Under the pieces are notes generated by a model. The model was not told the DNA's origin. It made no database searches and worked only from the letters and a program-made list of their open reading frames with translations. A DNA stretch of 64,000 nucleotides from Thermodesulfobacteriota bacterium (GTDB lineage Bacteria > Desulfobacterota > Desulfobacteria > Desulfobacterales > Desulfosudaceae), in NCBI GenBank assembly GCA_040753795.1, contig JBFMDX010000003.1, positions 248,001-312,000 on the forward strand, in the 5' to 3' direction. Of this stretch, positions 1 to 64,000 are shown piece by piece. Every line of letters starts with the position of its first letter. Within the stretch, counting starts at the first letter, position 1. A program made the translations under genes and the position numbers.

Positions 1-1
1 G

Positions 2-2665
2 CCCCGGTCCCACGCCATCCAGGTGCGGATCAACTGCGAGGACCCCCGCCACGGTTTTACCCCCAACTCGGGGCTCATCACCCGCTATCTCTCGCCGGGC
101 GGCCCCGGCATCCGCCTGGACTCCTGCGTTTCCGGCGGCTACGAGTTCCCGCCCCACTACGACTCGGCGGCGGCCCTGCTCATCGCCTACGGCGGGGACC
201 GGGACAAGACCCTGGCCATCATGGACCGGGCCCTGAACGAATACATCATCGGCGGCCCCAAGACGACCATCCCCTTCCACCTGCGGATCATCAACCACCC
301 CCGCTTCCGGGCCGGGGATTACGACACCCGCTTCGTCGACACCACGCCGGAACTGATGTATTACAAGGACCTGGACCTGGAAGCCCTGCGGTTGAGCCGC
401 CTGACAGCCGAAATATCGGCCCGGGGGTACAACCCCTTTGTCCAGCTCGGCGAATACCGGGGACTGGAGGACAAGCGCATGCCGGTTTTCGAGCCGGTGC
501 TGCCCAAGCTGGACAAGACACGCGTCGACCCGGCCTATCCCCGGGGAGACCGGAAGGCCCTGCTCGACTATGTCCGGGATTCGGGCCGGGTCCACTTCAC
601 CGACACCACTCCCCGGGACATCACCCAGTCCAACAGCGGCAACCGCTTCCGCCTGGCCGAAGACATCCTCATCGGCCCCTACCTGGACCGGTGCGGCTTC
701 TTTTCCATCGAAAACGGCGGCGGCGCCCACTTTCACGTGGCCCTCATGGCCAACATGACCTATCCCTTCAACGAGGCCAAGGTCTGGAACCAGATCGCGC
801 CGGCCACGCCCAAGCAGATCCTGGTGCGCTCCACCAACCTGCTGGGCTACAAGCCCCAGCCCCGGAACCTGATGCGGCTCACCGGCGAGATGATCTGCGA
901 GCACCACGACATCGTCCGCTGTTTCGACTTCCTCAACCACATGGACAACATGGCCCCCCTGGCCGAAGTGGTCATGGCCGCGGAGGGGAACGTGTTCGAG
1001 CCCGCCATTTCCCTTTCCTGGGCCCGGGGATTCGACGTGCCCCATTACCTCAACGCCGTGGACGAGATCATGGCCATGATTTCCCGCGTCACCGGCCGCC
1101 CGGCGTCCCGGGCCCAGAAGGAGTTCATCCTGGGGCTCAAGGACATGGCCGGCGTCTGTCCCCCGCGGTTCATGAAGGGCCTGGTCGCCGCCATCCGCAG
1201 AAAATACCCCGAACTGGTGATCCACTACCACCGCCACTTCACCGACGGGCTGTTCACCCCCTCGGTCGCCGGGGCCGCCTGGGCCGGCGCCCACATCGTG
1301 GACACGGCCATCGGTTCCGCCGTCCGCTGGTACGGCCAGGGCGAGGTCCTGTCCACCGCCGCCTACATGGAAGAGGAGCTGGGCCTGAAAACCTCCCTGA
1401 ACAGGGAAATGATCCGCGCCTGCAACTTCGTCCTCAAGCAGATCATGCCCTACTATGACCGCTACGCCGCCCCCTACTTCAGGGGCATCGACCATGACGT
1501 CATTCACCACGGCATGCCCGGCGGGGCCACCTCCTCCTCCCAGGAAGGCGCCATGAAGCAGGGCTACATCCGCCTCCTCCCCTACATGCTGCGGTTCCTG
1601 GCGGGGACCCGGAAGATCGTCCGTTACCACGACGTGACGCCCGGCTCCCAGATCACCTGGAACACGGCCTTCCTGGCGGTCACCGGTGCCTTCAAGCGCG
1701 GCGGCGAAGAGGAGGTCGGCCGGCTGCTCTGGGTGCTGGAAGAAGTCGCGGGCGTCCCGGAAAACCAGTTGAGCGCGGAACTGAAAAAAGAACGCCTGAT
1801 TCTCTACCGTGAAGCCAACGACGCCTTCCGCAACCTGCTGCTGGGCCGGTTCGGCAAAATGCCCCTGGGATTCCCGCCCGACTGGGTGTACGAAAGCGCC
1901 TTCGGCCCGGATTACCGGACCCATCTGACCGGGAGGACCGAAAACTCTCCGCTGGACTCCCTGGTGGACATCGATATCGCGGCCGAAAAGGAGGCCCTGA
2001 CCGTCAAAATCGAACGGGTGCCCACCCGTGAAGAGCTGGTACTCTATCTCAACCATCCGGCCGACGCGCTCAAAACCATCATCTTCCGGCACAATTTCGG
2101 CAATCCCAACCGCCTGCCCCTGGATGTGTGGTTCGAGGGACTGACCGCGGGAAGGGAGATGAACTTCTGCGACACCGACGGCAAGCCCCACCGGATGACC
2201 ATCATCGACATCGGTCCGGTGGATCCCCAGGGGGTCCGCCTGGTTCGATACAACCTTGACGACGAGACCTTTACCCATCCGGTGCAGGTGGCCGAACCGG
2301 CCAGCGCGGGCGTGGGCGGGATCGAAATGGCCGACAGGAAAAACCCGTTCCATGTCGCCTCGCCCAGCACGGGAGACCTGTGGGTCATGTACGTCAAGCC
2401 CGGAGACACCGTGGTCAAAGGCGAGGAACTGTTCAACATCACCATCATGAAGCAGGAGAAGGCCGTGCTCTCTCCCGTGGACGGGATGGTGGAGCGCGTT
2501 CTCAAGACCGCGGACTTCAAGCACGACAAGAACATGGTGCCGGTGCGGGAGGGGGAGCTCCTGGTGGTGCTGGCTCCTGTGCCCAGGCGCTGCGATCAGT
2601 GCCAAAGCCCGGTCAAGGACGACGCCTTCAGCTTTTGCCCGTCCTGCGGCGCCGGACTCAAATAG
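2..2665 (+). CDS. Pyruvate carboxylase-like biotin enzyme, 5' partial
   Basis: The reading frame is open to the left edge, so the N-terminal ATP-grasp part lies outside the window. The first residues (HAIQVRINCEDP) match the start of the biotin carboxylase C-terminal domain. A carboxyltransferase domain follows, with the metal-site motif DTTPRD near residue 190, then a conserved C-terminal carboxylase domain and a biotinyl domain near residues 790-860. The biotin-accepting lysine is in IMKQEK, at about residue 810 counted from the GTG at 23. In the family, biotin is carboxylated with ATP and bicarbonate and the CO2 is passed to pyruvate, giving oxaloacetate. Two features are unusual: the DTT motif continues as ITQSNSGNRFR rather than the usual AHQSLLATRMR, and the protein ends in a CxxC-x(n)-CxxC zinc-ribbon-like tail. 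The substrate could be another 2-oxoacid. Confidence 0.85.
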   Translation, partial: PRSHAIQVRINCEDPRHGFTPNSGLITRYLSPGGPGIRLDSCVSGGYEFPPHYDSAAALLIAYGGDRDKTLAIMDRALNEYIIGGPKTTIPFHLRIINHPRFRAGDYDTRFVDTTPELMYYKDLDLEALRLSRLTAEISARGYNPFVQLGEYRGLEDKRMPVFEPVLPKLDKTRVDPAYPRGDRKALLDYVRDSGRVHFTDTTPRDITQSNSGNRFRLAEDILIGPYLDRCGFFSIENGGGAHFHVALMANMTYPFNEAKVWNQIAPATPKQILVRSTNLLGYKPQPRNLMRLTGEMICEHHDIVRCFDFLNHMDNMAPLAEVVMAAEGNVFEPAISLSWARGFDVPHYLNAVDEIMAMISRVTGRPASRAQKEFILGLKDMAGVCPPRFMKGLVAAIRRKYPELVIHYHRHFTDGLFTPSVAGAAWAGAHIVDTAIGSAVRWYGQGEVLSTAAYMEEELGLKTSLNREMIRACNFVLKQIMPYYDRYAAPYFRGIDHDVIHHGMPGGATSSSQEGAMKQGYIRLLPYMLRFLAGTRKIVRYHDVTPGSQITWNTAFLAVTGAFKRGGEEEVGRLLWVLEEVAGVPENQLSAELKKERLILYREANDAFRNLLLGRFGKMPLGFPPDWVYESAFGPDYRTHLTGRTENSPLDSLVDIDIAAEKEALTVKIERVPTREELVLYLNHPADALKTIIFRHNFGNPNRLPLDVWFEGLTAGREMNFCDTDGKPHRMTIIDIGPVDPQGVRLVRYNLDDETFTHPVQVAEPASAGVGGIEMADRKNPFHVASPSTGDLWVMYVKPGDTVVKGEELFNITIMKQEKAVLSPVDGMVERVLKTADFKHDKNMVPVREGELLVVLAPVPRRCDQCQSPVKDDAFSFCPSCGAGLK

Positions 2666-2925
2666 GAATCAGGCCCGGGCCAAAAATGACGTAGTGAAAA
2701 AGATGGATGATAGCCGGTGTTTTAAAAAACAAGGTATCATTACATTCTTCTTCTGCATTCCCTAATATGCTGATTGGGGTGTCCCCTTATACCGCTTGCT
2801 ATGGTCAAATTTATGGAGTTGACGGTAAGATAGTAGACAAGAAAACTTTTCGCGAAAGCCAGTCTATCGCCTTGGTAACACGAGGCATCCTTGACCCCGG
2901 GCAGCATCTGCGTTACCTTCCGGTC

Positions 2926-3933
2926 ATGATACCGCGTGTCAGCATCCTGCTTCCCGTGTTCAACTCCGAGGAGACGCTTACCGAATGCCTCGACAGCCTC
3001 CTTTCCCAGACTTTCGGCGATTTTGAGATCATCGCGGTAGATGACGGCTCCACCGACGGCAGCGCCGGCGTGCTGCTGGATTACCAGCGCAGGGACAGGC
3101 GCATCAAGGTGATCCATATCGCGCACTCCGGCATCGTTACCGCCCTCCAGACCGCTGCCGGACTGTCCAGCGCGCCCTGCCTGGCCCGGATGGACGCCGA
3201 CGACATCAGCCTGCCCCGGCGGCTGGAAAAGCAGGTCACCCTGCTTGACCGGCGTCCGGACATCGCCCTGGCGGGATGCCGGGTGGGAGAGGTGCCCGGC
3301 TTTCCCATACGGGGCGGCTACGCCATGTACTTCCAATGGGTCAACGCGCTGATCGAACCCGATCAGATCGCCGGCAACCTGTATGTCGAATCCCCCCTGC
3401 CCCACCCCACGGTGATGTTCCGCCGGGAACCATACCTGGATGTGGGCGGATATCAGGACCATGGCTGGCCCGAGGATTACGACCTGTGGCTGCGGATGCA
3501 CCTGGCCGGGTACCGGTTCGCCAAGGTGCCCGAAGAGCTCCTGCTGTGGCGCGACCACGGCGCCCGCGCCAGCCGGCGAAATCACCGTTACGACGTGGAG
3601 GCTTTCTTCAGGGCCAAAGCGTATTACCTGGCCCAGGGCCCTTTGAAGGGAGTCGGGGAGGTGGTGATCTGCGGCGCCGGGAAAACCGCCCGCCGGCACG
3701 CCGCCCACCTGACCGGATACGGCATCAGGATCGCGGCCTACGTGGATGTGGATCCCGGGAAGATCGGCCGCTTCATGGCCGGTGTGCCGGTGGTCGGCAT
3801 CGATGACCTGACCGCCTTCGCAGGCCGGATCATCCTGTCTTTCGTGGCCAGGTGGGGCGCCCGGGAAGCGATCCGCGACCGGCTCAACGCCATGGGAAAG
3901 ATCGAGGGCAAAGACTACCTCTGCTGCGCTTAG
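2926..3933 (+). CDS. Family 2 glycosyltransferase with C-terminal nucleotide-binding-like domain
   Basis: A 335-residue GT-A glycosyltransferase. It opens with the family 2 signature (RVSILLPVFNSEETL), followed by DDGSTDGS and the metal-binding MDADD, and later WPEDYDLWLRM, typical of the acceptor/base region. After about residue 240 a second module begins with VVICGAGKTARRHA and contains YVDVDPGKIG. This looks like the Rossmann-type N-terminal domain of PglD-like sugar acyltransferases, without their left-handed helix part. The frame is open back to 2707, but homology begins at MIPRVS, so the ATG at 2926 is chosen; no strong ribosome site is seen. The upstream 2666-2925 stretch is AT-richer and shows no recognisable gene. 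Donor and acceptor are unknown. Confidence 0.82.
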   Translation: MIPRVSILLPVFNSEETLTECLDSLLSQTFGDFEIIAVDDGSTDGSAGVLLDYQRRDRRIKVIHIAHSGIVTALQTAAGLSSAPCLARMDADDISLPRRLEKQVTLLDRRPDIALAGCRVGEVPGFPIRGGYAMYFQWVNALIEPDQIAGNLYVESPLPHPTVMFRREPYLDVGGYQDHGWPEDYDLWLRMHLAGYRFAKVPEELLLWRDHGARASRRNHRYDVEAFFRAKAYYLAQGPLKGVGEVVICGAGKTARRHAAHLTGYGIRIAAYVDVDPGKIGRFMAGVPVVGIDDLTAFAGRIILSFVARWGAREAIRDRLNAMGKIEGKDYLCCA

Positions 3934-4168
3934 CCCTGGCGGCCGCCATGGCAATCCCGTATAAGTCGTCCATCCAGCCGATCGGGCATGTTCCTGAGCC
4001 CACCAGACCGTGGGCTTTCATGGCCACCCCTCAGACATAAAAATCGCCTTCGAATTGAATATCTCGAGACAGTATATATATAAATTGATAAAAAAAAGGT
4101 TTTTTATATTTCAGTCAAATGATAGGGTCATAGGAAAAATGCCGGAATGTTCCGGTCGGGGAGGTTTG

Positions 4169-5464
4169 ATGAAAAAACTGCTGCTGGTTCTTCCACGCCA
4201 TGAAAAAGGATATTGGGGCCATCTATCCAGGTCCGGCAAGGCCGGCATGGCCAGGCTCAGCCTGACGGTAATCGCTTCGCTGACGCCGTCAGACTGGGAA
4301 GTGACTATTCATGATGCCAGAGTAAATCCGATTGACTTTAATAAAAAATTCGACCTGGTTGGAATTACCGCGTTTACCGCCGAGGCGCCCGCCGCTTATG
4401 AAATCGCCGACAGGTTCCGGGACAGGGGGGTGCCGGTGGTCATGGGCGGTTTTCACGTGTCCGCTCTGCCCGAAGAAGCCCTGCGGCATGCCGACAGCGT
4501 GGTGGTCGGGGAAGCCGAGCCGGTATGGCGCCAACTGCTGGAAGATCTGGGAAATAAACGGCTGAAGTCGATTTACAAAGGGAATAAACCGTCGGACATG
4601 ACCGGCATGGCCGTCCCGGCCCGCCATCTTTTAGACAGAAATGTTTACTCCACCGGTTTTTACACGGTTCAGGCCACCCGCGGCTGCCCGCATGATTGCG
4701 AATACTGCGCCGTCAGCGCCTTTTTCGGGAGAAAGTACCGGGTCCGGCCGGTGGCCGAGGTGGTGGATGAAATCCGCCGGTTCGATACCCGGAATTTTTT
4801 CTTCGTGGATGACAACATCACCGGACGCAAGGCATACGCCAAAGAACTCTTCCGGGCGCTGGCGCCGCTGCGGATGGCCTGGGGAGGTCAGACGGACATC
4901 AATATCGCCGACGACGCCGGACTGCTGGACCTCTATGCCCGCGGCGGCGGCCGCTACGCCTTTATCGGCTTTGAATCCTTGTCCGAAGCCAATTTGAAAC
5001 GGATGAACAAATCCTGGAACTCGCCGGACCGGTACCGCCAGGCGGTCAGGCGCATTCAGAAAACCGGGGTGAGCGTTCTGGGAAGTTTTATCTTCGGGCT
5101 GGATGATGATGACCCCGGCGTTTTTGACCGGACGATTGATTTTGTCAAATCCAGCGGCATCGACGCCGCTCAGTTTCATATCCTGACGCCCCTGCCCGGC
5201 ACCCGTCTCTATCGGGATATGGATGCGGCCGGCCGCATCGTCGACCGGGACTGGTCGAACTATCACACCGGCCAGGTAGTTTTCAAGCCGGCCGGCATGA
5301 CGGCGGAAGAATTGCAGCAGGGCTACTGGCGGGCGTTTCGTAAAATTTATGCCATGCCCCATACCCTCAAGCGGTCCTTCCGGCGTTTCCGCGGCCTGAA
5401 ATACCGGGTGGCGCTGAACCTGGGATACCGGAAAAAAGCCCTGCTGATGCCGGACACGGCGTAA
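4169..5464 (+). CDS. B12-binding-domain radical SAM protein
   Basis: A 431-residue class B radical SAM protein. The N-terminal 150 residues form a cobalamin-binding-like Rossmann domain (FDLVGITAFTAEA, VVMGGFHVSALPEEAL, VVVGEAEPVW). The radical SAM domain has the 4Fe-4S motif C173-x3-C177-x2-C180 (CPHDCEYC), followed by FFFVDDNI and the late-barrel segments GFESL and GSFIFGLDDD. Such proteins cleave SAM reductively and often methylate or rearrange unreactive carbons; the substrate cannot be read from sequence. The ATG at 4169 follows GGGGAGG at a good distance. The frame extends upstream to 4010 through AT-rich DNA that is unlikely to be translated as part of this protein. Confidence 0.88.
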   Translation: MKKLLLVLPRHEKGYWGHLSRSGKAGMARLSLTVIASLTPSDWEVTIHDARVNPIDFNKKFDLVGITAFTAEAPAAYEIADRFRDRGVPVVMGGFHVSALPEEALRHADSVVVGEAEPVWRQLLEDLGNKRLKSIYKGNKPSDMTGMAVPARHLLDRNVYSTGFYTVQATRGCPHDCEYCAVSAFFGRKYRVRPVAEVVDEIRRFDTRNFFFVDDNITGRKAYAKELFRALAPLRMAWGGQTDINIADDAGLLDLYARGGGRYAFIGFESLSEANLKRMNKSWNSPDRYRQAVRRIQKTGVSVLGSFIFGLDDDDPGVFDRTIDFVKSSGIDAAQFHILTPLPGTRLYRDMDAAGRIVDRDWSNYHTGQVVFKPAGMTAEELQQGYWRAFRKIYAMPHTLKRSFRRFRGLKYRVALNLGYRKKALLMPDTA

Positions 5465-5539
5465 ACCCAGGACTTTTTCTTGATTCACAGAGGCCCTGCT
5501 GTTTATACTGTTTATATGGCGGAACACGAACAGAGGGTA

Positions 5540-6307
5540 ATGTCGCATTCCGGTATCCGGGTTAAATTCAAGGCCGCCGCCATGGCGGTCTTTCTTTTCG
5601 TGCTGGCCGTCGGCATGATGTCGTGCGCCGGCCCGGGCCTTCGGAAAAAAGGCCCCGGGGAAATCCCCCGACTGGGGTATGCCGTTCAGGTGGGGGCCTT
5701 TTCGGACGTGAACAACGCCGCCCGGCTGACCGAGTCGCTGCGCCAGCAGGGTCTGGACGCCACCTATCTGGTGGCCCGGGCCGGCCTTTACAAGGTTCGG
5801 TTCGGCAACTTTTCCACCAGAGAGGCGGCCCGGCGGCGGGCCGAGGGGCTCAAGTCAAAAGGCGTCATCGAGGAATTCTACATCGTCCAGCCGGAAGAGT
5901 ACGCGGCCTATAAACGGGACGCATACGGCGAAAGCTATCTCCGGGAGGAGATCATCAAAACCGCCGAGAGCTTTATCGGCCTTCCCTACCTGTGGGGCGG
6001 AACCTCGGCCGACACCGGTTTTGACTGCAGCGGCCTTACCCTGGCGGTGTATCGGATCAACGGCCTGGACCTGCCCCGGTCATCCGGCGAACAGTACGAA
6101 AAAGGAGAACCGGTCAAGCGCGGCGACCTGGCCAGAGGGGATCTGGTTTTTTTCAGCAACACCGGCGGCAAGATCAGCCATGTGGGCATTTACGCCGGAG
6201 AGGGTCGCTTCATTCACGCCCCCGGCCGGGGCAAGACCGTGCGTTACGACTCCCTGGACCTGCCCTATTTCCGCGATTCCTTTCGCGGAGCCCGCTCGTA
6301 CGTGTGA
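5540..6307 (+). CDS. SPOR-domain NlpC/P60 cell-wall hydrolase lipoprotein
   Basis: A 255-residue envelope protein. The N-terminus has a basic region, a hydrophobic stretch and a lipobox-like GMMSC (Cys29), so it is probably a lipoprotein. A SPOR-type repeat follows (YAVQVGAFSDVNNAARL ... YKVRFGNFSTREAA), which in the family binds denuded peptidoglycan. The C-terminal NlpC/P60 domain has catalytic Cys163 in FDCSGL, His214 in SHVGIY and His226 in IHAP, with the usual GLPYLWGG lead-in. The expected activity is peptide cleavage in peptidoglycan stems. The start is uncertain: ATG 5516 and ATG 5540 are both in frame. The second has GAGGG very close to it and gives a shorter, more usual signal peptide. 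Confidence 0.85.
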   Translation: MSHSGIRVKFKAAAMAVFLFVLAVGMMSCAGPGLRKKGPGEIPRLGYAVQVGAFSDVNNAARLTESLRQQGLDATYLVARAGLYKVRFGNFSTREAARRRAEGLKSKGVIEEFYIVQPEEYAAYKRDAYGESYLREEIIKTAESFIGLPYLWGGTSADTGFDCSGLTLAVYRINGLDLPRSSGEQYEKGEPVKRGDLARGDLVFFSNTGGKISHVGIYAGEGRFIHAPGRGKTVRYDSLDLPYFRDSFRGARSYV

Positions 6308-6331
6308 CGGTCCTGCCGCCAACTCCGGAGT

Positions 6332-7042
6332 TCAGGCTCTCCGGTGGTCGCAGGTCATGTTCCGGCAGAAGGGGCAGGGCCAGGCCAGGGGCACCTGGTC
6401 GGCGGTGATGATCACCGCGGACACAGATTTTGACGGCAGCATGGCGCCGGAAGGCAGGGCCTTGACGCCGATGACGGCCGGGTCCAGAAAAGCGAACATC
6501 CCTTTCTGGCCGGCGGCCAGGGGCCAGTCGCAATATCCCGGGCTGAACCGGCGGGAACAGGCCATGGCGTTTTTTTGCGCCCAGCCGACAATGTTGTCCT
6601 CGACCCGGGCGGCCGCCTGTTCGATCAGTTCCGACCCGAATCCGTCCAGCACATAGGCCTCAAACAGCTCCATCCGTTCCCTGACGCGGTCAAACGCCTC
6701 GCCCAGGGTCAGCACGAAACAGACCATGGCCCGCGGCGCCGCCATACGGGAGACAACCCGGGCCCAATGGGGGCTGAAGACAACGATTTCCCGGCCCGTG
6801 ATCTTTTCCTCGTCCCAGGCGTCGATGGCCGTCATCCGGCCGATACCGGCCAGGCTGACCGCGTCCAGGCCGGTCTGGATCGCTGCCCGGATCTTTTCCC
6901 GAATGGGCTGGGAGACGTTGTCGGAGTCATAGCCGACGCGGACAGTGGTCCGGGACACATAATCGGCCGCTTCCCGGCTTAAAGAAAGCCGATCGGGAGA
7001 AAAGCCGGAAAACAGAAAACCGTCGGTCAGATGATCCCACAT
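6332..7042 (-). CDS. Stand-alone MetH-activation-domain-like protein
   Basis: A 236-residue protein resembling the SAM-binding activation domain of B12-dependent methionine synthase (MetH). The core signature is RRFSPGYCDWPL followed by GVKALPSGAMLPSKSVSAVI. In MetH this domain re-methylates inactive cob(II)alamin using SAM and an electron donor. Here it is separate and ends in a short cysteine-rich tail (CPFCRNMTC) that could bind metal or accept electrons. It is the last gene of a minus-strand run with a corrinoid protein and a UroD-family methyltransferase, 26 bp after the corrinoid gene. It therefore probably reactivates that corrinoid protein. The function is inferred from domain and neighbours. 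Confidence 0.8.
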   Translation of the reverse strand: MWDHLTDGFLFSGFSPDRLSLSREAADYVSRTTVRVGYDSDNVSQPIREKIRAAIQTGLDAVSLAGIGRMTAIDAWDEEKITGREIVVFSPHWARVVSRMAAPRAMVCFVLTLGEAFDRVRERMELFEAYVLDGFGSELIEQAAARVEDNIVGWAQKNAMACSRRFSPGYCDWPLAAGQKGMFAFLDPAVIGVKALPSGAMLPSKSVSAVIITADQVPLAWPCPFCRNMTCDHRRA

Positions 7043-7068
7043 AGGCTTGAAGCGGTATCGTTTACCCG

Positions 7069-7728
7069 TTATTTGTGAGCGATCCGGCCGGTGGTGTGAA
7101 CGGTCAGGACGCGACGGGTCTCATCCGGTAGAGTAATGGCGTTCTCGGCGTAACCGTCGGCGCCGATCCGTCTGGCCAGTTCCGGGTCAAAGGGCGCGCC
7201 GCCGACAAAAATGATTATTTCAGGCCACCGCTGCCGGACCTGTTCAATCAGCTTGCCCATGTTTTCAAGGGGCGTGGACATCATGGTCGAAAGCGCCAGC
7301 ACCTGGGGGTTAAACGATTCAATGGCTTCAAAAAACACCTCGTTGGGCACGTTGCGGCCCACGTCCCGGACCTGATACCCGCTGGCTTCCAGAACCGCGG
7401 CCACGATGTTCTTGCCCAGGTCATGGACATCGCCCTCGACCACGCCGATGACGATCCGGGGGGCCTGGTCATTGTGGGCCGCCGGAAAACGCTCCTTGAG
7501 AAAGGCGGTCCCCCGACGGTAGGCGTCGATAGACAGAAGAAAATCGGGGATGGCGTATTCTCCCTGTTTGAACTTCTTGCGGGCGTTTTCAATGCCCCGG
7601 TTCAATGCCGCCAGGAGCTGGTCGGCGGTGACGTCGTCCCGCAGGGCCGGCAGGGTCTGCGTCAACCCCTCCATATCGCGGGCCGTCACCTTTTCTTCAA
7701 TCCCCTTCAGGCAGGATTCATCGGCCAT
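7069..7728 (-). CDS. Methyltransferase cognate corrinoid protein
   Basis: A 219-residue two-domain corrinoid protein. Residues 1-90 form the helical cap; the rest is a B12-binding Rossmann domain with the cobalt-ligand motif D-x-H-x2-G in GDVHDLGKN, then LSTMMSTPLENM and VGGAPFDPELA. Proteins of this MtaC/MtbC/MtgC type carry the methyl group between a substrate-specific methyltransferase and an acceptor enzyme. A strong Shine-Dalgarno (GGAGGAAATAACC before ATG) sets the start. The gene begins 2 bp after the stop of the UroD-family gene, so the two are translationally coupled. Confidence 0.92.
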   Translation of the reverse strand: MADESCLKGIEEKVTARDMEGLTQTLPALRDDVTADQLLAALNRGIENARKKFKQGEYAIPDFLLSIDAYRRGTAFLKERFPAAHNDQAPRIVIGVVEGDVHDLGKNIVAAVLEASGYQVRDVGRNVPNEVFFEAIESFNPQVLALSTMMSTPLENMGKLIEQVRQRWPEIIIFVGGAPFDPELARRIGADGYAENAITLPDETRRVLTVHTTGRIAHK

Positions 7729-7730
7729 GG

Positions 7731-8891
7731 TTATTTCCTCCCGTATGTTTTCGCCGCCTTGATCAGGGCAAAGGCGTTGGTCAAAGGAATATTAGGCGGA
7801 TACTCGCACTCCGGCGCCAGGATAAAACCTCCCCCCGGCGCCAGCACGTCGATCTGTCTTTTCGCCTCATCCATGACTTCTTTGGGCGTTCCATGCACCA
7901 GCAGCGCCGTCGGCACATACCCCAGCAGGGTGGTCTGATCCCCGTATTTCTGTTTCATTTCCTGAGGCGTTTGACAATCATCCGGCAGCCTGCCGAAACT
8001 GATAAACTCCGGTTCCATGGACCGGATCTGGGCGTCAAAATAAGGCGCGTCCCCGCAGTTGTGAATTCCCACCAGGTGGCCGGTGGCTTTGATCGCCCGG
8101 CTGATTTCCCGGGCGAAGGGCCCTTCGATGTCTTCCCAGACATCCTTGGGCAGGGCGCTTCTGGAAGCAAACAGAGTATCGATGGCCACGGCCGGCACAC
8201 CGGCGGCGCACTGGGCCTGGACATATTCGATCAGCACGCCGGTAATGGTCTCGCAGGCGGCTTTGACGTCATTGGGATATAGCAGACAATCCTTGAACAG
8301 ATGCTCCGCCCCCCGCATCATGTTCAATACCCCCAGCGGGCCGAAGACAAACCCGGACACGATGGACCGCCAGCCGACCTTTTCCACCATGATGCGGCAC
8401 AGCTTCACGAATTCGCTCATCCGGCGGGCATCGGACAATCGCACCGGTTTCACCTTCCGGTAGTCTTCATGGCCGGTCAGCATCGGCCGGTTGTAGTCCG
8501 GCTGGGGCGTGGACCGTTCGGGGTAGACCATGGCCTGGCCGAAATCAGCCGCTTCCACCGACAGATCCAGCAACAACACCACCGCATCGCCGCCGACAAA
8601 TTCAAATCCGTCCAGATAGACCCGGGCGGCTTTTTCCGCGTCCAGGGCAAAATCCGGAAAAGTGATGCCTGAGATCTGCCGGGCGCCGGAACACAGGATC
8701 GGCGTCACCGGCACCCGGTCGGGTTCCTTGTGACAGAGGGTTATCAGCATCCGCTCCAGATTGGACAATTCCTGAAAACGTCCCCGCAGGCCGGCCATTG
8801 AGGCCAGCAGGTTGAGCATCGGCTCAGGCACCAGGCCCATGGGCGGCACCTTGCGGTCCCTGATGTGCTGCAAGATAATTCGCCAGTTCAT
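7731..8891 (-). CDS. Uroporphyrinogen-decarboxylase-family corrinoid methyltransferase
   Basis: A 386-residue TIM-barrel protein of the UroD/MtaA/MtbA superfamily. Recognisable parts are RVPVTPILCSGARQ near the N-terminus, the central DLSVEAADFGQAMVY, and IHNCGDAPYFDAQI with GFILAPECEYPPNIP near the end; His and Cys residues there could bind the zinc used by MtaA/MtbA-type enzymes. It is the first gene of the three-gene corrinoid operon, with AAGGAA upstream of its ATG. It could transfer a methyl group to or from the downstream corrinoid protein. The methyl source (methoxylated compound, methylamine, thiol or tetrahydrofolate) is not evident. A true haem-pathway UroD is unlikely given the neighbours. 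Confidence 0.85.
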   Translation of the reverse strand: MNWRIILQHIRDRKVPPMGLVPEPMLNLLASMAGLRGRFQELSNLERMLITLCHKEPDRVPVTPILCSGARQISGITFPDFALDAEKAARVYLDGFEFVGGDAVVLLLDLSVEAADFGQAMVYPERSTPQPDYNRPMLTGHEDYRKVKPVRLSDARRMSEFVKLCRIMVEKVGWRSIVSGFVFGPLGVLNMMRGAEHLFKDCLLYPNDVKAACETITGVLIEYVQAQCAAGVPAVAIDTLFASRSALPKDVWEDIEGPFAREISRAIKATGHLVGIHNCGDAPYFDAQIRSMEPEFISFGRLPDDCQTPQEMKQKYGDQTTLLGYVPTALLVHGTPKEVMDEAKRQIDVLAPGGGFILAPECEYPPNIPLTNAFALIKAAKTYGRK

Positions 8892-9279
8892 TCGCTGTTC
8901 CTTAAACTTATGATACGATAATTTTTTAATTCGCCCCTGCTTTTGGAATTATGTTGGAAGGAGTTAATTTTCTGAGGCCGAATAAGTCAAAAGCTAAACT
9001 TTTAACTTTTAATAAATTCTCGTCGCAATCCTACCATTTGTCAAGTTTTTTTCTTATTACAACCTAAAAGTTAATCCCTATCATTTGTGTTGATTTCTCC
9101 TCCCCGAGCAGGTATTCTTCTTATTAATTAGGGGGCATCACAGGGCCTTTACGCGATTCCCGAAGATTGAAGCGTAATCCGTCCCTGATGAGCGTTTATG
9201 CTGCTTCGTCATAAATACCGATTCGGCCTTGCCATTGATCGGCGATGACGGTAGCCATCTCTATTTTAAAGACAACGAG
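8892..9279 (+). other. Divergent AT-rich intergenic region
   Basis: This stretch separates the minus-strand corrinoid operon from the plus-strand kinase. It is clearly AT-richer than its surroundings, with homopolymer T and A runs, so promoters for both directions probably lie here. I see no convincing -35/-10 pair, no -24/-12 element, no copy of the element found at 13597 and 24556, and no small gene. Confidence 0.5.
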
Positions 9280-12081
9280 ATGAAGTCAATTCTCATTAAA
9301 GCATTTTCCGCCTTGCGCCGGCTTTTCGCCGCGGACGCCGGTTCCTGTTCCGGGAAAAATCGGAAAGCCGTGCTCCCCGAATCCGTGGACAAAGACGCCG
9401 ATACCCGGCTGATTCTCAAATCGACCAGCATCATGCTGGCCGTCCTGGACCGCGATGTCTGTTTTACCTACGTCAGTCCCTCTTATGAACGGTTCCTGGG
9501 TTACATCCCGGATGAATTGATCGGGAAATCAGGGCTTGATCTCATTCACCCGGACGACCTGGACCGGTTGTTGGCCATTCTGGCCAAGGGGGTAGCCGGC
9601 GTCATCGACGACGTCAAGCTGATCACCTACCGGGCCATCCACAAAAACGGCGGGATTCGATATATCCGATCTTCTTTTGACTCTTTCCGGGACGGGCAGG
9701 GCAACCTTGAAAAAATCATCGCCGTGGGTGACGATATTACCGAACGCATGGCCATTGAATCCGCCCTGGCGGAAAGCGAGCAGCGGTTAAGGGCGATAAT
9801 GGACACCGTGCCTCTGGTTATTTCCGAAATCGACTGCGCCGGAAGATTCCAGTTCGTCAACAATGCCTATGCCCGGATCTTCGGGTACACATCGGACGAT
9901 TTAAAAACCATGAGCATCAGGGACTTGGCCGTGTCCCGGCGGGAAGGCGACCGCCTGATGGCGATGCTGGAAGAACTGGCCGCGGAGCAGCCGCCGCCCC
10001 TGCCCTGGGAAGGGCGCAACCGCGCCAAAAGCGGCAAGATCCTGGATGTGGTGGTGGACTGGGATTACAAACGAGACGAGCGGGGGCAGGTCACGGGATT
10101 CATCACGGCCATCTCCGATGTCTCGGAAGCAAAAAAAACGGAAGACGCCCTGCGACAGAGCCAGCAACGCTATCAGGCCATGTTCAATAACGTCCCCGCC
10201 GGCGTGGCGGTCTACCAGCCGGTCGACGACGGTCGTGATTTTGTATTAATCGATTTCAACAACGCCGCGGAACAGATTGAAAACATATCCCGGGAAGCAA
10301 TCATCGGCAGAAAAGTCAGTGACGTTTTCCCCGGCGTGAAATCCTTCGGTCTCTTCGAGGTCCTGCAGCGGGTTAACGAGACCGGCCGGCCGGAGCAGCA
10401 TCCGGTTGCCCTGTATCAGGACGACCGGATCAGCAGCTGGCGAAAAAACTTTGTCTACAAGCTGCCCAGTGGTGAAATTGTGGCGCTTTACATCGACGAA
10501 ACCGATCGCGTCCGGATCGAGGAAGCAAGGCGGGAAAGCGACGCCCGGTTCCGTTCCCTGGTGGAGTATTCCGCTGATCATGTTTTCATGATCAACCACG
10601 AAGGTGAGTACCTGTTCAGCAACGACCGCCTGAACCGGAACGACTTTTTGGGGAAGGAACCGCTGGCCGGCAAACCGCTTGAAGCCGCCTATCCTCCGGA
10701 ACTGGCCGCCCGTTTCCGGCGTCTGGTGGCCCATGTTTTCAAACACGGCAACGTCACGTCCTTTGAACACGAGATAAGGGAGCCGGGCGGTCTGTTCGTC
10801 TATCTGAATACCCTTTACCCTATTTACAAAAACGGCAGGACCTGGGCCGTGGGCGGCATCAGCCGCGACATTACCACCCGCAAACGATACGAGCAGGAGC
10901 TACAGCAGAAGACGCGGGAACTGGAAAGGACCGTCGAGGAACTGCGCCAGACCCAGCGCCGGATCATCGACCAGGAGCGACAGCGGGCATTGTCACTGAT
11001 GGCCAGCGGCATCGCTCACGATTTCAACAATTCCCTGACATCCATCCAGGGGATTTCCGATCTGCTACTCCAGACGCCGGAAAAAATGAACAACCCCAAA
11101 ACCGTCAAAGACTATATCACCCTGATCAACAACGCGGCCAGGGATGCGGCCCAGATCGTCCGGCGCTTGAGAAAATTTTACCGTCCCGGCGACAACGAAC
11201 CGATCGGATCGGTTGACGTCAATGCCTTGATCGAGGAAGCCCTTGCCCTCACGGAACCCGTTTGGAGGAGCAAGGCCCAGGCCAGGGGCGCTTTTATCAC
11301 CATTGAGAAAGACCTGGAAGACAAGGCCGCCATCACAGGAAACCGGGCTGAAATTCATGACGTCATCACCAACCTGATATTTAACGCCGTCGATGCCATG
11401 CCCCAGGGCGGAACCCTGCGGCTTCTCACCCGCCGGGACGGCGAATGGCTGGAGATTATCGTCAATGACAGCGGTATCGGCATGGACAGCAACGTTCGCG
11501 CGCAATGCCTTAACCCCTTTTTCACCACCAAGGGAGAGGCCGGCAGCGGCCTGGGCCTGGCTACGGTCCAGGGAATCATCACCCGGCACGGGGGAGAGAT
11601 CAGGATTGAAAGCGCGCCGGGCCGGGGAACGACTTTCGTGCTGCGCCTGCCGGCATCAATCCATAAACAGGTGCCGGCACCGGCCAGGCAGTCACCGGGA
11701 GGCACCCTCCCACCGCTCAACATTCTCATTGTTGATGACGAGGAGCATCAGCGCCTCCTGCTGCAAAAATATCTGCAAAAGGATAACCACCGGATTCAGA
11801 CCGCCAGCAACGGTGAAGACGGCATGCGCAAGTTCAGTGAAGACCGTTATGACCTGGTCATTACCGATCTGGCCATGCCCAATTTGAGCGGCACCGCCCT
11901 GGCCCGCGATATCAAGCGCAATGCGCCGGACAAACCGGTTATCCTGTTGACCGGATTCGGCGATATGCCGGACACAATCAAGGAAAACCAGGATATCGTT
12001 GATCTGGTCATCACCAAGCCGGTCACGCTGGCGCGGCTCCGGGAAGCCATTTCGCAGTTGATTTATGAAAGAGAAGGATGA
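9280..12081 (+). CDS. Multi-PAS hybrid sensor histidine kinase with receiver
   Basis: A soluble protein of about 933 residues, with no membrane segment seen. Four PAS-like modules are recognisable from their starts (IMLAVLDRDVCFTYVSPSYE; LVISEIDCAGRFQFVNNAY; AGVAVYQPVDDGRDFVLIDF; DHVFMINHEGEYLFSNDRL). A coiled coil leads to the phospho-acceptor H580 in GIAHDFNN, an ATPase domain with N-box NLIFNAVDAMP and GIGM/GLGLATVQG boxes, and a C-terminal receiver with D863 in ITDLAMPN. It probably senses a cytoplasmic redox or small-molecule signal and phosphorylates the activator encoded next. The ATG at 9280 is preferred to the in-frame TTG at 9229, though its ribosome site is weak. Confidence 0.88.
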   Translation: MKSILIKAFSALRRLFAADAGSCSGKNRKAVLPESVDKDADTRLILKSTSIMLAVLDRDVCFTYVSPSYERFLGYIPDELIGKSGLDLIHPDDLDRLLAILAKGVAGVIDDVKLITYRAIHKNGGIRYIRSSFDSFRDGQGNLEKIIAVGDDITERMAIESALAESEQRLRAIMDTVPLVISEIDCAGRFQFVNNAYARIFGYTSDDLKTMSIRDLAVSRREGDRLMAMLEELAAEQPPPLPWEGRNRAKSGKILDVVVDWDYKRDERGQVTGFITAISDVSEAKKTEDALRQSQQRYQAMFNNVPAGVAVYQPVDDGRDFVLIDFNNAAEQIENISREAIIGRKVSDVFPGVKSFGLFEVLQRVNETGRPEQHPVALYQDDRISSWRKNFVYKLPSGEIVALYIDETDRVRIEEARRESDARFRSLVEYSADHVFMINHEGEYLFSNDRLNRNDFLGKEPLAGKPLEAAYPPELAARFRRLVAHVFKHGNVTSFEHEIREPGGLFVYLNTLYPIYKNGRTWAVGGISRDITTRKRYEQELQQKTRELERTVEELRQTQRRIIDQERQRALSLMASGIAHDFNNSLTSIQGISDLLLQTPEKMNNPKTVKDYITLINNAARDAAQIVRRLRKFYRPGDNEPIGSVDVNALIEEALALTEPVWRSKAQARGAFITIEKDLEDKAAITGNRAEIHDVITNLIFNAVDAMPQGGTLRLLTRRDGEWLEIIVNDSGIGMDSNVRAQCLNPFFTTKGEAGSGLGLATVQGIITRHGGEIRIESAPGRGTTFVLRLPASIHKQVPAPARQSPGGTLPPLNILIVDDEEHQRLLLQKYLQKDNHRIQTASNGEDGMRKFSEDRYDLVITDLAMPNLSGTALARDIKRNAPDKPVILLTGFGDMPDTIKENQDIVDLVITKPVTLARLREAISQLIYEREG

Positions 12082-12121
12082 CCCGTACCCCAAAAGCACA
12101 TACGAAAGCAATGGCAGAAAC

Positions 12122-13552
12122 ATGACCACCATACTCATTATCGATGACGAACCATCCATTTGCATGCTGCTGGCGGAAACCGTGTCCCAGGAAGGCTGGA
12201 CTCCCGTGTTCGCTCATACGCTTGCGGAAGCCCGGGACAAAACGACCACCGAAACTATTGACATTGTCCTGCTGGATATTCATCTTCCCGACGGCAGCGG
12301 CCTGGAATCCGTATCCGCCTTTGTCAGCAGCCCCGGATCTCCGGAAGTCATCATCATCACCGGCTACGGTCATTCGGATGCGGCCGGCCTGGCGCTGGAG
12401 CACGGCGCCTGGGACTATATTGAAAAACCGATCAACATTAAAAAAATCATCCTGTCCATCCGTCGCGCCCTGCAATTCCGTCAGGCCAAACAGGACGGGA
12501 AAAAAAGCCGGGTACTCAAGCGCAACGGAATTGTCGGAATCAGCCAGGCCATCAACGAATCACTGGAACAGATGGCCGAAGCGGCCGAAGGGGAACACAG
12601 CGTTCTGCTGACCGGTGAAACCGGCACCGGCAAGGAACTTTTCGCCCGGGCCATTCATATGAACAGCCAGCGCGCGGAACAGAACTTCATGGTGGTGGAC
12701 TGCACCGCGCTCAGCGAAACCCTGATCGAAAGCAGCCTCTTCGGCCATGTCAAAGGCGCTTTTACGGACGCCGGGAGGGATCGCGACGGTCTGATCAAAC
12801 TGGCCCACCGGGGCACGCTGTTTCTGGATGAAGTCGGCGAACTGCCCCTGGAAATACAGAAAAAATTCCTGCGGGTCCTGGAAGAGAAAAAGTTCCGGCC
12901 GGTCGGCAGCACCGTGGAGCTGAAAAGCGATTTCCGCCTGATTTCAGCCACCAACCGGAACCTGGAGGCAATGGTCGACGCCGGCACCTTCCGCAGCGAT
13001 CTGCTTTATCGCATCAAATCACAGAAACTGGTGCTGCCGCCCCTGCGGAGCCGGAAAGAAGATATTCCCGAGCTGGTCAACCATTACCAGGCCAGAATAT
13101 GCCGCCGACTGGCCATTCCGCCCAAAACCATCCACCCGGAGTTCCTGCAGTGCCTGTGCGACTATGACTGGCCGGGAAACGTCCGGCAACTGGTCAATCT
13201 GCTGGATCAGGTCATCTGTTCGGCCAGAACGACCGCGGCCCTGTTTCACAAGCACCTGCCGGTGGAAATTCGCTCGGCCGTCATCCGGCAGCAGACCCAG
13301 CCCGGGAGAGTGGTTATTGCCCCTGGCGGAAAGGAGCCGGAACCTGCTAAAGCGGCCGGAAACAGTCTGCCGAACTGGCAGGATTTCAGGAAAACTGCCC
13401 TGGAAGACGCGGAAACAGAGTATTTCAACCGCCTGTTATCCGTAACCCAGGGTGATATCAAACAGATGGTAAAAATCGCCGACATGAGCAAATCCAGGAT
13501 TTACGGCCTGATCAACAAACATAATCTCACTCAGAAAAAAATTTCCGGTTGA
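12122..13552 (+). CDS. NtrC-family sigma-54 response regulator
   Basis: A 476-residue regulator with three domains. The receiver has D52 in LLDIHLPDGSG. The AAA+ domain has Walker A GETGTGKE (165-172), a sigma-54 contact loop reading GAFTDA (212-217; the usual form is GAFTGA, and this variant is known in the family) and Walker B LFLDEVGEL. The C-terminus has a Fis-type helix-turn-helix (GDIKQMVKIADMSKSRIYGLI). It follows the hybrid kinase closely and is its likely partner. Two -24/-12 promoters lie downstream, each preceded by the same inverted-repeat element, making this protein the best candidate for their activator. The ATG at 12122 is chosen because the receiver begins there; an upstream in-frame ATG at 12065 overlaps the kinase gene. 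Confidence 0.9.
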   Translation: MTTILIIDDEPSICMLLAETVSQEGWTPVFAHTLAEARDKTTTETIDIVLLDIHLPDGSGLESVSAFVSSPGSPEVIIITGYGHSDAAGLALEHGAWDYIEKPINIKKIILSIRRALQFRQAKQDGKKSRVLKRNGIVGISQAINESLEQMAEAAEGEHSVLLTGETGTGKELFARAIHMNSQRAEQNFMVVDCTALSETLIESSLFGHVKGAFTDAGRDRDGLIKLAHRGTLFLDEVGELPLEIQKKFLRVLEEKKFRPVGSTVELKSDFRLISATNRNLEAMVDAGTFRSDLLYRIKSQKLVLPPLRSRKEDIPELVNHYQARICRRLAIPPKTIHPEFLQCLCDYDWPGNVRQLVNLLDQVICSARTTAALFHKHLPVEIRSAVIRQQTQPGRVVIAPGGKEPEPAKAAGNSLPNWQDFRKTALEDAETEYFNRLLSVTQGDIKQMVKIADMSKSRIYGLINKHNLTQKKISG

Positions 13553-13570
13553 GAACGTTCCTTCAGCGAG

Positions 13571-13597
13571 TGCCCGACCGGAACGGGCAGGGGTTTT
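13571..13597 (+). terminator. Possible weak terminator after the response regulator
   Basis: A perfect 6-bp stem (TGCCCG/CGGGCA) with a 7-base loop lies 18 bp after the regulator stop codon and is followed by GGGGTTTTG. The T-run is short, so termination may be partial. Confidence 0.3.
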
Positions 13598-13636
13598 GTC
13601 TAATGATTCAGGACACTGTTCCAAATTTTCTGGAAA
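13597..13636 (+). promoter_or_regulatory. Putative enhancer element, copy 1
   Basis: Two adjacent inverted repeats: TGTC-N11-GACA at 13597-13615, then TTCCA-N7-TGGAA just after it. The same arrangement recurs at 24556-24595. The first 19 bases differ only at one position (TAATGATT versus TAACGATT). It lies 226 bp upstream of the -24 GG at 13823, a typical distance for an activator site of a sigma-54 promoter. The intervening DNA is not conserved between the two copies. Confidence 0.65.
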
Positions 13637-13745
13637 AGCCCCGGGCGGCCGGCAAGGCCGCAAACACTTGCCAGTCAAGGATTCAGCCGAATTTCTCCGG
13701 ACGGGATGAACAGCGGTGTCCGGCCCCCCGGACGGCGTGTCTGGC

Positions 13746-13767
13746 CGGCAGCATCTTGCCGCTTTTT
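13746..13767 (+). terminator. Rho-independent terminator-like hairpin
   Basis: Stem CGGCA/TGCCG with a 6-base loop, followed by C and five T. It would end transcripts from the kinase-regulator operon before the next promoter. Confidence 0.45.
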
Positions 13768-13822
13768 CTGGAATAACACAACTATTTGTTTTTCATATAA
13801 TTTTTACCCAAAACCCCCTCAA

Positions 13823-13836
13823 GGCACAATTATTGC
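13823..13836 (+). promoter_or_regulatory. Sigma-54 promoter of chemosensory block 1
   Basis: GGCAC at 13823-13827 and TTGCT at 13833-13837 put the invariant GG and GC exactly ten bases apart, as in the sigma-54 consensus. The gene start at 13890 is about 55 bases further on. The same motif occurs before block 2. Confidence 0.75.
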
Positions 13837-13889
13837 TGTGGTAAGGTCGCTGTTTGAATAACAATGCATATTGATGAGGACGCATTCAC

Positions 13890-14288
13890 ATGATCGTATA
13901 TGCAGACTTATGTCGACCCGACCACCACAAAAACGGCCTGGAAAAACTGATGCGTCAGAAATTACCCGGCCGGGCGGAATATATCCACGGACTGGATGAA
14001 CTGAAAAATCGACTTCGGGCATCGCTATACAATATCGACATCATGGTCATCCATGTCGGTGATTCCTCGCCGATAAAGGAACTCCTTGAACATCAGAACG
14101 ACTTAAAAGAACTGAATATCATTCTGATCATTAACGAAATCGCCTCCAACGAACGAATCGCGCAACTACTCAAGCTGTATCCGCGATACATGACCTTTGA
14201 CCCGGCCGATCAGATTGTCATGTCCCTTCTGGAACACCGGCTCAGAGAAAAAGAGCAGCCGTTTAAAACCGCCGCGAATACCAACTGA
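13890..14288 (+). CDS. Receiver-like protein lacking the phosphorylation site
   Basis: A 132-residue protein I do not recognise as a named family. Alternating hydrophobic strands and helices (IVYADL; DIMVIHVGDSS; LNIILIINEI; RYMTFD) resemble a CheY-like receiver fold. The acidic pair after the first strand is absent, and the third strand ends in HVGD rather than a canonical D. If it is a receiver relative, it is a pseudo-receiver that binds partners without phosphorylation. It is the first gene after the sigma-54 promoter, with GAGGA nine bases before the ATG, and is followed 27 bp later by a STAS-domain gene. Confidence 0.6.
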   Translation: MIVYADLCRPDHHKNGLEKLMRQKLPGRAEYIHGLDELKNRLRASLYNIDIMVIHVGDSSPIKELLEHQNDLKELNIILIINEIASNERIAQLLKLYPRYMTFDPADQIVMSLLEHRLREKEQPFKTAANTN

Positions 14289-14314
14289 TTTTACCGGCAG
14301 GGGGGAAGCAGTGT

Positions 14315-14638
14315 ATGGGAGAAATCATTCTTCACAGTGACTGCCTGATCAACCGGGCGGGGGAACTCCACCGGCTTTTTCTTCATCTGCTGGCCGGCGC
14401 CGATGAACAGGTGGAAATCGACATGTCGGCGACCGGCAGATGTGACGTCTCGTTTTTCCAGTTACTATGCTCCGCCTGTCGCAGCTATTTCCACGACCAC
14501 AAAAGAATCGTACTGACAGCACCACTGCCTCCCGCCCTTTCCGAACAATTCAGGAAAGCCGGCTTTCACCTGGCCTGTTCCACCTGCGGCCAGACCGGAT
14601 GCCCGTTGAAGGGAGCGCTGTCCCCTGATAACTCATAA
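14315..14638 (+). CDS. STAS-domain protein
   Basis: A 107-residue single-domain protein with the STAS pattern of anti-sigma-factor antagonists and related regulators: an acidic strand (VEIDMSATGRCDVSFFQLLCSA), a helix, then RIVLTAPLPPALSEQFRKAGF. In SpoIIAA-type members a serine follows the aspartate loop; here the equivalent position reads DVSFFQ, so the serine is present. Its C-terminal CSTCGQTGCP could bind metal. STAS proteins in chemosensory clusters are thought to be protein-interaction modules; its partner may be the pseudo-receiver just upstream. Confidence 0.7.
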   Translation: MGEIILHSDCLINRAGELHRLFLHLLAGADEQVEIDMSATGRCDVSFFQLLCSACRSYFHDHKRIVLTAPLPPALSEQFRKAGFHLACSTCGQTGCPLKGALSPDNS

Positions 14639-14750
14639 ACGATTCGAGGCCCGGGGGTGAGCGGGCTCGAAGAGCAGACGGAAAAATCAATCCGTTAAAA
14701 AGATACATCTGACAAGCACAAACCCATTAACATCATCAATCGGCCCGGAC

Positions 14751-16859
14751 ATGACCAAAGAATTCAAAGCCAGACAGATATTTATCGAAGAAGCCCGGGA
14801 TGAGCTGCTGCCGGAACTGGAAAACGCCCTCCTGGAACTGGGCGGCCATCCGGATGATCCGGCGCTGATCAACCGGGTTTTCCGCGCCCTGCACACCCTC
14901 AAGGGCTCCGGCGCCATGTTCGGTTTTGACCGGCTCTCCGGACTGGCCCACGAAATGGAAACGGTCTTTGACAATGTCCGCAACGGTCTCTACCGGGTTA
15001 CCAACCCGCTGGTGGAACTGACCCTGACGGCCAAGGATCAGTTTCATCTGCTGGTTAATGATCCGGAGTCCGTTAGCGCCCAGACGATTCAGGACCTGGC
15101 CCGGGCCTTCCGGGACATGGATGCGGACAAGACACCGGCCGGCAGCGCCCAGGACGGTCGCGCGACTGCAGACAGCCCGGCCGATCCGCAGTCCTGGGCG
15201 GTCTATCACATCCGTTTCAAACCGCGGCCCGGGATTTTCAGCACCGGGACCAATCCGCTTTTCCTGCTGGATGAATTAACCGAGCTGGGCGTGACGCGCG
15301 TTATCGCCCATGCCGGCGGCATCCCCCTTCTGGAAGCCATGGACCCGGAGGCATGCTATGTCTGGTGGGATATCCTCCTGGCCACGGACCGGGGAATCAA
15401 CGCCATAAAAGACGTGTTCATATTCGTGGAAGGCGACTGCGAATTAACGATTGATGTTATTGCCGATCATGTGCAACCGGGTCATGAGTCACCGGTTTTC
15501 GAGGAACTGGGGCGGCGGCTGCTGGAGGAAGAGACCATCGGCCTGGAGACCCTGCGCCAGGCCTTTATCGACAAGATACGTTCCACGGACGGAAAAGACA
15601 TCGTTGCGGAAAACATTCAGCGGCCGGCCGCGACCGGAGGCCCGGACCGGACTTTAACCGACCGGCGTTCCGGGAAAGACCGCCGCGGCGAGCCCAGGTC
15701 CATATCCAGCATGCGGGTCCAGGCCGTCAAACTGGATCAACTGGTCAACCTGGTCGGGGAACTGGTCATCGCTCAGACCCGTCTCTCCCGGCTGGCAATT
15801 GAAAAAGACGATCCGGCCCTGGCGGAAATCGCCGAAACCATTGAACGTTTAAGCAATGACCTGCGGGAAAACACGCTGGATATCCGCATGCTGCCCATCG
15901 GCGCCAGTTTTGGAAAATTCAAGCGCGTCGTCTGGGACCTGTCGTCCCAGCGGGGGAAAACGGTGGAACTGGTCACCGAGGGCGCGGCCACTGAACTGGA
16001 CAAGACCGTTATCGAACGACTGGATGATCCCCTGGTACACCTGCTGCGGAACAGCATCGACCACGGCATTGAACCCACGGAAGAACGGCGCCGGGCGGGA
16101 AAGCCGCCCCAGGGTAAAATTATCTTCTCCGCCGAGCATTCCGGCGGGCATGTCATCATCACCATATCCGATGACGGCCGCGGCATTGACCCGGACGCCG
16201 TCAGGGCCAAAGCCGTTGAAAGAGGTCTCCTGAACCCTGACGCGACCCCGGACGAAAAAGAACTGTTCAACTTCATCTTTGAACCCGGCTTTTCCACCGC
16301 CAGCCAGGTTACCGATCTGTCCGGCCGGGGGGTCGGCATGGACGTCGTCAAGCAGAGCATCACCGCCCTGCGGGGCAAAGTAACGGTCGCCAGCGAAAAA
16401 GGACGGGGCACCACCGTTACCATGAAACTGCCCCTGACCCTGGCCATTATCGATGGTCTCCAGGTCCGCATCGGCGGGGAAAACTTCATTGTACCGCTGG
16501 CCGTGGTCAGCGAATGCCTGGAGTTGGCCGGCGGCAAAAACGGTTCCCGGGAAAACCGGCTCATCAACCTGCGGGATCAACTGGTCCCTTTTCTTAACCT
16601 GCGGGAGTGGTTTTCCATCAGCGGATCACCGCCGGGCAATGAACAGGTAGTGATTGTCTCCTCGGAAAAGGCCCTGGTCGGACTGGTCGTTGACGAGGTC
16701 ATCGGCCTGCAGCAGACGGTCATTAAAAACCTGGGCGCGGCCTACAAGGACATAAAGGGCATTTCCGGCGCCACCATCCAGGGAGACGGCAGCATTGCCC
16801 TGATCCTGGACGTGGATCTGCTGGTCCAGGAAGCGGAGGAAAGAGCCGGAACCCCTTAA
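14751..16859 (+). CDS. cheA: Chemotaxis histidine kinase CheA
   Basis: A 702-residue CheA. The N-terminal HPt domain carries phospho-acceptor His48 in [11 protein letters not shown]2-like alpha/beta region (about 145-245) precedes the dimerisation domain ([20 protein letters not shown]), the ATPase domain with N434 in [16 protein letters not shown] and GRGVGMDVV, and a C-terminal CheW-like regulatory domain. It autophosphorylates under receptor control and passes phosphate to CheY and CheB. It is followed by two receptor genes in the same orientation. Confidence 0.97.
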
Positions 16860-16909
16860 ACCGGATCCGGTGTCCCGGGATCCGGAACAGCGGAAAAGGA
16901 AGTAAAAAA

Positions 16910-18985
16910 ATGAAAAATATTTCCGTAGCCAAAAAGCTGGCCATCGGCTTTGGCGCCCTGATCGTGATCATGGGCGTTGTCGGGTTCATCGGCCTGGCTC
17001 AGATGGGGTCGATCCGCGCCGCGCTGAAGGATTTCAGCCGCTGGGGCGATTACGACATGGTCATGAACGAAGATGTCGTTCAGAACGTCATCAAGGTTCA
17101 AAACTGGTTCGACGCCTATATCGCCGACCCGGGAACAGACCGTTTCGCCGATCTCCAGAGCGGCCTGCAGGAGGCCATCGACGGCAGCCGGTCCTGGTCC
17201 GAACTGGTTTCCGACGCCCCCCGCCTGAAAGAGCAGGCGGACAAAAGTCTGGAAAACCTCAGCAACCTGAAACAGTCCGCGGAGGAACTGGCCAAAACAT
17301 TCTCGTCTTTGAGCAATATTCGGCGTCAGCAGGAGATGCTGGTTGAACAAATTCTTTCCCGCCTGGATCACGCCATGAAGGAAATCATCGAGCCGGCCAT
17401 CAGTTCCGCCGTGATTGCCAAAGACATTCAGTCCTTCATTGACTGGAACGCCATCGGCACCCTGGCCAACGATGCCATCATCGTCAATACCCTCAAGCTA
17501 CAGGCCGCGGCGCACAGTTACGAGATCAATGGCAATGAAGCCGACTGGAAACAGCTGCAGGAGCATCAGGCCGCGCTGGCCAAAGGACTGGAGGAGTGGA
17601 AAGCGCTCATCACCGATAAGCCCCCCCTGGTGTCCACCTACGAGAACGCCGCCGAAAGCCTGAATACCTTTTCCGGCCTGTCAAACAGTTTTCATGACGC
17701 CTTCCTGTGGGTCAACGATTACAGGAAAGAAACCAGGGGGAAACTGCAAGACCTGGTAGACACCCTGGAAAAGCTGATGGAAGAGGTCATCGACCCGGAA
17801 AAATCGGCCCGTGTGGAAAAGGCCGAGCAGGCATACGGCAGTGGACGATTGCTGATTCTGGTCGGACTGATTCTGGCCGTTATGACCGGACTTCTCCTGG
17901 CGGCTCTGCTGACACGGGGAATTACCGGCCCGCTGCGGTCCGTGGTCGCATCGCTGAACGCCATTGCCGACGGCGACCTGACCGTGGCGCCGGCGGTATC
18001 CCAGCAGGATGAAATCGGCCAGCTGGCCGATGCGCAAAGGAACATGATTGACCGGTTGAAAGAGGTGGTCGTCCAGGTCCAGTCCGCTTCCGAAAACGTC
18101 GCTTCCGGCAGCGAGGAGATGAGTTCTTCTTCCGAGGAACTGTCCCAGGGGGCTACTGAACAGGCCTCCCATCTGGAAGAGGTGACTTCCAGCATGGAAC
18201 AGATGGGATCTAACATCAACCAGAACGCCGACAACGCCGTGGAGACCGAAAAAATCGCCCGGCAGGCGGCCCGGGACGCCGAAGCGGGAGGCCGCCAGGT
18301 GCAGAACACGGTCCGGGCCATGAATGAAATCGCCGGCAAAATCTCCATCATCGAAGAGATCGCCCGGCAGACCAACCTGCTGGCCTTGAACGCGGCCATT
18401 GAGGCGGCCCGGGCCGGAGAAGCCGGTAAGGGATTTGCCGTGGTGGCGGCGGAAGTGAGAAAACTGGCCGAGCGCAGCGGACTGGCGGCCAAGGAAATCG
18501 GAGAGCTGTCGGCCAGCAGCGTGGACGTGGCGAAACAGGCCGGAATCATGCTGGAAAAAATGGTACCGGATATCCGCAGAACCGCCGAACTGGTCCAGGA
18601 AATCAGCGCCGCCTCAAAAGAACAGACGGCCGGCGCGGACCAGATCAACCAGGCCATTTCCCAGCTTGACCAGGTAGTACAGCAAAACGCTTCCTCGGCC
18701 GAAGAGGTCTCCTCCACGGCCCAGGAACTGGCCAGCCAGGCCCAGCAACTGCAAAGCGCGGTAACCTTTTTCAAGGTCGGTGAGTCAACCGGCAAAAAGC
18801 AGGGTTATCTCCGGGCCACAAACGATCCGGGGAAAAGGATACCCGCCCTGACCCCGTCAAAGGCCGGCAATCATCTGGATGAGACGGCTGGCGAAACGCT
18901 ATTGCCCGGAAAAGCAGCCATACGGCAGCCCGTCCCCGGCGCGGCGGTCAACGATAGGGTTGATCATGAATTCGAACGGTATTGA
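16910..18985 (+). CDS. Methyl-accepting chemotaxis protein with helical sensor domain
   Basis: A 691-residue receptor. Membrane segment 1 is at about 9-31 and segment 2 at about 314-336. The roughly 280 residues between are entirely helical, like helical bimodular (HBM) or four-helix sensor domains. A HAMP domain and the conserved signalling hairpin follow (tip [21 protein letters not shown] at about 481-505). The protein ends in a 60-residue flexible tail terminating EFERY, which fits the x-aromatic-x-x-aromatic pentapeptide used to tether CheR or CheB. The ligand is unknown. A long part of its signalling domain is almost the same in DNA as that of the next gene. Confidence 0.95.
18069..18770 (+). 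repeat. Near-identical MCP signalling-domain segment, copy A
   Basis: This stretch and 20214-20915 match closely, with long runs of identical bases, far beyond what protein conservation requires. The sensor halves of the two genes are unrelated. Confidence 0.85.
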
Positions 18986-19031
18986 ATTACCAACAGCATC
19001 GCGTCCGGCAAAAAGGTAAGGAATAACCGCC

Positions 19032-20972
19032 ATGGAATCAAAAAGCATGAATATCGGGGCCCGGATAAACCTGATCATGACCGGAATGATTGTTCTCATA
19101 TTCGTCGTGTTCGGAGCGTATGTCAATTACCTGCTTCACAAACAGATCAGGGACGCCACCAGTGAAAGAATGGTCGAGCAGGTAAACGACCTGGTTGAAG
19201 TCATCGCAATCGAACTGCAGGGCAACCGGGAAAAGATCGGCCTGTCGATGCATCTGGCCAGCAATTACTTCCAGCGGCAGGGGCAACTGGTTGAGGCCCC
19301 CGACGCCTTCGTGGAATTTACCGCCACCAACCAGTTTACCGGTGAAACCGCCGCGGCAAAGGTCAATCAGTGGTATCTTGGCGAACAGCCGGTCCAGAAC
19401 CGGTTCGAAGTAGTGGATGCCATCAGCGCCATGGGCGTCGCTACCGCCACCATCTTTCAAAAAATACCCCAGGGTTATCTGCGGATATCCACCAACGTGA
19501 AAAAAACCGACGGCAGCCGGGCCGTGGGCACTTTCATCCCCTCCAGCAGCCCGGTGGCCCAGGCCATTGACCGGGGAGAAACCTATTCCGGACGTGCCTG
19601 GGTGGTAAATGACTGGTATGTTACCGGTTACGAGCCGATCCGGATAGACAATGAAATCAAAGGGATCCTCTATGTGGGAATGCCCGAAAAAAACCTCCCC
19701 AAGATTAAGGCATTATTTAACAGCAAGAAATTCTTCCAGACGGGATTCCCCTACATGGTGGACGGGGAGGGGAAACTGATTGTCCATCCCGTCAGCGCCG
19801 GCGAGAGTGTCGCTGGAACCGACTTCTTTAAAGCCATGCTCGACCATAAGACCGGCGCCGTCGAAAAGCACACGTTTTCGTGGGAAGGAAAGAAAAAAAT
19901 TCAGTATTTTCGGTATTTCGAGCCGTTAAACGCTTTTGTGGCGGTTGAGTTTTACGCCGCTGAAATGAACAGGATCCTGAATCAAATACGTCTGATTCTA
20001 CTGATCGTCACCATCGCCGCCATTATTCTGGTGACGCTGGCGTTGCGCGCCATTGTCCGTTCCGTGGTGTCGGCTTTGAACAAGGGCGTTGTCTTCGCCA
20101 CCCGAGTGGCCGCGGGAGATTTGACCGCCACGATGGATATCCGGCGCAAGGACGAAATCGGCAATCTGGCCGGAGCGCTCAAGGAAATGGCCGAAAAGCT
20201 GAAAGCGGTCGTCACTCAAGTTCAGGAGGCAGCCAACCATGTCTCGTCCGGCGGCGAAGAGATGCGGTCCTCTTCCGAAGCACTCTCCCAGGGCGCCACG
20301 GAACAGGCCTCTCATCTGGAAGAGATTACTTCCAGCATGGAGGAGATGGGATCGAACATCAACCAGAACGCCGACAATGCCGCTGAAACCGAGAAAATCG
20401 CCCGGCAGGCGGCCGGGGATGCCGAAGAAGGCGGCCGCCAGGTGCAGAACACGGTCCGGGCCATGAAAGAAATCGCCGGCAAAATTTCCATCATCGAAGA
20501 GATCGCCCGACAGACCAACCTGCTGGCCTTAAACGCCGCCATTGAAGCGGCCCGGGCCGGAGATGCCGGAAAAGGATTTGCCGTGGTGGCGGCGGAGGTG
20601 AGAAAACTGGCTGAACGCAGCGGCATGGCGGCCAAGGAAATCGGCGCGTTGTCGGCGACCAGCGTTGACGTGGCCGAAAAGGCCGGGCAAATGCTGGAAA
20701 AAATCGTGCCCGATATCCGCAAAACCGCCGAACTGGTCCAGGAAATCAGTGCCGCTTCCAAGGAGCAGACGGCCGGCGCGTCCCAGATCAACCAGGCCAT
20801 TTCCCAACTGGACCAGGTCGTGCAGCGGAACGCCTCTTTCGCCGAAGAGGTCGCCTCCACGGCCCAGGAGCTGTCCGGTCAGGCGCAGCAGCTCCAGGAC
20901 AGCATGAGCTTTTTCAAAACAGCCGGTGATGCCGGCGCCGGATCGGGTCCGCGACCGTTGTTAACGAAATAA
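19032..20972 (+). CDS. Methyl-accepting chemotaxis protein with Cache-type sensor
   Basis: A 646-residue receptor. Membrane segment 1 is at about 12-34 and segment 2 at about 315-340. The periplasmic part fits a Cache_3/Cache_2-type domain ([72 protein letters not shown]), which in the family binds small organic acids or amino acids directly. A HAMP domain and the standard signalling hairpin follow. Unlike its upstream neighbour it ends in PRPLLTK without an aromatic tether. Confidence 0.95.
20214..20915 (+). repeat. Near-identical MCP signalling-domain segment, copy B
   Basis: Partner of 18069-18770 in direct orientation, about 2.1 kb apart. This suggests a recent tandem duplication with replacement of the sensor half, or gene conversion. 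Confidence 0.85.
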
Positions 20973-21000
20973 ACCAAACCCGCCGAAATAAGGAGAGACC

Positions 21001-21507
21001 ATGAACGACACGAAAAACGCCCAGAGCAACACCTATCTTACCTTTTATCTGGATGAGGAGTTGTTCGGCCTGAATATCCAGATGGTACGTGAGGTCCTGG
21101 AATACACGCCGGTCACCCGGGTACCCATGACCGCCGATTTCATGCTCGGTGTCATCAACGTTCGCGGTCATGTGGTGCCGGTCGTCGATTTGAGGCGGAA
21201 ATTCGGATTAAACCGAACGGAGCAGACCGTCAACACCTGCATCATTATTGTGGAGATCGCTATTGAAGGCGACTCCTCGACCATGGGCGCCCTGGTAGAC
21301 GGCGTTCAGGAAGTCATGGATATCATGCCGGAGCAGATTGAAAAATCGCCCCGCCTGGGCAGCCGCATTGAAACCCGTTTCATTCAGGGCATCGGCAAGC
21401 TGACCGACCGGTTTGTCATCCTGCTGAATATCCAGTCCGCCTTTTCCCTGGATGAGCTGTCCATGATCGCCGAAATACAGCAGCAGACCGAGGAGCAGAA
21501 TGCCTGA
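21001..21507 (+). CDS. cheW: Chemotaxis adaptor CheW
   Basis: A 168-residue CheW domain: YLTFYLDEELFGLNIQMVREVLEYTPVTRVP at the start, then MLGVINVRGHVVPVVDLRRKFGL, the typical receptor-kinase coupling core. It links the receptors to CheA. AAGGAGAG upstream gives a good ribosome site, and the stop overlaps the cheR start by 8 bp. Confidence 0.96.
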   Translation: MNDTKNAQSNTYLTFYLDEELFGLNIQMVREVLEYTPVTRVPMTADFMLGVINVRGHVVPVVDLRRKFGLNRTEQTVNTCIIIVEIAIEGDSSTMGALVDGVQEVMDIMPEQIEKSPRLGSRIETRFIQGIGKLTDRFVILLNIQSAFSLDELSMIAEIQQQTEEQNA

Positions 21508-22405
21508 TCTTATGTGCGCGAATCACGGTACCGCCCTGAACACGGGCCAGGGGAAAACAGCGGAGCCCATCTGGACCCCTCCGCCGCCCATGACCAGCGG
21601 AGAATTCAAATCCATCGGCGGCTTTATCCAGTCGGAATTCGGCATTAAAATGCCGCCGGCAAAAAAAATCATGCTGCAGTCCCGCCTGACCAAACGCCTG
21701 CGGGCGATGAAGATGAGCAGTTACCGCCAGTATATGGAATACCTTTTTTCACCGGAAGGAATGGAAAAAGAGCTGCCTTACATGATCGACGCGGTCACCA
21801 CCAACAAGACCGACTTCTTCCGGGAGCAGGCACACTTTGACTTTCTCTATAACACCCTGCTGCCCCAATGGTTCCTGGCGACCGGCGGCAGGGAGGTGTT
21901 CACCGCCTGGAGCGCCGGCTGCGCCACCGGCGAAGAACCTTACAGCCTGGCCATCATGTTGAGCGAGTTTGCCAGAGTGCAGCCGTCTTTCACGTTTGAA
22001 GTCACGGCTACGGACGTCTCCCGGGAAGTGGTTGAAAAAGCCAGTCAGGCGATTTATCCGGCCAGAAGAACCGACACCATTCCCGCCGAACTGCGGAAAC
22101 GGTATCTGATGAGGAGCAGAGACCGTCAGAAACAGCTGACGCGCATCGTGCCGGAAGTCAGGAGCCGGGTGAAATTCTCTTTGCTGAACCTGATGAAAAC
22201 CTTTTCCTGCCCCCGGGAATACGATATCATCTTCTGCCGTAATGTCATCATCTATTTTGAACGGGTGGTGCAGGAAGAACTGTTCAATAAATGCTGCAAC
22301 TGTTTGAAGCACAATGGTTATCTTTTTATCGGCCATTCCGAAACCTTAAACGGCATGCGCCTGCCGCTGCGGCAGATCCGGCCGACCGTATATCAAAAAG
22401 CGTAA
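21500..22405 (+). CDS. cheR: Chemotaxis receptor methyltransferase CheR
   Basis: A 301-residue CheR. After a 30-residue proline-rich leader, the helical N-terminal domain (FIQSEFGIKMPPAKKIMLQSRLTKRLR) and the SAM-binding domain (TNKTDFFRE; FTAWSAGCATGEEPYSLAI; YDIIFCRNVIIYF; LFIGHSETL) are all present. It methylates receptor glutamates using SAM. It overlaps cheW and is followed by a receiver gene. Confidence 0.97.
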   Translation: MPDLMCANHGTALNTGQGKTAEPIWTPPPPMTSGEFKSIGGFIQSEFGIKMPPAKKIMLQSRLTKRLRAMKMSSYRQYMEYLFSPEGMEKELPYMIDAVTTNKTDFFREQAHFDFLYNTLLPQWFLATGGREVFTAWSAGCATGEEPYSLAIMLSEFARVQPSFTFEVTATDVSREVVEKASQAIYPARRTDTIPAELRKRYLMRSRDRQKQLTRIVPEVRSRVKFSLLNLMKTFSCPREYDIIFCRNVIIYFERVVQEELFNKCCNCLKHNGYLFIGHSETLNGMRLPLRQIRPTVYQKA

Positions 22406-22425
22406 GGCTTTTGCAGGAGGTAAAC

Positions 22426-22875
22426 ATGCAGAGAATACTGATCGTTGATGACAGCCCGTCCATCCGTGAGGGAATGCTCGCCATTCTGACGCCGCTGGCG
22501 GAATGCCACGTGGCCACCAACGGCCAGGAAGCGGTGGACCTGATCAAGCGCACACAGGGAAAAGGGAAATATTTCGACCTGGTAATAATGGACGTTATCA
22601 TGCCGGAAAAAGACGGCCTGACAGCCGTCAAGGAAATCCGGGCATTCGAAAAAGAACAGGGCTGGAGCGGTGACGATACCCTGACCATCATCATTGCCAC
22701 TACCATTAAGGATCCCGCCAGGATTCTGGTCGCCCAGTATGAATGCGGCGCCGACGCCTATATCGCCAAGCCCTTTACCGAAAAAACGGTCCTCCAGACC
22801 TTGCGCAACAACGGCCTGAATTCCGGTTCCGATGACATCGTCGACAACCCGAATCAGTGGAGCTTTTCCGAATGA
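22426..22875 (+). CDS. CheY-like response regulator
   Basis: A 149-residue single-domain receiver with D8-D9, phospho-acceptor D56 (LVIMDVIMP), the Thr position (ATTIKD) and the Lys in YIAKPF. It is longer than CheY, with extra residues around the third helix and a 20-residue tail. The start is set by AGGAGG five bases before the ATG. It lies between cheR and cheD, so it is a likely phosphate sink or output regulator of this CheA; a true CheY-type regulator is also encoded at 26825. Confidence 0.9.
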   Translation: MQRILIVDDSPSIREGMLAILTPLAECHVATNGQEAVDLIKRTQGKGKYFDLVIMDVIMPEKDGLTAVKEIRAFEKEQGWSGDDTLTIIIATTIKDPARILVAQYECGADAYIAKPFTEKTVLQTLRNNGLNSGSDDIVDNPNQWSFSE

Positions 22876-23432
22876 AACCTGAACCGGAAATCCTGCCTAA
22901 AAACAACGACCTGGCCGACTGGGTGAATGTGTATTTAAAACAGGGTGAATTCTATATCTCCGGCGGCAGTCCGGTTCAGGTTCGAACGGTGCTGGGGTCC
23001 TGCGTTACGGTGACCATGTACTGTCCGGTCCGTAACATCGGCGGCATCACCCATTCCCTGCTTCCCTATCCCCTGCCCAATACGGTCGACGCGCCCAATC
23101 TGACCGGCCGTTATGTCAATCTCAGTATCCGCCACGTGTTCAGCCGCATGGCCGTTCTGGGCGTCAACGTCAAAACACTGGAAGTGAAAATCTTCGGCGG
23201 CGGCCAGATGTTTTTACCGGTTCCGGGGAAACCGGTGCAGGAGGCGCTCAATATCGGACGCCGGAACGTGGAAACCGCCTTAAAGACCATCCAGGAGCTG
23301 GGATTGAATATCACCGCCACTGATGTGGGCGGCAATCATGGCAGAAAGCTGCTGTTTTTCCCTCACCGGGGAGACGTCTGGATCAAAAAAATCAACCGCA
23401 CTGTAAACCAGAAAACAGAAGGCCATGACTAA
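22872..23432 (+). CDS. cheD: Chemoreceptor glutamine deamidase CheD
   Basis: A 186-residue CheD. The catalytic cysteine lies in [12 protein letters not shown] and the histidine in [10 protein letters not shown], with the later FGGGQMF and [10 protein letters not shown] segments. It deamidates receptor glutamines and can interact with CheC-type phosphatases, none of which is seen here. ATG 22872 forms an ATGA overlap with the upstream receiver gene. Confidence 0.95.
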
Positions 23433-24546
23433 ACCTCCCATCCGGGTTCTGATAGTTGACGATTCCGCCCTGGTCCGGCAGACCCTCAAGGAAATCCTGG
23501 ACGTGGACCCGGACATCCAGGTCATGGGAACGGCCCCGGACCCCTATCAGGCGGCCAGGAAAATGAGCGCCGACATGCCGGATGTCCTGACCCTGGATAT
23601 CGAAATGCCTCGGATGGACGGCCTCACCTTTTTAGACCGGATCATGGCCCAGCACCCCATCCCCGTTATCATCTGCTCGGCGCTGACGGAAAAGAATTCG
23701 GAACTGGCACTGAAGGCCATCGAACATGGCGCGGTGGATGTCATCAATAAACCGCGGCTGGGTGTACGCCAGTTTTTTGAAGAAGCCCGCATCCGGATCA
23801 CCGACGTGGTGAAAGCCGCCGCCGGAGCCAGAATCTCGCGGCCGCCGAAGATCCCCATCCCGTCCCGGGCATACGCGGTGGAACCGAAACTGACGGCCGA
23901 CGCCATGATGCCGGGCATCAAACCGGGCCAGACCGTTTTCCAGACCACCGACAAGGTCCTGGTCGTGGGGGCCTCCACCGGCGGCACCGAGGCGCTGCGG
24001 GTGCTGCTGGAGGCCATGCCCCTGGACGCGCCGGGCATCGTGGTGGTTCAGCACATGCCCGAACACTTCACCACCGCTTTTGCCCAGCGGCTGAACGGGA
24101 TCTGCGGCATTACCGTCAAGGAAGCCGACGACGGCGACCCGGTGCTCAAGGGCCAGGCCCTGATCGCTCCCGGCAACCGGCACACCCTGCTGAAAAGAAG
24201 CGGCGCCAAGTATCTGGTCCAGGTGAAAGACGGGCCCCTGGTGTCCCGGCACCGGCCGTCGGTGGATGTACTGTTCCGGTCGGCCGCGCGCTATGCCGGC
24301 GGAAACGCCATCGGCGTCATCATGACCGGGATGGGTGATGACGGCGCCCGCGGCATGCGGGAGATGCACGATACCGGCGCCTACACCATCGCCCAGGACG
24401 AGGTATCCTGTGTTGTCTACGGCATGCCCAAGGAAGCGGTCAAAATGGGAGGAGTCGATCAGGTTCTGCCGCTGAACAAAATTGCCGCGGAAGTCATCCG
24501 CTACTACAAAAAACACACGGAATACTCGATCCAGACTGTCTCATAA
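23425..24546 (+). CDS. cheB: Chemotaxis methylesterase CheB
   Basis: A 373-residue CheB. The N-terminal receiver has D58 in [12 protein letters not shown]. The methylesterase domain has the catalytic Ser in [12 protein letters not shown], His in VVQHMPEHF and Asp in [11 protein letters not shown]. It removes methyl groups from receptors when phosphorylated by CheA. It overlaps cheD by 8 bp and is the last gene of block 1. Confidence 0.97.
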
Positions 24547-24555
24547 CCGTTTTTT

Positions 24556-24595
24556 TGTCTAACGATTCAGGACATCACTCCCAATTTGCTGGAAA
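24556..24595 (+). promoter_or_regulatory. Putative enhancer element, copy 2
   Basis: TGTC-N11-GACA at 24556-24574 followed by a TCCCA...TGGAA half-conserved repeat; 18 of the first 19 bases match copy 1 at 13597. It is 228 bp upstream of the -24 GG at 24784, against 226 bp for copy 1. Confidence 0.65.
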
Positions 24596-24625
24596 CAGGC
24601 CATGTTCTTCGACCGCCGCCAGCCA

Positions 24626-24654
24626 GCGCTATGCAAGGGATAGCGCGTCTTTTT
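24626..24654 (+). terminator. Rho-independent terminator of chemosensory block 1
   Basis: Perfect 7-bp stem GCGCTAT/ATAGCGC with a 7-base loop, then GTCTTTTT. It lies about 80 bp after cheB. Confidence 0.7.
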
Positions 24655-24783
24655 GCTGCCGTTATCCAAACCGACCTTTTAATCGATATGTCACCGGCGC
24701 CCGGTTGAGACACTTCTCTTAATCCCACAAAATGAATGTAAGTATTTGAATTTAAAAATTAAAAATGATATATTTCTCGTTGA

Positions 24784-24797
24784 GGCACAGTTTTTGC
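24784..24797 (+). promoter_or_regulatory. Sigma-54 promoter of chemosensory block 2
   Basis: GGCAC (24784-24788) and TTGCT (24794-24798) with GG and GC ten bases apart, in an AT-rich setting, about 35 bases before the ATG at 24833. The layout is the same as the promoter at 13823. Confidence 0.75.
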
Positions 24798-24832
24798 TAC
24801 CCTTACAGTAAATGTTATCAGGTACATAAACG

Positions 24833-26746
24833 ATGAGATTTGCGGCTCTGTTAAAAAAAATATCAAAAAATCAAACGGATGACATCGATCTGAAGGAATG
24901 GATGCCGCCCGGGGGATCTCTTTGCACGGAGAGCCCTCAGCCGCAAATCCCTGTGCATGTCGACCAGACGGAAGCCGCCGAGGTTCTGGAACAGACCTTT
25001 CCCGATATAACAGCGTCCATGGACGATTTTATTGAAGGGTCGGAGGCCGATTTCATGCTGCTGGGCATCGGATTGCGGACCGTTCATGCCAACGTGACGG
25101 AACTCACCGAACTGATGCTCGGCACGGTAAAACGCATGGGTTCGGACACCAAAGGCGGTTTTCTGGACAGGGGCCGGCAGATCCTGAACGAATCCATGGC
25201 CGATATTCAAACCCGCCAGAATGAGGTCCGGGCCAACCTGACTCGTATCAACGCCCTGATGGGCGACATTGAAAAACTGCACACGACCAGCAAACTGATA
25301 AAAAAATTCGCTCAATCGCTTAAAACCGTCGCCCTGACTATGCTGGTGGAAAACGCCCGCACCATCGACCTGTCCGTCAACATCTTTTCCGACGTCGCCC
25401 TGGAGATCAAAGACCTTTCGGTCAATATCAGCGGCATTGCCCATGACGTTTATAAAAACGTGGAAAAAGCCCGGGAAGTCCACCGCATCACCCGGGAAGA
25501 GATATCCGACGGCATCAAGCGACTGGAAACCCTCACCGACCAGATCCGGACGACGGTCCAGGAATCAACCCATGACACCGAAGAACTAATGCGTTTTTCC
25601 GTCGACACCATTGAAGAGTCCGGGAGGCGCTCCCGGGAAATTTCCCGGCAGGTGGCTGAAATCGTGGTCGGTGTTCAGTTCCACGACAACATGAAGCAGC
25701 GGCTGGTGAAAATCATCGAAATTCTCAACGCCATCCTGACGGCCATGGAAAGGGCCCCTGATTCAACTTCACCGGAAGGACGGGCCGACCGCGTCACCGT
25801 AGCCGCGGTCATCCGGGAACTGGTCGACAGGCTGGATGAAATAAACAAGGAGCTCAACGGCGTTTATGATAAAAACAGGACGGCCTTGAAAAGGATTCAC
25901 GGCGAGGTAAACGACCTGCTCCAGGGCCTCCGGCCCATCACTTCCGACGAACGGGATCTGCGGGCGGTCACCTTCATGAACGACCCCTTCTCCCACCTGA
26001 AGGACGCCCTGCGTCAGTTGCACGACCTGCTGAACCGGGGGGAGACATTCTACCGCCAGATTCAGGAAGCGGCCGATCAGGTCGCCGATATCGCCTCCGA
26101 CCTGTCCAAGCTCCTGGGGCTGGTCCGCAGCATCAGCGCCAATACCCACAACAAGGCCATCAATTCCATTATCGCGGCCAACCGCCAGGGAGAAAAAGGC
26201 GGCGCCCTCAAGCTGCTGGCCCAGGCCATGAATGAGCTGGCCACGAAATCCGACGGGTTTTCCGGTGAGGTCGAAAACATCATCACCTCCATTATCAGTT
26301 CCGCCGAAGAAATCAGCCGCAAAGAGACAACGGCGCCGGCAGGCCCGGGAGAAGATGACTTTTCCATCACCCGCCTGGAAAAGATCATGAATGACATATC
26401 CTTAGAATACGAACGGTTCAGGGACAACTCCCTGGCCGCCTACGAACGCGCCAAAGATCTGAAAAAAGCTACGGACACGACATTGACCAGCCTGGATTTC
26501 TTCAAGGGCCTGTCACAGAGGATTGATGAATTCCGCGACCGGCTGGCCACTCTGACGGTCCGGAACAGCCTTCAGGACATTCTTATCGCGGCGGATGTCA
26601 CCGACCGGGGCCACGTTCCTGGAAAACACACCGCCGAGCAGAAAGACAACATCATCCTCTTTGAAGAGGCCCGACGGTCGATCATGGGAAACGGTTATGA
26701 CGCCTCCGGCCATGAAGAAATGGACAGCAACGTGGAGCTTTTTTAG
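24833..26746 (+). CDS. Soluble duplicated helical protein with MCP-tip-like and CheZ-like motifs
   Basis: A 637-residue, almost wholly helical protein without membrane segments. I know no named family for it. Two related halves are visible. Half 1 has VALTMLVENAR (166-176), like a degenerate MCP hairpin tip, and about 110 residues later QFHDNMKQRL with D285-x3-Q289. Half 2 has the closer tip match AINSIIAANRQGEKGGALKL (R451) and FFKGLSQRI, where K558 replaces the Asp before Q562. The D-x3-Q spacing is that of the CheZ phosphatase residues (Asp143/Gln147 in E. coli). The C-terminus is NVELF, resembling the TVEVF end of the protein encoded at 28812. It may be a CheY phosphatase or a cytoplasmic receptor mimic. 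It is the first gene after the second sigma-54 promoter. Confidence 0.75.
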   Translation: MRFAALLKKISKNQTDDIDLKEWMPPGGSLCTESPQPQIPVHVDQTEAAEVLEQTFPDITASMDDFIEGSEADFMLLGIGLRTVHANVTELTELMLGTVKRMGSDTKGGFLDRGRQILNESMADIQTRQNEVRANLTRINALMGDIEKLHTTSKLIKKFAQSLKTVALTMLVENARTIDLSVNIFSDVALEIKDLSVNISGIAHDVYKNVEKAREVHRITREEISDGIKRLETLTDQIRTTVQESTHDTEELMRFSVDTIEESGRRSREISRQVAEIVVGVQFHDNMKQRLVKIIEILNAILTAMERAPDSTSPEGRADRVTVAAVIRELVDRLDEINKELNGVYDKNRTALKRIHGEVNDLLQGLRPITSDERDLRAVTFMNDPFSHLKDALRQLHDLLNRGETFYRQIQEAADQVADIASDLSKLLGLVRSISANTHNKAINSIIAANRQGEKGGALKLLAQAMNELATKSDGFSGEVENIITSIISSAEEISRKETTAPAGPGEDDFSITRLEKIMNDISLEYERFRDNSLAAYERAKDLKKATDTTLTSLDFFKGLSQRIDEFRDRLATLTVRNSLQDILIAADVTDRGHVPGKHTAEQKDNIILFEEARRSIMGNGYDASGHEEMDSNVELF

Positions 26747-26824
26747 CGAGACGATAATGATCGCCTGACGGATGACAGGATTCTTACGGTGATCATACCG
26801 AATTCGATAGGGAGAGAATGGCAG

Positions 26825-27196
26825 ATGGGTCAGACAATTATGGTGGTGGATGATTCAACCAGCGTCCGGAAAATGGTTGCCTTTACCCTGGAGAACGCCG
26901 GTTACAAGGTGCTGGAAGCCGAAAACGGCATGGACGCGCTGGAGAAATTAAACGGGGCGCAGGTCAACATGTTCATCGTGGATTTGAACATGCCGCATGT
27001 GGATGGATTCGAGTTGACCCGCTCCGTGCGCGCCATGCAGGAATACCGGTTTACCCCCATTGTCATGCTCACGACGGAGTCTCTGGAGGCAAAAAAAAGG
27101 GAGGGAAAAGCCGCCGGCGCCACCGGCTGGATTACCAAGCCGTTTAAACCGGACCAGTTGATCGGCGTGGTCAAAAAAGTCATGCCCCATAATTAA
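26825..27196 (+). CDS. cheY: Chemotaxis response regulator CheY
   Basis: A 123-residue stand-alone receiver: D9-D10, phospho-acceptor D53 (FIVDLNMPHVDG), LTTES and the ITKPFKPDQL lysine. Length and composition fit CheY, the diffusible output of CheA. GGGAGA lies about ten bases before the ATG. It sits between two proteins with CheZ-like motifs. Confidence 0.93.
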   Translation: MGQTIMVVDDSTSVRKMVAFTLENAGYKVLEAENGMDALEKLNGAQVNMFIVDLNMPHVDGFELTRSVRAMQEYRFTPIVMLTTESLEAKKREGKAAGATGWITKPFKPDQLIGVVKKVMPHN

Positions 27197-27259
27197 GCCA
27201 TGCCGTGATGGTCAATCATGCGCGTATTCTTCCTTTAAAACGTTTACAGCGGCCCCCCC

Positions 27260-28888
27260 ATGCGATCCGAGATATCCTCCATACTGATCATTGACGACAA
27301 AGAAACCGGTACCGGCTTGATGAAGGCGGCCCTGGAGAGTTTGGACTGGTCGGTGGTCGAAATCAATGATGCCCGCCAGGGCCTGAACATGGTTTTTGAA
27401 ATAGACCCGGACATCATCTTCCTGGCCGTTGAGGGAGACGGATATTACTGGCCCCAGATCCTGTCGCAGATATCCAGAAAAGCGCCGGACCGTCCGGTCA
27501 TCACCTTCTTTACCGGAAAACCCGTCATGGATGACATCAGCCTCTCGTTTCAGATGGGCGCCTTTGACTGCCTTTCGTTTTCACCGGCCGCCGCCCTCGA
27601 CCTGGGTCAAACCGTCAACCGTGCCCTGAAGGAAGCCCGGCGTCGCCGCCGGGAGCGGACGGCCCGGGAGCGTTTTGAAAAATCTTTGCGCGAATCGGAA
27701 CAGACCATCGCCCGCCTGCTGTCAGAACTCCAGACAACCAGAAAATCGCTGGCGGACGAGCAGAACCGGCGGTTATGCGCGGAACAGGCTGCCCGGCAGA
27801 ACCAGCAGACCTTTCAGATCATGTTCGAAAACACCCGCGATGCCATCATCCATTTAAACCGGGACGGATTTGTGGTCAACACCAACGGTACCGTCCTGGA
27901 CGTCTTCGGCCTGAGACCCGACGAAGTAATGGGCAAGGATTTGAGCGGCTACGAATTCCTGGGATGCGATTACCGGCAGGCACTGGAACTTTATAAAAAC
28001 GCCCCGTCGGACGTTCCTTTCCCCGCTTTTGAAGTGGAGGCGTTTCACAAAAACGGGCATAAAATCTATATCGAAACCCAGGCCAAACAGATGATAACCG
28101 ACAACGCCTGCGACGGTATCATCAATATCATCCGGGACATCACCCCCCAGAAAAGGCTGGAAAACACAAAAAACGCCACCATCCTGGGGCTGGCCAAACT
28201 GGCGGAATCCAGAGACGACAGCACCGGCCGCCACCTGGAACGTGTTCGGGAATATGCGCGGCTGATCACCCAGGCCATCAGCCGGCTGCCCAAATACGCC
28301 CGCTATATTACCCCGGCTTACATCAAGGATATTTACCTCTCATCCATCCTGCACGATATCGGCAAGGTCAGTATCCCGGACGCGATTCTGCTCAAGCCGG
28401 GACGTCTTAGCCCGGAAGAATTCGATATCATTAAACAGCACACGCTGGTCGGCGGAGACGCGCTGGCGGCCGTGGACGCGGAACTAAAGGAACAGTCGTT
28501 CCTGACGCTGGGCAAGGAAATCGCCTATTACCACCACGAATCATGGAACGGCCGCGGATACCCCAGAGGGTTGGAGGGTGAAGAGATCCCCCTGTCGGCG
28601 CGGATCGTCGCCCTGGCGGACGTCTATGACGCCCTGACGACCAGACGGATATACAAGGACGCCTATTCCCACGAGGAGTCGGCGGCGATTATCCTGGAGG
28701 AGAGGGGCCAAAAATTCGATCCGGATATTGTCGATGCCTTTGGCGCCAGCCTGGAGGAGTTTGACAGAGTCCGCCGCAGGATAGACAGCAGAGACAAAGG
28801 ATGCCGTTTCAATGAATACACCCATCAACCAGGAAAATCCTATGCCAGACAGGAAAAGACCTTCCGACGCACACAAACCCGACCTTGA
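27260..28888 (+). CDS. Pseudo-receiver/PAS/HD-GYP phosphodiesterase
   Basis: A 542-residue protein. Residues 1-130 form a receiver that keeps D12-D13 but has Ala56 where the phospho-Asp belongs (IIFLAVEGDG) and Phe in place of the usual KP lysine, so it is probably not phosphorylated. A charged coiled coil (130-185) and a PAS domain (190-300) follow. The HD-GYP domain has H365-D366 in LHDIGKVSIPD, HHESWNGRGYP with the GYP triplet at 433-435, and ADVYDAL. HD-GYP enzymes hydrolyse cyclic di-GMP. The PAS domain may therefore be the real input. It overlaps the next gene by up to 77 bp. Confidence 0.88.
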   Translation: MRSEISSILIIDDKETGTGLMKAALESLDWSVVEINDARQGLNMVFEIDPDIIFLAVEGDGYYWPQILSQISRKAPDRPVITFFTGKPVMDDISLSFQMGAFDCLSFSPAAALDLGQTVNRALKEARRRRRERTARERFEKSLRESEQTIARLLSELQTTRKSLADEQNRRLCAEQAARQNQQTFQIMFENTRDAIIHLNRDGFVVNTNGTVLDVFGLRPDEVMGKDLSGYEFLGCDYRQALELYKNAPSDVPFPAFEVEAFHKNGHKIYIETQAKQMITDNACDGIINIIRDITPQKRLENTKNATILGLAKLAESRDDSTGRHLERVREYARLITQAISRLPKYARYITPAYIKDIYLSSILHDIGKVSIPDAILLKPGRLSPEEFDIIKQHTLVGGDALAAVDAELKEQSFLTLGKEIAYYHHESWNGRGYPRGLEGEEIPLSARIVALADVYDALTTRRIYKDAYSHEESAAIILEERGQKFDPDIVDAFGASLEEFDRVRRRIDSRDKGCRFNEYTHQPGKSYARQEKTFRRTQTRP

Positions 28889-29396
28889 CTGGAGCCAGAT
28901 CAGGGAAACCGTCATGATGCTGAATGTCGCCCTTTCCCAGGTGGAACGGTCACTGACCGAAGGCGACGAATCGGTCAACGCCCTGACCCGTCTGTTCGTC
29001 ACACTGATGGGAAAATTGCAGGTTATTCTGATGGCCTCGGAAACAATGCCGGAAGGCCGGGAAAAGAGCGCCATCCTGAAAAACTGCCGGGATGTTTCGG
29101 AAATCGTCAACGACGTCATCGTCGCCTTTCAGTTTTACGACAAGATGACCCAGCGGCTGTCCCATGTCAGCCTGAATCTTTCCGCCCTGGGCGACCTGAT
29201 CAATGACCCCCACCGCCTTTACTCCCCATATGAATGGCGGGGGTTGCAGGAGATGATCAAGTCGAAGTATTATATCGATGCCGATCGTCAGATGTTTACC
29301 GCCATCCTCAACGGGGCCAGTGTCAAAGAAGCCCTTGAAATCGGGGAGATGAACCGGCGCAGGGAAAAGGACAGGAACACCGTGGAGGTCTTTTAA
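28812..29396 (+). CDS. CheZ-like helical protein
   Basis: A 194-residue, mostly helical protein. The key segment is AFQFYDKMTQRLSHV, giving D110-x3-Q114, the same spacing as the CheZ catalytic Asp and Gln (Asp143/Gln147 in E. coli). A longer C-terminal region follows, ending in the short tail NTVEVF after a charged linker; CheZ also ends in a short CheY-binding peptide. It probably dephosphorylates the CheY encoded at 26825, though overall similarity to CheZ is low. The start is uncertain: ATG 28812 (AAAGGA upstream) and ATG 28842 are both possible and lie inside the previous gene. Confidence 0.65.
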   Translation: MNTPINQENPMPDRKRPSDAHKPDLDWSQIRETVMMLNVALSQVERSLTEGDESVNALTRLFVTLMGKLQVILMASETMPEGREKSAILKNCRDVSEIVNDVIVAFQFYDKMTQRLSHVSLNLSALGDLINDPHRLYSPYEWRGLQEMIKSKYYIDADRQMFTAILNGASVKEALEIGEMNRRREKDRNTVEVF

Positions 29397-29447
29397 GATA
29401 CACGGGTTTAACGGGGACACTAACGATGACGCGATCAGGATCGATCC

Positions 29448-29771
29448 ATGACAGCCGATGATCATCAGGACAGACCCGTCCAGCCGTCAGGGGAAGACTG
29501 GGTTAAAAAAAGGCATCATCCGAGAAAGAATCTCAGGTTGTGCGTGACCATGGCCCACGGGCAGAAGACCGGGGAGCATCACGCGCGCGATATCAGTCTG
29601 GGAGGCATTTTCGTGGAAACCAGAGAAAAGCTGTCTCTGGGACAGGAGGTCCGGATCACGCTTCCCTTTTCCAATCAGAATCGTCAGATCAAAATGAACG
29701 GCAAAGTCGTCCGGGTAACCGAGGAGGGCGTCGGCGTTCAGTTTGATATCCTCGATATTGATATCGCCTGA
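29448..29771 (+). CDS. PilZ-domain cyclic di-GMP-binding protein
   Basis: A 107-residue single PilZ domain with the two ligand motifs: R-x3-R in KKRHHPRKNLRL and D-x-S-x2-G in ARDISLGGIFVET. It then ends GVGVQFDILD, as usual. It binds cyclic di-GMP and regulates a partner by contact. As the last gene of block 2, behind an HD-GYP gene, it points to a cyclic di-GMP linked output. Its stop is 12 bp from the stop of the convergent DnaJ-like gene. Confidence 0.9.
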   Translation: MTADDHQDRPVQPSGEDWVKKRHHPRKNLRLCVTMAHGQKTGEHHARDISLGGIFVETREKLSLGQEVRITLPFSNQNRQIKMNGKVVRVTEEGVGVQFDILDIDIA

Positions 29772-29783
29772 GAATTCGGCAGA

Positions 29784-30521
29784 TCAGTGGTACCGGAGCC
29801 GACGGTTGTGCTGTTCCATTCGCCCGACCATCAGATTGATCTGGATAAGGGACATCAGGCCGTTTTCTATAAAATGCCGGCCGAACAGCGGCTGCATCCG
29901 CCGCTGCCTGCCGGTCACGGCCAGTTGTTGAAAATGGGAGAGCAAGCCGTTTCTCCGGGCGCATTCACCGAACATCTCTCCCCGTTTCTTGATCTTCAAT
30001 ATCAACCGGATCTGCTCGTCGGAGAGAAAATTCCACTGCCGGGCGATTTCTCCGAACAGGGGGCGCTGCCGTTTCTGCCAGACAATGGCGCCAATCAGCG
30101 TTCTCCAGGAAATGACTTTTGAATAGTACAGATATTCCCCCAGCCGCAACTGCCTCTGCGGCAGGATCCCCTGATGGTAAAAGTCGTTCATGACCGGCCG
30201 GCGCACTCGGGCCGAAGACCACTGCGGCCGGGGCCGTTGGTGCGTTCGGGGGGTGACACGATCCGTCGCCCCCCGCAACCGAAAGGTCTGCAGGGCCTGG
30301 TAGGCGAAAGTCAGCTCCTGAAACAGGCGGGTCAATTCTTCCGGGCTGCGGCCCAGGGCTGATGACCGGTCCGGGTGTGTCTTCAGGGCGTTTTTGCGGA
30401 AGGCCGTCTTGAGATCTTCCTCCGCGAGGGCCGTTAAAAAACCGGCATCAATAATTCCGGCGGTCGGGAACATCAGCTTGCAGGCATTGAGTATATCGGC
30501 TCCGAGGAACGGACCGCTCAT
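29784..30521 (-). CDS. DnaJ-domain protein
   Basis: A 245-residue protein. Residues 30-85 form a J domain with the HPD motif (KTHPDRSSALG), which stimulates Hsp70 ATPase. There is no Gly/Phe region, zinc finger or client domain of classical DnaJ. The C-terminal half (LRLGEYLYYSKVISWRTLIGAIVWQKRQRPLFGEIA and a second, related segment LFGRHFIENGLMSLIQINLMV) looks like short helical repeats of unknown role. AGGAG seven bases before the ATG supports the start. It is probably a specialised co-chaperone. Confidence 0.75.
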   Translation of the reverse strand: MSGPFLGADILNACKLMFPTAGIIDAGFLTALAEEDLKTAFRKNALKTHPDRSSALGRSPEELTRLFQELTFAYQALQTFRLRGATDRVTPRTHQRPRPQWSSARVRRPVMNDFYHQGILPQRQLRLGEYLYYSKVISWRTLIGAIVWQKRQRPLFGEIARQWNFLSDEQIRLILKIKKRGEMFGECARRNGLLSHFQQLAVTGRQRRMQPLFGRHFIENGLMSLIQINLMVGRMEQHNRRLRYH

Positions 30522-30976
30522 GGATCTTTCTCCTGATGATCGTCAACCCGGCCGGAATAACCGGCAATTCATAAAACGCTATTTTGAAAATAATACGGGG
30601 GATATGCCCGGGTGTCAAGCACCTGTCCAAAAAAGAGAAATCCGGGGAAAAGGCGGCTCCGGTAACAAGGGGAACCCGCCGCCCGAGGAAAAACTGCTTG
30701 AAAAAAGGAGGGGAGTCCGCTATAAACCAGAAGAACTTTTTTCTGCGCGTGACAACAACCGCCACAGGAGACTGTTTTATGAACGACTCGGATGGACCTC
30801 CCTGTCGAAAGGCCATGATTCATAAATCGGCACAAAGCGAACTTGACGACCCTGGATCGCGGGGGTATTGTTTCGCGGCCTGCAAAGTGAACGGTCGGCG
30901 CTCCATCCGGGCGTAACCAGCCGGTTCACCGCCGGCCGCTTCAAACCACCTTCGCGGCCGGGGGAAAAGGTGAACC
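30522..30976 (+). other. Intergenic region upstream of mgtE
   Basis: No gene with clear coding character is seen. A 45-codon frame at 30779-30916 with AGGAG upstream is possible but has no recognisable features. The promoter at 30843 leaves a leader of about 100 bases before mgtE; I could not recognise an M-box magnesium riboswitch in it. Confidence 0.4.
30843..30871 (+). promoter_or_regulatory. Sigma-70 promoter for mgtE
   Basis: TTGACG and TATTGT separated by 17 bases, about 105 bp before the mgtE start. Confidence 0.55.
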
Positions 30977-32359
30977 ATGAAAACCAGAAATCCTCTCCTT
31001 ATCCCCGAATTGCGGGAACTGCTCGCGTCCGGGAACATCAAGGCCATTCAGACATTCTGCAAAACGGGTCATCCGGCGCAGGTCGCCGAAATGATCTCGG
31101 CCCTCCCCGCCCCGGAAGTCTGGGATATCCTGCGGCAGGTCGACCTCCCCTTGCGTTCGGAGATCTTCAGCCGCATGAGCGAGGACCTGCAGATCGAAAT
31201 TATCGGCTCCCTCCGCCGCATGGAAGTGGCTCTTCTGCTGGCCGACATGCCCCCGGATGAACGGGCCGATCTTTTCAAGGAATTGCCTGAAGAACTCCAG
31301 GAATCGGTTCTGCCGGCCATTGCCCAGGCCGAACGGGAAGATCTCCGCCGCCTGACCGCCTATGAAGAGGGCACGGCCGGAGCGGTCATGACATCGGACT
31401 ACGCCACCCTGCCTGCCCACCTGAGCGCTTCAGAGGCCATCGAACATTTGAGAAAAGAGGCGCCGGACAAGGAAACCATCTATTACGCCTATGTGGTGGA
31501 TGAAAACCGGAAACTCCAGGGATTTGTCTCCCTCAAAGACCTGATCGTGGCCCGGCGGGAGTCCCGGGTCGGCGACATCATGAACCCGGAAGTCATTTTA
31601 GCCCGGGCCAATGACGACCAGGAAGAAGCGGCCCGCAAGATTCAAAAATACGACCTGCTGGCCCTGCCCATCGTCGACAACAGCGACACGCTGGTGGGCA
31701 TTATCACCCACGACGACGCACTGGACATCATCACCCAGGAACAGACCGAAGACATGGAAAAGCTCATGGCCATCGCCGGCAGTCACGAGGCCGGGGTGTA
31801 CATGAAAACATCCGCCTGGGAACACCTGCGGAACCGTTCTCCCTGGGTGGTGATGCTGGCCTTTCTGGGCATGGTATCAGGATATATCGTGCAGAGTTAT
31901 GAAGGGTTGCTGCTGCAGTTCGCCATCCTGGCATCGTTCATGCCCATGCTGGCCGATACCGGCGGGAACACGGGCAGCCAGGCCGCGGCCCTGATTATCC
32001 GCGCCCTGGCCCTGAAGGAGGTCTCCACCAAAGACATCTTCCGGATCCTGCTCAAGGAGTTTCACGTCGCCTTTGTCCTGGCGCTGATGCTGGGACTGGT
32101 GGCCTTCGGCCGGGTGTTTCTTTTCGGCCAGTCCGCCGTTCCGGAAGCCTATTCCCTGTCGAGCATGGGCGGCGCCATTGCCGTTGCCCTGGGCCTGCAG
32201 GTAATCACCGCCACCCTCATCGGCGTTCTGCTGCCCATGGGGGTGGCCATGCTGAAAAAGGATCCGGCCGTGGTGGCCAGTCCGGCTCTGACCACCATCG
32301 TGGACATCACCGGCCTGCTGATCTTTTTCAGCACCGTCAAGCTGCTGCTGGGGATATGA
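30977..32359 (+). CDS. mgtE: Magnesium transporter MgtE
   Basis: A 460-residue MgtE with the full architecture: cytoplasmic N domain (1-130; helices with MPPDERADLFKELPEE), two CBS domains (about 135-255; GTAGAVMTSDYATLP and VGDIMNPEVI), a linker helix, and a C-terminal five-helix membrane part (about 285-460) with the conserved pore segment MLADTGGNTGSQAAALIIRAL. It is a magnesium-gated Mg2+ channel in the inner membrane. Confidence 0.96.
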   Translation: MKTRNPLLIPELRELLASGNIKAIQTFCKTGHPAQVAEMISALPAPEVWDILRQVDLPLRSEIFSRMSEDLQIEIIGSLRRMEVALLLADMPPDERADLFKELPEELQESVLPAIAQAEREDLRRLTAYEEGTAGAVMTSDYATLPAHLSASEAIEHLRKEAPDKETIYYAYVVDENRKLQGFVSLKDLIVARRESRVGDIMNPEVILARANDDQEEAARKIQKYDLLALPIVDNSDTLVGIITHDDALDIITQEQTEDMEKLMAIAGSHEAGVYMKTSAWEHLRNRSPWVVMLAFLGMVSGYIVQSYEGLLLQFAILASFMPMLADTGGNTGSQAAALIIRALALKEVSTKDIFRILLKEFHVAFVLALMLGLVAFGRVFLFGQSAVPEAYSLSSMGGAIAVALGLQVITATLIGVLLPMGVAMLKKDPAVVASPALTTIVDITGLLIFFSTVKLLLGI

Positions 32360-32450
32360 AGGACGACCCGAACGGCCAAAGCAAAACAAATTCTTGCAAA
32401 CTGGAAGGAAAACAATAAAATTATTCAATTAACCTTGAAAAGGACTGATA

Positions 32451-33038
32451 ATGCTGACGAACCTGGTTTCCTATATCAACGAACTGTTTAACAACCGGAA
32501 GGTCCGCAAGACGCTTCTGAAGCTGAGGCTTCCCCTCGGGCTGGTGCTGTTCGCGCTGCTGCTGCCCCATGTCCGGCCGGCCTGGTTTTTCCCCGGACTG
32601 ATCGTCTCGATTCTGGGGGAAGGACTGCAGGTATGGTGCTTTGCCACCATCAAAACCCACAGGAAGCTTACCGTCACCGGCCCCTACCAGTTTGTCCGCA
32701 ACCCCATGTACATCGGCCGTTTCTTCCTTATTTTCGGCATTCTCATGATGACCGGCAGCCTCTTGCTGTTGATCGTCTTTACGGCCATCTACTGGTTTTA
32801 CATGACCAACCGGGTCGGCCGCGAAGAAAAACTGCTGACGGAACTGTTCGGCGACGATTACCGGGGCTACCAGAAGGCCGTGCGCCCCTACCTGCCGTCT
32901 TTTAACCAGTGGCGGCCGGATCTGCTCTGGTCGTTTGACCGGGAAAACTTCTTTCGAAACAACGCCCACATCAATATCGCGGCGGTCGCGATCGTCTATG
33001 TCATCATATTTTACTTCACCTTTCTCCGCCAGGCATGA
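32451..33038 (+). CDS. Isoprenylcysteine carboxyl methyltransferase-like membrane protein
   Basis: A 195-residue integral membrane protein. The C-terminal half has the ICMT/PEMT signature TGPYQFVRNPMYIGRF followed by REEKLLTELFGDDYRGYQKAVRPYLP, the SAM-binding part of membrane methyltransferases. Four to five hydrophobic segments are seen. Bacterial members methylate lipids or small isoprenoid-type acceptors; the substrate is unknown. Confidence 0.8.
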   Translation: MLTNLVSYINELFNNRKVRKTLLKLRLPLGLVLFALLLPHVRPAWFFPGLIVSILGEGLQVWCFATIKTHRKLTVTGPYQFVRNPMYIGRFFLIFGILMMTGSLLLLIVFTAIYWFYMTNRVGREEKLLTELFGDDYRGYQKAVRPYLPSFNQWRPDLLWSFDRENFFRNNAHINIAAVAIVYVIIFYFTFLRQA

Positions 33039-33061
33039 TCCGCCGGGGTAACGGGAAATAA

Positions 33062-33613
33062 ATGGCGGAAAAGCCTTTATCAAAAATGTCCTGGCGGACC
33101 GCGCTGACGGACTGTGCCAGGTTCCTGGCCGAAAACCCCGGCATGACCAGTTCGGAAGTGATGGCGATGGGCCGGGAGATGCTGGCCCGGAAAAAGGCCG
33201 GGGGGTTGACGGAAATTTTCCCCGTGCCGCCGCGGCTGATGACCGCCACCCTGGATGACGGCATCGGCCAGGGACTCGCCCTGATTCACTGCTTTGCCGA
33301 ACTGGCCGGGCTGACGATTCTCCCGCTGGGCCTGATGCGCCCGCCGGAAACCATTGTGGCGGAATGCCGGCGGCAGCGGCCGGACATCCTCGGCCTGACC
33401 GTGCTGCGCGATGACGCTGAAGAAGTCCTCTGTGATCTCATCATCCCTCAAGTTCCGGACACCGTCCGGGTCATCGCGGGAGGACCGGTCTTCAACATGA
33501 TGACGGCCGGAGCCCTGGCGGACAAACCCTACCGGGTCCTCAACCGCATCTCCCTGTTTCTGGCCTACCTGCTGGATCTGCCATCAGATGAAGAGCCCGG
33601 AAAGCAAAGTTGA
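33062..33613 (+). CDS. B12-binding-fold protein lacking the histidine motif
   Basis: A 183-residue protein. After a 55-residue helical start, it has the alternating pattern of a cobalamin-binding Rossmann domain: LMTATLDDGIGQGLALI, TIVAECRRQRPDILGLTVLRD and VRVIAGGPVFN. The D-x-H-x2-G cobalt-ligand motif is absent (the position reads DDGIGQG), so it may bind a cofactor base-on or have another ligand. It lies just after the ICMT-like gene. Its function is unknown. Confidence 0.6.
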   Translation: MAEKPLSKMSWRTALTDCARFLAENPGMTSSEVMAMGREMLARKKAGGLTEIFPVPPRLMTATLDDGIGQGLALIHCFAELAGLTILPLGLMRPPETIVAECRRQRPDILGLTVLRDDAEEVLCDLIIPQVPDTVRVIAGGPVFNMMTAGALADKPYRVLNRISLFLAYLLDLPSDEEPGKQS

Positions 33614-33702
33614 CAAATAAGGCCTGTGCCATTCATAATTACGCAATCTCTCCATAATGGTAATCAAAAACGGAAACCTTCTCCAGCGGAAGGAGATCTG
33701 CA

Positions 33703-33933
33703 ATGGTGACGATCCTGATTCTGGCCCTCTGCCTTTTAATTCTGGGCATGGACAACGCCTGTGCTTATATTGATCTGGGAACAGGCAGCTACGTGCTTCA
33801 GATCCTGGCGGCTTCGGCCATCGGATTTGTTTTTGTTATCCGGAGTTATCTTAACCGGATAAAAGGCTTTTTCATCAGGAAAAGCCCGACCGATGAAAAG
33901 CAGGCGGACGGCGACAAAGGCGATAAAGCATGA
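33703..33933 (+). CDS. Small membrane protein
   Basis: A 76-residue protein. It has a possible cleaved signal (ILALCLLILGMDNACA), then YIDLGTGSYVLQ and one membrane helix, ending in a charged tail. A strong ribosome site (AAGGAGAT) precedes the ATG. Its stop overlaps the next start as ATGA, so it belongs to the operon with the methyltransferase and sulfatase-like genes. Its function is unknown. Confidence 0.75.
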   Translation: MVTILILALCLLILGMDNACAYIDLGTGSYVLQILAASAIGFVFVIRSYLNRIKGFFIRKSPTDEKQADGDKGDKA

Positions 33934-35309
33934 CCGTCGTGCCGTCCTCCTTCCGTGACCCCTCGGGCCGGCTGTTCTGGCATGAAGGAAAACTCTATCG
34001 AACGGTAACGGAGCAGTATATCGAAACCTACCGTGCCGTCAGGGATTCCGGGCTGTTTGAGAAGCTGACCGCGGATCACCGGGTCGTCCCTTTCAGGGAA
34101 CGCCCGGCCGAGGAGTTCCCTGGTCTTCCCGGCCAGGCGGCGCTGATCCTTGAGCCTGACCTGCTCCCGTTTATCTCCTATCCCTATGAATGGTCCTTCG
34201 GCCAGTTGAAAGACGCCGCCCTGCTGACCCTGGATCTGCACATGGCCGGGTTGAAGAAAAACTTTCTGTTAAAGGACGCCAGCGCCTACAATGTCCAGTT
34301 CTGCCGGGGCAAACCGATTTTCATCGATCATCTTTCCTTTGATAGATGCGACCGATACCCGGTCTGGCCGGCCTATGGCCAGTTCTGCCGGCATTTTCTG
34401 GCGCCGCTGGTGCTGATGGCAAAGGTCGATCCCGGGCTCAATCAGCTTTTAAAGCTGCATATCGACGGCATCCCCCTGCCCCTGGCCCGCAAGATGGTCC
34501 CCACGCGCCGACTGCTCACCCTCGGGCTGATGATCCATTTTTCAAGTCATGCCCGTTCCCAGGAGAAGTACGCCGACAAAGGGGAAATCGTAAAAACCGT
34601 CCGGACGCTGTCCCCCCGGCAGATGATGAACATCGCCCTGTCCCTGCGGGAAACCGTCAGCGCCCTTGACTGGCAGCCGGCCGGGACGCAATGGTCGGAA
34701 TATTACGACGGGACCAATTACAGCGATCAGGCCATGGCCGATAAAATCCGGCTGATGACGGATTTTATCGGCGCCATCCCGCGGCCGGCCATGGTCTGGG
34801 ATTTTGGCGGCAATACCGGCGTCATGAGCCGGGCCATCCGGACATCGGCCGGACAGATCATCTGCTTTGACCTGGATCCGGCGGCCGTGGAAACCAATTA
34901 CCGGCTGACAAAAAAGAACCGGGAGGACAATATCCTTCCCCTGGTAATGGATTTCAACAACCCCTCACCGGGCGTCGGCTTCGCGTCCGAGGAACGGCTT
35001 TCCCTGGGCAGCCGTGGCAGGGCGGATCTGGGCATGGCCCTGGCCCTGGTGCATCACATGGCCATCTCCAACAATCTGCCGCTGGCTTACCTGGCCCGGT
35101 ATTTTGCTTCCCTGTGCCGCTACCTGATTATTGAATTCGTGCCCAGGGAAGACTCCCAGGTGCAACGGCTGTTGCTCAGCCGTGAAGACATTTTCAGCCA
35201 ATACACGGAAGATCATTTTATCGAGGCGTTCCGCGACGGCTTTGAAATCTGCCGCAGAGAAAAGATCGCGGATTCGAAACGGACGCTTTTCCTGATGAAA
35301 GCCAACTGA
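33930..35309 (+). CDS. SAM-dependent methyltransferase, NoeA-like
   Basis: A 459-residue protein. The N-terminal half (YPYEWSFGQLKDAALLTLDLHMAGL; LLKDASAYNVQF; PIFIDHLSF) matches NoeA-type nodulation-related methyltransferases. The C-terminal half has a SAM-binding motif (MVWDFGGNTGVMSRAI, then IICFDLDPAAVETNY). It probably methylates a sugar or lipid carrier in envelope synthesis. It is translationally coupled to its neighbours on both sides. Confidence 0.78.
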   Translation: MTVVPSSFRDPSGRLFWHEGKLYRTVTEQYIETYRAVRDSGLFEKLTADHRVVPFRERPAEEFPGLPGQAALILEPDLLPFISYPYEWSFGQLKDAALLTLDLHMAGLKKNFLLKDASAYNVQFCRGKPIFIDHLSFDRCDRYPVWPAYGQFCRHFLAPLVLMAKVDPGLNQLLKLHIDGIPLPLARKMVPTRRLLTLGLMIHFSSHARSQEKYADKGEIVKTVRTLSPRQMMNIALSLRETVSALDWQPAGTQWSEYYDGTNYSDQAMADKIRLMTDFIGAIPRPAMVWDFGGNTGVMSRAIRTSAGQIICFDLDPAAVETNYRLTKKNREDNILPLVMDFNNPSPGVGFASEERLSLGSRGRADLGMALALVHHMAISNNLPLAYLARYFASLCRYLIIEFVPREDSQVQRLLLSREDIFSQYTEDHFIEAFRDGFEICRREKIADSKRTLFLMKAN

Positions 35310-35339
35310 TTGCCAACTTTCCCGAAAAGGTTGTCGGAC

Positions 35340-36905
35340 ATGTATCTTTATTTTTTCACCGCCCTGTTGGCCGGGTTCTATCCGGCCATTTTCTTCTTGA
35401 GCAACAACTGGCATATCTTCTCCTGGCAGCAATCCCTGGTTTTATTGTCCGGCGCCTGCCTTATCGCGCTGGCTGCCATCTTGCCGCTTTCCTGGACGAT
35501 GGGATATGTTCTACGCGTCTTTTTCCGCCGACCTCTTTCCGGCCCAGAGGAAAAAACGAACGGCAATCCGTTCATCGTGCCCCTGATTTCCCTGGTCTCC
35601 CTGCTGCTGTGCGCCATTTTTTTAAGGGGTACCCTGGCCGCCATAAACGCCCGGCCAATACTGGTATATGCCCTGACCGGCCTTGTTGTCCTCGGCTTCG
35701 TGTGGAACGCCCATAAAAAGGGGCTGAAACCGACCTTCTTTACCCTGCTGATTCTATCCTCTCTGGCGGCATTCAACCTGATGGGCAACATTTACGCCGG
35801 AGCCCGCGAGACTGCCGATGGCTGGCTGACGAAGCACAAAGCCGTCTACGACCAGGTCAGATTGAAATCCACGCCCGACGTGTATCTGATCATCGCCGAG
35901 GCCTATCCCAGCCGGGCTGCTCTGAAAGCGGTCTACGATTTTGACAATGATGTGTTTTACCGGCAGTTAACCGGACTGGGATTTAAGGTAAACCATGATT
36001 TTTTCAGTAACTACAACCACACCCTGTCGTCACTGCCGTCCCTGTTCGGCATGGCGCATCATTTCGGATCGCTGAACCTCGGCAATCTGGACTCTCTGGG
36101 CGGCAGGCGAATGCTGGAAGCCAAAGCCTATAATCCGGTCATTGATATGTTCCGTGCCAACCATTACAAAATTCAATATCTTCATGAAGTCAACTCGCTG
36201 CTGCCCAACGGCGCCGACGTGGATGTCTGCCTGCCGGCGCCGTCGTTATGGTACGGGTTGAATGCCTTTCTGCTCCAGAAGGAAAACCCGGCCGACGGCC
36301 CCGGCAGGTCGGAAACGATCGCTTCTCTCAAAGACCGTCTCACGGCCATGGACCTGGGCCGCGGTCCTTATTTTACCTTTATCTATGTGAATCTTCCCGG
36401 GCACTCGCCCTCAAGGGTCAAAGAACGCACACGGGAAGGCATTAACAAAGCGATGGAAGCATTCAGAAGCAGCTATGGCAGCAGAGTCGAGTCGGCCAAT
36501 AAACACCTGCTGGATCTGGCGCAACTGATCACCAGCCGGGATCCGGATTCCATTGTCATCATTATCGGCGACCATGGGAGCTGGGGATTCCGGTTGAGAG
36601 AGGACGCCGACGGCAAACCCGTTTCCACCCCTCTTTTCATTCTGGACCGTTTCGGCGTTCTGGCGGCCATGTATGCCCCGAACGAATTATCCGGCCGGCT
36701 TGAAAACGGTGAATTAAAGAGTCACGTCAACCTGTTCCGGCATGTCTTTGCCTATTTGAGCGGTGACCGGGAACTTCTCTCCACCATGGCGCCGGACCAC
36801 GCCTTTGAAAACGAGATGATCATGGCCATAGAAGACGGTAACATACTGGATAATTTTGTTAAAATCGTATTGGTACCGAAGAGTGGCAACGGCGAAGCAA
36901 AGTGA
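35340..36905 (+). CDS. Membrane-anchored sulfatase/phosphoglycerol transferase-like protein
   Basis: A 521-residue protein with five N-terminal membrane helices (about residues 1-165) and a periplasmic domain of the alkaline phosphatase/sulfatase superfamily: DVYLIIAEAYPSRAALKAV near the start, FTFIYVNLPGHSPS, and SIVIIIGDHGSWGFR. Such proteins (LtaS/OpgB/EptA-like) transfer phosphoglycerol or phosphoethanolamine to envelope glycans. The usual catalytic Thr/Ser after the first strand is not clear here. ATG 35340 is chosen, with AAAAGG nine bases upstream. Confidence 0.75.
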   Translation: MYLYFFTALLAGFYPAIFFLSNNWHIFSWQQSLVLLSGACLIALAAILPLSWTMGYVLRVFFRRPLSGPEEKTNGNPFIVPLISLVSLLLCAIFLRGTLAAINARPILVYALTGLVVLGFVWNAHKKGLKPTFFTLLILSSLAAFNLMGNIYAGARETADGWLTKHKAVYDQVRLKSTPDVYLIIAEAYPSRAALKAVYDFDNDVFYRQLTGLGFKVNHDFFSNYNHTLSSLPSLFGMAHHFGSLNLGNLDSLGGRRMLEAKAYNPVIDMFRANHYKIQYLHEVNSLLPNGADVDVCLPAPSLWYGLNAFLLQKENPADGPGRSETIASLKDRLTAMDLGRGPYFTFIYVNLPGHSPSRVKERTREGINKAMEAFRSSYGSRVESANKHLLDLAQLITSRDPDSIVIIIGDHGSWGFRLREDADGKPVSTPLFILDRFGVLAAMYAPNELSGRLENGELKSHVNLFRHVFAYLSGDRELLSTMAPDHAFENEMIMAIEDGNILDNFVKIVLVPKSGNGEAK

Positions 36906-36938
36906 ACCATCTTGAGGCTAAGGCGATGCTAAAGACCT

Positions 36939-36964
36939 GGCGGTGGGAGTCGAACCCGCGTCCG
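36939..36964. repeat. att-like direct repeat, left (ssrA 3' fragment)
   Basis: 25 of 26 bases match 40156-40181 inside the ssrA T-arm; similarity stops at both edges. It cannot fold into a whole tRNA with the neighbouring sequence. Confidence 0.75.
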
Positions 36965-36993
36965 TTCAATACTGACAAGGGTTTGCGATGACC

Positions 36994-37016
36994 CCGCTAC
37001 ACCAGCGCTACACATC
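36994..37016. repeat. Island-end repeat, left
   Basis: A 23-base element containing CTACAC twice, ten bases apart. A closely matching element in the same orientation is at 40079-40101. Each lies just inside an att repeat, suggesting recombinase arm sites. Confidence 0.45.
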
Positions 37017-37091
37017 CGATATCAGATTGCATCAAATCCGGAAAAATGATATTTAATTATCCATCGTCAATTTGTATTTTTCGGAGACAAA

Positions 37092-37316
37092 ATGAACCCA
37101 AACAATACCTCCCTGTTCGATCTCAGCCCACCGGAAAAACTGCAGCTGGTGGAAGACCTTTGGGATGATCTGGCCGCATCACCGTCAGCGGTTCCCGTCC
37201 ATGAGTGGCAGAAAGAAGAACTGGCCCGCCGAAAGGCCAATCTTAAGAGCAAGCCGGGTTCCGGTCTTACCTGGGACGAGGTTAAAAACAGGGTCAGAAG
37301 CCGTTATGGCCGTTGA
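37092..37316 (+). CDS. Addiction module antitoxin
   Basis: A 74-residue antitoxin of the short addiction-module component type: FDLSPPEKLQLVEDLWDDLAA with the helix-rich HEWQKEELARRKANLKSKP and a TWDEVKNRVRSRYG end. Such proteins neutralise an adjacent RelE/ParE toxin by wrapping around it. It overlaps the toxin start by 11 bp. The GGAG before the ATG supports translation. It is apparently intact although the toxin is broken. Confidence 0.82.
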   Translation: MNPNNTSLFDLSPPEKLQLVEDLWDDLAASPSAVPVHEWQKEELARRKANLKSKPGSGLTWDEVKNRVRSRYGR

Positions 37317-37606
37317 CCTGATCATCGCCCAGGAAGCCCTTGAGGATTATTGAAGAGGCTTACGGCTGGTTTGAAGAATGCCGGGTAGGATTGGGCGAAG
37401 ATTTTCTGACCTGTATTGACGCCTGCGTACAAAATATTTGCCGCACACCGGAATTATATCCCAAAGTCCATGAAGATTATCGCCGGGCTCTGGTAAGGCG
37501 CTTCCCCTATGCCGTCTTCTACGAGTTCACCGGAAAACATGTAACCATCTACAGTATATTTCACACTTCCCAAGACCCCAGGAAATGGCGGCTTCGTCTG
37601 ATTTAA
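37306..37606 (+). pseudogene. RelE/ParE toxin, frameshifted
   Basis: Translation from ATG 37306 gives MAVDLIIAQEALEDY then a stop near 37351. The next frame continues directly with IEEAYGWFEECRVGLGEDFL and ends properly with VTIYSIFHTSQDPRKW, the RelE/ParE C-terminal pattern. A single extra base at about 37346-37352 (GAGGATTATTGAAG; GAGGATATTGAAG would be expected) explains it. This is either a real inactivating mutation or a sequencing error. RelE/ParE toxins act on translating ribosomes or gyrase. Confidence 0.75.
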
Positions 37607-38255
37607 AAACAGACCTTCCCGCCTGGTCCGGCCGTTTCCCTCCCCTCCTTCTTTCAAGCCCATGTCCATGCCCCTCCGGCTGGCATGGACATGCAAACGT
37701 CCATCCTTGCGCAGTCCGGTCATTATCCGCACGGCCGATCTTTTCATGAACGCATCTGCGCCGACCAGACGAAAACCCATTCCTGCCTCCCTGCCCTCAT
37801 CCCGCAGGGATAGAGCGAGGCATAAAATGACTGTTCCCTTTCGAGCGTAACCGAAAACCTGGAATGATGCGGCTCTTTAGAGTTCATATATCTCGCACAT
37901 TTTCCCGACCTCGTCCGATAAGAGACAAGGTAGATTATTTGGTGATCAATCACAATTACACAAAGTATGTGTGTCAAGGTTGTGACGGCTATTCAGAAAT
38001 TGAAAGAAGAAGCCAGAGGGAACGTAATTAATTTTAAAATAAGGTCAAAATTAAATCCCTGATAAGTAAAATTTGAAATTATCAAGCATGCTCGTTTAAC
38101 ACCCGAAAAGCCACTTAAACGTGCGCCGATCAATTTATCAATAAGCTAAATTTTAATTGTAATACTTTGAAATTTATTGTATTTATAAAATTGTTCGCCT
38201 TTAAAACAAATCACTTGTAATTAATCAATATTATCGTTAATGATATATCCCGGGG
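37607..38255 (+). other. Non-coding stretch with perfect hairpin and AT-rich tract
   Basis: No gene is recognised. A perfect 10-bp inverted repeat (CATGTCCATG at 37661-37670 and its complement at 37684-37693) lies in the first part. From about 37880 to 38255 the sequence becomes strikingly AT-rich, unlike the rest of the window, which suggests foreign origin and promoters for the next gene. Confidence 0.5.
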
Positions 38256-38696
38256 ATGAAATCGAGATTTCTATCTAATAACATTGTTATGTTTCGGGAA
38301 ATCATGGTCACTGAAGAATCACGTATCATTCAAATTATTGTCGGCGTTATTGCGATTTTTGCGGCAATAGTTAGTGCCGTCTTAGGCATCATACTTGTCA
38401 GCCAACTCAATCGACTTTGGGAAATTGTTTGCGTTGGATTGTTGTTCATCTTTCTGTTCTTGTTCTTCACAACAATCGCCTATCGCTTGATTAGAAATGT
38501 TCACCGTAAGGATGGCGGTCTTTTGCCGAGGTGGGGTATCCTGTTTGGCTCATTTATGTTTAGCGTATATTTTATAGTTCTTGCTCTATCCTTAGACGGG
38601 GTAAGGCAGTTGTTGTCGATACTCGGAGTTCCTCTATTTGCATTGGTAGGGATACGAACATTCGTTGAGCGTGGTAGGGGCAGGAACGAAACATAA
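38256..38696 (+). CDS. Small integral membrane protein of unknown function
   Basis: A protein of up to 146 residues with four hydrophobic segments (IIVGVIAIFAAIVSAVLGII; IVCVGLLFIFLFLFFTTIAY; WGILFGSFMFSVYFIVLAL; LLSILGVPLFALVGI) and a basic C-terminus. The start could be ATG 38256 or the downstream ATG 38304, which has a better-spaced CGGGAA. The codon and base composition is poorer in GC than in neighbouring housekeeping genes. Its stop lies at the edge of an attC-like inverted repeat, so it may be an integron cassette gene. Confidence 0.6.
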   Translation: MKSRFLSNNIVMFREIMVTEESRIIQIIVGVIAIFAAIVSAVLGIILVSQLNRLWEIVCVGLLFIFLFLFFTTIAYRLIRNVHRKDGGLLPRWGILFGSFMFSVYFIVLALSLDGVRQLLSILGVPLFALVGIRTFVERGRGRNET

Positions 38697-38816
38697 CCAG
38701 AAAGCCCAAAGGACAGCCAGGGCACTCGGGTTTTGAAAAGTCGGGGAAAATGAACAATTAAAATCCTTAACCAAGTCAGTGGAAGCCCTGGCTGCCATTG
38801 GCTTTCGCCGTTGGCC
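38691..38816. repeat. Degenerate attC-like inverted repeat
   Basis: GAAAGCC (38700) and CAGCCAGGGC (38714-38723) pair with GCCCTGGCTG (38785-38794) and GGCTTTC (38800-38806), leaving unpaired bases mainly on one side and a loop of about 60. The outer boxes end in AAC (38695-38697) and begin with GTT (38810-38812), as in attC, but the rest of these boxes is off-consensus. Length about 126 bp, in the range of Vibrio repeats. Confidence 0.45.
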
Positions 38817-38830
38817 GGTAAAAAAATTTC

Positions 38831-38859
38831 TTGACTTATAACGTTATACGTTATATTGT
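38831..38859 (+). promoter_or_regulatory. higBA promoter and operator
   Basis: TTGACT at 38831 with TATTGT 17 bases on. An inverted repeat ATAACG-N5-CGTTAT (38838-38854) lies across the spacer, a fitting site for repression by HigA or the HigBA complex. Confidence 0.65.
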
Positions 38860-38864
38860 CTGAT

Positions 38865-39152
38865 ATGATAAAAAGCTTCAGGTGCAAAGAAACGGAACGA
38901 ATTTTTCAGCGTGAATATTCGCGAAGGCTTCCGACCGATATTCAGAAGACCGCCTTTCGGAAATTGCGCATGCTGAATCGCAGTTCAAGCGTTGAAGACC
39001 TCCGCGTTCCTCCCGGAAACCGCCTGGAAGCTCTTTCGGGAAGCAGAGAAGGGCGGCATAGCATACGAATCAATGAGCAATGGCGAATCTGCTTCGTCTG
39101 GCGCGATGGCGGTGCGCATGAGGTTGAGATCGTAGATTATCACAAGGGGTGA
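38865..39152 (+). CDS. higB: HigB-type toxin
   Basis: A 95-residue RelE-superfamily toxin: MIKSFRCKETERIFQREYSRRLP at the start, then LRVPPGNRLEALSGSREGRHSIRINEQWRICF and EVEIVDYHKG, the full HigB pattern. HigB cleaves mRNA at the ribosome. As in other hig modules the toxin gene comes first and the antitoxin follows 3 bp later. Translation is taken from ATG 38865; with the promoter above the leader is very short or absent. Confidence 0.92.
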   Translation: MIKSFRCKETERIFQREYSRRLPTDIQKTAFRKLRMLNRSSSVEDLRVPPGNRLEALSGSREGRHSIRINEQWRICFVWRDGGAHEVEIVDYHKG

Positions 39153-39155
39153 GCC

Positions 39156-39452
39156 ATGAAGAAGATTCCTCCCGTACATCCGGGCGAGATTCTGGAAGAA
39201 GAGTTCCTCAAGCCGCTGTCCATAAGTCAGAATCAGCTTGGCAAAGACCTTGGTGTTTCCCCTCGCAGGGTAAACGAGATCATCCACGGCAAACGAGCTA
39301 TTACAGCCGATACGGCTTTGCGGCTGTCTAGGTACTTCGGCAACTCCGCCAGTTTCTGGCTTGGCCTCCAAATGGACTTTGATTTGGACGTAGCTAACGA
39401 TGCACTGGCAGCACGGATCGACAAGGAAGTCCGTCAACTGACCATTGCCTAA
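39156..39452 (+). CDS. higA: HigA-type antitoxin
   Basis: A 98-residue XRE-family antitoxin: VHPGEILEEEFLKPLSISQNQLGKDLGV, then the helix-turn-helix region (SPRRVNEIIHGKRAITADTALRL) and FWLGLQMDFDLDVA. It neutralises HigB and represses the operon. Its stop codon lies inside the left box of the attC-like site at 39447, as in many cassette genes. Confidence 0.93.
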   Translation: MKKIPPVHPGEILEEEFLKPLSISQNQLGKDLGVSPRRVNEIIHGKRAITADTALRLSRYFGNSASFWLGLQMDFDLDVANDALAARIDKEVRQLTIA

Positions 39453-39518
39453 AAGGATACGGCCGACCATTCGCCGCACCAGACTGCTTACAGCGTCTGG
39501 TGAGCGAAGCCGTTAGGC
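39447..39518. repeat. Integron attC-like recombination site
   Basis: A 72-bp imperfect palindrome. The left box GCCTAAA (39447-39453) faces the right box GTTAGGC (39512-39518), which fits the R' consensus GTTRRRY exactly. Inner blocks CGGC, TTCGC and CACCAGAC pair fully with GTCTGGTG, GCGAA and GCCG on the right. All the extra unpaired bases are on the left strand, as in folded attC sites. Confidence 0.7.
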
Positions 39519-39558
39519 AGGAGTTGATCGTTTTTTAACAATTTGATAATATTTCAAA

Positions 39559-39744
39559 ATAAAGGTTCGGGAAGCTATCAAAGTGATCGAAAAGGATGGT
39601 TGGTATTTGGTTGCCACGCGCGGCAGTCATCGCCAGTATAAGCATACATCCAAGACTGGTCGTGTCACCATCGCTGGGCAACTTGGCGATGATCTCGCTC
39701 CCTGCACACTCAATAGTATCCTCAAACAAGCGGGGTTAAAATGA
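39559..39744 (+). CDS. hicA: HicA-type toxin with abnormal start codon
   Basis: The frame reads KVREAIKVIEKDGWYLVATR, then GSHRQYKHTSKTGRVTI and LNSILKQAGLK, the complete small double-stranded-RNA-binding fold of HicA toxins with the catalytic histidine in GSHRQ. At the expected first codon there is ATA (39559) instead of ATG, with an in-frame TAA at 39547. The only other start is GTG 39583, which would remove the first eight residues of helix 1 but has GGGAAG upstream. The toxin may be silenced, weakly made from ATA, or shortened. It ends in an ATGA overlap with hicB. Confidence 0.7.
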   Translation: MKVREAIKVIEKDGWYLVATRGSHRQYKHTSKTGRVTIAGQLGDDLAPCTLNSILKQAGLK

Positions 39745-39956
39745 ACAAGTATCTTGTCATTGTTGAACAAACTAAAACGGGATACTCGGCGTTTTCTCCG
39801 GATCTTCCCGGATGTGTCGCAACCGGCAAGACCCGAGATGCGGTTGAGCAGGCCATGCGGGATGCAATTCAATTCCACCTTGACGGCATGCGTCAGGATG
39901 GGGAAAGAATTCCTGTATCACATTCTTACTCGACCTATTGCGAAGTTCCTGCATAA
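39741..39956 (+). CDS. hicB: HicB-type antitoxin
   Basis: A 71-residue HicB: YLVIVEQTKTGYSAFSPDLPGCVATGKTRDAVEQAMRDAIQFHLDGM, the partial RNase H-like fold that covers HicA. It lacks a C-terminal DNA-binding domain, so it is the short form. It is coupled to hicA by an ATGA overlap. Confidence 0.88.
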   Translation: MNKYLVIVEQTKTGYSAFSPDLPGCVATGKTRDAVEQAMRDAIQFHLDGMRQDGERIPVSHSYSTYCEVPA

Positions 39957-39962
39957 CCACAC

Positions 39963-40013
39963 GTTGGTAAGGGCCACAAGGGGCGTCCGTTTTTGGCTCT
40001 TACCAAATTTTTC
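39963..40013 (+). terminator. Rho-independent terminator after hicAB
   Basis: TTGGTAAGGGCCA pairs with TTGGCTCTTACCAA (13 pairs including one G-T), followed by ATTTTTC. Confidence 0.7.
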
Positions 40014-40078
40014 AAAAACGCGTCTTCTGTGTCGGCCGGTTTGCCTTGCGGCCCCACACCGTGGCCGTTATAAAAATT

Positions 40079-40101
40079 CCACTACACCCGCGCTACACAT
40101 T
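40079..40101. repeat. Island-end repeat, right
   Basis: Partner of 36994-37016 in the same orientation. Its last part also forms a 7-bp hairpin with 40105-40111 (GCGCTAC/GTAGCGC), which could end ssrA transcription on the minus strand. Confidence 0.45.
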
Positions 40102-40148
40102 TTAGTAGCGCAACAATTTGATAATTTATTGATTTAATTAAGAAATGC

Positions 40149-40498
40149 TGGTGGAGGCGGCGGGAGTCGAACCCGCGTCCGGAAACATTCAACACAGGCG
40201 TCTACATGCTTATCCTGAACTTTAAATTTCTCCCTGCAAATACTGTTCAGGCAAAAGATTTGAAGGGATAGTCTGTGGGGTTTCGCGTTTCTTCTACAGA
40301 CATCGAAGGCCCGCTATCCTGCAAAATGACGTTCTATCAGACTCCGCAGGAAGGAGACTGGAGAACGAATGGCCGTCTAAGCGGCCATTGCGTAGTTATA
40401 ATCGTCTGCGATTATATTTATTCCCGCCGTTTAACGAGATGGCGGAACTCGGCATGCAACCTGGGCATCTTTATCCCCGTCGAAGCCGTTTCGCCCCC
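40149..40498 (-). ncRNA. ssrA: tmRNA
   Basis: Both tmRNA ends are present on the minus strand. The 5' end GGGGGCG runs on into AAACGGCTTCGACGGGG, and the 3' end has the T-arm GGGTTCGACTCCC and CGCCTCC followed by an encoded ACCA. The seven 5' bases pair with CGCCTCC (one G-U). The tag reading frame (40377-40409) starts with the resume codon GCA and encodes ADDYNYAMAA before TAG; tags of this form ending in small hydrophobic residues are recognised by ClpXP-type proteases. It rescues stalled ribosomes together with SmpB (not in this window). Confidence 0.96.
40156..40181. repeat. att-like direct repeat, right (within ssrA)
   Basis: The T-arm region of intact ssrA; the duplicate is at 36939-36964 with one mismatch. 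Confidence 0.75.
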
Positions 40499-40520
40499 AA
40501 AGAACAGAAAGATAGTTATC

Positions 40521-40548
40521 AATATAATACCGGTCTGACGGCAGTCAA
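40521..40548 (-). promoter_or_regulatory. Sigma-70 promoter of ssrA
   Basis: On the minus strand TTGACT (40548-40543) and TATATT (40526-40521) are 16 bases apart. Transcription would start about 15 bases before the mature tmRNA end. Confidence 0.7.
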
Positions 40549-40736
40549 TTGAAAAAGGAAAAATATTCTCCCTGAAGTGCATAACCAACCGTCAAAAGTC
40601 ACCGGAAAAAGTAAAAAGTAAAAAATTGCAGTGTGCAAAATAATCGCACTCACAAATAATCCCTAATAATTGAAATTAAACAATATTTCTATAAAAATAT
40701 AACCATTTTTCAGTCACCTGATACCGATTTATCTTA

Positions 40737-40765
40737 TTGACAACCCAAACCTGTTTTGTTATAGA
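40737..40765 (+). promoter_or_regulatory. Sigma-70 promoter of the flavoprotein fusion gene
   Basis: A consensus TTGACA and TATAGA with a 17-base spacer, about 65 bp before the ATG at 40831. Confidence 0.75.
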
Positions 40766-40830
40766 TGGAACGATTTTCCGCGGTTGATTCACATCAAACA
40801 AAAAATTAACAGGGCCATAAGGGGGAAACT

Positions 40831-43299
40831 ATGACCGAGACGATCAAGACCAGCAAATATAAATACCTGAACGATCCGCCGGTAGCGTCCAGCCCGTTCT
40901 CCATCACGGTTGACGAGGACAAATGTATCGGATGCGGGGTATGTGTCATGCAGTGCCCCTGCCAGACCATTCAAATGGTCAAGCGCCAGGCCCCCTCTGC
41001 CAGGCAGGAGCCGTCCTGCCAGTTCTCCTGTCCGGCCGGCATCGACATCCGTGCTTACATTGACGTCCTCAACAACGGGGGGACGGTGGAAACAGCCTGG
41101 AGCAAGATCGTCGAACGCAACCCCTTTCCGGCGATCACGGGCAGGGTCTGCCCCCACTTCTGCGAATCATCCTGCAACCGCAGCGGCCTGGACAGCGCCC
41201 TGAACATCAATTCCCTGGAACGCTACATCGGTGATTATGCCATTGAGAACAAGCTGTCCCTGCCGAAGCCCAAACAGAAAAAAAGCGAAAAGGTGGCGGT
41301 GGTCGGGGCCGGCCCGGCCGGCATGTCCTGCGCCGGCCACCTGGCCATGATGGGCTACGAGGTGACCGTGTTTGAGGCCGCCGACGGCCCCGGCGGCATG
41401 CTTACCTATGCCATTCCCCTGTATCGGCTGCCCCAGAATATTATAGACGCCGAGATGAAGCGCGTACAGGACCTCGGCGTGGAAGTCAAATACGGAATCC
41501 GCATCGGCAAAGACATCACTCTGGACCAGCTGGCCAAAGATTTCAAGGCGGTCTTCCTGGCAGTGGGCGCCCAAAAGTCGCCGCGCCTGGGGATCGACGG
41601 AGAGCAGGCGGAAAACGTCCTGACCGGCCTGGCGTTCCTCAAAAACGTCATGGATAAGAAGAACGCCTCTTTGGGCAAAAAGGTCGTGGTGGTGGGCGGC
41701 GGAAACACGGCCGTGGACGCGGCCCGGGTGGCCCGACGGCTCGGGGCGGAAGTGACCATCGTCTACCGGCGTTCGGCCGGAGAGATGCCCGCCTATCCGG
41801 ACGAAGTCGCCGAAGCCAGAGAGGAAGGCGTGAAGATTGAATTCCTCTGCGCGCCCGCCAAAATCAGTCTGGATGGATCCGGCAAGGCCTCGGCCCTCAC
41901 CTGTGTCAGAATGAAGCTGGGGGAGCCGGACGCCTCGGGCCGGCCCAGACCGGTGCCGGTCAGCGGCAGTGAATTTTCACTGAACGTGGACACCCTGATC
42001 GTGGCCATCGGTCAGGAAATCGACGATGAAGGCATGAAAGATTTGAGGGGACAGAAGGGATGGCTGAATGCCGATGCCGGTGGCGCCACTTCCCGGGCAG
42101 GGATCTTTGCCGGTGGTGACGCCGTCTCAGGGCCGGCCACGGTGACTCAGGCCATCGGCGCCGGACGGCGGGGAGCGCTGGCCATTGACGCCTTTCTGAC
42201 GGGCAAAACCCTGCCGGTCAGCGAAAAAACAGCCGTGGCTTTCAAGGACGTGCCCCTGCGCAGCAAACCCGCGGCTCCCAGAAACAACGCGGCCGTCATC
42301 GATATCAAAACCCGCCTGGCCGACCCACTCGCGGAAGTGCGAAAAGGGCTGACGCCCGAGGCGGTCAAAGCCGAACTCAACCGCTGCCTGGGCTGCGGCA
42401 CGGAAAAACCCGAATTCGTCGGGATCCAGTACTTCGGAAAAATATGCATCGCCTGTCACAACTGCGAGGCCATCTGCCCCCAAGGCGCCCTCTCATTCCC
42501 CTCCTTTTACAAGGTCGTGGAAGGCCGCTGGGCATACAGCTTCGACTATCCTCCGGCACAGGGTATGGGGATGCCCAACCCGCTTCAACTGGACAAGCCG
42601 GCGCCTCTGGAGGAGATAGAAGCGGAACTCACCGGCGTCGAGAAGACGATCTATACCCGCCGTTCGGTCCGCGTTTATAAGCCGGACCCGGTGCCAAAGG
42701 AAGTCATTATGCGGGTACTTGAAGCCGGGCGATTCGCACCGTCGGCGGGAAACTGCCAGGGCTGGAAATTCCTGGTGGTCACCAACCGACAGCTGATGGA
42801 CGAACTGTCCGCATCCACCATCAAATTTCTGGGGGTGTTCACCAAACTTTATCAAGGCAAGGATCCTTTACGCACCATCGCCAAGAAAGCCCTGGCCTTC
42901 ATCAAACCCAATTCCATTGATCAACGTCCCATGGTGGCCATCCAGGCCCTCATGACACCCAGGTTCGGCGAAGGCCAGCTCGACGTTTTCTTCAACGCGC
43001 CCGTGGCCATAGTCTTCCTGACCCATCATCTGCACATATCGGAACCGGAACTGGGCATGGGCATCTGCGCCCAGAACATGGTGCTGGCGGCCCATTCTCT
43101 GGGCCTGGGCACCTGTTACGTGGGATTTGTTTCCAACGCCCTCAACCTGGACCCGATCACCAAAATGAAGTTCAGAAAAAGGATGGGGATCGAGTGGCCC
43201 TATGACAACGTGGCCACCGTCCTGACCATGGGCTACCCGGCCGTCAAAACGGACAAGCCCGTGGACAGGGAGTTTCCCAAGGTCGACTGGATAGAATAA
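40831..43299 (+). CDS. Ferredoxin/GltD-like/nitroreductase fusion protein
   Basis: An 822-residue fusion. Residues 25-50 hold a 4Fe-4S ferredoxin motif (C32, C35, C38, C42). Residues 60-135 match the Fe-S helical domain of glutamate synthase small subunit-like proteins (CQFSCPAGIDI; CPHFCESSC). Residues 150-465 form the FAD and NAD(P)H domains (VAVVGAGPAGMSCAG; KVVVVGGGNTAVDAARVA). A second ferredoxin-like segment (CLGCG; CIACHNCEAICP) lies near 515-555. The final 210 residues are an FMN nitroreductase domain (TRRSVRVYKPDPVPKEVI; GRFAPSAGNCQGWKF). Electrons could pass from NAD(P)H through FAD and Fe-S clusters to FMN and an unknown acceptor within one chain. GGGGGAAA precedes the ATG. Confidence 0.9.
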   Translation: MTETIKTSKYKYLNDPPVASSPFSITVDEDKCIGCGVCVMQCPCQTIQMVKRQAPSARQEPSCQFSCPAGIDIRAYIDVLNNGGTVETAWSKIVERNPFPAITGRVCPHFCESSCNRSGLDSALNINSLERYIGDYAIENKLSLPKPKQKKSEKVAVVGAGPAGMSCAGHLAMMGYEVTVFEAADGPGGMLTYAIPLYRLPQNIIDAEMKRVQDLGVEVKYGIRIGKDITLDQLAKDFKAVFLAVGAQKSPRLGIDGEQAENVLTGLAFLKNVMDKKNASLGKKVVVVGGGNTAVDAARVARRLGAEVTIVYRRSAGEMPAYPDEVAEAREEGVKIEFLCAPAKISLDGSGKASALTCVRMKLGEPDASGRPRPVPVSGSEFSLNVDTLIVAIGQEIDDEGMKDLRGQKGWLNADAGGATSRAGIFAGGDAVSGPATVTQAIGAGRRGALAIDAFLTGKTLPVSEKTAVAFKDVPLRSKPAAPRNNAAVIDIKTRLADPLAEVRKGLTPEAVKAELNRCLGCGTEKPEFVGIQYFGKICIACHNCEAICPQGALSFPSFYKVVEGRWAYSFDYPPAQGMGMPNPLQLDKPAPLEEIEAELTGVEKTIYTRRSVRVYKPDPVPKEVIMRVLEAGRFAPSAGNCQGWKFLVVTNRQLMDELSASTIKFLGVFTKLYQGKDPLRTIAKKALAFIKPNSIDQRPMVAIQALMTPRFGEGQLDVFFNAPVAIVFLTHHLHISEPELGMGICAQNMVLAAHSLGLGTCYVGFVSNALNLDPITKMKFRKRMGIEWPYDNVATVLTMGYPAVKTDKPVDREFPKVDWIE

Positions 43300-43341
43300 A
43301 CAAGGGTTGACAAGACCAGGCCGGACCGTTATTGCTCTGCC

Positions 43342-44136
43342 ATGACTTCTGCCGCGAAAAAAACCGGACTCCGCTTCTCTTTAATGACGGTCAATGTGCG
43401 TTTCGGCCTGGCGGATATCGGCGGCCCCCACGACTGGGATGCCCGGAAACAGGCCTTTATTCCGCTGCTGACTGCCCGGCGGCCTGATTTTATCGCCATG
43501 CAGGAAGTCAATCCTTTTCAGGCGGCCTATTTCCAATCCCTGCTCCCGGATTACGGGGTGATCGGCGAAAGATCGCCGGCCCCGGCGTTCTGGCAGGATG
43601 TGCTGATTTTTTACCACCGCCAATGGCGGTGCGTAAAACAGGACCGCTTTTTTCTCAGCCAGACGCCGGACGTTCCCAGCCGGATGGCGGACAGCCGCTG
43701 GCCCCGGCAATGCGTCATGGGCAGATTCAGGCGTGAGGGGCATGACATCACCTGCGCCAACACCCATTTCGACTTTGCCGATCATGTCCAGCGGGAAAGC
43801 GCCCGCATTATCTTAAACCGCCTTTCGAATTTTTCTCCTGATCCGACACCCCAGTTGCTGGCCGGTGACTTCAACGCCTCTCCGGGCGCCGGTTGTCACC
43901 GGCTGTTAACCGAACCGGGCGACCTGACAACGGATCCGTTTGATGATGTTTTTGCCGATGCTCACGCCGGTACGGTTCACAAGTTCACCGGCCGGCCGGT
44001 GGGCGATCAGGTGGACTGGATCCTCTGGCGGCATCATCTTGAGGTGACGGGAAAAGCGGTCATCACCGACAATGTCGACGGTATTTACCCTTCCGACCAT
44101 TTTCCTGTTTACGCGGCCTTTGCCTGTCATTTATGA
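43342..44136 (+). CDS. Endonuclease/exonuclease/phosphatase-family protein
   Basis: A 264-residue protein with the metal-dependent EEP fold: FSLMTVNVRFG at the start, the metal Glu in IAMQEVNPF, ANTHFDF, GDFNASPG, VDWILW and the catalytic SDHFPVYA. Members cleave phosphodiester bonds in nucleic acids or lipids. No signal peptide is seen, so it is probably cytoplasmic. Confidence 0.85.
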   Translation: MTSAAKKTGLRFSLMTVNVRFGLADIGGPHDWDARKQAFIPLLTARRPDFIAMQEVNPFQAAYFQSLLPDYGVIGERSPAPAFWQDVLIFYHRQWRCVKQDRFFLSQTPDVPSRMADSRWPRQCVMGRFRREGHDITCANTHFDFADHVQRESARIILNRLSNFSPDPTPQLLAGDFNASPGAGCHRLLTEPGDLTTDPFDDVFADAHAGTVHKFTGRPVGDQVDWILWRHHLEVTGKAVITDNVDGIYPSDHFPVYAAFACHL

Positions 44137-44166
44137 TAGGCGGCAACGAAACAAGGAAATGAAAGC

Positions 44167-44805
44167 ATGTTCCTGCTCGGCGTCAAGGTGGATCACGATT
44201 CGGCCGCTGCGTTTCTCGTGATTCTGGAAAAGCAGTTAAAAAACGTCCGGAATTTCTTCGTCCTCCGGGACGCGCGGCATTTGCCCGCGGCCGCATGCCA
44301 GGAGGAGATGGCGGCGTTTTACCATGACGACATCTATACCATTCGCAAGCGGGTATTCAGCCAGGACCGCCGCCCGAAAAAAGATGTCAGCGCCCGGCCG
44401 GCCTTGGTTATGGCCGCCGGAGAAAAAGACCTGCCCGTGATCAACACCTTGAGAGACAAGGGCATCCCCGTGGAGGCAATTTTTACAGAAGAATGCTGCC
44501 CCGGCCCTCCCCCGGAAAGGGCCGGTATCGGGAAAAACCATGCGGTGTCGGAACAGGCGATGGTCGAGTCATTGAATCAGGTTCTGGCGCAGAAACGACT
44601 GGATGTGAAGCTGGAGACGCCGTCCCCGTTCACTCCGCAACTATCGGAACTGGACCGGTTGTTGAATGCGTCACCACAGGATCGGTCCGGCATAACGGCT
44701 CCCCCTTTGCTGATGGCCGCGGCCGCGCCGATCTGGTTCAAGGAAAATGTCCGTTATGCCGCGGTTTATCGGACCAGTGCCACCAGCGTCAGAAAGTACA
44801 AGTGA
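44167..44805 (+). CDS. Protein of unknown function
   Basis: A 212-residue protein I do not recognise. It starts MFLLGVKVDHDSAAAF, has mixed alpha/beta character (PALVMAAGEKDLPVINTLRDKGIPVEAIF suggests a beta-alpha-beta unit) and ends in ITAPPLLMAAAAPIWF and a basic tail. Its stop overlaps the next start as TGATG, so it is co-expressed with the glycerophosphodiesterase. No membrane segment is seen. Confidence 0.6.
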   Translation: MFLLGVKVDHDSAAAFLVILEKQLKNVRNFFVLRDARHLPAAACQEEMAAFYHDDIYTIRKRVFSQDRRPKKDVSARPALVMAAGEKDLPVINTLRDKGIPVEAIFTEECCPGPPPERAGIGKNHAVSEQAMVESLNQVLAQKRLDVKLETPSPFTPQLSELDRLLNASPQDRSGITAPPLLMAAAAPIWFKENVRYAAVYRTSATSVRKYK

Positions 44806-45497
44806 TGAAAAAACGACTGATATGCTTTGCCCATCGGGGGGCCAGCGGCCATGCGCCGGAAAACACCCTGGCCGCCTTCAGAAAAGCGGTGGAACTCGGA
44901 GCGGAATGGATTGAACTGGATGTGTATGCCGTGCGGGGGGAGTTGCTGGTTATTCACGACCATCGCCTGGAACGCACCACCAGTGGACGGGGTTACGTGA
45001 CCCGGCGCGGCCTGGACTACTTGAGAAGTCTGGACGCCGGAAACGGAGAAAAAATTCCATTCCTGTCCGAAGTGCTGGAAGCCGCCGCGAGGAAGGTGAA
45101 GATCAATATTGAACTTAAGGGGCCGAAAACCGCGGCGCCGGTCTGCGAACTGCTGACGCATTACGTCCGGAGGCGGGGATGGCGGTACGACGATTTTCTG
45201 CTGTCGTCCTTCGAGCACCGGCAACTCCGACAGGCCGCCAGGCTCTGCCCTGAAATCCGCGTCTCGCCCAACCTGAAGGGCGGACGAATTCGCTATGACC
45301 TGGGAGACGTCCGGCCATACTCAATCCATTTTGACATCTCATACGCAACCCCGGAAATGATTGAGAAAATACACCAGAGGGGTTGCCCGGCCTTTGTGTT
45401 TACCGCCAACACGCTGGAGGACATCCGCCGGTTGGAAGCATTCGGTGCCGATGGCGTTTTCACCAACTACCCGGAGTTGATTACCCGGATGCCGTAA
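44805..45497 (+). CDS. Glycerophosphodiester phosphodiesterase
   Basis: A 230-residue GDPD TIM barrel: FAHRGASGHAPENTLAAF with the catalytic His-Arg, then WIELDVYAVRGELLVIHDHRLERTT (metal Glu-Asp and second His), KINIELKG, and ADGVFTNYPEL at the end. It releases glycerol-3-phosphate from deacylated phospholipids. No signal peptide is seen, so the cytoplasmic type is likely. ATG 44805 is chosen because homology starts at KRLICFAHRG. Confidence 0.92.
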   Translation: MKKRLICFAHRGASGHAPENTLAAFRKAVELGAEWIELDVYAVRGELLVIHDHRLERTTSGRGYVTRRGLDYLRSLDAGNGEKIPFLSEVLEAAARKVKINIELKGPKTAAPVCELLTHYVRRRGWRYDDFLLSSFEHRQLRQAARLCPEIRVSPNLKGGRIRYDLGDVRPYSIHFDISYATPEMIEKIHQRGCPAFVFTANTLEDIRRLEAFGADGVFTNYPELITRMP

Positions 45498-45515
45498 TTG
45501 AAAAGGGAGGGGCTA

Positions 45516-46064
45516 ATGCGAGCAACCATCAGCAGGCTGATCTGGCTTCTTATCGGAATCACCGGCGCTCATGCCGGGCATTACCTGTATCAGAGATACG
45601 CGACCGGAAACGCCGCCGTCGGCCAGGTATCCGGGAGCATTGCCGTTGCCTGGGGCGAAGTGATGAAGCTGCTGCCCCAACTTATGGCCAGCGTTGCCGC
45701 GCTGCTGGTTTCATCCGGTTTCCTGCTCCTGCTGATCATCACGCTCCTGATAGTGACGGCGGCGGCTTTTATCTGGTTCAGGAAATACACAAAAATAAAA
45801 AACGATCAGCAATACACTGCAAAAATCAAGGAGGCCGAAGCGGTTCTGGCGGTCGCCCGGACGAAAGCGGCGGAGGAGTTACAGAGGATAAAGGCGGCGG
45901 AGGAAAAGCTGAAAGCCTCATTTGAAAAAAAAGAGAGTGTCCTGCAACAGGAGGCAGCCGAAAAGATGGAAGAATATGTCGCCCGGATAAAAAAACTGGA
46001 GCAGGAAAGGCTGGAGCTCAGGGAGTTAAACGGGAGCCTGATGAGCCGGCTCAAAAACCAATAA
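45516..46064 (+). CDS. Membrane protein with C-terminal coiled coil
   Basis: A 182-residue protein: one hydrophobic segment near the start (LIWLLIGITGAHAGHYLY), a second strong one at about 55-90 (ASVAALLVSSGFLLLLIITLLIVTAAAFIW), and then about 90 residues of charged heptad-like helix rich in K and E (KAAEELQRIKAAEEKLKA). A GGGAGGGG run before ATG 45516 supports the start. It may be a membrane-anchored scaffold; no family is recognised. Confidence 0.7.
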   Translation: MRATISRLIWLLIGITGAHAGHYLYQRYATGNAAVGQVSGSIAVAWGEVMKLLPQLMASVAALLVSSGFLLLLIITLLIVTAAAFIWFRKYTKIKNDQQYTAKIKEAEAVLAVARTKAAEELQRIKAAEEKLKASFEKKESVLQQEAAEKMEEYVARIKKLEQERLELRELNGSLMSRLKNQ

Positions 46065-46170
46065 GTCAATTCATGGCAGGCAAACGCGCCGGATGACCGG
46101 GGCATTGCCCGCTCTCACCCGGCGGATAAAGACGGGAAGGCGTTTTCCCGCGGGAAAGCGGGCCGGATCA

Positions 46171-46494
46171 CTACTTTTTCTTGTCGGCTTTGGCTGGGGC
46201 GCTCTTCTTATCGGTAAAAACGAGGGTATGCATCCCGATCTGAATGAGGTCTCCGTTTTTCAGCAGACAGGTGGTGACCGGCTTTTTGTTGACGTAGGTG
46301 CCGTTTTTGCTCTGAAGATCAGATAATACGTAACCGTTCTCCAGCCGTTCGATTCTGGCATGGGTGCCGGAGACAGCCAGATTTTCGATTACCAGATCGT
46401 TTGATTTCCGGCGGCCGATAAGAAACGATTTTTTATCTTTCAGCGAAATCTGACTGATAATATTATCTTTGAACTTCAGTGTCAGTTCTGACAT
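46171..46494 (-). CDS. FHA-domain protein
   Basis: A 107-residue single FHA domain: FLIGRRKSNDLVIENLAVSGTHARIE with the phosphothreonine-binding Arg, Ser and His, then LSDLQSKNGTYVNKKPV. It ends in a short lysine-rich tail. It recognises phosphothreonine on a partner, suggesting Ser/Thr kinase signalling or a type VI-like switch; no kinase is encoded nearby. Confidence 0.9.
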   Translation of the reverse strand: MSELTLKFKDNIISQISLKDKKSFLIGRRKSNDLVIENLAVSGTHARIERLENGYVLSDLQSKNGTYVNKKPVTTCLLKNGDLIQIGMHTLVFTDKKSAPAKADKKK

Positions 46495-46523
46495 GGTTAT
46501 CCCTCACCCTTTTATTTTTTATA

Positions 46524-46552
46524 ATTATGCCTTAAATTTTTTTTTTCGTCAA
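46524..46552 (-). promoter_or_regulatory. Sigma-70 promoter of the FHA gene
   Basis: On the minus strand TTGACG (46552-46547) and CATAAT (46529-46524) are 17 bases apart, with a ten-base A-tract in the spacer. Confidence 0.6.
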
Positions 46553-46647
46553 GTGCCTAAACTTATCCGGTAAAACAGAACACGCGCCCGCCCGGGAACA
46601 AGACGGCTGACAGCGATTGACGGCGGAAGAGGACCGGCAGCACCGGC

Positions 46648-47079
46648 TTAAAGCGAGTGGACCTTCTTCCCGTCTATTATCGGGATCTGATTGTCTTTCA
46701 GGGCCTGAATCGCCTTTTCGGTATTGTCGAACCGGAAAATCATGACGGCGTTTTCCCCGCTGTTGCGGACAAAAGCGTACATGTATTCCACATTGACCCC
46801 GGAACGGCTCAACAGATCCAGGATCCGGTGAAGTCCGCCGGGCTGGTCCACCACCTCCACCGCGATGACGTCATGCTTGCCGATGGCAAACCCGTTCTCC
46901 TTGAGTACGGCCAGGGCCTTTTCCGTGTCATTGACGATCATGCGCAAAACCCCGAAATCGGAGGTATCGGCCAGCGCCAGGGCCCGGATGTTGATACCCG
47001 CCTGGCTCAAAATGAAGGCCACTTCCGCCAGGCGCCCGGTCCTGTTTTCCAGAAAAACGGATATCTGCTCAACACGCAT
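46648..47079 (-). CDS. Tandem ACT-domain protein
   Basis: A 143-residue protein of two ACT domains ([54 protein letters not shown]). ACT domains bind amino acids or similar small acids and regulate a partner enzyme. It follows the PaaK-type ligase gene by 13 bp, a pairing common in anaerobes, so it probably modulates that ligase. GAGGGGG precedes the start. Confidence 0.9.
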
Positions 47080-47092
47080 ATTTCCCCCTCGG

Positions 47093-48394
47093 TTATATCT
47101 TACGTTTATCGATAACCCTTACCGCTTTGCCTTCACTGCGGGCAATGGTTTTCGGCTCCACCAGCCTGACGGCGGCGGAAACGCCCAGATACTCCTTGAT
47201 GTTTTTGGCGATTTTGTTCTCCATTTCCTGAAGCACCCGTACCTCGTCCGAGAAGATCTTCTCGCCCACTTCGATGTTGACGGTGAGTACATCCAGGTTG
47301 TCCTTCCGGTCGACCACCAGCTGGTAATGGGGTTCGACTCCCTTCATTTCCATCAGCACGCTTTCAATCTGCGACGGGAACACATTGACGCCGCGGATGA
47401 TCAGCATGTCATCGGTCCGGCCGCTGACGCGATCCATGCGGGCATGGGTCCGGCCGCAGACGCAGGGTTCATAGTGAAGCGCGGTGATATCCCGGGTACG
47501 GTAACGAATCACCGGGAAAGCCTCCTTGGTCAGGGAAGTAAACACCAGCTCGCCTTTTTCGCCTTCCGGCAGCCGCCGGCCGGTTTTCGGATCAATCACC
47601 TCGGCGATAAAATGATCCTCAAAAATATGCAGCCCTTTTTTGGCTTCCAGGCACTCAATGGCCACCCCCGGCCCCATGACTTCGCTCAGCCCGTAAATAT
47701 CGATGGCGTTCAAATGGAGTTTGGCTTCCAGTTCCTGGCGCATGTTTTCCGACCAGGGCTCGGCGCCGAACACGCCGGATTTGAATTTCAGGTCATGGAA
47801 TGAAATCCCCATTTCCTGGGCCACCTCCGCCAGATGGAGCGTGTAGGACGGGGTCGCGGTCAGAATGGTCGGGCCGAAATCCTTCATGATCATGATCTGA
47901 CGGTTGGTGTTTCCGCCCGAGACGGGGATGACGGACGCGCCCAGTTTCTCGGCGCCGTAATGCACTCCCAGCCCGCCGGTAAACAGTCCGTAACCGTAAG
48001 CGTTATGAACGATGTCCCCGCGCCAGGCGCCGGCCGCGGCCAGAGCCCGCGCCATCAGTTCAGCCCAGGTATTAATATCCCGGGCGGTGTAACCCACCAC
48101 CGTCGGTTTGCCGGTGGTTCCGGAAGAGGCGTGGATGCGCACCACGTTATCCATGGGCACGGTGAACAGGCCGAAGGGGTAGTTGTCGCGCAAATCCTGT
48201 TTGGTGGTGAAGGGAATCCGCTGAAGATCATCCAGCGATTTGATATCCCCGGGCTTGACCCCGGCCTGATCAAAACTTTTCTTATAAAAGGGAACCGTGG
48301 CGTAAACCCGCTCCAGCGTCGTCCGCAGGCGCAGGAGCTGGATGGACGCCAGGGCTTCCCTGGGCATGGTTTCATATTCAATATTGTAAATCAT
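47093..48394 (-). CDS. paaK: Phenylacetate-CoA ligase family protein
   Basis: A 433-residue AMP-forming ligase: [23 protein letters not shown], the ATP-binding P-loop [41 protein letters not shown], and [23 protein letters not shown] near the C-terminus. These are the PaaK hallmarks. It activates phenylacetate or another aryl acid with ATP and CoA; in anaerobes some paralogues use other aromatic acids. A strong AGAGGAGG site sets the start. It follows the ParA gene by 11 bp. Confidence 0.9.
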
Positions 48395-48405
48395 CAGTGC
48401 CTCCT

Positions 48406-49191
48406 CTACCCTTTTGCCAGCAGCTCTTCTGCCAGGCGCTTGTAATCCCAGGCCCCGTAACTGTTTTTTCTGAAGAACACAACCGGTTCGCCGACGTCGG
48501 AGCTTAACGCCACGGCCGTGTTGTTGCGAATAATCGAGTCGAAAAGATAGCCGGCGTACCGTTCGTCGTTCTGCAGCCGTTCCGTCATGGTCCGGCTTAA
48601 ACGGGTACGCTGATCGTAAAAAGTGGGAACAATCCCGGTAATATGGATATCCGCGTTAATCCCCTCCCTGATACTGTCGATGGTGTCAAACAGGTCCTCC
48701 AGAGCGGCCAGGGCATAGGGATGAGTCAGGCAGGGGACCAGCACCTCGCCGGCGAAGGCGAACACATTGATCGTCAGGAGGGAAAGGGTGGGAGGGGTAT
48801 CCACCAGAATAAAATCATAGTCGCCGGCCACATCGGACATGGCCGCCGCCAGCTTCTGTTCCCGGCCGGGGACATCGGCCAGTTCGATTTCAGCGCCGGA
48901 CAGATCCACATGACCGGGAATCAATTCCAGATTCTCCCACCGGGTCGGACGGATCACCTGGCGCGCGTCCGGAGGGTCGTCTCCGGCAATGAGGTCGTAA
49001 ACCGTCGGCACCCCCTCATCAACCTTAATGCCGAGACCGATGGTGGCATTGTGCTGGGGATCCATATCGATGACCAGGACCCGCTTATCCTCCAGAGACA
49101 AGGCCGCGGCCAGATTAACCACCATGGCGGTTTTCCCCACCCCGCCCTTTTCATTGGCCACGGCAATTATCCTGGTTCCTCCGTCCGCCAT
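48406..49191 (-). CDS. ParA/MinD-family ATPase
   Basis: A 261-residue ParA-like ATPase: [14 protein letters not shown] (deviant Walker A with both lysines), [18 protein letters not shown], and [15 protein letters not shown] (Walker A' and B regions). ParA proteins position plasmids, chromosomes or protein assemblies through ATP-dependent dimerisation. No ParB gene is adjacent. The start at 49191 is set by AGGAGGGG five bases upstream, and it begins just after the stop of the dynamin-like gene. A role in positioning that GTPase is an inference. Confidence 0.92.
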
Positions 49192-49192
49192 A

Positions 49193-51478
49193 TTACCCCT
49201 CCTGCCGGTTCTCCTGTTTAAGCTCAATCGATTCAAGGCCTTCACCCAACTGCCGGATACCGTTTCCGGCGTCGGCGGCGGCCTGTTTTGTCCTATTTAA
49301 TATGGCAGACAACTGGCCTTTGTCAATGCGCTTTTCGGACACGGCGTCCCTCAAGTGAGAAATATCGGCGCTGTAGATATGAAACCGGTCCATGACCTCC
49401 TGATGAAAACTTTCCGCCACCGCCTTGGCCAGCTTGAAGACATACTGGAATTTGATGTTTTCCCGGTAACTCTTGAAGTGGAACACCACGGTCTCCTCCG
49501 TATCGGCCTTGATCCGGGCAAGGCCGTGTTTCAGGGCACGGAGTTCTCCCGCCCGATTCTCCTGAAACGGTTTTTTCATCAGCCGGCTGGCCGCTTTTTT
49601 CAGAAGCCTGGTCAATGAATAAACCCCCATCCGCATGACCGCTTCCGTACGGATTTTACGGGTGTAGTTCATGATAAAGTCAGCCGGCGGAAGATGAATG
49701 CCGTGCTGATTTTTTATCAGCGCCAGGTCCCTTGCCCGGATGCCGGCCTTGCTGTCCGGGCTCATGGGCACACCCATTTCCGCCATACCGGTTTTATAGG
49801 CCGCGATGGCGTCCCGGGCCATCAGGTCGTAAGAAGCGGCGATCCCTTCAAAAAAACCGCCGATTTCCCCTTCCAGCTGCTTAATGAATCCCATGATCTG
49901 GGGGTTGATGGTTTCCGCCATAAACGTGTCCAGCGTCTGCTGAAAGTCCTGGAAAATCATATATAGCGTGCCGGAAAAACCGGCGGTGGCCAGGCAGCTT
50001 TCATATTTCCCCGGGTCCGCTTTCCAGTTTCTGATAAAATTAATGACATCCGGCAGGACAGGGCCCGTGCGGGGGTCAAAAAAACGGTCGATTTCCGTGC
50101 GCAGGTCTTTTTCCAGTTTCCGGTATGAGCCGTCCAGCGTGCTTTTCAAAAGAACGCCGGCCTGTTCCAGTTTTGTCTTGTGCCGGGCCGTCCGCGCCAG
50201 GGTCTCAGTGGCGCTTTGCTCGTCCCGGGCAAGGACATCCAGGTTGACGGAGGCCCACTGCTGAAGGCCGGCGGTTACCAGCCCGAGGCGGCCGACATGA
50301 TTCTTCAGCTGCAATGAATAGCGCTTTTTATTCAGGATATGGGAGAGGGATGATTCAAAAGACCGTGTTCCTTTTTCCGAATAGGCGACAAAATCTTGCT
50401 CCAGATCCCACTGCTCCAGCATTCTGGCCTCTTTTTCACTGATGGCCTCCTTTTTCTGTCCCGTCAGCAAATTATAAAGGCCTGAAAAAACGTACATTTC
50501 CGGATCCGGCAGAATCAGCGACACCTCGTCCCGGATCCGTTTTACCAGGGCTTCAAGGCCGTCAAGGGTGGCATGCTCGTTGAAATCAAAATTGACAATA
50601 AACAGGAGGTTCCCGGCTATGCCCATGCGGACGATCATGTTCAGGAAATTGATGTCCGCCTGGCGGACACCGGTCCGGCTGCTGATCACATAAACGATCA
50701 GATGGGTTACCAGCAGATAATCCTGGATTTTGGCCAGATGCAGCGGGTTGGGGGAGTCGCTGCCCTGGCAGTCGGCAATTTCAATCCCGGAATCCATGTC
50801 GACGGAGTCAATGCCGATATGAACGTCCTTCAGGTAGACCGCCAGATGATCGGACCCGACAAAATCCCGGTGCCGGGCGAACTGGTCGCCGTCAAACCGC
50901 AGCGTCCTGATCTCCCCGGACAGAAGATCGCGCACCGTCTCATACCCTTCCAGGTAGTTGGCCAGGAGCACGCTGTTGATATTGCGGCTGTCCCTGGCAA
51001 TCAGATACTCCCGGGGCAGCGCCGCCAGCCCCCTGGCCAGTTCCCGACGGATATCGTCCCGACGGATATCGATGGCCACCTGACCGGTGGAAAAATGTAC
51101 CGACGGGAACATGATCACCGCGCGCGCGATATCCTCATTGACTTCATCCCATGTTTTGAAATCAAGCACGGCTTCCAGACGGCCGCTGCCGCGGACCTTG
51201 GTAACCATGGATGTCACCACGCCGGCGCCCCGTTTTAAATAATCCCCCTTGAAAAAGGAGTTCACCACCGTACTCTTGCCGGATTTGATCGGACCGACGA
51301 CCGCCACGCGCACGGTATCTTCGGCGACCCGGGCAAGCACCCCCCGGCATATGTCTTCCCAGGATGTCAGAGACCCGTCAACCCGGCCGGAGACCCCCTT
51401 CACATCAACAATCAACTGCAGAAGCGAAGAAGCCAGTTCACTCAGCCTGTCCTTCATCGCCTGGTAAGTTTCCATCAT
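49193..51478 (-). CDS. Bacterial dynamin-like GTPase
   Basis: A 761-residue large GTPase. The GTPase domain (about 55-330) has the P-loop [16 protein letters not shown], the switch region [12 protein letters not shown], the G3 motif [12 protein letters not shown] and a G4-like NFDFNEH. Long helical segments follow (about 400-760), as in dynamin stalks and tips. Hydrophobic stretches that might insert into membranes are not obvious. Dynamin relatives remodel or protect membranes by GTP-driven assembly. Only one such gene is present, rather than the paired genes often found. It is directly followed by the ParA gene. Confidence 0.85.
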
Positions 51479-51542
51479 CCGACTCCACTGCTCACGCCAT
51501 TCTGCGCCTGTTCCGGCGTTTCATTCGCCCCGGGTCAGGCAC

Positions 51543-51564
51543 AAAAAAAGCCGTCAAAACGGCT
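51543..51564 (-). terminator. Minus-strand rho-independent terminator
   Basis: Stem AGCCGT/ACGGCT with a 4-base loop, followed on the minus strand by seven T. It could end the algH-like transcript before the dynamin gene. Confidence 0.65.
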
Positions 51565-51699
51565 CGATATCCGACTGCCCTGGCCATTATGGCCGATACT
51601 GTATACGGGCTGCGCTAAAAAGACAAGCCGTTACCCGCCCTCCCTTGTTTTCCGCCCGGGCTTATGTTAGTATCATTTAGAATGGGATACAAAGAGACT

Positions 51700-51888
51700 A
51701 TGAAACCGAAAAAGCCCCAGTGCCCGCTCTCAAATCCTCTAAACTGCAAAGAATACTACAACCCCAACCTGTGCGCTTTTTCGCGCCCGGATGGCAGCTG
51801 CACCAAGAAAAAAAAGATCGGCCTCCAGAAACAGGAACCCGCCATTGAAAAAAAATCAACGGCGGCATCTTCTAAACAGGGGCATTAA
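51700..51888 (+). CDS. Small cysteine-containing protein
   Basis: About 62 residues: KPKKPQCPLSNPLNCKEYYNPNLCAF followed by SRPDGSC and a lysine-rich tail. The four spaced cysteines could bind zinc or an Fe-S cluster. The start could also be ATG 51682 or 51664. Its stop overlaps the stop of the convergent algH-like gene by four bases. No family is recognised. Confidence 0.45.
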   Translation: MKPKKPQCPLSNPLNCKEYYNPNLCAFSRPDGSCTKKKKIGLQKQEPAIEKKSTAASSKQGH

Positions 51889-52460
51889 GCATTCCCGGCC
51901 GTTCCCGAAAGAAACGCCGGATCGATATGGATCAACTCCAGCCCCTTTGCCCATCGCTGATCCGGAGGGGTATGGAAAAGGATGGCCTCGTCAGCCGGTG
52001 CCGTCAACCAGATGTTTGACTTCAACTCCATTTCCAGCTGACCGCCGGCCCAGCCTGAACACCCCAGTATGATCAGAAACGATTCCGGCCCCCTGCCCCC
52101 GGCGATGGCCTCCAGGATATCCCGGGTATTGGTCAGCGCCAGCCGCGGGTTGACGCGATGAGAACCCGCCCAGCCAAAAGGCTCACCATGCAGCACGAAC
52201 ACATCCCCGACATTGACCGGACCGCCGTTATACACCGGCAGGCCGGCGGCCTCTTCCCTGTATTGAATGGTCAACTCATCGAAAAGGTCTTTTGCGGATA
52301 ACGCGGAGTAAGGCCGATTGACCACCATTCCCAGGGCACCCTCGGCGGAGAATTCGCAGACGCAGACCACCGTCCGGGAAAAATGGGGATCCGTCAGGGT
52401 CGGCACGGCGATCAGAAGCTCTCCCTTGAGCAGCGCCGCCTTCTCTTTTTCACCACTCAT
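51885..52460 (-). CDS. YqgE/AlgH family protein
   Basis: A 191-residue protein with the DUF179 pattern: LLKGELLIAVPTLTDPHFSRTVVCVCE, GALGMVVNRP, YNGGPVNVGDVFVLHG, LILGCSGWAGGQLEMELKSNIWL and the ILFHTPPDQRW end. The family's biochemical role is unsettled (linked to alginate regulation in Pseudomonas). ATG 52460 is chosen because homology starts about 13 residues later and GGGGGA lies upstream; ATG 52490 and 52520 are possible. Confidence 0.85.
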   Translation of the reverse strand: MSGEKEKAALLKGELLIAVPTLTDPHFSRTVVCVCEFSAEGALGMVVNRPYSALSAKDLFDELTIQYREEAAGLPVYNGGPVNVGDVFVLHGEPFGWAGSHRVNPRLALTNTRDILEAIAGGRGPESFLIILGCSGWAGGQLEMELKSNIWLTAPADEAILFHTPPDQRWAKGLELIHIDPAFLSGTAGNA

Positions 52461-52663
52461 GCCATCCCCCGGGAAAACAGCCTGGGCCATTGTCTGGTTA
52501 TCCTCTTGCCATGCAATCATCTATACATCCGCTGCTTTTTACTGTACGGTTAACAGTGTCCGGATGTCAAGAAAACAACCCGGCGGGTTGAGTCCCGATT
52601 GCCGGGCCAAGTGCCGCGGCAATCGACGTATCAGGCCGGGAATTTCCGGGTGGAGGCGTCGCA

Positions 52664-54007
52664 ATGAACGCGCAGGCAAAATCCATAGACGTCATGGAAG
52701 AGGACGCCAGAGCAATTTTTCAAGCCGCCGTTGCGGCCGTCGATCCGGAAGAATGCGTTTCCGCTGCCTGCGGCCGCGCCGGCGACCGGCTGACCATCGG
52801 CGACCATATTTACCGTCTGAATGCCTTTGACCGCATCTATGTCGTCGGCGCGGGAAAAGCGTCGGCCCCAATGGGCGCAGCCATGGAACGGCTCTTGCAC
52901 GACGATCTGACCCGGGGGGTCATTGTAGTTAAATACGGTCACACCCGGCCCCTGTCGAAAATCAAACAGATCGAAGCCGGGCACCCCCTCCCCGATGAAA
53001 ACGGGGAGAAGGGCGCCGGTGAAATTTTTCGACTGGTCCGCCAGGCAACGGAGAGGGATCTGATCATCGGCCTCTTTTCAGGGGGCGGTTCCGCTCTGCT
53101 GCCGCTTCCTGCTCCGGGGATTTCTCTGGCAGACAAGCAGGAGACCATGCGCCTTCTACTGGCCTGCGGGGCCTCCATCCACGAAATCAACACATTGAGA
53201 AAACATGTTTCCGCCATCAAAGGCGGCCGGCTGGCCAAAGCCGCCTTTCCGGCCACAATGGTCTCGCTGCTGATTTCCGACGTGGTGGGCAATGACCCGG
53301 CCGTCATCGCTTCCGGTCCGACCGCTCCGGACCCGGGCACGTACCGGGACTGTCAGTGGATGATCGAACGATACGGCATTGCCAACCGGTTGCCCGAGTC
53401 CGTCCGCCGCCATATTGACTCCGGAGCGGCCGGAAGACTGGCGGAAACGCCCAAGCCGGGGGATGCGGTTTTGGCCCGAGCCCGCAACCTGATCTGCGCG
53501 GATAATATGAAAGCCATCCTGGCGGCACGGGATCGGGCACGGCAACTGGGATACGAACCGGTAATTCTCTCGACTTTGATTGAAGGGGAAACCCTGGAAA
53601 TAGCAAGGATGCATGCCGCCATTGCCAGGGAAGTCCGGCTCAGCGGCAATCCCGTCAGGCCTCCGGCCTGTATTCTATCGGGCGGGGAAACAACCGTTAC
53701 CCTCCGCGGGAGCGGACGGGGCGGGAGAAATCAGGAATTCTGCCTGGCCGTGGCCGGCGATATCGCGGAAACGGACGGCATTGTCATGTTAAGCGGCGGT
53801 ACCGACGGCACTGACGGCCCGACCGACGCCGCCGGCGCCGTGATTCACCGTGACCTTCTCAGGAGGGCGACGGCGCTGGGCCTTGATCCCCGCGCGTATC
53901 TTGATAATAACGACGCTTATGCCTTTTTCCGCCAGACCGGCGGTCTCCTGATCACCGGCCCTACCGGGACCAATGTGATGGATATCCGGATCATGCTGAT
54001 CGCCTGA
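52664..54007 (+). CDS. Glycerate 2-kinase, MOFRL family
   Basis: A 447-residue class II glycerate kinase: DRIYVVGAGKASAPMGAAMERLL, FSGGGSALLPLPAPGISLADKQ, SDVVGNDPAVIASGPTAPDP, ILSGGETTVTLRGSGRGGRNQEF and the C-terminal MOFRL motif SGGTDGTDGPTDAAGA. It phosphorylates D-glycerate to 2-phosphoglycerate, feeding glyoxylate, serine or sugar-acid carbon into glycolysis. Confidence 0.93.
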   Translation: MNAQAKSIDVMEEDARAIFQAAVAAVDPEECVSAACGRAGDRLTIGDHIYRLNAFDRIYVVGAGKASAPMGAAMERLLHDDLTRGVIVVKYGHTRPLSKIKQIEAGHPLPDENGEKGAGEIFRLVRQATERDLIIGLFSGGGSALLPLPAPGISLADKQETMRLLLACGASIHEINTLRKHVSAIKGGRLAKAAFPATMVSLLISDVVGNDPAVIASGPTAPDPGTYRDCQWMIERYGIANRLPESVRRHIDSGAAGRLAETPKPGDAVLARARNLICADNMKAILAARDRARQLGYEPVILSTLIEGETLEIARMHAAIAREVRLSGNPVRPPACILSGGETTVTLRGSGRGGRNQEFCLAVAGDIAETDGIVMLSGGTDGTDGPTDAAGAVIHRDLLRRATALGLDPRAYLDNNDAYAFFRQTGGLLITGPTGTNVMDIRIMLIA

Positions 54008-54018
54008 GGATATTCCTG

Positions 54019-54777
54019 TCAACCGGGATAAACATACCCGAATCTGATGCAATCGGCCCGGTAGCGTTTTTCAACCCGATCGACCAGCTTGGTCGTGTAT
54101 GCCCTGACATACTCGTCGGATTTCATCTGGTAGTAATGAGGGATGTCATACAACTTGATACGGGTCCTGTCTTCAATGATTTTCCGGACTGCTTCAAAAT
54201 CCCTCGAATATGTTTCAAACCGATATACCTGATCCGGGAGGAAAACACCCTTATAGGTTAATAAATAGTCCTGCGAAATAAAATGCGGGTCAGCATATGC
54301 GTCGGGAATGTCACAGACTCGGGCGACGAAATCCTCAAAATTTTTTGACTGGTCCAATTTGAAATGACGGAAATATCGATTAGGCTTATTCAGTACGCGG
54401 GTAAGATAGCAGGAGTATAGCCGGGTCCACGGGTTCCGGACAAATGTAAATTTAAAAAAATTGGTATATGTTGTCGCCACTTCACCTGCCTTACAGCTGC
54501 GCATATAATGACGGAATTTATGGACATAGCGGGCCGATTGAAAATTCAATCCATTGCCAAGCAGAGGAAGAAGAGAAAACTCCAGAGAAGTCGACCCTGC
54601 CCTCGGGACCGCTAAAAAAGCGATTCCGAATTCAGGAAAAACGACAAAAGGGGAGTAAGACCTCAGGCGATATCCTGTCACATAGTCAAAAGTCTGCAGC
54701 GTCAGTGATCGCGCGTTATTGAATTGCTGAATCAGCGCGGCAGGGGTTAAGTTGTTTTGAAGGTATTTGAAAAACAT
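54019..54777 (-). CDS. Sulfotransferase-family protein
   Basis: A 252-residue protein of the carbohydrate sulfotransferase type: GIAFLAVPRAGSTSLEFSLL (5'-phosphosulfate loop) and FFKFTFVRNPWTRLYSCYL (3'-phosphate-binding segment). It would move sulfate from PAPS to a sugar. It sits beside glycosyltransferase genes, so a sulfated surface glycan is a reasonable inference. Confidence 0.85.
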   Translation of the reverse strand: MFFKYLQNNLTPAALIQQFNNARSLTLQTFDYVTGYRLRSYSPFVVFPEFGIAFLAVPRAGSTSLEFSLLPLLGNGLNFQSARYVHKFRHYMRSCKAGEVATTYTNFFKFTFVRNPWTRLYSCYLTRVLNKPNRYFRHFKLDQSKNFEDFVARVCDIPDAYADPHFISQDYLLTYKGVFLPDQVYRFETYSRDFEAVRKIIEDRTRIKLYDIPHYYQMKSDEYVRAYTTKLVDRVEKRYRADCIRFGYVYPG

Positions 54778-54815
54778 GAGTTGTTCAGGAGATGGCTACA
54801 TGAAAAAGAAAAGCC

Positions 54816-54843
54816 TTGAAACTTTTTCTGTTATCAATATAAA
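54816..54843 (+). promoter_or_regulatory. Sigma-70 promoter of the glycosyltransferase pair
   Basis: TTGAAA and TATAAA with a 16-base spacer in AT-rich DNA, about 55 bp before the ATG at 54898. Confidence 0.6.
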
Positions 54844-54897
54844 ATTAAAATTAAAATAATATAGATTATTTTTAAACTCAAGAAGCAACTACTGCCC

Positions 54898-55851
54898 ATG
54901 TATAAACAAAAATCCGTCTGTGTCGTTATTCCGGCCTACAATGAAGCCAGGCAAATCCAGCGAGTTCTGGAAAGTATCCCGGATTTTATCGATTCAATTG
55001 TCGTGATAGATGACGCCAGCCCTGATCAGACATCCGAAGTCGTCAAACGCATTGCGGCTTTGGACTCGCGGATCAGTCTCATTCGGCATCAGAAAAACAT
55101 GGGTTGCGGCGGGGCACTGGCCACCGGCTACAGGTGGGCCATAGACAGGGGCGTCGATATTGCCGTGCGCATGGATGGGGACGGCCAGATGAATCCCGAA
55201 GATCTCCCCGCGTTGCTCGACCCTGTCGCCGAAGGAACAGCGGATTACGCCAAGGGAAACCGGTTTTTCTCGGGAAAAGCGTTCGCCCAGATGCCTCCCC
55301 TGCGGTTTTATGGAATTGCCTTCCTGTCACTGTTGACAAAAATTGTATCCGGGTACTGGCATATTTCTGACTTCCAGTCGGGATATACCGCCATCACCCA
55401 AAGGGCGCTGCAAACCATCGACTGGGACCAGATGTACCAACGTTATGGGCAGCCGAATGATTTGCTGATCATTTTAAATACCTATAACTTCAGGGTGGCG
55501 GACGTGCCGGTCGAACCGATATACAATATTGGAGAGACCTCGGGGCTGAAGGTAAAAAAAGTCATGTTCACTATCAGCTGGTTACTGTTTAAACGGTTTT
55601 TCTGGCGGATGAAAGAAAAGTATATCATAAAAGATTTTCATCCCCTTATCTTTTTCTATATGATGGGAGTGGTTTTCGGTGCCACCAGCATAGCGCTCTT
55701 CGCCCGGCTCTTCTGGATATGGTATGCCACCAGCCACATTCCCCCCATCAACGCCCTGGCCGCCCTGTTCGCCTTCATCAGCGCCAGCCAGTTTACGCTT
55801 TTTGCCATGTGGTTCGACATGGAAGCCAACAAAGATCTGAAAGGCAAATAA
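54898..55851 (+). CDS. Dolichol-phosphate-mannose-synthase-like glycosyltransferase
   Basis: A 317-residue family 2 enzyme: [54 protein letters not shown] and [14 protein letters not shown]. Two C-terminal membrane helices follow (about 250-312). DPMS-like enzymes transfer a sugar to a polyprenyl phosphate carrier. It is followed 5 bp later by a second enzyme of the same class. Confidence 0.88.
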
Positions 55852-55856
55852 CATCC

Positions 55857-56576
55857 ATGAATATCGATCAGCCCATAAAGGATGATCCGCTGTTAAGTAT
55901 CGTCATGCCGGTTTATAACGAAAAGGCCACCATCCGGGAAAGCCTGGCGGTCGTCTTTTCCGTGCCCTACCGGAAGGAAGTGATCGTGGTCGATGACGGA
56001 TCCACCGACGGCACTCGTGAAATACTGGCCGCCCTCGATTATCCGGGACTGGTCCGCGCCTATCATGATAAAAACGGCGGCAAAGGCCGGGCTATCCGGA
56101 CGGGCCTGAGCCATGCCAGCGGCGACATTATCCTGATCCAGGACGCCGACCTGGAGTATGATCCCTCGGAGTATCCCATCCTGCTGAAACCGATCCTGTC
56201 CGGAAAAGCGGACGTGGTTTTCGGATCTCGGTTTGCCGGATACGGATCCCATCGGGTGATTTACTTCTGGCACTATCTGGGCAACAAATTCCTGACGCTC
56301 TTGTCCAACATGTTCACCGATCTGAACCTGACCGATATGGAGACCTGCTACAAGGTATTCACCCGGGAAGCCCTGTCCGGCATCACCATTGAGGAAGCGC
56401 GGTTCGGCGTGGAGCCGGAAATTACCGCCAAAATCGCCAAAAAAAAGTTGCGCGTTTATGAGGTTCCGATTTCCTATTATGGCCGGACATACGAACAGGG
56501 GAAAAAGATTAACTGGAAAGACGGCTTCCGGGCCATCTGGGTAATCATCAAATACAACCTTTTCAGGCAGCGATAG
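55857..56576 (+). CDS. Family 2 glycosyltransferase
   Basis: A 239-residue enzyme: [64 protein letters not shown]-type core and [15 protein letters not shown], as in polyprenyl-phosphate glucose or mannose synthases, here without membrane helices. Its TAG stop directly abuts the stop of the convergent gene at 56577 (TAGCTA), with no terminator visible between. Confidence 0.88.
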
Positions 56577-57692
56577 CTATCTCGCCCCTGATACACGCTC
56601 AAAAAATTTTTTTAACTGCCTGGCCCGTGCAGGCCATGTCTGAACTTGAATTTGCAGTTTAACAGGCCTGGCTGCCTGCCGGCGCAAAGCCACCAGAAGG
56701 CTATCCGTATTTTCAGGGTCAAACATATTGCCCGGATAGTCTTTCAGCACGTCTCGCATGACACGGGTCCGTGCGGCTATCATCGGTACGCCGCAGGCAA
56801 TGGCCTCGTAAAATTTCTGTGGAAAACAATAGTTGCCAAAAGCTGATGCCCGGTTGCAGATCACCGTCATGTCGAGAGCCGATAAAAAAACCGGCACAAC
56901 TTTCGGCGCCAGGATCCCGAGGTAATGGATACGGGGATGTTGATGAAGGCTCAACCCCTTGTCGCGAACGCCGGCCAGAACAAGATGGGCGTCAGGCCTT
57001 TCCATGGAAAACTGTTCAAACGCCCGGAAAAGAAAATTAACGCCACGTGAGCGGGAAATAGCGCCGGCCATACCAATCAAAAAGCCATCCGCCGGAAGGT
57101 TCAGTTCCCTGCGGCAACTCGACTTGTCCATCGGGTAAAACAGTCCTTCGGGTACGGCATTTTCAATAACTTCAATCGGGCACCGGCATAAACTTCTGTC
57201 GCGCAGGTATTCCGCCAATGGATGACTGACACAGGTGATGCCATCCGCCTGACTCAGTGACCGGCGAAAAGCCGTTGTCATGCCTGGCAGGCGCGTCAGC
57301 GTGAAGCTTTCAAAATTGTCATACAGGTCAATAACAAGAGGGGAACCGAGCCTTTTGGCGATATTGACGGCCAAAACCGCGTGCAACGAATCAGAGCAGG
57401 CCCAGACCACATCAGGGCGAACATCTCTGCCGATTTCGTCTATTGTGCGCCAATAATTTCTGGCTCCCCATGGCAATAGACGATGGATGTTTAATTTATG
57501 CCAGGTGACCCGGCCTCCGCCCTGGGCATCGACATGACTGCCCTCATCGCGGCGGCGATAGCTTAAGCATACCCCCGTGATATTATCCCCGGATGAAGCA
57601 AGCGCCATCGGCAATTCCCACAATCGGCCAAACCGGTCGTTGATCAAATCCCGATTCGTGTATTGGCGCTTACTGAGGACCAGAATACGCAT
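56577..57692 (-). CDS. Family 4-type glycosyltransferase
   Basis: A 371-residue GT-B enzyme: MRILVLSKRQYTNRDLINDRFGRLWELP at the N-terminus, DVVWACSDSLHAVLA, FLIGMAGAISRSRGVNFLFRAFE, and a C-terminal half with QKFYEAIACGVPMIAARTRVMRDVL where the nucleotide-sugar Glu lies. It is probably a retaining transferase. It is the last gene of the minus-strand glycan operon, starting 2 bp after the stop of the preceding one. Confidence 0.85.
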   Translation of the reverse strand: MRILVLSKRQYTNRDLINDRFGRLWELPMALASSGDNITGVCLSYRRRDEGSHVDAQGGGRVTWHKLNIHRLLPWGARNYWRTIDEIGRDVRPDVVWACSDSLHAVLAVNIAKRLGSPLVIDLYDNFESFTLTRLPGMTTAFRRSLSQADGITCVSHPLAEYLRDRSLCRCPIEVIENAVPEGLFYPMDKSSCRRELNLPADGFLIGMAGAISRSRGVNFLFRAFEQFSMERPDAHLVLAGVRDKGLSLHQHPRIHYLGILAPKVVPVFLSALDMTVICNRASAFGNYCFPQKFYEAIACGVPMIAARTRVMRDVLKDYPGNMFDPENTDSLLVALRRQAARPVKLQIQVQTWPARARQLKKFFERVSGAR

Positions 57693-57694
57693 TC

Positions 57695-58477
57695 CTATTT
57701 CCAAAAGTTCAAGGGCCGCTTGCCGTTCTTTATCGTATAAACTAACTGCCTGTAAGGAAGATAAAAATTCCAGTATACTTTATATAAAAATCGGAAAAAC
57801 GGCGAACGGGTATTCTTCGTATGCACTCTTCTTTCTTCGTCAAACCGTAACTTCATACTTTTCCAGTCTTGCCGCGTACTGATTCCTTCATCCCTCATCA
57901 GGGTCAGAATGAGAGGGGCCTTGACAAGCCTGACACCATGCCTGTAGGCACGAAGAAAGAAGTCATAATCCATGACAACCCGGAATTGTTTATCAAAGCC
58001 TCCCAGCCTGTTGATGAGCGATCGACGGCATAAAGCCCCCTGGTGATACACACCGGTTTTCAAGTACATCCAAAAATTAAAGCCCCTTGGTTTGAAGACT
58101 TTTTGTCGCTTTCCGAACTGGATACGGCAGGCCAGGATATCGGTGTTCTCATCCATAAAAGCGATTGCATCGCGCAAACAATGGTCGTTAATAAAATAAT
58201 CATCGGCATGAAGGAAGATGACATAATCACCTTTTGCCAGGGACAGGCCTTTATTCATCGCGTCGGCTATTCCGTCATCCTTTTCCATAACGACATGAGC
58301 GCAATGGTCTCGATATCTATTGATGATGGATTGCGTACCATCCATTGATCCGCCATCCACGATAATATATTCAACAGGCCGCCACGTCTGGGCCAACACG
58401 CTTTTAACAGTCTGTTCAATATACCGTTCGGCATTGAAGCTAACGGTGATGACGGTTATCAGAGGCGAGATCATCAA
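57695..58477 (-). CDS. Family 2 glycosyltransferase
   Basis: A 260-residue enzyme: LITVITVSFNAERYIEQTVKSVLAQ, YIIVDGGSMDGTQSII, EKDDGIADAMNKGLSLAKGDYVIFLHADDYF, and LCRRSLINRLGGFDKQFRVVMDYDFFLR, the usual GT2 order through the catalytic and metal motifs. No membrane helices are seen. Confidence 0.9.
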   Translation of the reverse strand: MMISPLITVITVSFNAERYIEQTVKSVLAQTWRPVEYIIVDGGSMDGTQSIINRYRDHCAHVVMEKDDGIADAMNKGLSLAKGDYVIFLHADDYFINDHCLRDAIAFMDENTDILACRIQFGKRQKVFKPRGFNFWMYLKTGVYHQGALCRRSLINRLGGFDKQFRVVMDYDFFLRAYRHGVRLVKAPLILTLMRDEGISTRQDWKSMKLRFDEERRVHTKNTRSPFFRFLYKVYWNFYLPYRQLVYTIKNGKRPLNFWK

Positions 58478-58500
58478 CTTACGTTTATGAAACTTTGGCG

Positions 58501-59739
58501 TTAATTCTTAACGGATATTTGCTGATACAATTCAATGTATCGGTCCGCGACATGCCCGGCATTGAAATTATCGACAATCCGCATTCGGGCGTGTTGGGAA
58601 AGGGCTGCCGGATCCGGGTGTTCCAGTGCCCAGATAATACCGCGCGCCAAATCGGATGGGTCATAGGGCTCCGATAAATAGCCGTTCCACTTATGACTTA
58701 TCATATCGGCATTGCCGCCGATTCGAAATCCGACAACCGGCGTGCCGCAGGACAGGCTTTCTAAAATCACACAGGAAAGATTTTCCTGGAGGCTTGGCGC
58801 TACCACCACGTCCGCGGCATTATAGGCAACCTTCAAGGCCAGGTCATCATGAAGTTTTCCCAGATAATGAACGGGAAAATCAAACGGGAAATCCCGTTGC
58901 GGCCTCCCGGCGCCGAAAACGACAAGCTCCATATTAACGGATTTAATCTCGGACAGCGCCTGGCAAAGCTTGGAAAATCCCTTGCGCTGATCCTGCAAAA
59001 CTTTATCAGCGCCTATCAGCACGACTTTAGCCGCTTTCGGCAGACCGATCGCTTCTTTCGCCAATGACTTTGGTATCGGCCGGAAAACGTGTGGATCAAC
59101 GGTATAGGGGATGTTGGCAATGCGTTTATTTTTCAAAAGCCTGCTGTCCCGGGCAAGAGCAGCCAGCCAACGACTGGGGGATACAATAATCATATCCTGT
59201 AACTTACTATATGCCCGTAATTTTCTAAGAAATACGCGTGTACTCAAATCTTTTTTGAAGGACCCGAGCATAGGGCATGATTCACAGAGAGAGGCATGTT
59301 TGCCGCAATCATCGTCGTAATGGCATCCCCCTGTAAACGCCCACATATCGTGTAAAGTCCAGATGACGGGCCGTTTGATGTGAGCCAGATCTTCGACGCG
59401 GAGAAATCCGCCCGTGATCCAGTGCAGGTGGACCACATCCGGATTGATCTCTTTGATCCGGTGATGAATGCCGGAAAAAGGGACAACGGCCGGATGAAAA
59501 AAACCCTGGCCACTTTTGGGATACCATTTCAAGGGCAACTGGTCCACCGTCGGCCGAATGTAGCCGATCCCCCTGGACAGTTTCGTCAGCGGCCCCGAAA
59601 CAGCCGGGTCATCACTGCCTTTGATCTGCACCAGCATCCGGGAGTCTACCCCATGCTGAAGTAAAGCCTGGTGCAGCCTGAATACCGCGCGGGCCGCTCC
59701 GCCGTTCACGTCGGACGTGTTGATGTGCAATACACGCAT
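58501..59739 (-). CDS. Family 4 glycosyltransferase, WcaC-like
   Basis: A 412-residue GT-B enzyme: MRVLHINTSDVNGGAARAVFRLHQALLQHGVDSRML, VWTLHDMWAFTGGCHYDDDC with a four-cysteine patch as in colanic-acid WcaC-type enzymes (CGKHASLCESCPMLG), IVSPSRWLAALARDS, and VAPSLQENLSCVILESLSCGTPVVGFRIGGNADMI at the donor site. It transfers a sugar in surface polysaccharide repeat assembly. Confidence 0.9.
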   Translation of the reverse strand: MRVLHINTSDVNGGAARAVFRLHQALLQHGVDSRMLVQIKGSDDPAVSGPLTKLSRGIGYIRPTVDQLPLKWYPKSGQGFFHPAVVPFSGIHHRIKEINPDVVHLHWITGGFLRVEDLAHIKRPVIWTLHDMWAFTGGCHYDDDCGKHASLCESCPMLGSFKKDLSTRVFLRKLRAYSKLQDMIIVSPSRWLAALARDSRLLKNKRIANIPYTVDPHVFRPIPKSLAKEAIGLPKAAKVVLIGADKVLQDQRKGFSKLCQALSEIKSVNMELVVFGAGRPQRDFPFDFPVHYLGKLHDDLALKVAYNAADVVVAPSLQENLSCVILESLSCGTPVVGFRIGGNADMISHKWNGYLSEPYDPSDLARGIIWALEHPDPAALSQHARMRIVDNFNAGHVADRYIELYQQISVKN

Positions 59740-59810
59740 GAAATCTCCAAGTCGTTCCGTTAAAAACCTGGCTGGCTTAAGAAAGCAGCCCTGGCAAGTG
59801 ATCGGTCAAT

Positions 59811-60755
59811 TCACTGCCGCAAATAGAACAATCGGCGAAGCCGGAGGGAGTACTGGAAAAAAATGGATCGTATTCTGGGGCCCACCCGCTTCCACAGCGG
59901 TCTTTTGTTTTGTTTGTAAAAGGCTTTCAGCCGCTTAATAAAAATTTTCTTCTCTGTCAGATCGGTTTCAAAATACGTAATGGGGGAAAGAGATGGATGG
60001 GGATCATGACGCTTAACCCGCTTGAAATGGGTGCCATCATCATATCCGATATGCTGAACCATGGTTTCTACAGGATGAAGGCACAAACCGCCTTGCTTGA
60101 AAACCGCGGCATACCAGAATACCGCCCATGTTCTCATCCCGCCGTAGTAATTGAGCATGACCTGATCCCAGAAATTACAGCAGCCATCCAGATTGAAACG
60201 TTTGATCACCCGGGGAGAAAATTCGGCGATCACCGCGGCAGGGTCCCGTCGAAAATGTTTCCATGCCCGTTGCCAGGTTGCCCAGCCCAGAGTAGTCGGG
60301 CACCTGTAAAAAACGGTCTGCGGCAAGCCGGTAGCGTCAATGGGAAACATGTATCCGGTAATGTGCCAGACCCTTGTTTCATCCTTGTAAAGCGCCAGCG
60401 CTTCATTAATAAACCGCAAAAAAAAGGGGCCGGTCACCAGATCATCCTCAAGAACGATGACCCGGCCATAGGCATTGACGACCCGGGTGACGCCATCGAT
60501 GATCGAATCCGCCAGTCCCCAGTTTTTTTCACGCTCAACGATTGTAATCTTTTTAAATCCGGCGACTGTCCGGATATAGCTGCGGACCTCTTTAACATTC
60601 TCTCCGTCTGCTTCTGTTCCCGGCCCGTCTGAAAAAATAAACAGATCGCTTTCCCGGGCCAGTTCATTTTTCTGAAGGGATTCTACGGTCTGCCGAGTAT
60701 GCCCGGGACGATTATAAACAAACAGAACAATAGGGGCTAAAGGTAACTTCTTCAT
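59811..60755 (-). CDS. Glycosyltransferase, GNT-I-like
   Basis: A 314-residue GT-A protein: APIVLFVYNRPGHTRQTVESLQKNEL, LFIFSDGP, RVIVLEDDLVTGPFFLRFINEALALYKD (metal EDD), and GWATWQRAWKHFRRD. The arrangement is like bacterial relatives of GT13/GT2 enzymes that modify glycans. Its ATG overlaps the upstream stop by four bases. Confidence 0.82.
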   Translation of the reverse strand: MKKLPLAPIVLFVYNRPGHTRQTVESLQKNELARESDLFIFSDGPGTEADGENVKEVRSYIRTVAGFKKITIVEREKNWGLADSIIDGVTRVVNAYGRVIVLEDDLVTGPFFLRFINEALALYKDETRVWHITGYMFPIDATGLPQTVFYRCPTTLGWATWQRAWKHFRRDPAAVIAEFSPRVIKRFNLDGCCNFWDQVMLNYYGGMRTWAVFWYAAVFKQGGLCLHPVETMVQHIGYDDGTHFKRVKRHDPHPSLSPITYFETDLTEKKIFIKRLKAFYKQNKRPLWKRVGPRIRSIFFQYSLRLRRLFYLRQ

Positions 60756-61609
60756 TTTCTCGTTTGCCCCTTTATGCTTTTAAAAATATTCCGTCCGGCA
60801 CGGGCCCAAATCTTAAAGAGATTCAAGGGAATCCATCTGACCGGGAAAGCCAGAAAAACGAACGCGGTCAAATAAATCGGGTTCATGACACTTTTCTTGG
60901 CAAATAAGGTCTTGAGAACACCCTGCACGTCCGTATCCTCGGCGATATTACGGACTCCTGTCGTAACCGGATTGGGAATCAGGTAAACATCCGGATCCGT
61001 GAGCAAATGATAGCCTTTCCGCAAGGCCCGCATGGTAAACTCATAATCGGAACCGTAATGGGGGAGCAACCGCGGGTAAAAGCCTCCGATGTCTTCAAGA
61101 GAATCCCATCTTAAAAACAATCCCCTGGTTGAAAGACAGTTGATGTTTTCCGGTGAATCCGCCGCCGTAAAACTCATGTACCGGAAATCGGCATGGACGC
61201 CGGTTTCTGAAATTATTCCCGTTGATTCATCGAGCGCTCTTGCCAGTAATAAAGTTTTTCGCCTCTGCTGCACTTCGGCCAGGGCTCTTTCGAGAAAATC
61301 CTCCTGAAAAACGACATCATCATTGATCATCAGAATAATGTCCGAGGGGTCCGGCCGAAGCCGTCTCAACCAGTTAATCCCCTGCTGCAGACTCCCGGCC
61401 CACCACCAGTTTCCCTCACCCCGGATGACCGTGAGCTTCCCCGGATCCAATAAAGCCCGCGTCATGGCCTCCGTGCCGTCAGCGGACCCATCGTCGAGCA
61501 ATACCAGATGAAAGTTCTGGTACGTCTGGATTTTCAGGCAATCGACAAAACGCTGAGTGATTTCCCTGCGGTTATGAACCGGCAAGAGGATATAAACACG
61601 CCGGCTCAT
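60752..61609 (-). CDS. Family 2 glycosyltransferase, rhamnosyltransferase-like
   Basis: A 285-residue enzyme: RVYILLPVHNRREITQRFVDCLKIQ, LVLLDDGSADGTEAMTRAL, IRGEGNWWWAGSLQQGINWL and IILMINDDVVF, a pattern seen in rhamnosyltransferases of O-antigen loci. It ends with one hydrophobic stretch near 245-265. Both ends overlap neighbours by four bases. Confidence 0.87.
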   Translation of the reverse strand: MSRRVYILLPVHNRREITQRFVDCLKIQTYQNFHLVLLDDGSADGTEAMTRALLDPGKLTVIRGEGNWWWAGSLQQGINWLRRLRPDPSDIILMINDDVVFQEDFLERALAEVQQRRKTLLLARALDESTGIISETGVHADFRYMSFTAADSPENINCLSTRGLFLRWDSLEDIGGFYPRLLPHYGSDYEFTMRALRKGYHLLTDPDVYLIPNPVTTGVRNIAEDTDVQGVLKTLFAKKSVMNPIYLTAFVFLAFPVRWIPLNLFKIWARAGRNIFKSIKGQTRK

Positions 61610-62568
61610 ATTTTTTCCAGAATAAAAAGATAATTATCCCCCATATTCACGGCATCAGACAACCGCGTCAGCACATGGTTAAGCTTACCCTGATGCAGCA
61701 GCCCGAGCATCTTCAATAAAAATTTCATGCGCCCGTCAATTTCGGATCTTTTCCCGACGGCCCAGCCCGCCCAGAATTTAGAAGGGGTACCCGGGGGGGG
61801 GCAGGTAACCAGATGCGCCCACTGATAATGCAGCCATGAGGATGAGGTCATCGTCCGCATACATACCAGCCGCAGTCCTGCCCGCGCCGCGGCCAGGCGC
61901 ATGGACTCTCTTGTGAAAAACTGCAGGTGATAGGGAGCATGCCAGTTAATCCATTTTTTCCCGAATATTCTGGCACCCGCGCCCTGAATGTTGGGTGTGG
62001 TCAGGACGACTCCTCCCCGCGATTTTAGAATCCGCGCCACTCCCCGCAACATCTTCCCCGGATCGGTGACATGCTCAATGACCTGATTCATAGTCACAAA
62101 ATCAAAGCACCCCGGCTCATAGACATCAGGGTCAAACAAACCCAGATGGACTTTAAAACCGAACTTTTCAGCAACGCGGTGGATATTGTCATCCGCCTCC
62201 ACGCCGTACACCTCGCATCCGCGGGATTGCAGATATCCCAGGGATTGCCCGAACCCGCAGCCGATATCGAGAACTTTTACATGGGGAGGAACCCAGAGAA
62301 AGGCGGCGCTGGCATCTCCGTTCAACCAACCGCAGAATCCGCGAAGCCTCTTGTGCGGCGTATACTCATCCACATTAAAAGACGCCCGGGGATAGTAGCG
62401 TGAATACAATTCACACAACTGGTCGGGCGAAAAATCATTGGGTAGAAAAACGTGCCCGCAATTATCGCAACGTCTTAACTCGAAAAAACCCGGGAAGCCG
62501 TAACGGTCATCGTATAAATCCATCCATAAAATTCTGGATCGGGAATCGCAAACAGGACAAACGGTCAA
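61606..62568 (-). CDS. SAM methyltransferase with N-terminal zinc ribbon
   Basis: A 320-residue protein. The first 40 residues have two CxxC pairs (CPVCDS; CDNCGHVF), then the Rossmann SAM site VKVLDIGCGFGQSLGYLQSRGCEVYGVE, FVTMNQVIEHVTDPGKMLRGVARIL, and a C-terminal helical part. It belongs to the class of sugar- or glycan-modifying methyltransferases common in polysaccharide loci. Confidence 0.87.
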   Translation of the reverse strand: MTVCPVCDSRSRILWMDLYDDRYGFPGFFELRRCDNCGHVFLPNDFSPDQLCELYSRYYPRASFNVDEYTPHKRLRGFCGWLNGDASAAFLWVPPHVKVLDIGCGFGQSLGYLQSRGCEVYGVEADDNIHRVAEKFGFKVHLGLFDPDVYEPGCFDFVTMNQVIEHVTDPGKMLRGVARILKSRGGVVLTTPNIQGAGARIFGKKWINWHAPYHLQFFTRESMRLAAARAGLRLVCMRTMTSSSWLHYQWAHLVTCPPPGTPSKFWAGWAVGKRSEIDGRMKFLLKMLGLLHQGKLNHVLTRLSDAVNMGDNYLFILEKI

Positions 62569-62676
62569 TCATTCCCCCTGCTCAACATCACAACATCAAA
62601 ATAGTAAAGAAAAACCGCCTGGCCCGACTCAGGAATGTGTTGCTTCGGCCGTCGCGGAGGTTGTTTTGAATTGATG

Positions 62677-63663
62677 TCAGGACCGGTCGCGTACTTTCCT
62701 TTTTACCTGGGCGTCTATCCATTTATAGGTTTCGGCCATTCCCCGCGCCAGCGGCTGTGTCGGTCTCCAGCTCAACCGTTTTTCAATCAGGCGGTTGTCA
62801 GAATTTCTTCCCCGGACGCCGAGGGGGCCGGGGACATGTTTGATACGTAAAGTTTTACCGGCGATCTTCATCACCATTTCCGCCAGTTGATTGATGGAGA
62901 CCATTTCATCGGAGCCGATATTGACCGGCCCGGTCCAATCCGACCGCATCAGCCTGAGGGTTCCCTCCAGGCATTCGTCAATATATAAAAAGGACCGGGT
63001 CTGTAAGCCGTCCCCCCACATTTCGATCTGCCCCCCATCCGGGCATTCCGCCACTTTCCGGCACATGGCTGCGGGCGCTTTTTCCTTGCCGCCCTCCCAG
63101 GTGCCCTCGGGGCCGAAAATATTGTGGTATCGGGCAATTCTCGATTCAATGCCGTAATTTCTGTGGAAGCTCAAATACAGCCGTTCGCTGAACAGTTTTT
63201 CCCAGCCGTATTCGCTGTCCGGCGCAGCCGGGTAGGCGCTGTCTTCGGCGCAGTTGGGGTTTTCCGGATCAAGCTGATTATACTCGGGATAAATACACGC
63301 CGATGACGAATAAAAAATTCTTCTGGTGTTTCTTTTCAATACGGCATCCAGCATATTCAAATTGATCAGACCGGAATTGTGCATGATATCGGCATCCTTC
63401 TCGCCGGTAAATACATATCCCGCTCCGCCCATATCCGCCGCGAACTGGAAGACCTCGTCAAACCGCTGATCAACGGCGCTGCGGCAGACATAGGGATCTC
63501 TCAAGTCACCGATTAAAAAATCGTCGGCCGCCGTTGCACTGAATTCAGGATATTTCAGGTCTACCCCTCGAACCCAGAAACCTTCCTTCTTCAGTCTTAT
63601 CACCATATGAGAACCGATAAAACCCCCGGCGCCGCAAACCAGCGCCCGCTTCAGATCTGCCAT
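62677..63663 (-). CDS. GDP-mannose 3,5-epimerase-like SDR enzyme
   Basis: A 328-residue extended short-chain dehydrogenase: ALVCGAGGFIGSHMV (NAD site), SSSACIYPEYNQL with the Ser and Cys seen in GDP-mannose 3,5-epimerases, EYGWEKLFSERL (the Y-x3-K pair), and GDGLQTRSFLYIDECLEG. The plant enzyme makes GDP-L-galactose and GDP-L-gulose; bacterial relatives supply rare sugars for surface glycans. It is separated from the methyltransferase by 108 bp. Confidence 0.88.
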   Translation of the reverse strand: MADLKRALVCGAGGFIGSHMVIRLKKEGFWVRGVDLKYPEFSATAADDFLIGDLRDPYVCRSAVDQRFDEVFQFAADMGGAGYVFTGEKDADIMHNSGLINLNMLDAVLKRNTRRIFYSSSACIYPEYNQLDPENPNCAEDSAYPAAPDSEYGWEKLFSERLYLSFHRNYGIESRIARYHNIFGPEGTWEGGKEKAPAAMCRKVAECPDGGQIEMWGDGLQTRSFLYIDECLEGTLRLMRSDWTGPVNIGSDEMVSINQLAEMVMKIAGKTLRIKHVPGPLGVRGRNSDNRLIEKRLSWRPTQPLARGMAETYKWIDAQVKRKVRDRS

Positions 63664-63709
63664 TTCGCGATTTCCTCGTTTACCGTCTACCGATTAATGA
63701 TCAACACCG

Positions 63710-64000
63710 CTATTTCTTGTCATTCCCCCATATTTGCCGAAGCTGCGCCGCATTGGCCGCGTCGCTCACACTGCGACCGACCGGAACATAGGTTATCCCG
63801 GAAACGCCTGACAATTCCTGGTCCAGTATGCGCCAGAAATCAACCACCGTCACCGGCCGGTGCCGGAAATCCGCGGCCTTCAATTTCTTAAATACCGGAT
63901 CCGGTGTTGTAATCAGAACCGTGTCGGCCTGTTCCAGGCAGGTATCCAGAGAATCCAGGACCAGGGCGTCGTAGGCGAGTTCCGCCCTTGCCGTTTCACC
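63710..64000 (-). CDS. UDP-glucose/GDP-mannose dehydrogenase-like, 3' end only
   Basis: The frame is open to the right edge and ends at a TAG at 63712-63710; 96 residues are visible. They read GETARAELAYDALVLDSLDTCLEQADTVLITTPDPVFKKL in overlapping parts and end RQIWGNDKK, matching the C-terminal UDP-binding domain of nucleotide-sugar 6-dehydrogenases. The catalytic half lies outside the window. It would make a uronic acid for the glycan. Confidence 0.75.
   Translation of the reverse strand, partial: GETARAELAYDALVLDSLDTCLEQADTVLITTPDPVFKKLKAADFRHRPVTVVDFWRILDQELSGVSGITYVPVGRSVSDAANAAQLRQIWGNDKK

Follow-up and report, generated by a model that had tools for sequence, protein, structure and literature searches.

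P0001, the 637-aa product of the gene at 24833..26746 (+ strand) of the window, i.e. the 64,000-nucleotide stretch of DNA analyzed here, belongs to a family (termed here FAM) whose sequences combine a duplicated receptor-like hairpin with a single CheZ-type DxxxQ motif, an architecture that is family-wide. We propose that P0001 is probably a soluble CheY-P phosphatase, in which CheZ chemistry would operate on a duplicated receptor scaffold with the help of a C-terminal docking peptide. More tentatively, FAM may constitute a new class of CheY-P phosphatases that originated inside a duplicated chemoreceptor, with one hairpin acting as a CheZ-like enzyme, the other as an array anchor, and a recurring DNVELF peptide, distributed over several phyla, flagellated or not; if this is true, signal termination would be built into a receptor mimic. 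The initial annotation, which knew of no described family of this design, agrees with our literature search: no such description was found in the papers searched, a set that lay mostly outside the subscription literature.

Tandem chemoreceptor-type hairpins

The alignment of 39 FAM homologs (A1) was converted into a profile and cut into halves for comparisons. The internal similarity, which the initial annotation had proposed to check by profile alignment, is significant: the two halves, of ~265 residues each (44-312 and 318-580), are homologous with P 98% and E 2.6e-13 over 253 columns, as compared to 8% for the reversed-sequence control. The alignment pairs R176 with R451 (tip with tip), Q289 with Q562, and D285 with K558, so the Arg176/Arg451 and Gln289/Gln562 correspondences noticed earlier are borne out. 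Against a chemoreceptor (MCP) profile, half 1 scores P 96.5% (reversed control 4%) and half 2 P 98.4% (reversed control 0.2%). The Pfam MCPsignal domain (PF00015) is detected in P0001 at residues 402-522 (39.9 bits vs the cut-off of 34.6, E 5e-10) and recognized in 39/39 FAM members at E <= 0.01, and residues 315-573 match the chemoreceptor 2ch7 from T. maritima with E 8e-18, in a profile match that covers the whole cytoplasmic domain. At the level of sequence, both halves of P0001 are thus related to the chemoreceptor signaling hairpin, the second one unmistakably, and a hairpin of the chemoreceptor type has been duplicated.

Structure prediction, also proposed earlier as a check, yielded an AlphaFold2 model of modest quality (pLDDT 77, pTM 0.57) with two long antiparallel hairpins, whose tips fall at ~178 (177-179) and ~454; a Foldseek search with this model revealed only elongated-helix similarity, with chemoreceptors among the best matches. 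Hairpin 1 (residues 45-307; 24965..25753, +) is a degenerate receptor hairpin, in which the tip segment (residues 169-185; 25337..25387, +) retains the receptor-tip residues E173, R176 and F185. Hairpin 2 (residues 318-580; 25784..26572, +) resembles the receptor signaling domain, lacks the CheZ site, and keeps N444, G453 and G456, while the position of R451 is occupied mostly by His across FAM. The tip residues, including the tip charges, are changed in both halves relative to receptors. Hairpin 2 is followed by a segment R-Y-T-M-x-x-E-R, strongly conserved in the relatives and degenerate in P0001 (KHTAEQKD, residues 598-605, 26624-26647).

FAM shares with the MCP signaling domain (PF00015) a hairpin with a recognizable tip, and its second half aligns over the whole cytoplasmic hairpin of the receptor. 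However, FAM differs from MCPs in having two tandem hairpins, altered tip residues, a DxxxQ site, and no aromatic CheR pentapeptide, as well as in the absence of any segment resembling a membrane helix (the maximal 19-residue hydropathy of P0001 is 1.04, vs 2.82 for the neighboring MCP), in agreement with the earlier description of a soluble protein. P0001 is therefore not an ordinary receptor.

A single CheZ-type DxxxQ motif

The return helix of hairpin 1 carries the motif Q282-F-H-D285-N-M-K-Q289-R (25676..25702, +), which we predict to be catalytic based on its invariance and on the alignment with the DxxxQ motif of E. coli CheZ. H284-D285-xxx-Q289 is also reminiscent of the H-box of HisKA_3. 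The conservation of D285 and Q289 among homologs, on which the initial annotation had made its proposal depend, was analyzed in 110 distinct FAM sequences with a mean column identity of ~24%: Q282, D285 and Q289 are invariant (110/110), and E71, F74, G78, V278 and H284 nearly never vary, the last being His in 103/110 sequences and Gln or Ser in 7/110. Conversely, the columns of K558 and Q562, which form the degenerate counterpart of the motif in the second half (26498..26521, +), rank 209th and 316th in conservation. Since these counterparts are not conserved, each chain has one CheZ-like site and not two. Hence, of the two copies of a CheZ-like unit described earlier, the duplication of the receptor-like hairpin stands and applies to the whole family, while the motif is conserved in the first copy only.

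The near-invariant E71-F74-G78 patch is located on the first helix of hairpin 1 (25043..25066, +). The sums 71+285, 74+282 and 78+278 each equal 356, i.e. twice the tip position of 178, which suggests that E71, F74 and G78 on the outgoing helix would face D285, Q282 and V278, respectively, across the hairpin; this pairing by register is approximate, given the break predicted at 104-109.

P0001 exhibits no match to the Pfam CheZ family (PF04344, cut-off 30.7 bits), and the model matches 5/39 FAM members, all below the cut-off (the best being L062, with 22.4 bits and E 1.3e-4), with E-values that spurious coiled-coil families equal or surpass. The endpoints of the L062 match place the Asp at position ~129-130 of the CheZ model, i.e. 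at the place of D143 in E. coli CheZ, and direct profile alignment (hhalign) pairs D285/Q289 with D143/Q147 of the E. coli protein; this alignment is statistically weak, with a probability of only 3% for half 1 against six aligned CheZ sequences. FAM resembles CheZ in having a helical hairpin whose second helix bears F-x-D-x3-Q, a flexible linker, a C-terminal peptide, and a location of the gene beside cheY. On the other hand, FAM proteins are about three times larger, their scaffold is a tandem receptor hairpin, and a GDNVELF tail stands in place of the C-terminal helix of CheZ. In CheZ the AxxFQ sequence directly precedes the DxxxQ motif (PMC7750401), whereas FAM has Q at -3 and H at -1 instead, most members having QFHD and a few FQD. 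Because FAM falls below the Pfam cut-off and lacks the AxxFQ signature, we do not file it as CheZ, but regard it as a putative member of the DxxxQ auxiliary phosphatases, with a predicted mode of action like that of CheZ. Pfam recognizes FAM as an MCP, and its CheZ-type active-site signature is perfect.

The C-terminal peptide and a second DxxxQ protein

P0001 ends with D-S-N-V-E-L-F-COOH (26723..26743, +), a putative CheY docking peptide. In nearly every FAM member a variable acidic linker leads to a terminal [GD]-D-N-[VI]-E-L-F-COOH, and in the set obtained from the protein search N633 and F637 show no variation, and E635 and L636 almost none; the conservation of the tail was not counted from the named-genome set, because the C-terminal motif served as a pattern in that alignment scan. 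The tails of two members (L079 and L070) contain additional internal copies of [DN]IELF, as in a repeated short linear motif. Our literature search found no paper on the DNVELF peptide.

The same operon encodes another DxxxQ protein, P0002 (28812..29396, +; 194 aa), which contains the sequence FQFYDKMTQRL and the C-terminal NTVEVF, and whose relatives end in NVELF. It lacks the receptor hairpin and is otherwise unrelated to P0001; half 1 matches the P0002-family profile with P 94.9% over 41 residues around the DxxxQ motif. P0002 has matches in 11/194 genomes of the order. No Pfam or NCBIfam family was matched by its sequence, and a Foldseek search revealed nothing significant, as its model is weak (pLDDT 64). 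P0002 is likely another small protein of the CheZ-like type. A search of 11 genomes with the pattern N[VI]ExF-stop retrieved ORFs of the FAM and P0002 families, plus one short doubtful ORF. The co-occurrence of the tail and the DxxxQ motif in two otherwise unrelated proteins suggests that the function of DxxxQ involves the tail. The initial annotation had overlooked both the conserved peptide and P0002.

The chemosensory operon and its host

The genes around P0001 form a complete chemosensory operon on the + strand: CheA (14751..16859), an MCP ending in EFERY, a CheR pentapeptide of the class-34H type according to the motif criterion of PMC2577667 (16910..18985), a Cache-domain MCP (19032..20972), CheW (21001..21507), CheR (21500..22405), a CheY-like receiver protein (22291..22875), CheD (22857..23432) and CheB (23425..24546) upstream of P0001, and CheY (26789..27196), a Receiver-PAS-HD-GYP protein (27260..28888), P0002, and a PilZ-domain protein (29448..29771) downstream of it. 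CheY consists of a single receiver domain (Response_reg, E 1.7e-26) and retains the acidic pair, D65, T95 and K117. A PAS histidine kinase and a sigma-54-dependent response regulator are encoded 5' of the operon.

The host genome (G000) has no CheZ match, and contains one CheX and one CheC-motif gene, both outside the operon; the CheC-motif protein (L040, G000:C27:24316-24423) adjoins a separate receiver protein, distant from the che operon. No FliM was found in this genome, which is 99.8% complete and has a full che operon, and its contig 2 carries a PilT/PilU-like gene pair. With FliM absent and PilT present, the pathway probably has an output other than a flagellum in this host, and it probably drives pilus or surface motility.

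Predicted mechanism and alternative explanations

In the mechanism we propose, the QxHDxxxQ site on the return helix of copy 1 would lie far from the tip, and D285 and Q289 would enter the active site of CheY and orient the water for attack, following the precedent of CheZ, CheT and HisKA_3 kinases; this role is suggested by the invariance of both residues, by the alignment, and by precedent. Copy 2, with its receptor-like tip and retained glycines, may position the enzyme within or close to the CheA/CheW array. CheY would be captured by the acidic, disordered tail with its terminal DNVELF-COOH, much as by the C-terminal helix of CheZ, whose C-terminus binds CheY (PMC7750401); here the argument is that P0001 and P0002, otherwise unrelated, both combine the tail with DxxxQ. 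The likely substrate is the product of the adjacent cheY gene. The constant cheY neighborhood and the lack of a CheZ match in the host also speak for this mechanism, whereas the weak profile similarity to CheZ, the CheX and CheC-motif genes of the host, the co-occurrence of FAM with CheZ in two genomes, and the modest AlphaFold2 model count against it. If active, FAM would represent a phosphatase evolved from a receptor, and would offer a short docking peptide.

The nearest precedent in kind is CheT of Sinorhizobium meliloti, a DxxxQ protein encoded in a che operon and reported to be a CheY-P phosphatase (PMC12654446). Like FAM, CheT contains DxxxQ; its sequence displays no significant homology with chemotaxis proteins known so far (PMC12654446). 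As compared by description, it differs from FAM in that neither a duplicated receptor scaffold nor a DNVELF tail is described for it. Phosphatases of the CheC/CheX/FliY type would share with FAM the role in dephosphorylation of CheY-P, but their motif is ExxN rather than DxxxQ, and P0001 exhibits no match to those families.

It is unlikely that P0001 is instead a pseudo-receptor, i.e. a scaffold that docks in CheA/CheW arrays and whose tail holds CheY or CheY-P without hydrolysis, with DxxxQ serving as a binding surface. Such a role would account for the kinship of both halves with receptor hairpins, the presence of MCPsignal in all members tested, and the retention of N444, G453 and G456; however, both canonical catalytic residues, and not one alone, are invariant in 110 sequences, the motif and the tail recur on P0002 in the absence of a receptor hairpin, and the tip residues are changed in both halves. 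The phosphatase could also act on a different receiver, and the operon does encode several such proteins (CheB, the receiver protein at 22291, and the HD-GYP receiver at 27260), but we regard this as quite unlikely, given that the single-domain CheY is the sole constant neighbor across the relatives.

We find it very doubtful that P0001 is an adaptation factor, in which the NVELF tail would be a CheR/CheB tether similar to NWETF and the protein would serve receptor methylation. The position of the pentapeptide at the C-terminus, its N-x-E-x-F resemblance, and the report that CheT, another DxxxQ protein, binds CheR in a CheT-CheR complex (PMC12654446) speak in favor of this role. Nonetheless, the known CheR tethers, found in some MCPs only, require an aromatic second residue (xWxxF or xF/YxxF/Y; PMC2577667), while NVELF contains Val/Ile at this position and does not conform to either form; moreover, the MCP of the operon already carries the tether EFERY, and the tail is present also on P0002, which has no receptor helices. 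Finally, HisKA_3-like phosphotransfer with H284 as the phospho-accepting histidine is hardly credible: in HisKA_3 (e.g. NarX) the DxxxQ, whose Asp and Gln serve phosphatase activity, does adjoin a conserved His (PMC3510030), and FAM shares the HDxxxQ signature with the DHp domain of these proteins, but in FAM the His varies (Gln/Ser in 7/110, and Tyr in P0002) while Asp and Gln never do, there is no kinase domain, and neither HisKA_3 nor an ATPase domain is among the listed Pfam matches of FAM members.

Phyletic distribution and genomic neighborhood

According to the HMM census, full-length FAM homologs are present in 44/194 genomes of the order, and matches at E 1e-20, some of them partial, were found in 47/297 genomes of the phylum. 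A scan of a collection of named genomes with the single P0001 sequence gave no match, while the scan with the alignment succeeded; the named loci include Desulfoluna, Desulfosarcina, Desulfatitalea, Desulfomicrobium, Geomonas propionica, Nitrospirota and Acidobacteriota. Genomic neighborhood analysis revealed cheY as the next downstream che gene in 35/39 FAM loci and in 24/27 loci of the HMM-search set, neither of which was selected by the C-terminal tail, and cheY is usually followed by cheA. In many relatives (including L049, L060 and L193) a gene for a STAS-domain protein lies in the ~350-bp gap between the FAM gene and cheY; it is absent from that position in the window.

Geobacter and other delta-proteobacteria have been described as devoid of cheZ, and a "CheZ-independent signaling mechanism" was inferred there (PMC2577667). 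In such genomes (Geomonas, Desulfobacterales, Syntrophobacteraceae) FAM sits between che genes, and it may be the missing off-switch for CheY-P in bacteria that are believed to have no CheZ. An active FAM would fill a gap in signal termination in many chemosensory systems, non-flagellar ones among them.

FliM was lacking in 22/40 FAM carrier genomes of the first search, and no association between FAM and FliM was seen (18/40 vs 90/154, p 0.15). We also dropped the idea of mutual exclusion between FAM and CheZ, as the HMM census revealed FAM in 2/14 genomes with an above-cut-off CheZ (G040 and G181). Some FAM copies are interrupted or split in frame (G063:C183, L153 (L077)), and are probably pseudogenes or assembly errors. 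One member (L135) comes from a MAG labeled as Lentisphaerae, possibly as a result of mis-binning.

Follow-up and report, generated by a model that had tools for sequence, protein, structure and literature searches.

A conserved che-operon protein with a CheZ-type D-x3-Q motif as a candidate CheY-P phosphatase of a desulfobacterial chemosensory cluster

How phosphorylated CheY (CheY-P) is removed in chemosensory systems without CheZ is the question raised by a che cluster of a Thermodesulfobacteriota (GTDB Desulfobacterota) bacterium. CheZ positions a water molecule with two residues, one acidic and one an amide (D-x3-Q), and the available part of the paper describing this (PMC3510030) gives the same two residues for HisKA_3 kinases such as NarX, in a helical setting beside a phospho-accepting His, and an E-x2-N motif for CheC and CheX. 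In Geobacter a CheZ-independent removal mechanism must operate, as stated in the available part of PMC2577667. A preliminary description of the 64,000-nucleotide stretch of DNA analysed here (the window; GCA_040753795.1, contig JBFMDX010000003.1, positions 248,001 to 312,000) proposed that a small protein encoded near cheY, here called Q194, is a divergent CheZ.

All genes of the che cluster in the window lie on the forward strand, in the order CheA, two MCPs, CheW, CheR, a receiver, CheD, CheB, a 637-aa protein, CheY, a REC-PAS-HD protein, Q194 and PilZ (Table 1); we take four of these to be CheW, CheR, CheD and CheB from features of their sequences, the receiver excepted. The REC-PAS-HD gene stands directly 5' of the Q194 ORF and overlaps it. 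CheY is encoded two genes upstream of Q194 in the same block, as first described. The Q194 gene is also a conserved component of che operons. The order REC-PAS-HD, Q194, PilZ is retained in genome G002 (74% identity) and at locus L007, and in the window and at both of these places cheY is in the same operon as the Q194 homologue. The first MCP of the window (16910-18985) ends in EFERY, which would fit the aromatic-x-x-aromatic form of CheR/CheB pentapeptides.

Table 1. Features of the che cluster, with positions in the window.
Feature	Position	Strand	Remark
CheA of the cluster	14751..16859	+	
CheW, CheR, REC, CheD, CheB of the cluster	21001..24546	+	same order in relatives by BLAST
637-aa chemoreceptor-like protein (PF00015)	24833..26746	+	carries motif and tail of Q194 type
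QFHDNMKQRL, residues 282-291 of the 637-aa protein (D285-x3-Q289)	25676..25705	+	position computed from the ORF
NVELF, C-terminus of the 637-aa protein	26729..26743	+	
CheY-type receiver	26825..27196	+	presumed substrate of Q194
REC-PAS-HD (HD-GYP-type) response regulator	27260..28888	+	possible alternative substrate
Q194, a small helical protein carrying D110-x3-Q114 and ending in TVEVF	28812..29396	+	194-aa ORF
FQFYDKMTQRL, residues 106-116 of Q194	29127..29159	+	candidate phosphatase surface
TVEVF, C-terminal tail of Q194	29379..29393	+	candidate docking peptide; family form [DE][IV][ED][LMF]F
PilZ protein	29448..29771	+	3' neighbour of Q194

The Q194 ORF is real and encodes the motif with D110 (codon 29139-29141) and Q114 (codon 29151-29153). 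An alternative ATG at 28842 is the likelier start, since it follows AGGAAAATCCT and agrees with the start of the relatives L002 and L007; the product would then have 184 aa, with the two residues at D100 and Q104. The spacing alone is weak evidence, because it is frequent by chance: shuffled Q194 sequences contain a mean of 0.53 D-x3-Q motifs and 42% of the shuffles contain at least one. Q194 itself has two (the other at D156), and CheA and the 637-aa protein have three each. No match to Q194 was obtained with Pfam and NCBIfam models, with PF04344 (CheZ) at E values up to 1, with PF04509 and PF13690 (CheC/CheX), with the HisKA_3 DHp domain, or with the MCP signalling domain PF00015, which the 637-aa neighbour matches at 5e-10. 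Searches of PDB sequences, with the single sequence and with an alignment, and of plasmids returned nothing useful.

Conservation is more informative. Q194 has the features of a family of stand-alone proteins: QF[YH]D-x3-Q, a conserved W142 with the KSKYT region, and a C-terminal [IV][ED][LMF]F, in which Q194 (VEVF) has V where its relatives have L, M or F. In 40 non-redundant relatives (L003 and L011 are one place, as are L014 and L089, and each place was counted once) the only invariant columns are Q107, F108, D110, Q114 and the tail residue F194. Because one of six initial search peptides overlapped the motif, the earliest relatives are partly biased; the rows found by profile were not picked by the motif, and D-x3-Q is kept in all 30 gammaproteobacterial relatives, which were found by the whole-length profile. 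In an alignment of ten rows the D110-Q114 pair is present throughout and the second D-x3-Q in two (window and L007). The CheZ-type Asp/Gln spacing noted at the outset is thus invariant in 40/40.

Relatives occur in Desulfobacterota, Gammaproteobacteria and Gallionellaceae. Four of 40 Desulfobacterota genomes, the one studied here included, have a relative, one of them only through a receptor-like protein. In Gammaproteobacteria, the class of the genome of L014, the family profile matches 46/274 genomes, and 31 encode a stand-alone protein, taken by reading as a frame below 300 aa scoring above 50 bits; the rest match through receptor-like frames, from about 400 aa upwards, or in a few cases through short frames. 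In a sample of the phylum 28/395 genomes match, in every case but the window copy within larger receptor-like frames. Neither the family nor a receptor with a CheZ motif is described in the titles and abstract openings searched, a body of literature with subscription journals largely outside it.

Che genes lie within about 1.5 kb of the relative at 13/30 gammaproteobacterial loci, and in larger stretches the relative adjoins cheR in 9 of 13; relatives L008-L015, several of them on short contigs, have no adjoining che operon. The fullest of these clusters read cheY-cheA-cheW-mcp-parA-STAS-X-cheR-cheD-cheB, where X is the Q194 relative; Pfam matches confirm parA, STAS and CheD in L121, and STAS in L127 and L130 as well. 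Their assignment to class F7 is by gene order alone: F7 clusters have a similar order, and the stage 1 and 2 forms are given with cheY and without cheZ in the available part of PMC7184735. With E. coli CheZ as query, only L128 among the 13 stretches gave a CheZ, at a distance of about 8 kb from X. The stand-alone relative and CheZ are thereby encoded in one genome, at 8701-9549 and 17955-18686 of L128. A CheD tail resembling [DE][IV][ED]LF is present in seven clusters (L121, L122, L125, L126, L127, also L124 and L129), in two of them with 1-5 extra residues; a tail of this kind is therefore no hallmark of a phosphatase. NWETF-type CheR pentapeptides have an aromatic second residue; the tail of the Q194 family has V or I there, which rules out that identity for it.

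CheZ is present in 24/31 gammaproteobacterial genomes with a stand-alone relative and in 117/274 overall, a positive association (Fisher p 6e-5); the CheZ counted for G658 is a stub of 18 residues where a contig begins. A simple genome-by-genome replacement of CheZ by the family is ruled out by this co-occurrence; in genomes with CheZ the family may serve a second cluster. Among the 28 matching genomes of the phylum sample, 16 also match PF04344 at E <=1e-3, four of them weakly (G093, G105, G284, G419), where the genome's own receptor-like protein matches PF04344 weakly (L032, L022, L018, L019). CheZ was found in 4 of the first 12 genomes examined, none of these being Desulfobacterota; G026 and G433 seem to be the same organism.

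That CheZ, CheC and CheX are missing holds for the cluster of Q194, where none was found, and a comparison of the whole genome with PF04344 (7 candidates scored) also returned no CheZ. For CheC and CheX it does not extend to the genome (G000). Contig C15 encodes a CheX-REC fusion with AEWGN (L087) and contig C27 a CheC-like protein with EVMN and EISN beside a receiver (L088), both away from any che cluster seen. CheC and CheX differ in fold from the Q194 type. The argument of the preliminary description, that Q194 must act because these phosphatases are lacking, is weakened by the two proteins, by the coexistence of the family with CheZ elsewhere, and by the 637-aa protein, a second D-x3-Q protein of the operon which that description had overlooked. 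The genome has two CheA genes, and a search of all of it for FliM gave no match, so that the CheY of the Q194 cluster is likely not driving a flagellar switch; the che system is probably non-flagellar.

Two structural models, predicted from ten sequences with mean pLDDT values of only 66.5 and 65.5, both gave a helical hairpin with short helices and a loose tail. Helices span residues 27-47, 56-77 and 83-131 in the low-confidence model of Q194, with D110 in the last, and 22-71 and 78-126 in the equally low-scoring model of the relative L010, with D105 in the second; the motif is thus placed by prediction in the second long helix, in keeping with the helical setting first proposed. In these models D lies 28-30 residues from the hairpin turn, 21 from the end of the long helix and 84-85 from the C-terminus. 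The same distances, taken from the numbering in the available part of PMC7750401, are about 43, 25 and 71 in E. coli CheZ and about 25, 30 and 71 in Azorhizobium CheZ. A heptad reading places V102, Y109, L116 and L123 in a hydrophobic stripe, with Q107, D110 and Q114 roughly 100-165 degrees away, a predicted placement that would fit an exposed active surface. In structure searches, numerous unrelated helical bundles had tied scores and none stood out; CheZ (1kmi) was not among the best 50 listed, and the chemoreceptor 3g67 (Z 7.5) tied with unrelated chains.

The closest profile relatives of the stand-alone family are chemoreceptor-like proteins with QF[HQ]DITRQ and an NVELF tail (P 1e-11). 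Q[FY]-x-D-x3-Q is present in 30/30 of these (L004, L018-L046), 28 by regular expression and two by eye (L035 and L038, which are outside the 28-row set used for the CheZ comparisons below), and the C-terminus is [IV][EV][LF]F in all 28 whose end is on the contig. Where the receptor tip is recognisable, the motif D lies 110 residues from it in five proteins and 112 in three. An [RK]YT[ML] element and the tail are common to the Q194 family and the receptor-like proteins, which have 400-900 aa with MCP signalling hairpins (PF00015) and EHV downstream of the motif, whereas Q194 consists of the motif hairpin and tail only. One of them, the 637-aa protein, is encoded in the same operon, and by eye it apparently contains two degenerate receptor hairpins. 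Two others, L018 and L019, carry the VELF element twice, internally (DVELFDN, GVELFDN) and at the C-terminus (VELF, VEFF), a pattern that a docking peptide could show.

Comparison with CheZ itself gave different results for the stand-alone and the receptor-like proteins. In CheZ a conserved A-x-x-F-Q stands just ahead of D-x3-Q, according to the available part of PMC7750401, and A-x-x-F-[YHQ]-D is its counterpart here: the motif region is mostly [SA]-x-Q-F-[HQ]-D-I-T-R-Q in the receptor-like proteins, A-Q-D-[FY]-Q-D-L-T-G-Q in the CheZ set and A-F-Q-F-Y-D-K-M-T-Q in Q194. Direct profile-profile alignment of the stand-alone family with CheZ gave P 0.28, then 0.16 with 40 rows (in register). Against our own CheZ model, built from 24 of 31 sequences after rows without the regular-expression motif or with a wrong-strand ORF had been omitted, stand-alone members scored a median of 2.55 bits and at most 9.7, their reversed copies reaching 7.8. 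By profile, then, Q194 is not recognised as a member of the CheZ family, and with neither a CheZ profile match nor a significant direct comparison its earlier naming as a divergent CheZ is not supported; the preliminary proposal as a whole finds partial support.

The receptor-like proteins come closer. Seventeen of 28 scored above 8 bits against the same model (top 27.8), and in 16 of the 17 the D coincides exactly with the CheZ D when positions are counted back from where the match ends, L042 being one off. Ten ordinary MCPs gave a top score of 12.9 with the others at or below 7.2, and reversed and shuffled receptor-like sequences reached 6.3 and 0.5. Pfam CheZ was matched, below its cut-off, in 8/17 receptor-like proteins scanned (6/8 and 2/9; E 9.5e-6 to 0.027). 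The joint set aligned with CheZ by hhalign in register at P 2.1e-5, and in the same register at P 1.2e-3 with both catalytic columns masked, compared with 7e-3 for the reversed control and 0.032 for the top-ranking of 30 column shuffles. Adding further stand-alone rows changed P to 1.8e-4, with 0.019 for the reversed control and 0.036 for the top-ranking of 60 shuffles. Other segments of the receptor-like proteins gave at best P 1.6e-3 against CheZ and mostly values above 0.01. To judge by the profile P values of each link, the chain from Q194 to the receptor-like proteins is strong and that from these to CheZ moderate; at the level of profiles the best remote relative of Q194 found is CheZ, by way of the receptor-like proteins.

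Set beside CheZ (PF04344; E. coli CheZ, PDB 1kmi), Q194 has D-x3-Q, predicted to lie on the second long arm of a helical hairpin as in CheZ, A-x-x-F-x before it, an acidic C-terminal tail with a final F, comparable spacing and an operon with cheY. It differs in that its family has QF[YH]D...QRL..H where CheZ has DFQDLTGQ, a conserved W-x-x-L-Q..KSKYT element, and a tail (TVEVF; family [DE][IV][ED][LMF]F) unlike VDxLLxxxGF, most of the CheZ set ending in VDALLAEFGF or similar; the family also frequently coexists with CheZ in a genome. HisKA_3 kinases share the two residues, but Q194 has Y, not a phospho-accepting His, before D110. CheC and CheX (PF04509, PF13690) are likewise dedicated CheY-P phosphatases where CheZ is absent, with a different motif.

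Our preferred reading, to which we give a probability of about 0.55, is that Q194 belongs to a conserved, unnamed family of che-operon proteins and acts like CheZ on the CheY-P of its own cluster. The sequence features, conservation, operon setting and remote profile link are observed directly. In the mechanism that we propose, a helical hairpin, probably paired as a four-helix bundle, would expose D110 and Q114, and the CheY-P of the cluster would dock at this face. Q114 would place the attacking water and D110 help to orient it, so that the aspartyl phosphate is hydrolysed, while the flexible C-terminal [DE][IV]E[LM]F tail may be a docking peptide for CheY or the receptor array.

The same surface could instead belong to a non-enzymatic adaptor, a phosphate-blind binder of CheY or of a different receiver (the HD-GYP-type regulator's REC, for example), working at the array or at output machinery without hydrolysis. 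The conserved surface is indeed broader than D and Q (Q107, R115 and H118 are part of it), the tail is common to CheD, and CheZ is already present in the majority of gammaproteobacterial genomes that encode a relative. We nevertheless consider an adaptor unlikely, given that D and Q keep the exact CheZ spacing in 40/40 relatives, most other exposed columns drift, and the receptor-like relatives align the catalytic D on that of CheZ. Less probable still is that Q194 is a free-living piece of chemoreceptor coiled coil, derived from the C-terminal region of MCP-like proteins and packing with receptors or with the 637-aa protein, in which D and Q would be structural. The profile link to MCP-like proteins, the fixed distance of 110 (five) or 112 (three) residues from motif to tip and the shared [RK]YT[ML] element and tail all suit such an origin, but Q194 has no match to the MCP signalling domain, the heptad analysis places D110 and Q114 off the hydrophobic face, and the receptor-like proteins resemble CheZ in the motif region and not in their other segments.

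Descent from CheZ itself, with Q194 as a true and very divergent ortholog, would explain the same length class, hairpin, motif, preceding A-x-x-F, terminal F and operon with cheY. We regard it as very improbable: the direct profile comparison detects no similarity (P 0.16), true CheZ co-occurs in 24/31 genomes, and the closest relatives are the receptor-like proteins. Returning to a family with CheZ-like action, a wider reading is possible, if on balance doubtful, in which the small che-operon proteins and the chemoreceptor-like proteins form a second lineage of CheZ-type chemistry. Receptor hairpins would then carry the CheY-P phosphatase surface in a constant register, so that signal termination is built into the array. 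Such a lineage would serve clusters without CheZ, F7-like with parA and STAS in Gammaproteobacteria and non-flagellar in Desulfobacterota, and it would share with CheZ an ancestor in a receptor hairpin.

Q194, whose two CheZ-type active-site residues are conserved in all relatives examined, is probably the signal-terminating off-switch that sensory systems without their own CheZ have seemed to lack. For CheY-P removal in such systems the family offers a concrete candidate, with two named residues and representatives in many genomes. If the receptor-like proteins bear the same active surface, they would constitute a class of chemoreceptors with a built-in off-switch, and may hint at the origin of CheZ.
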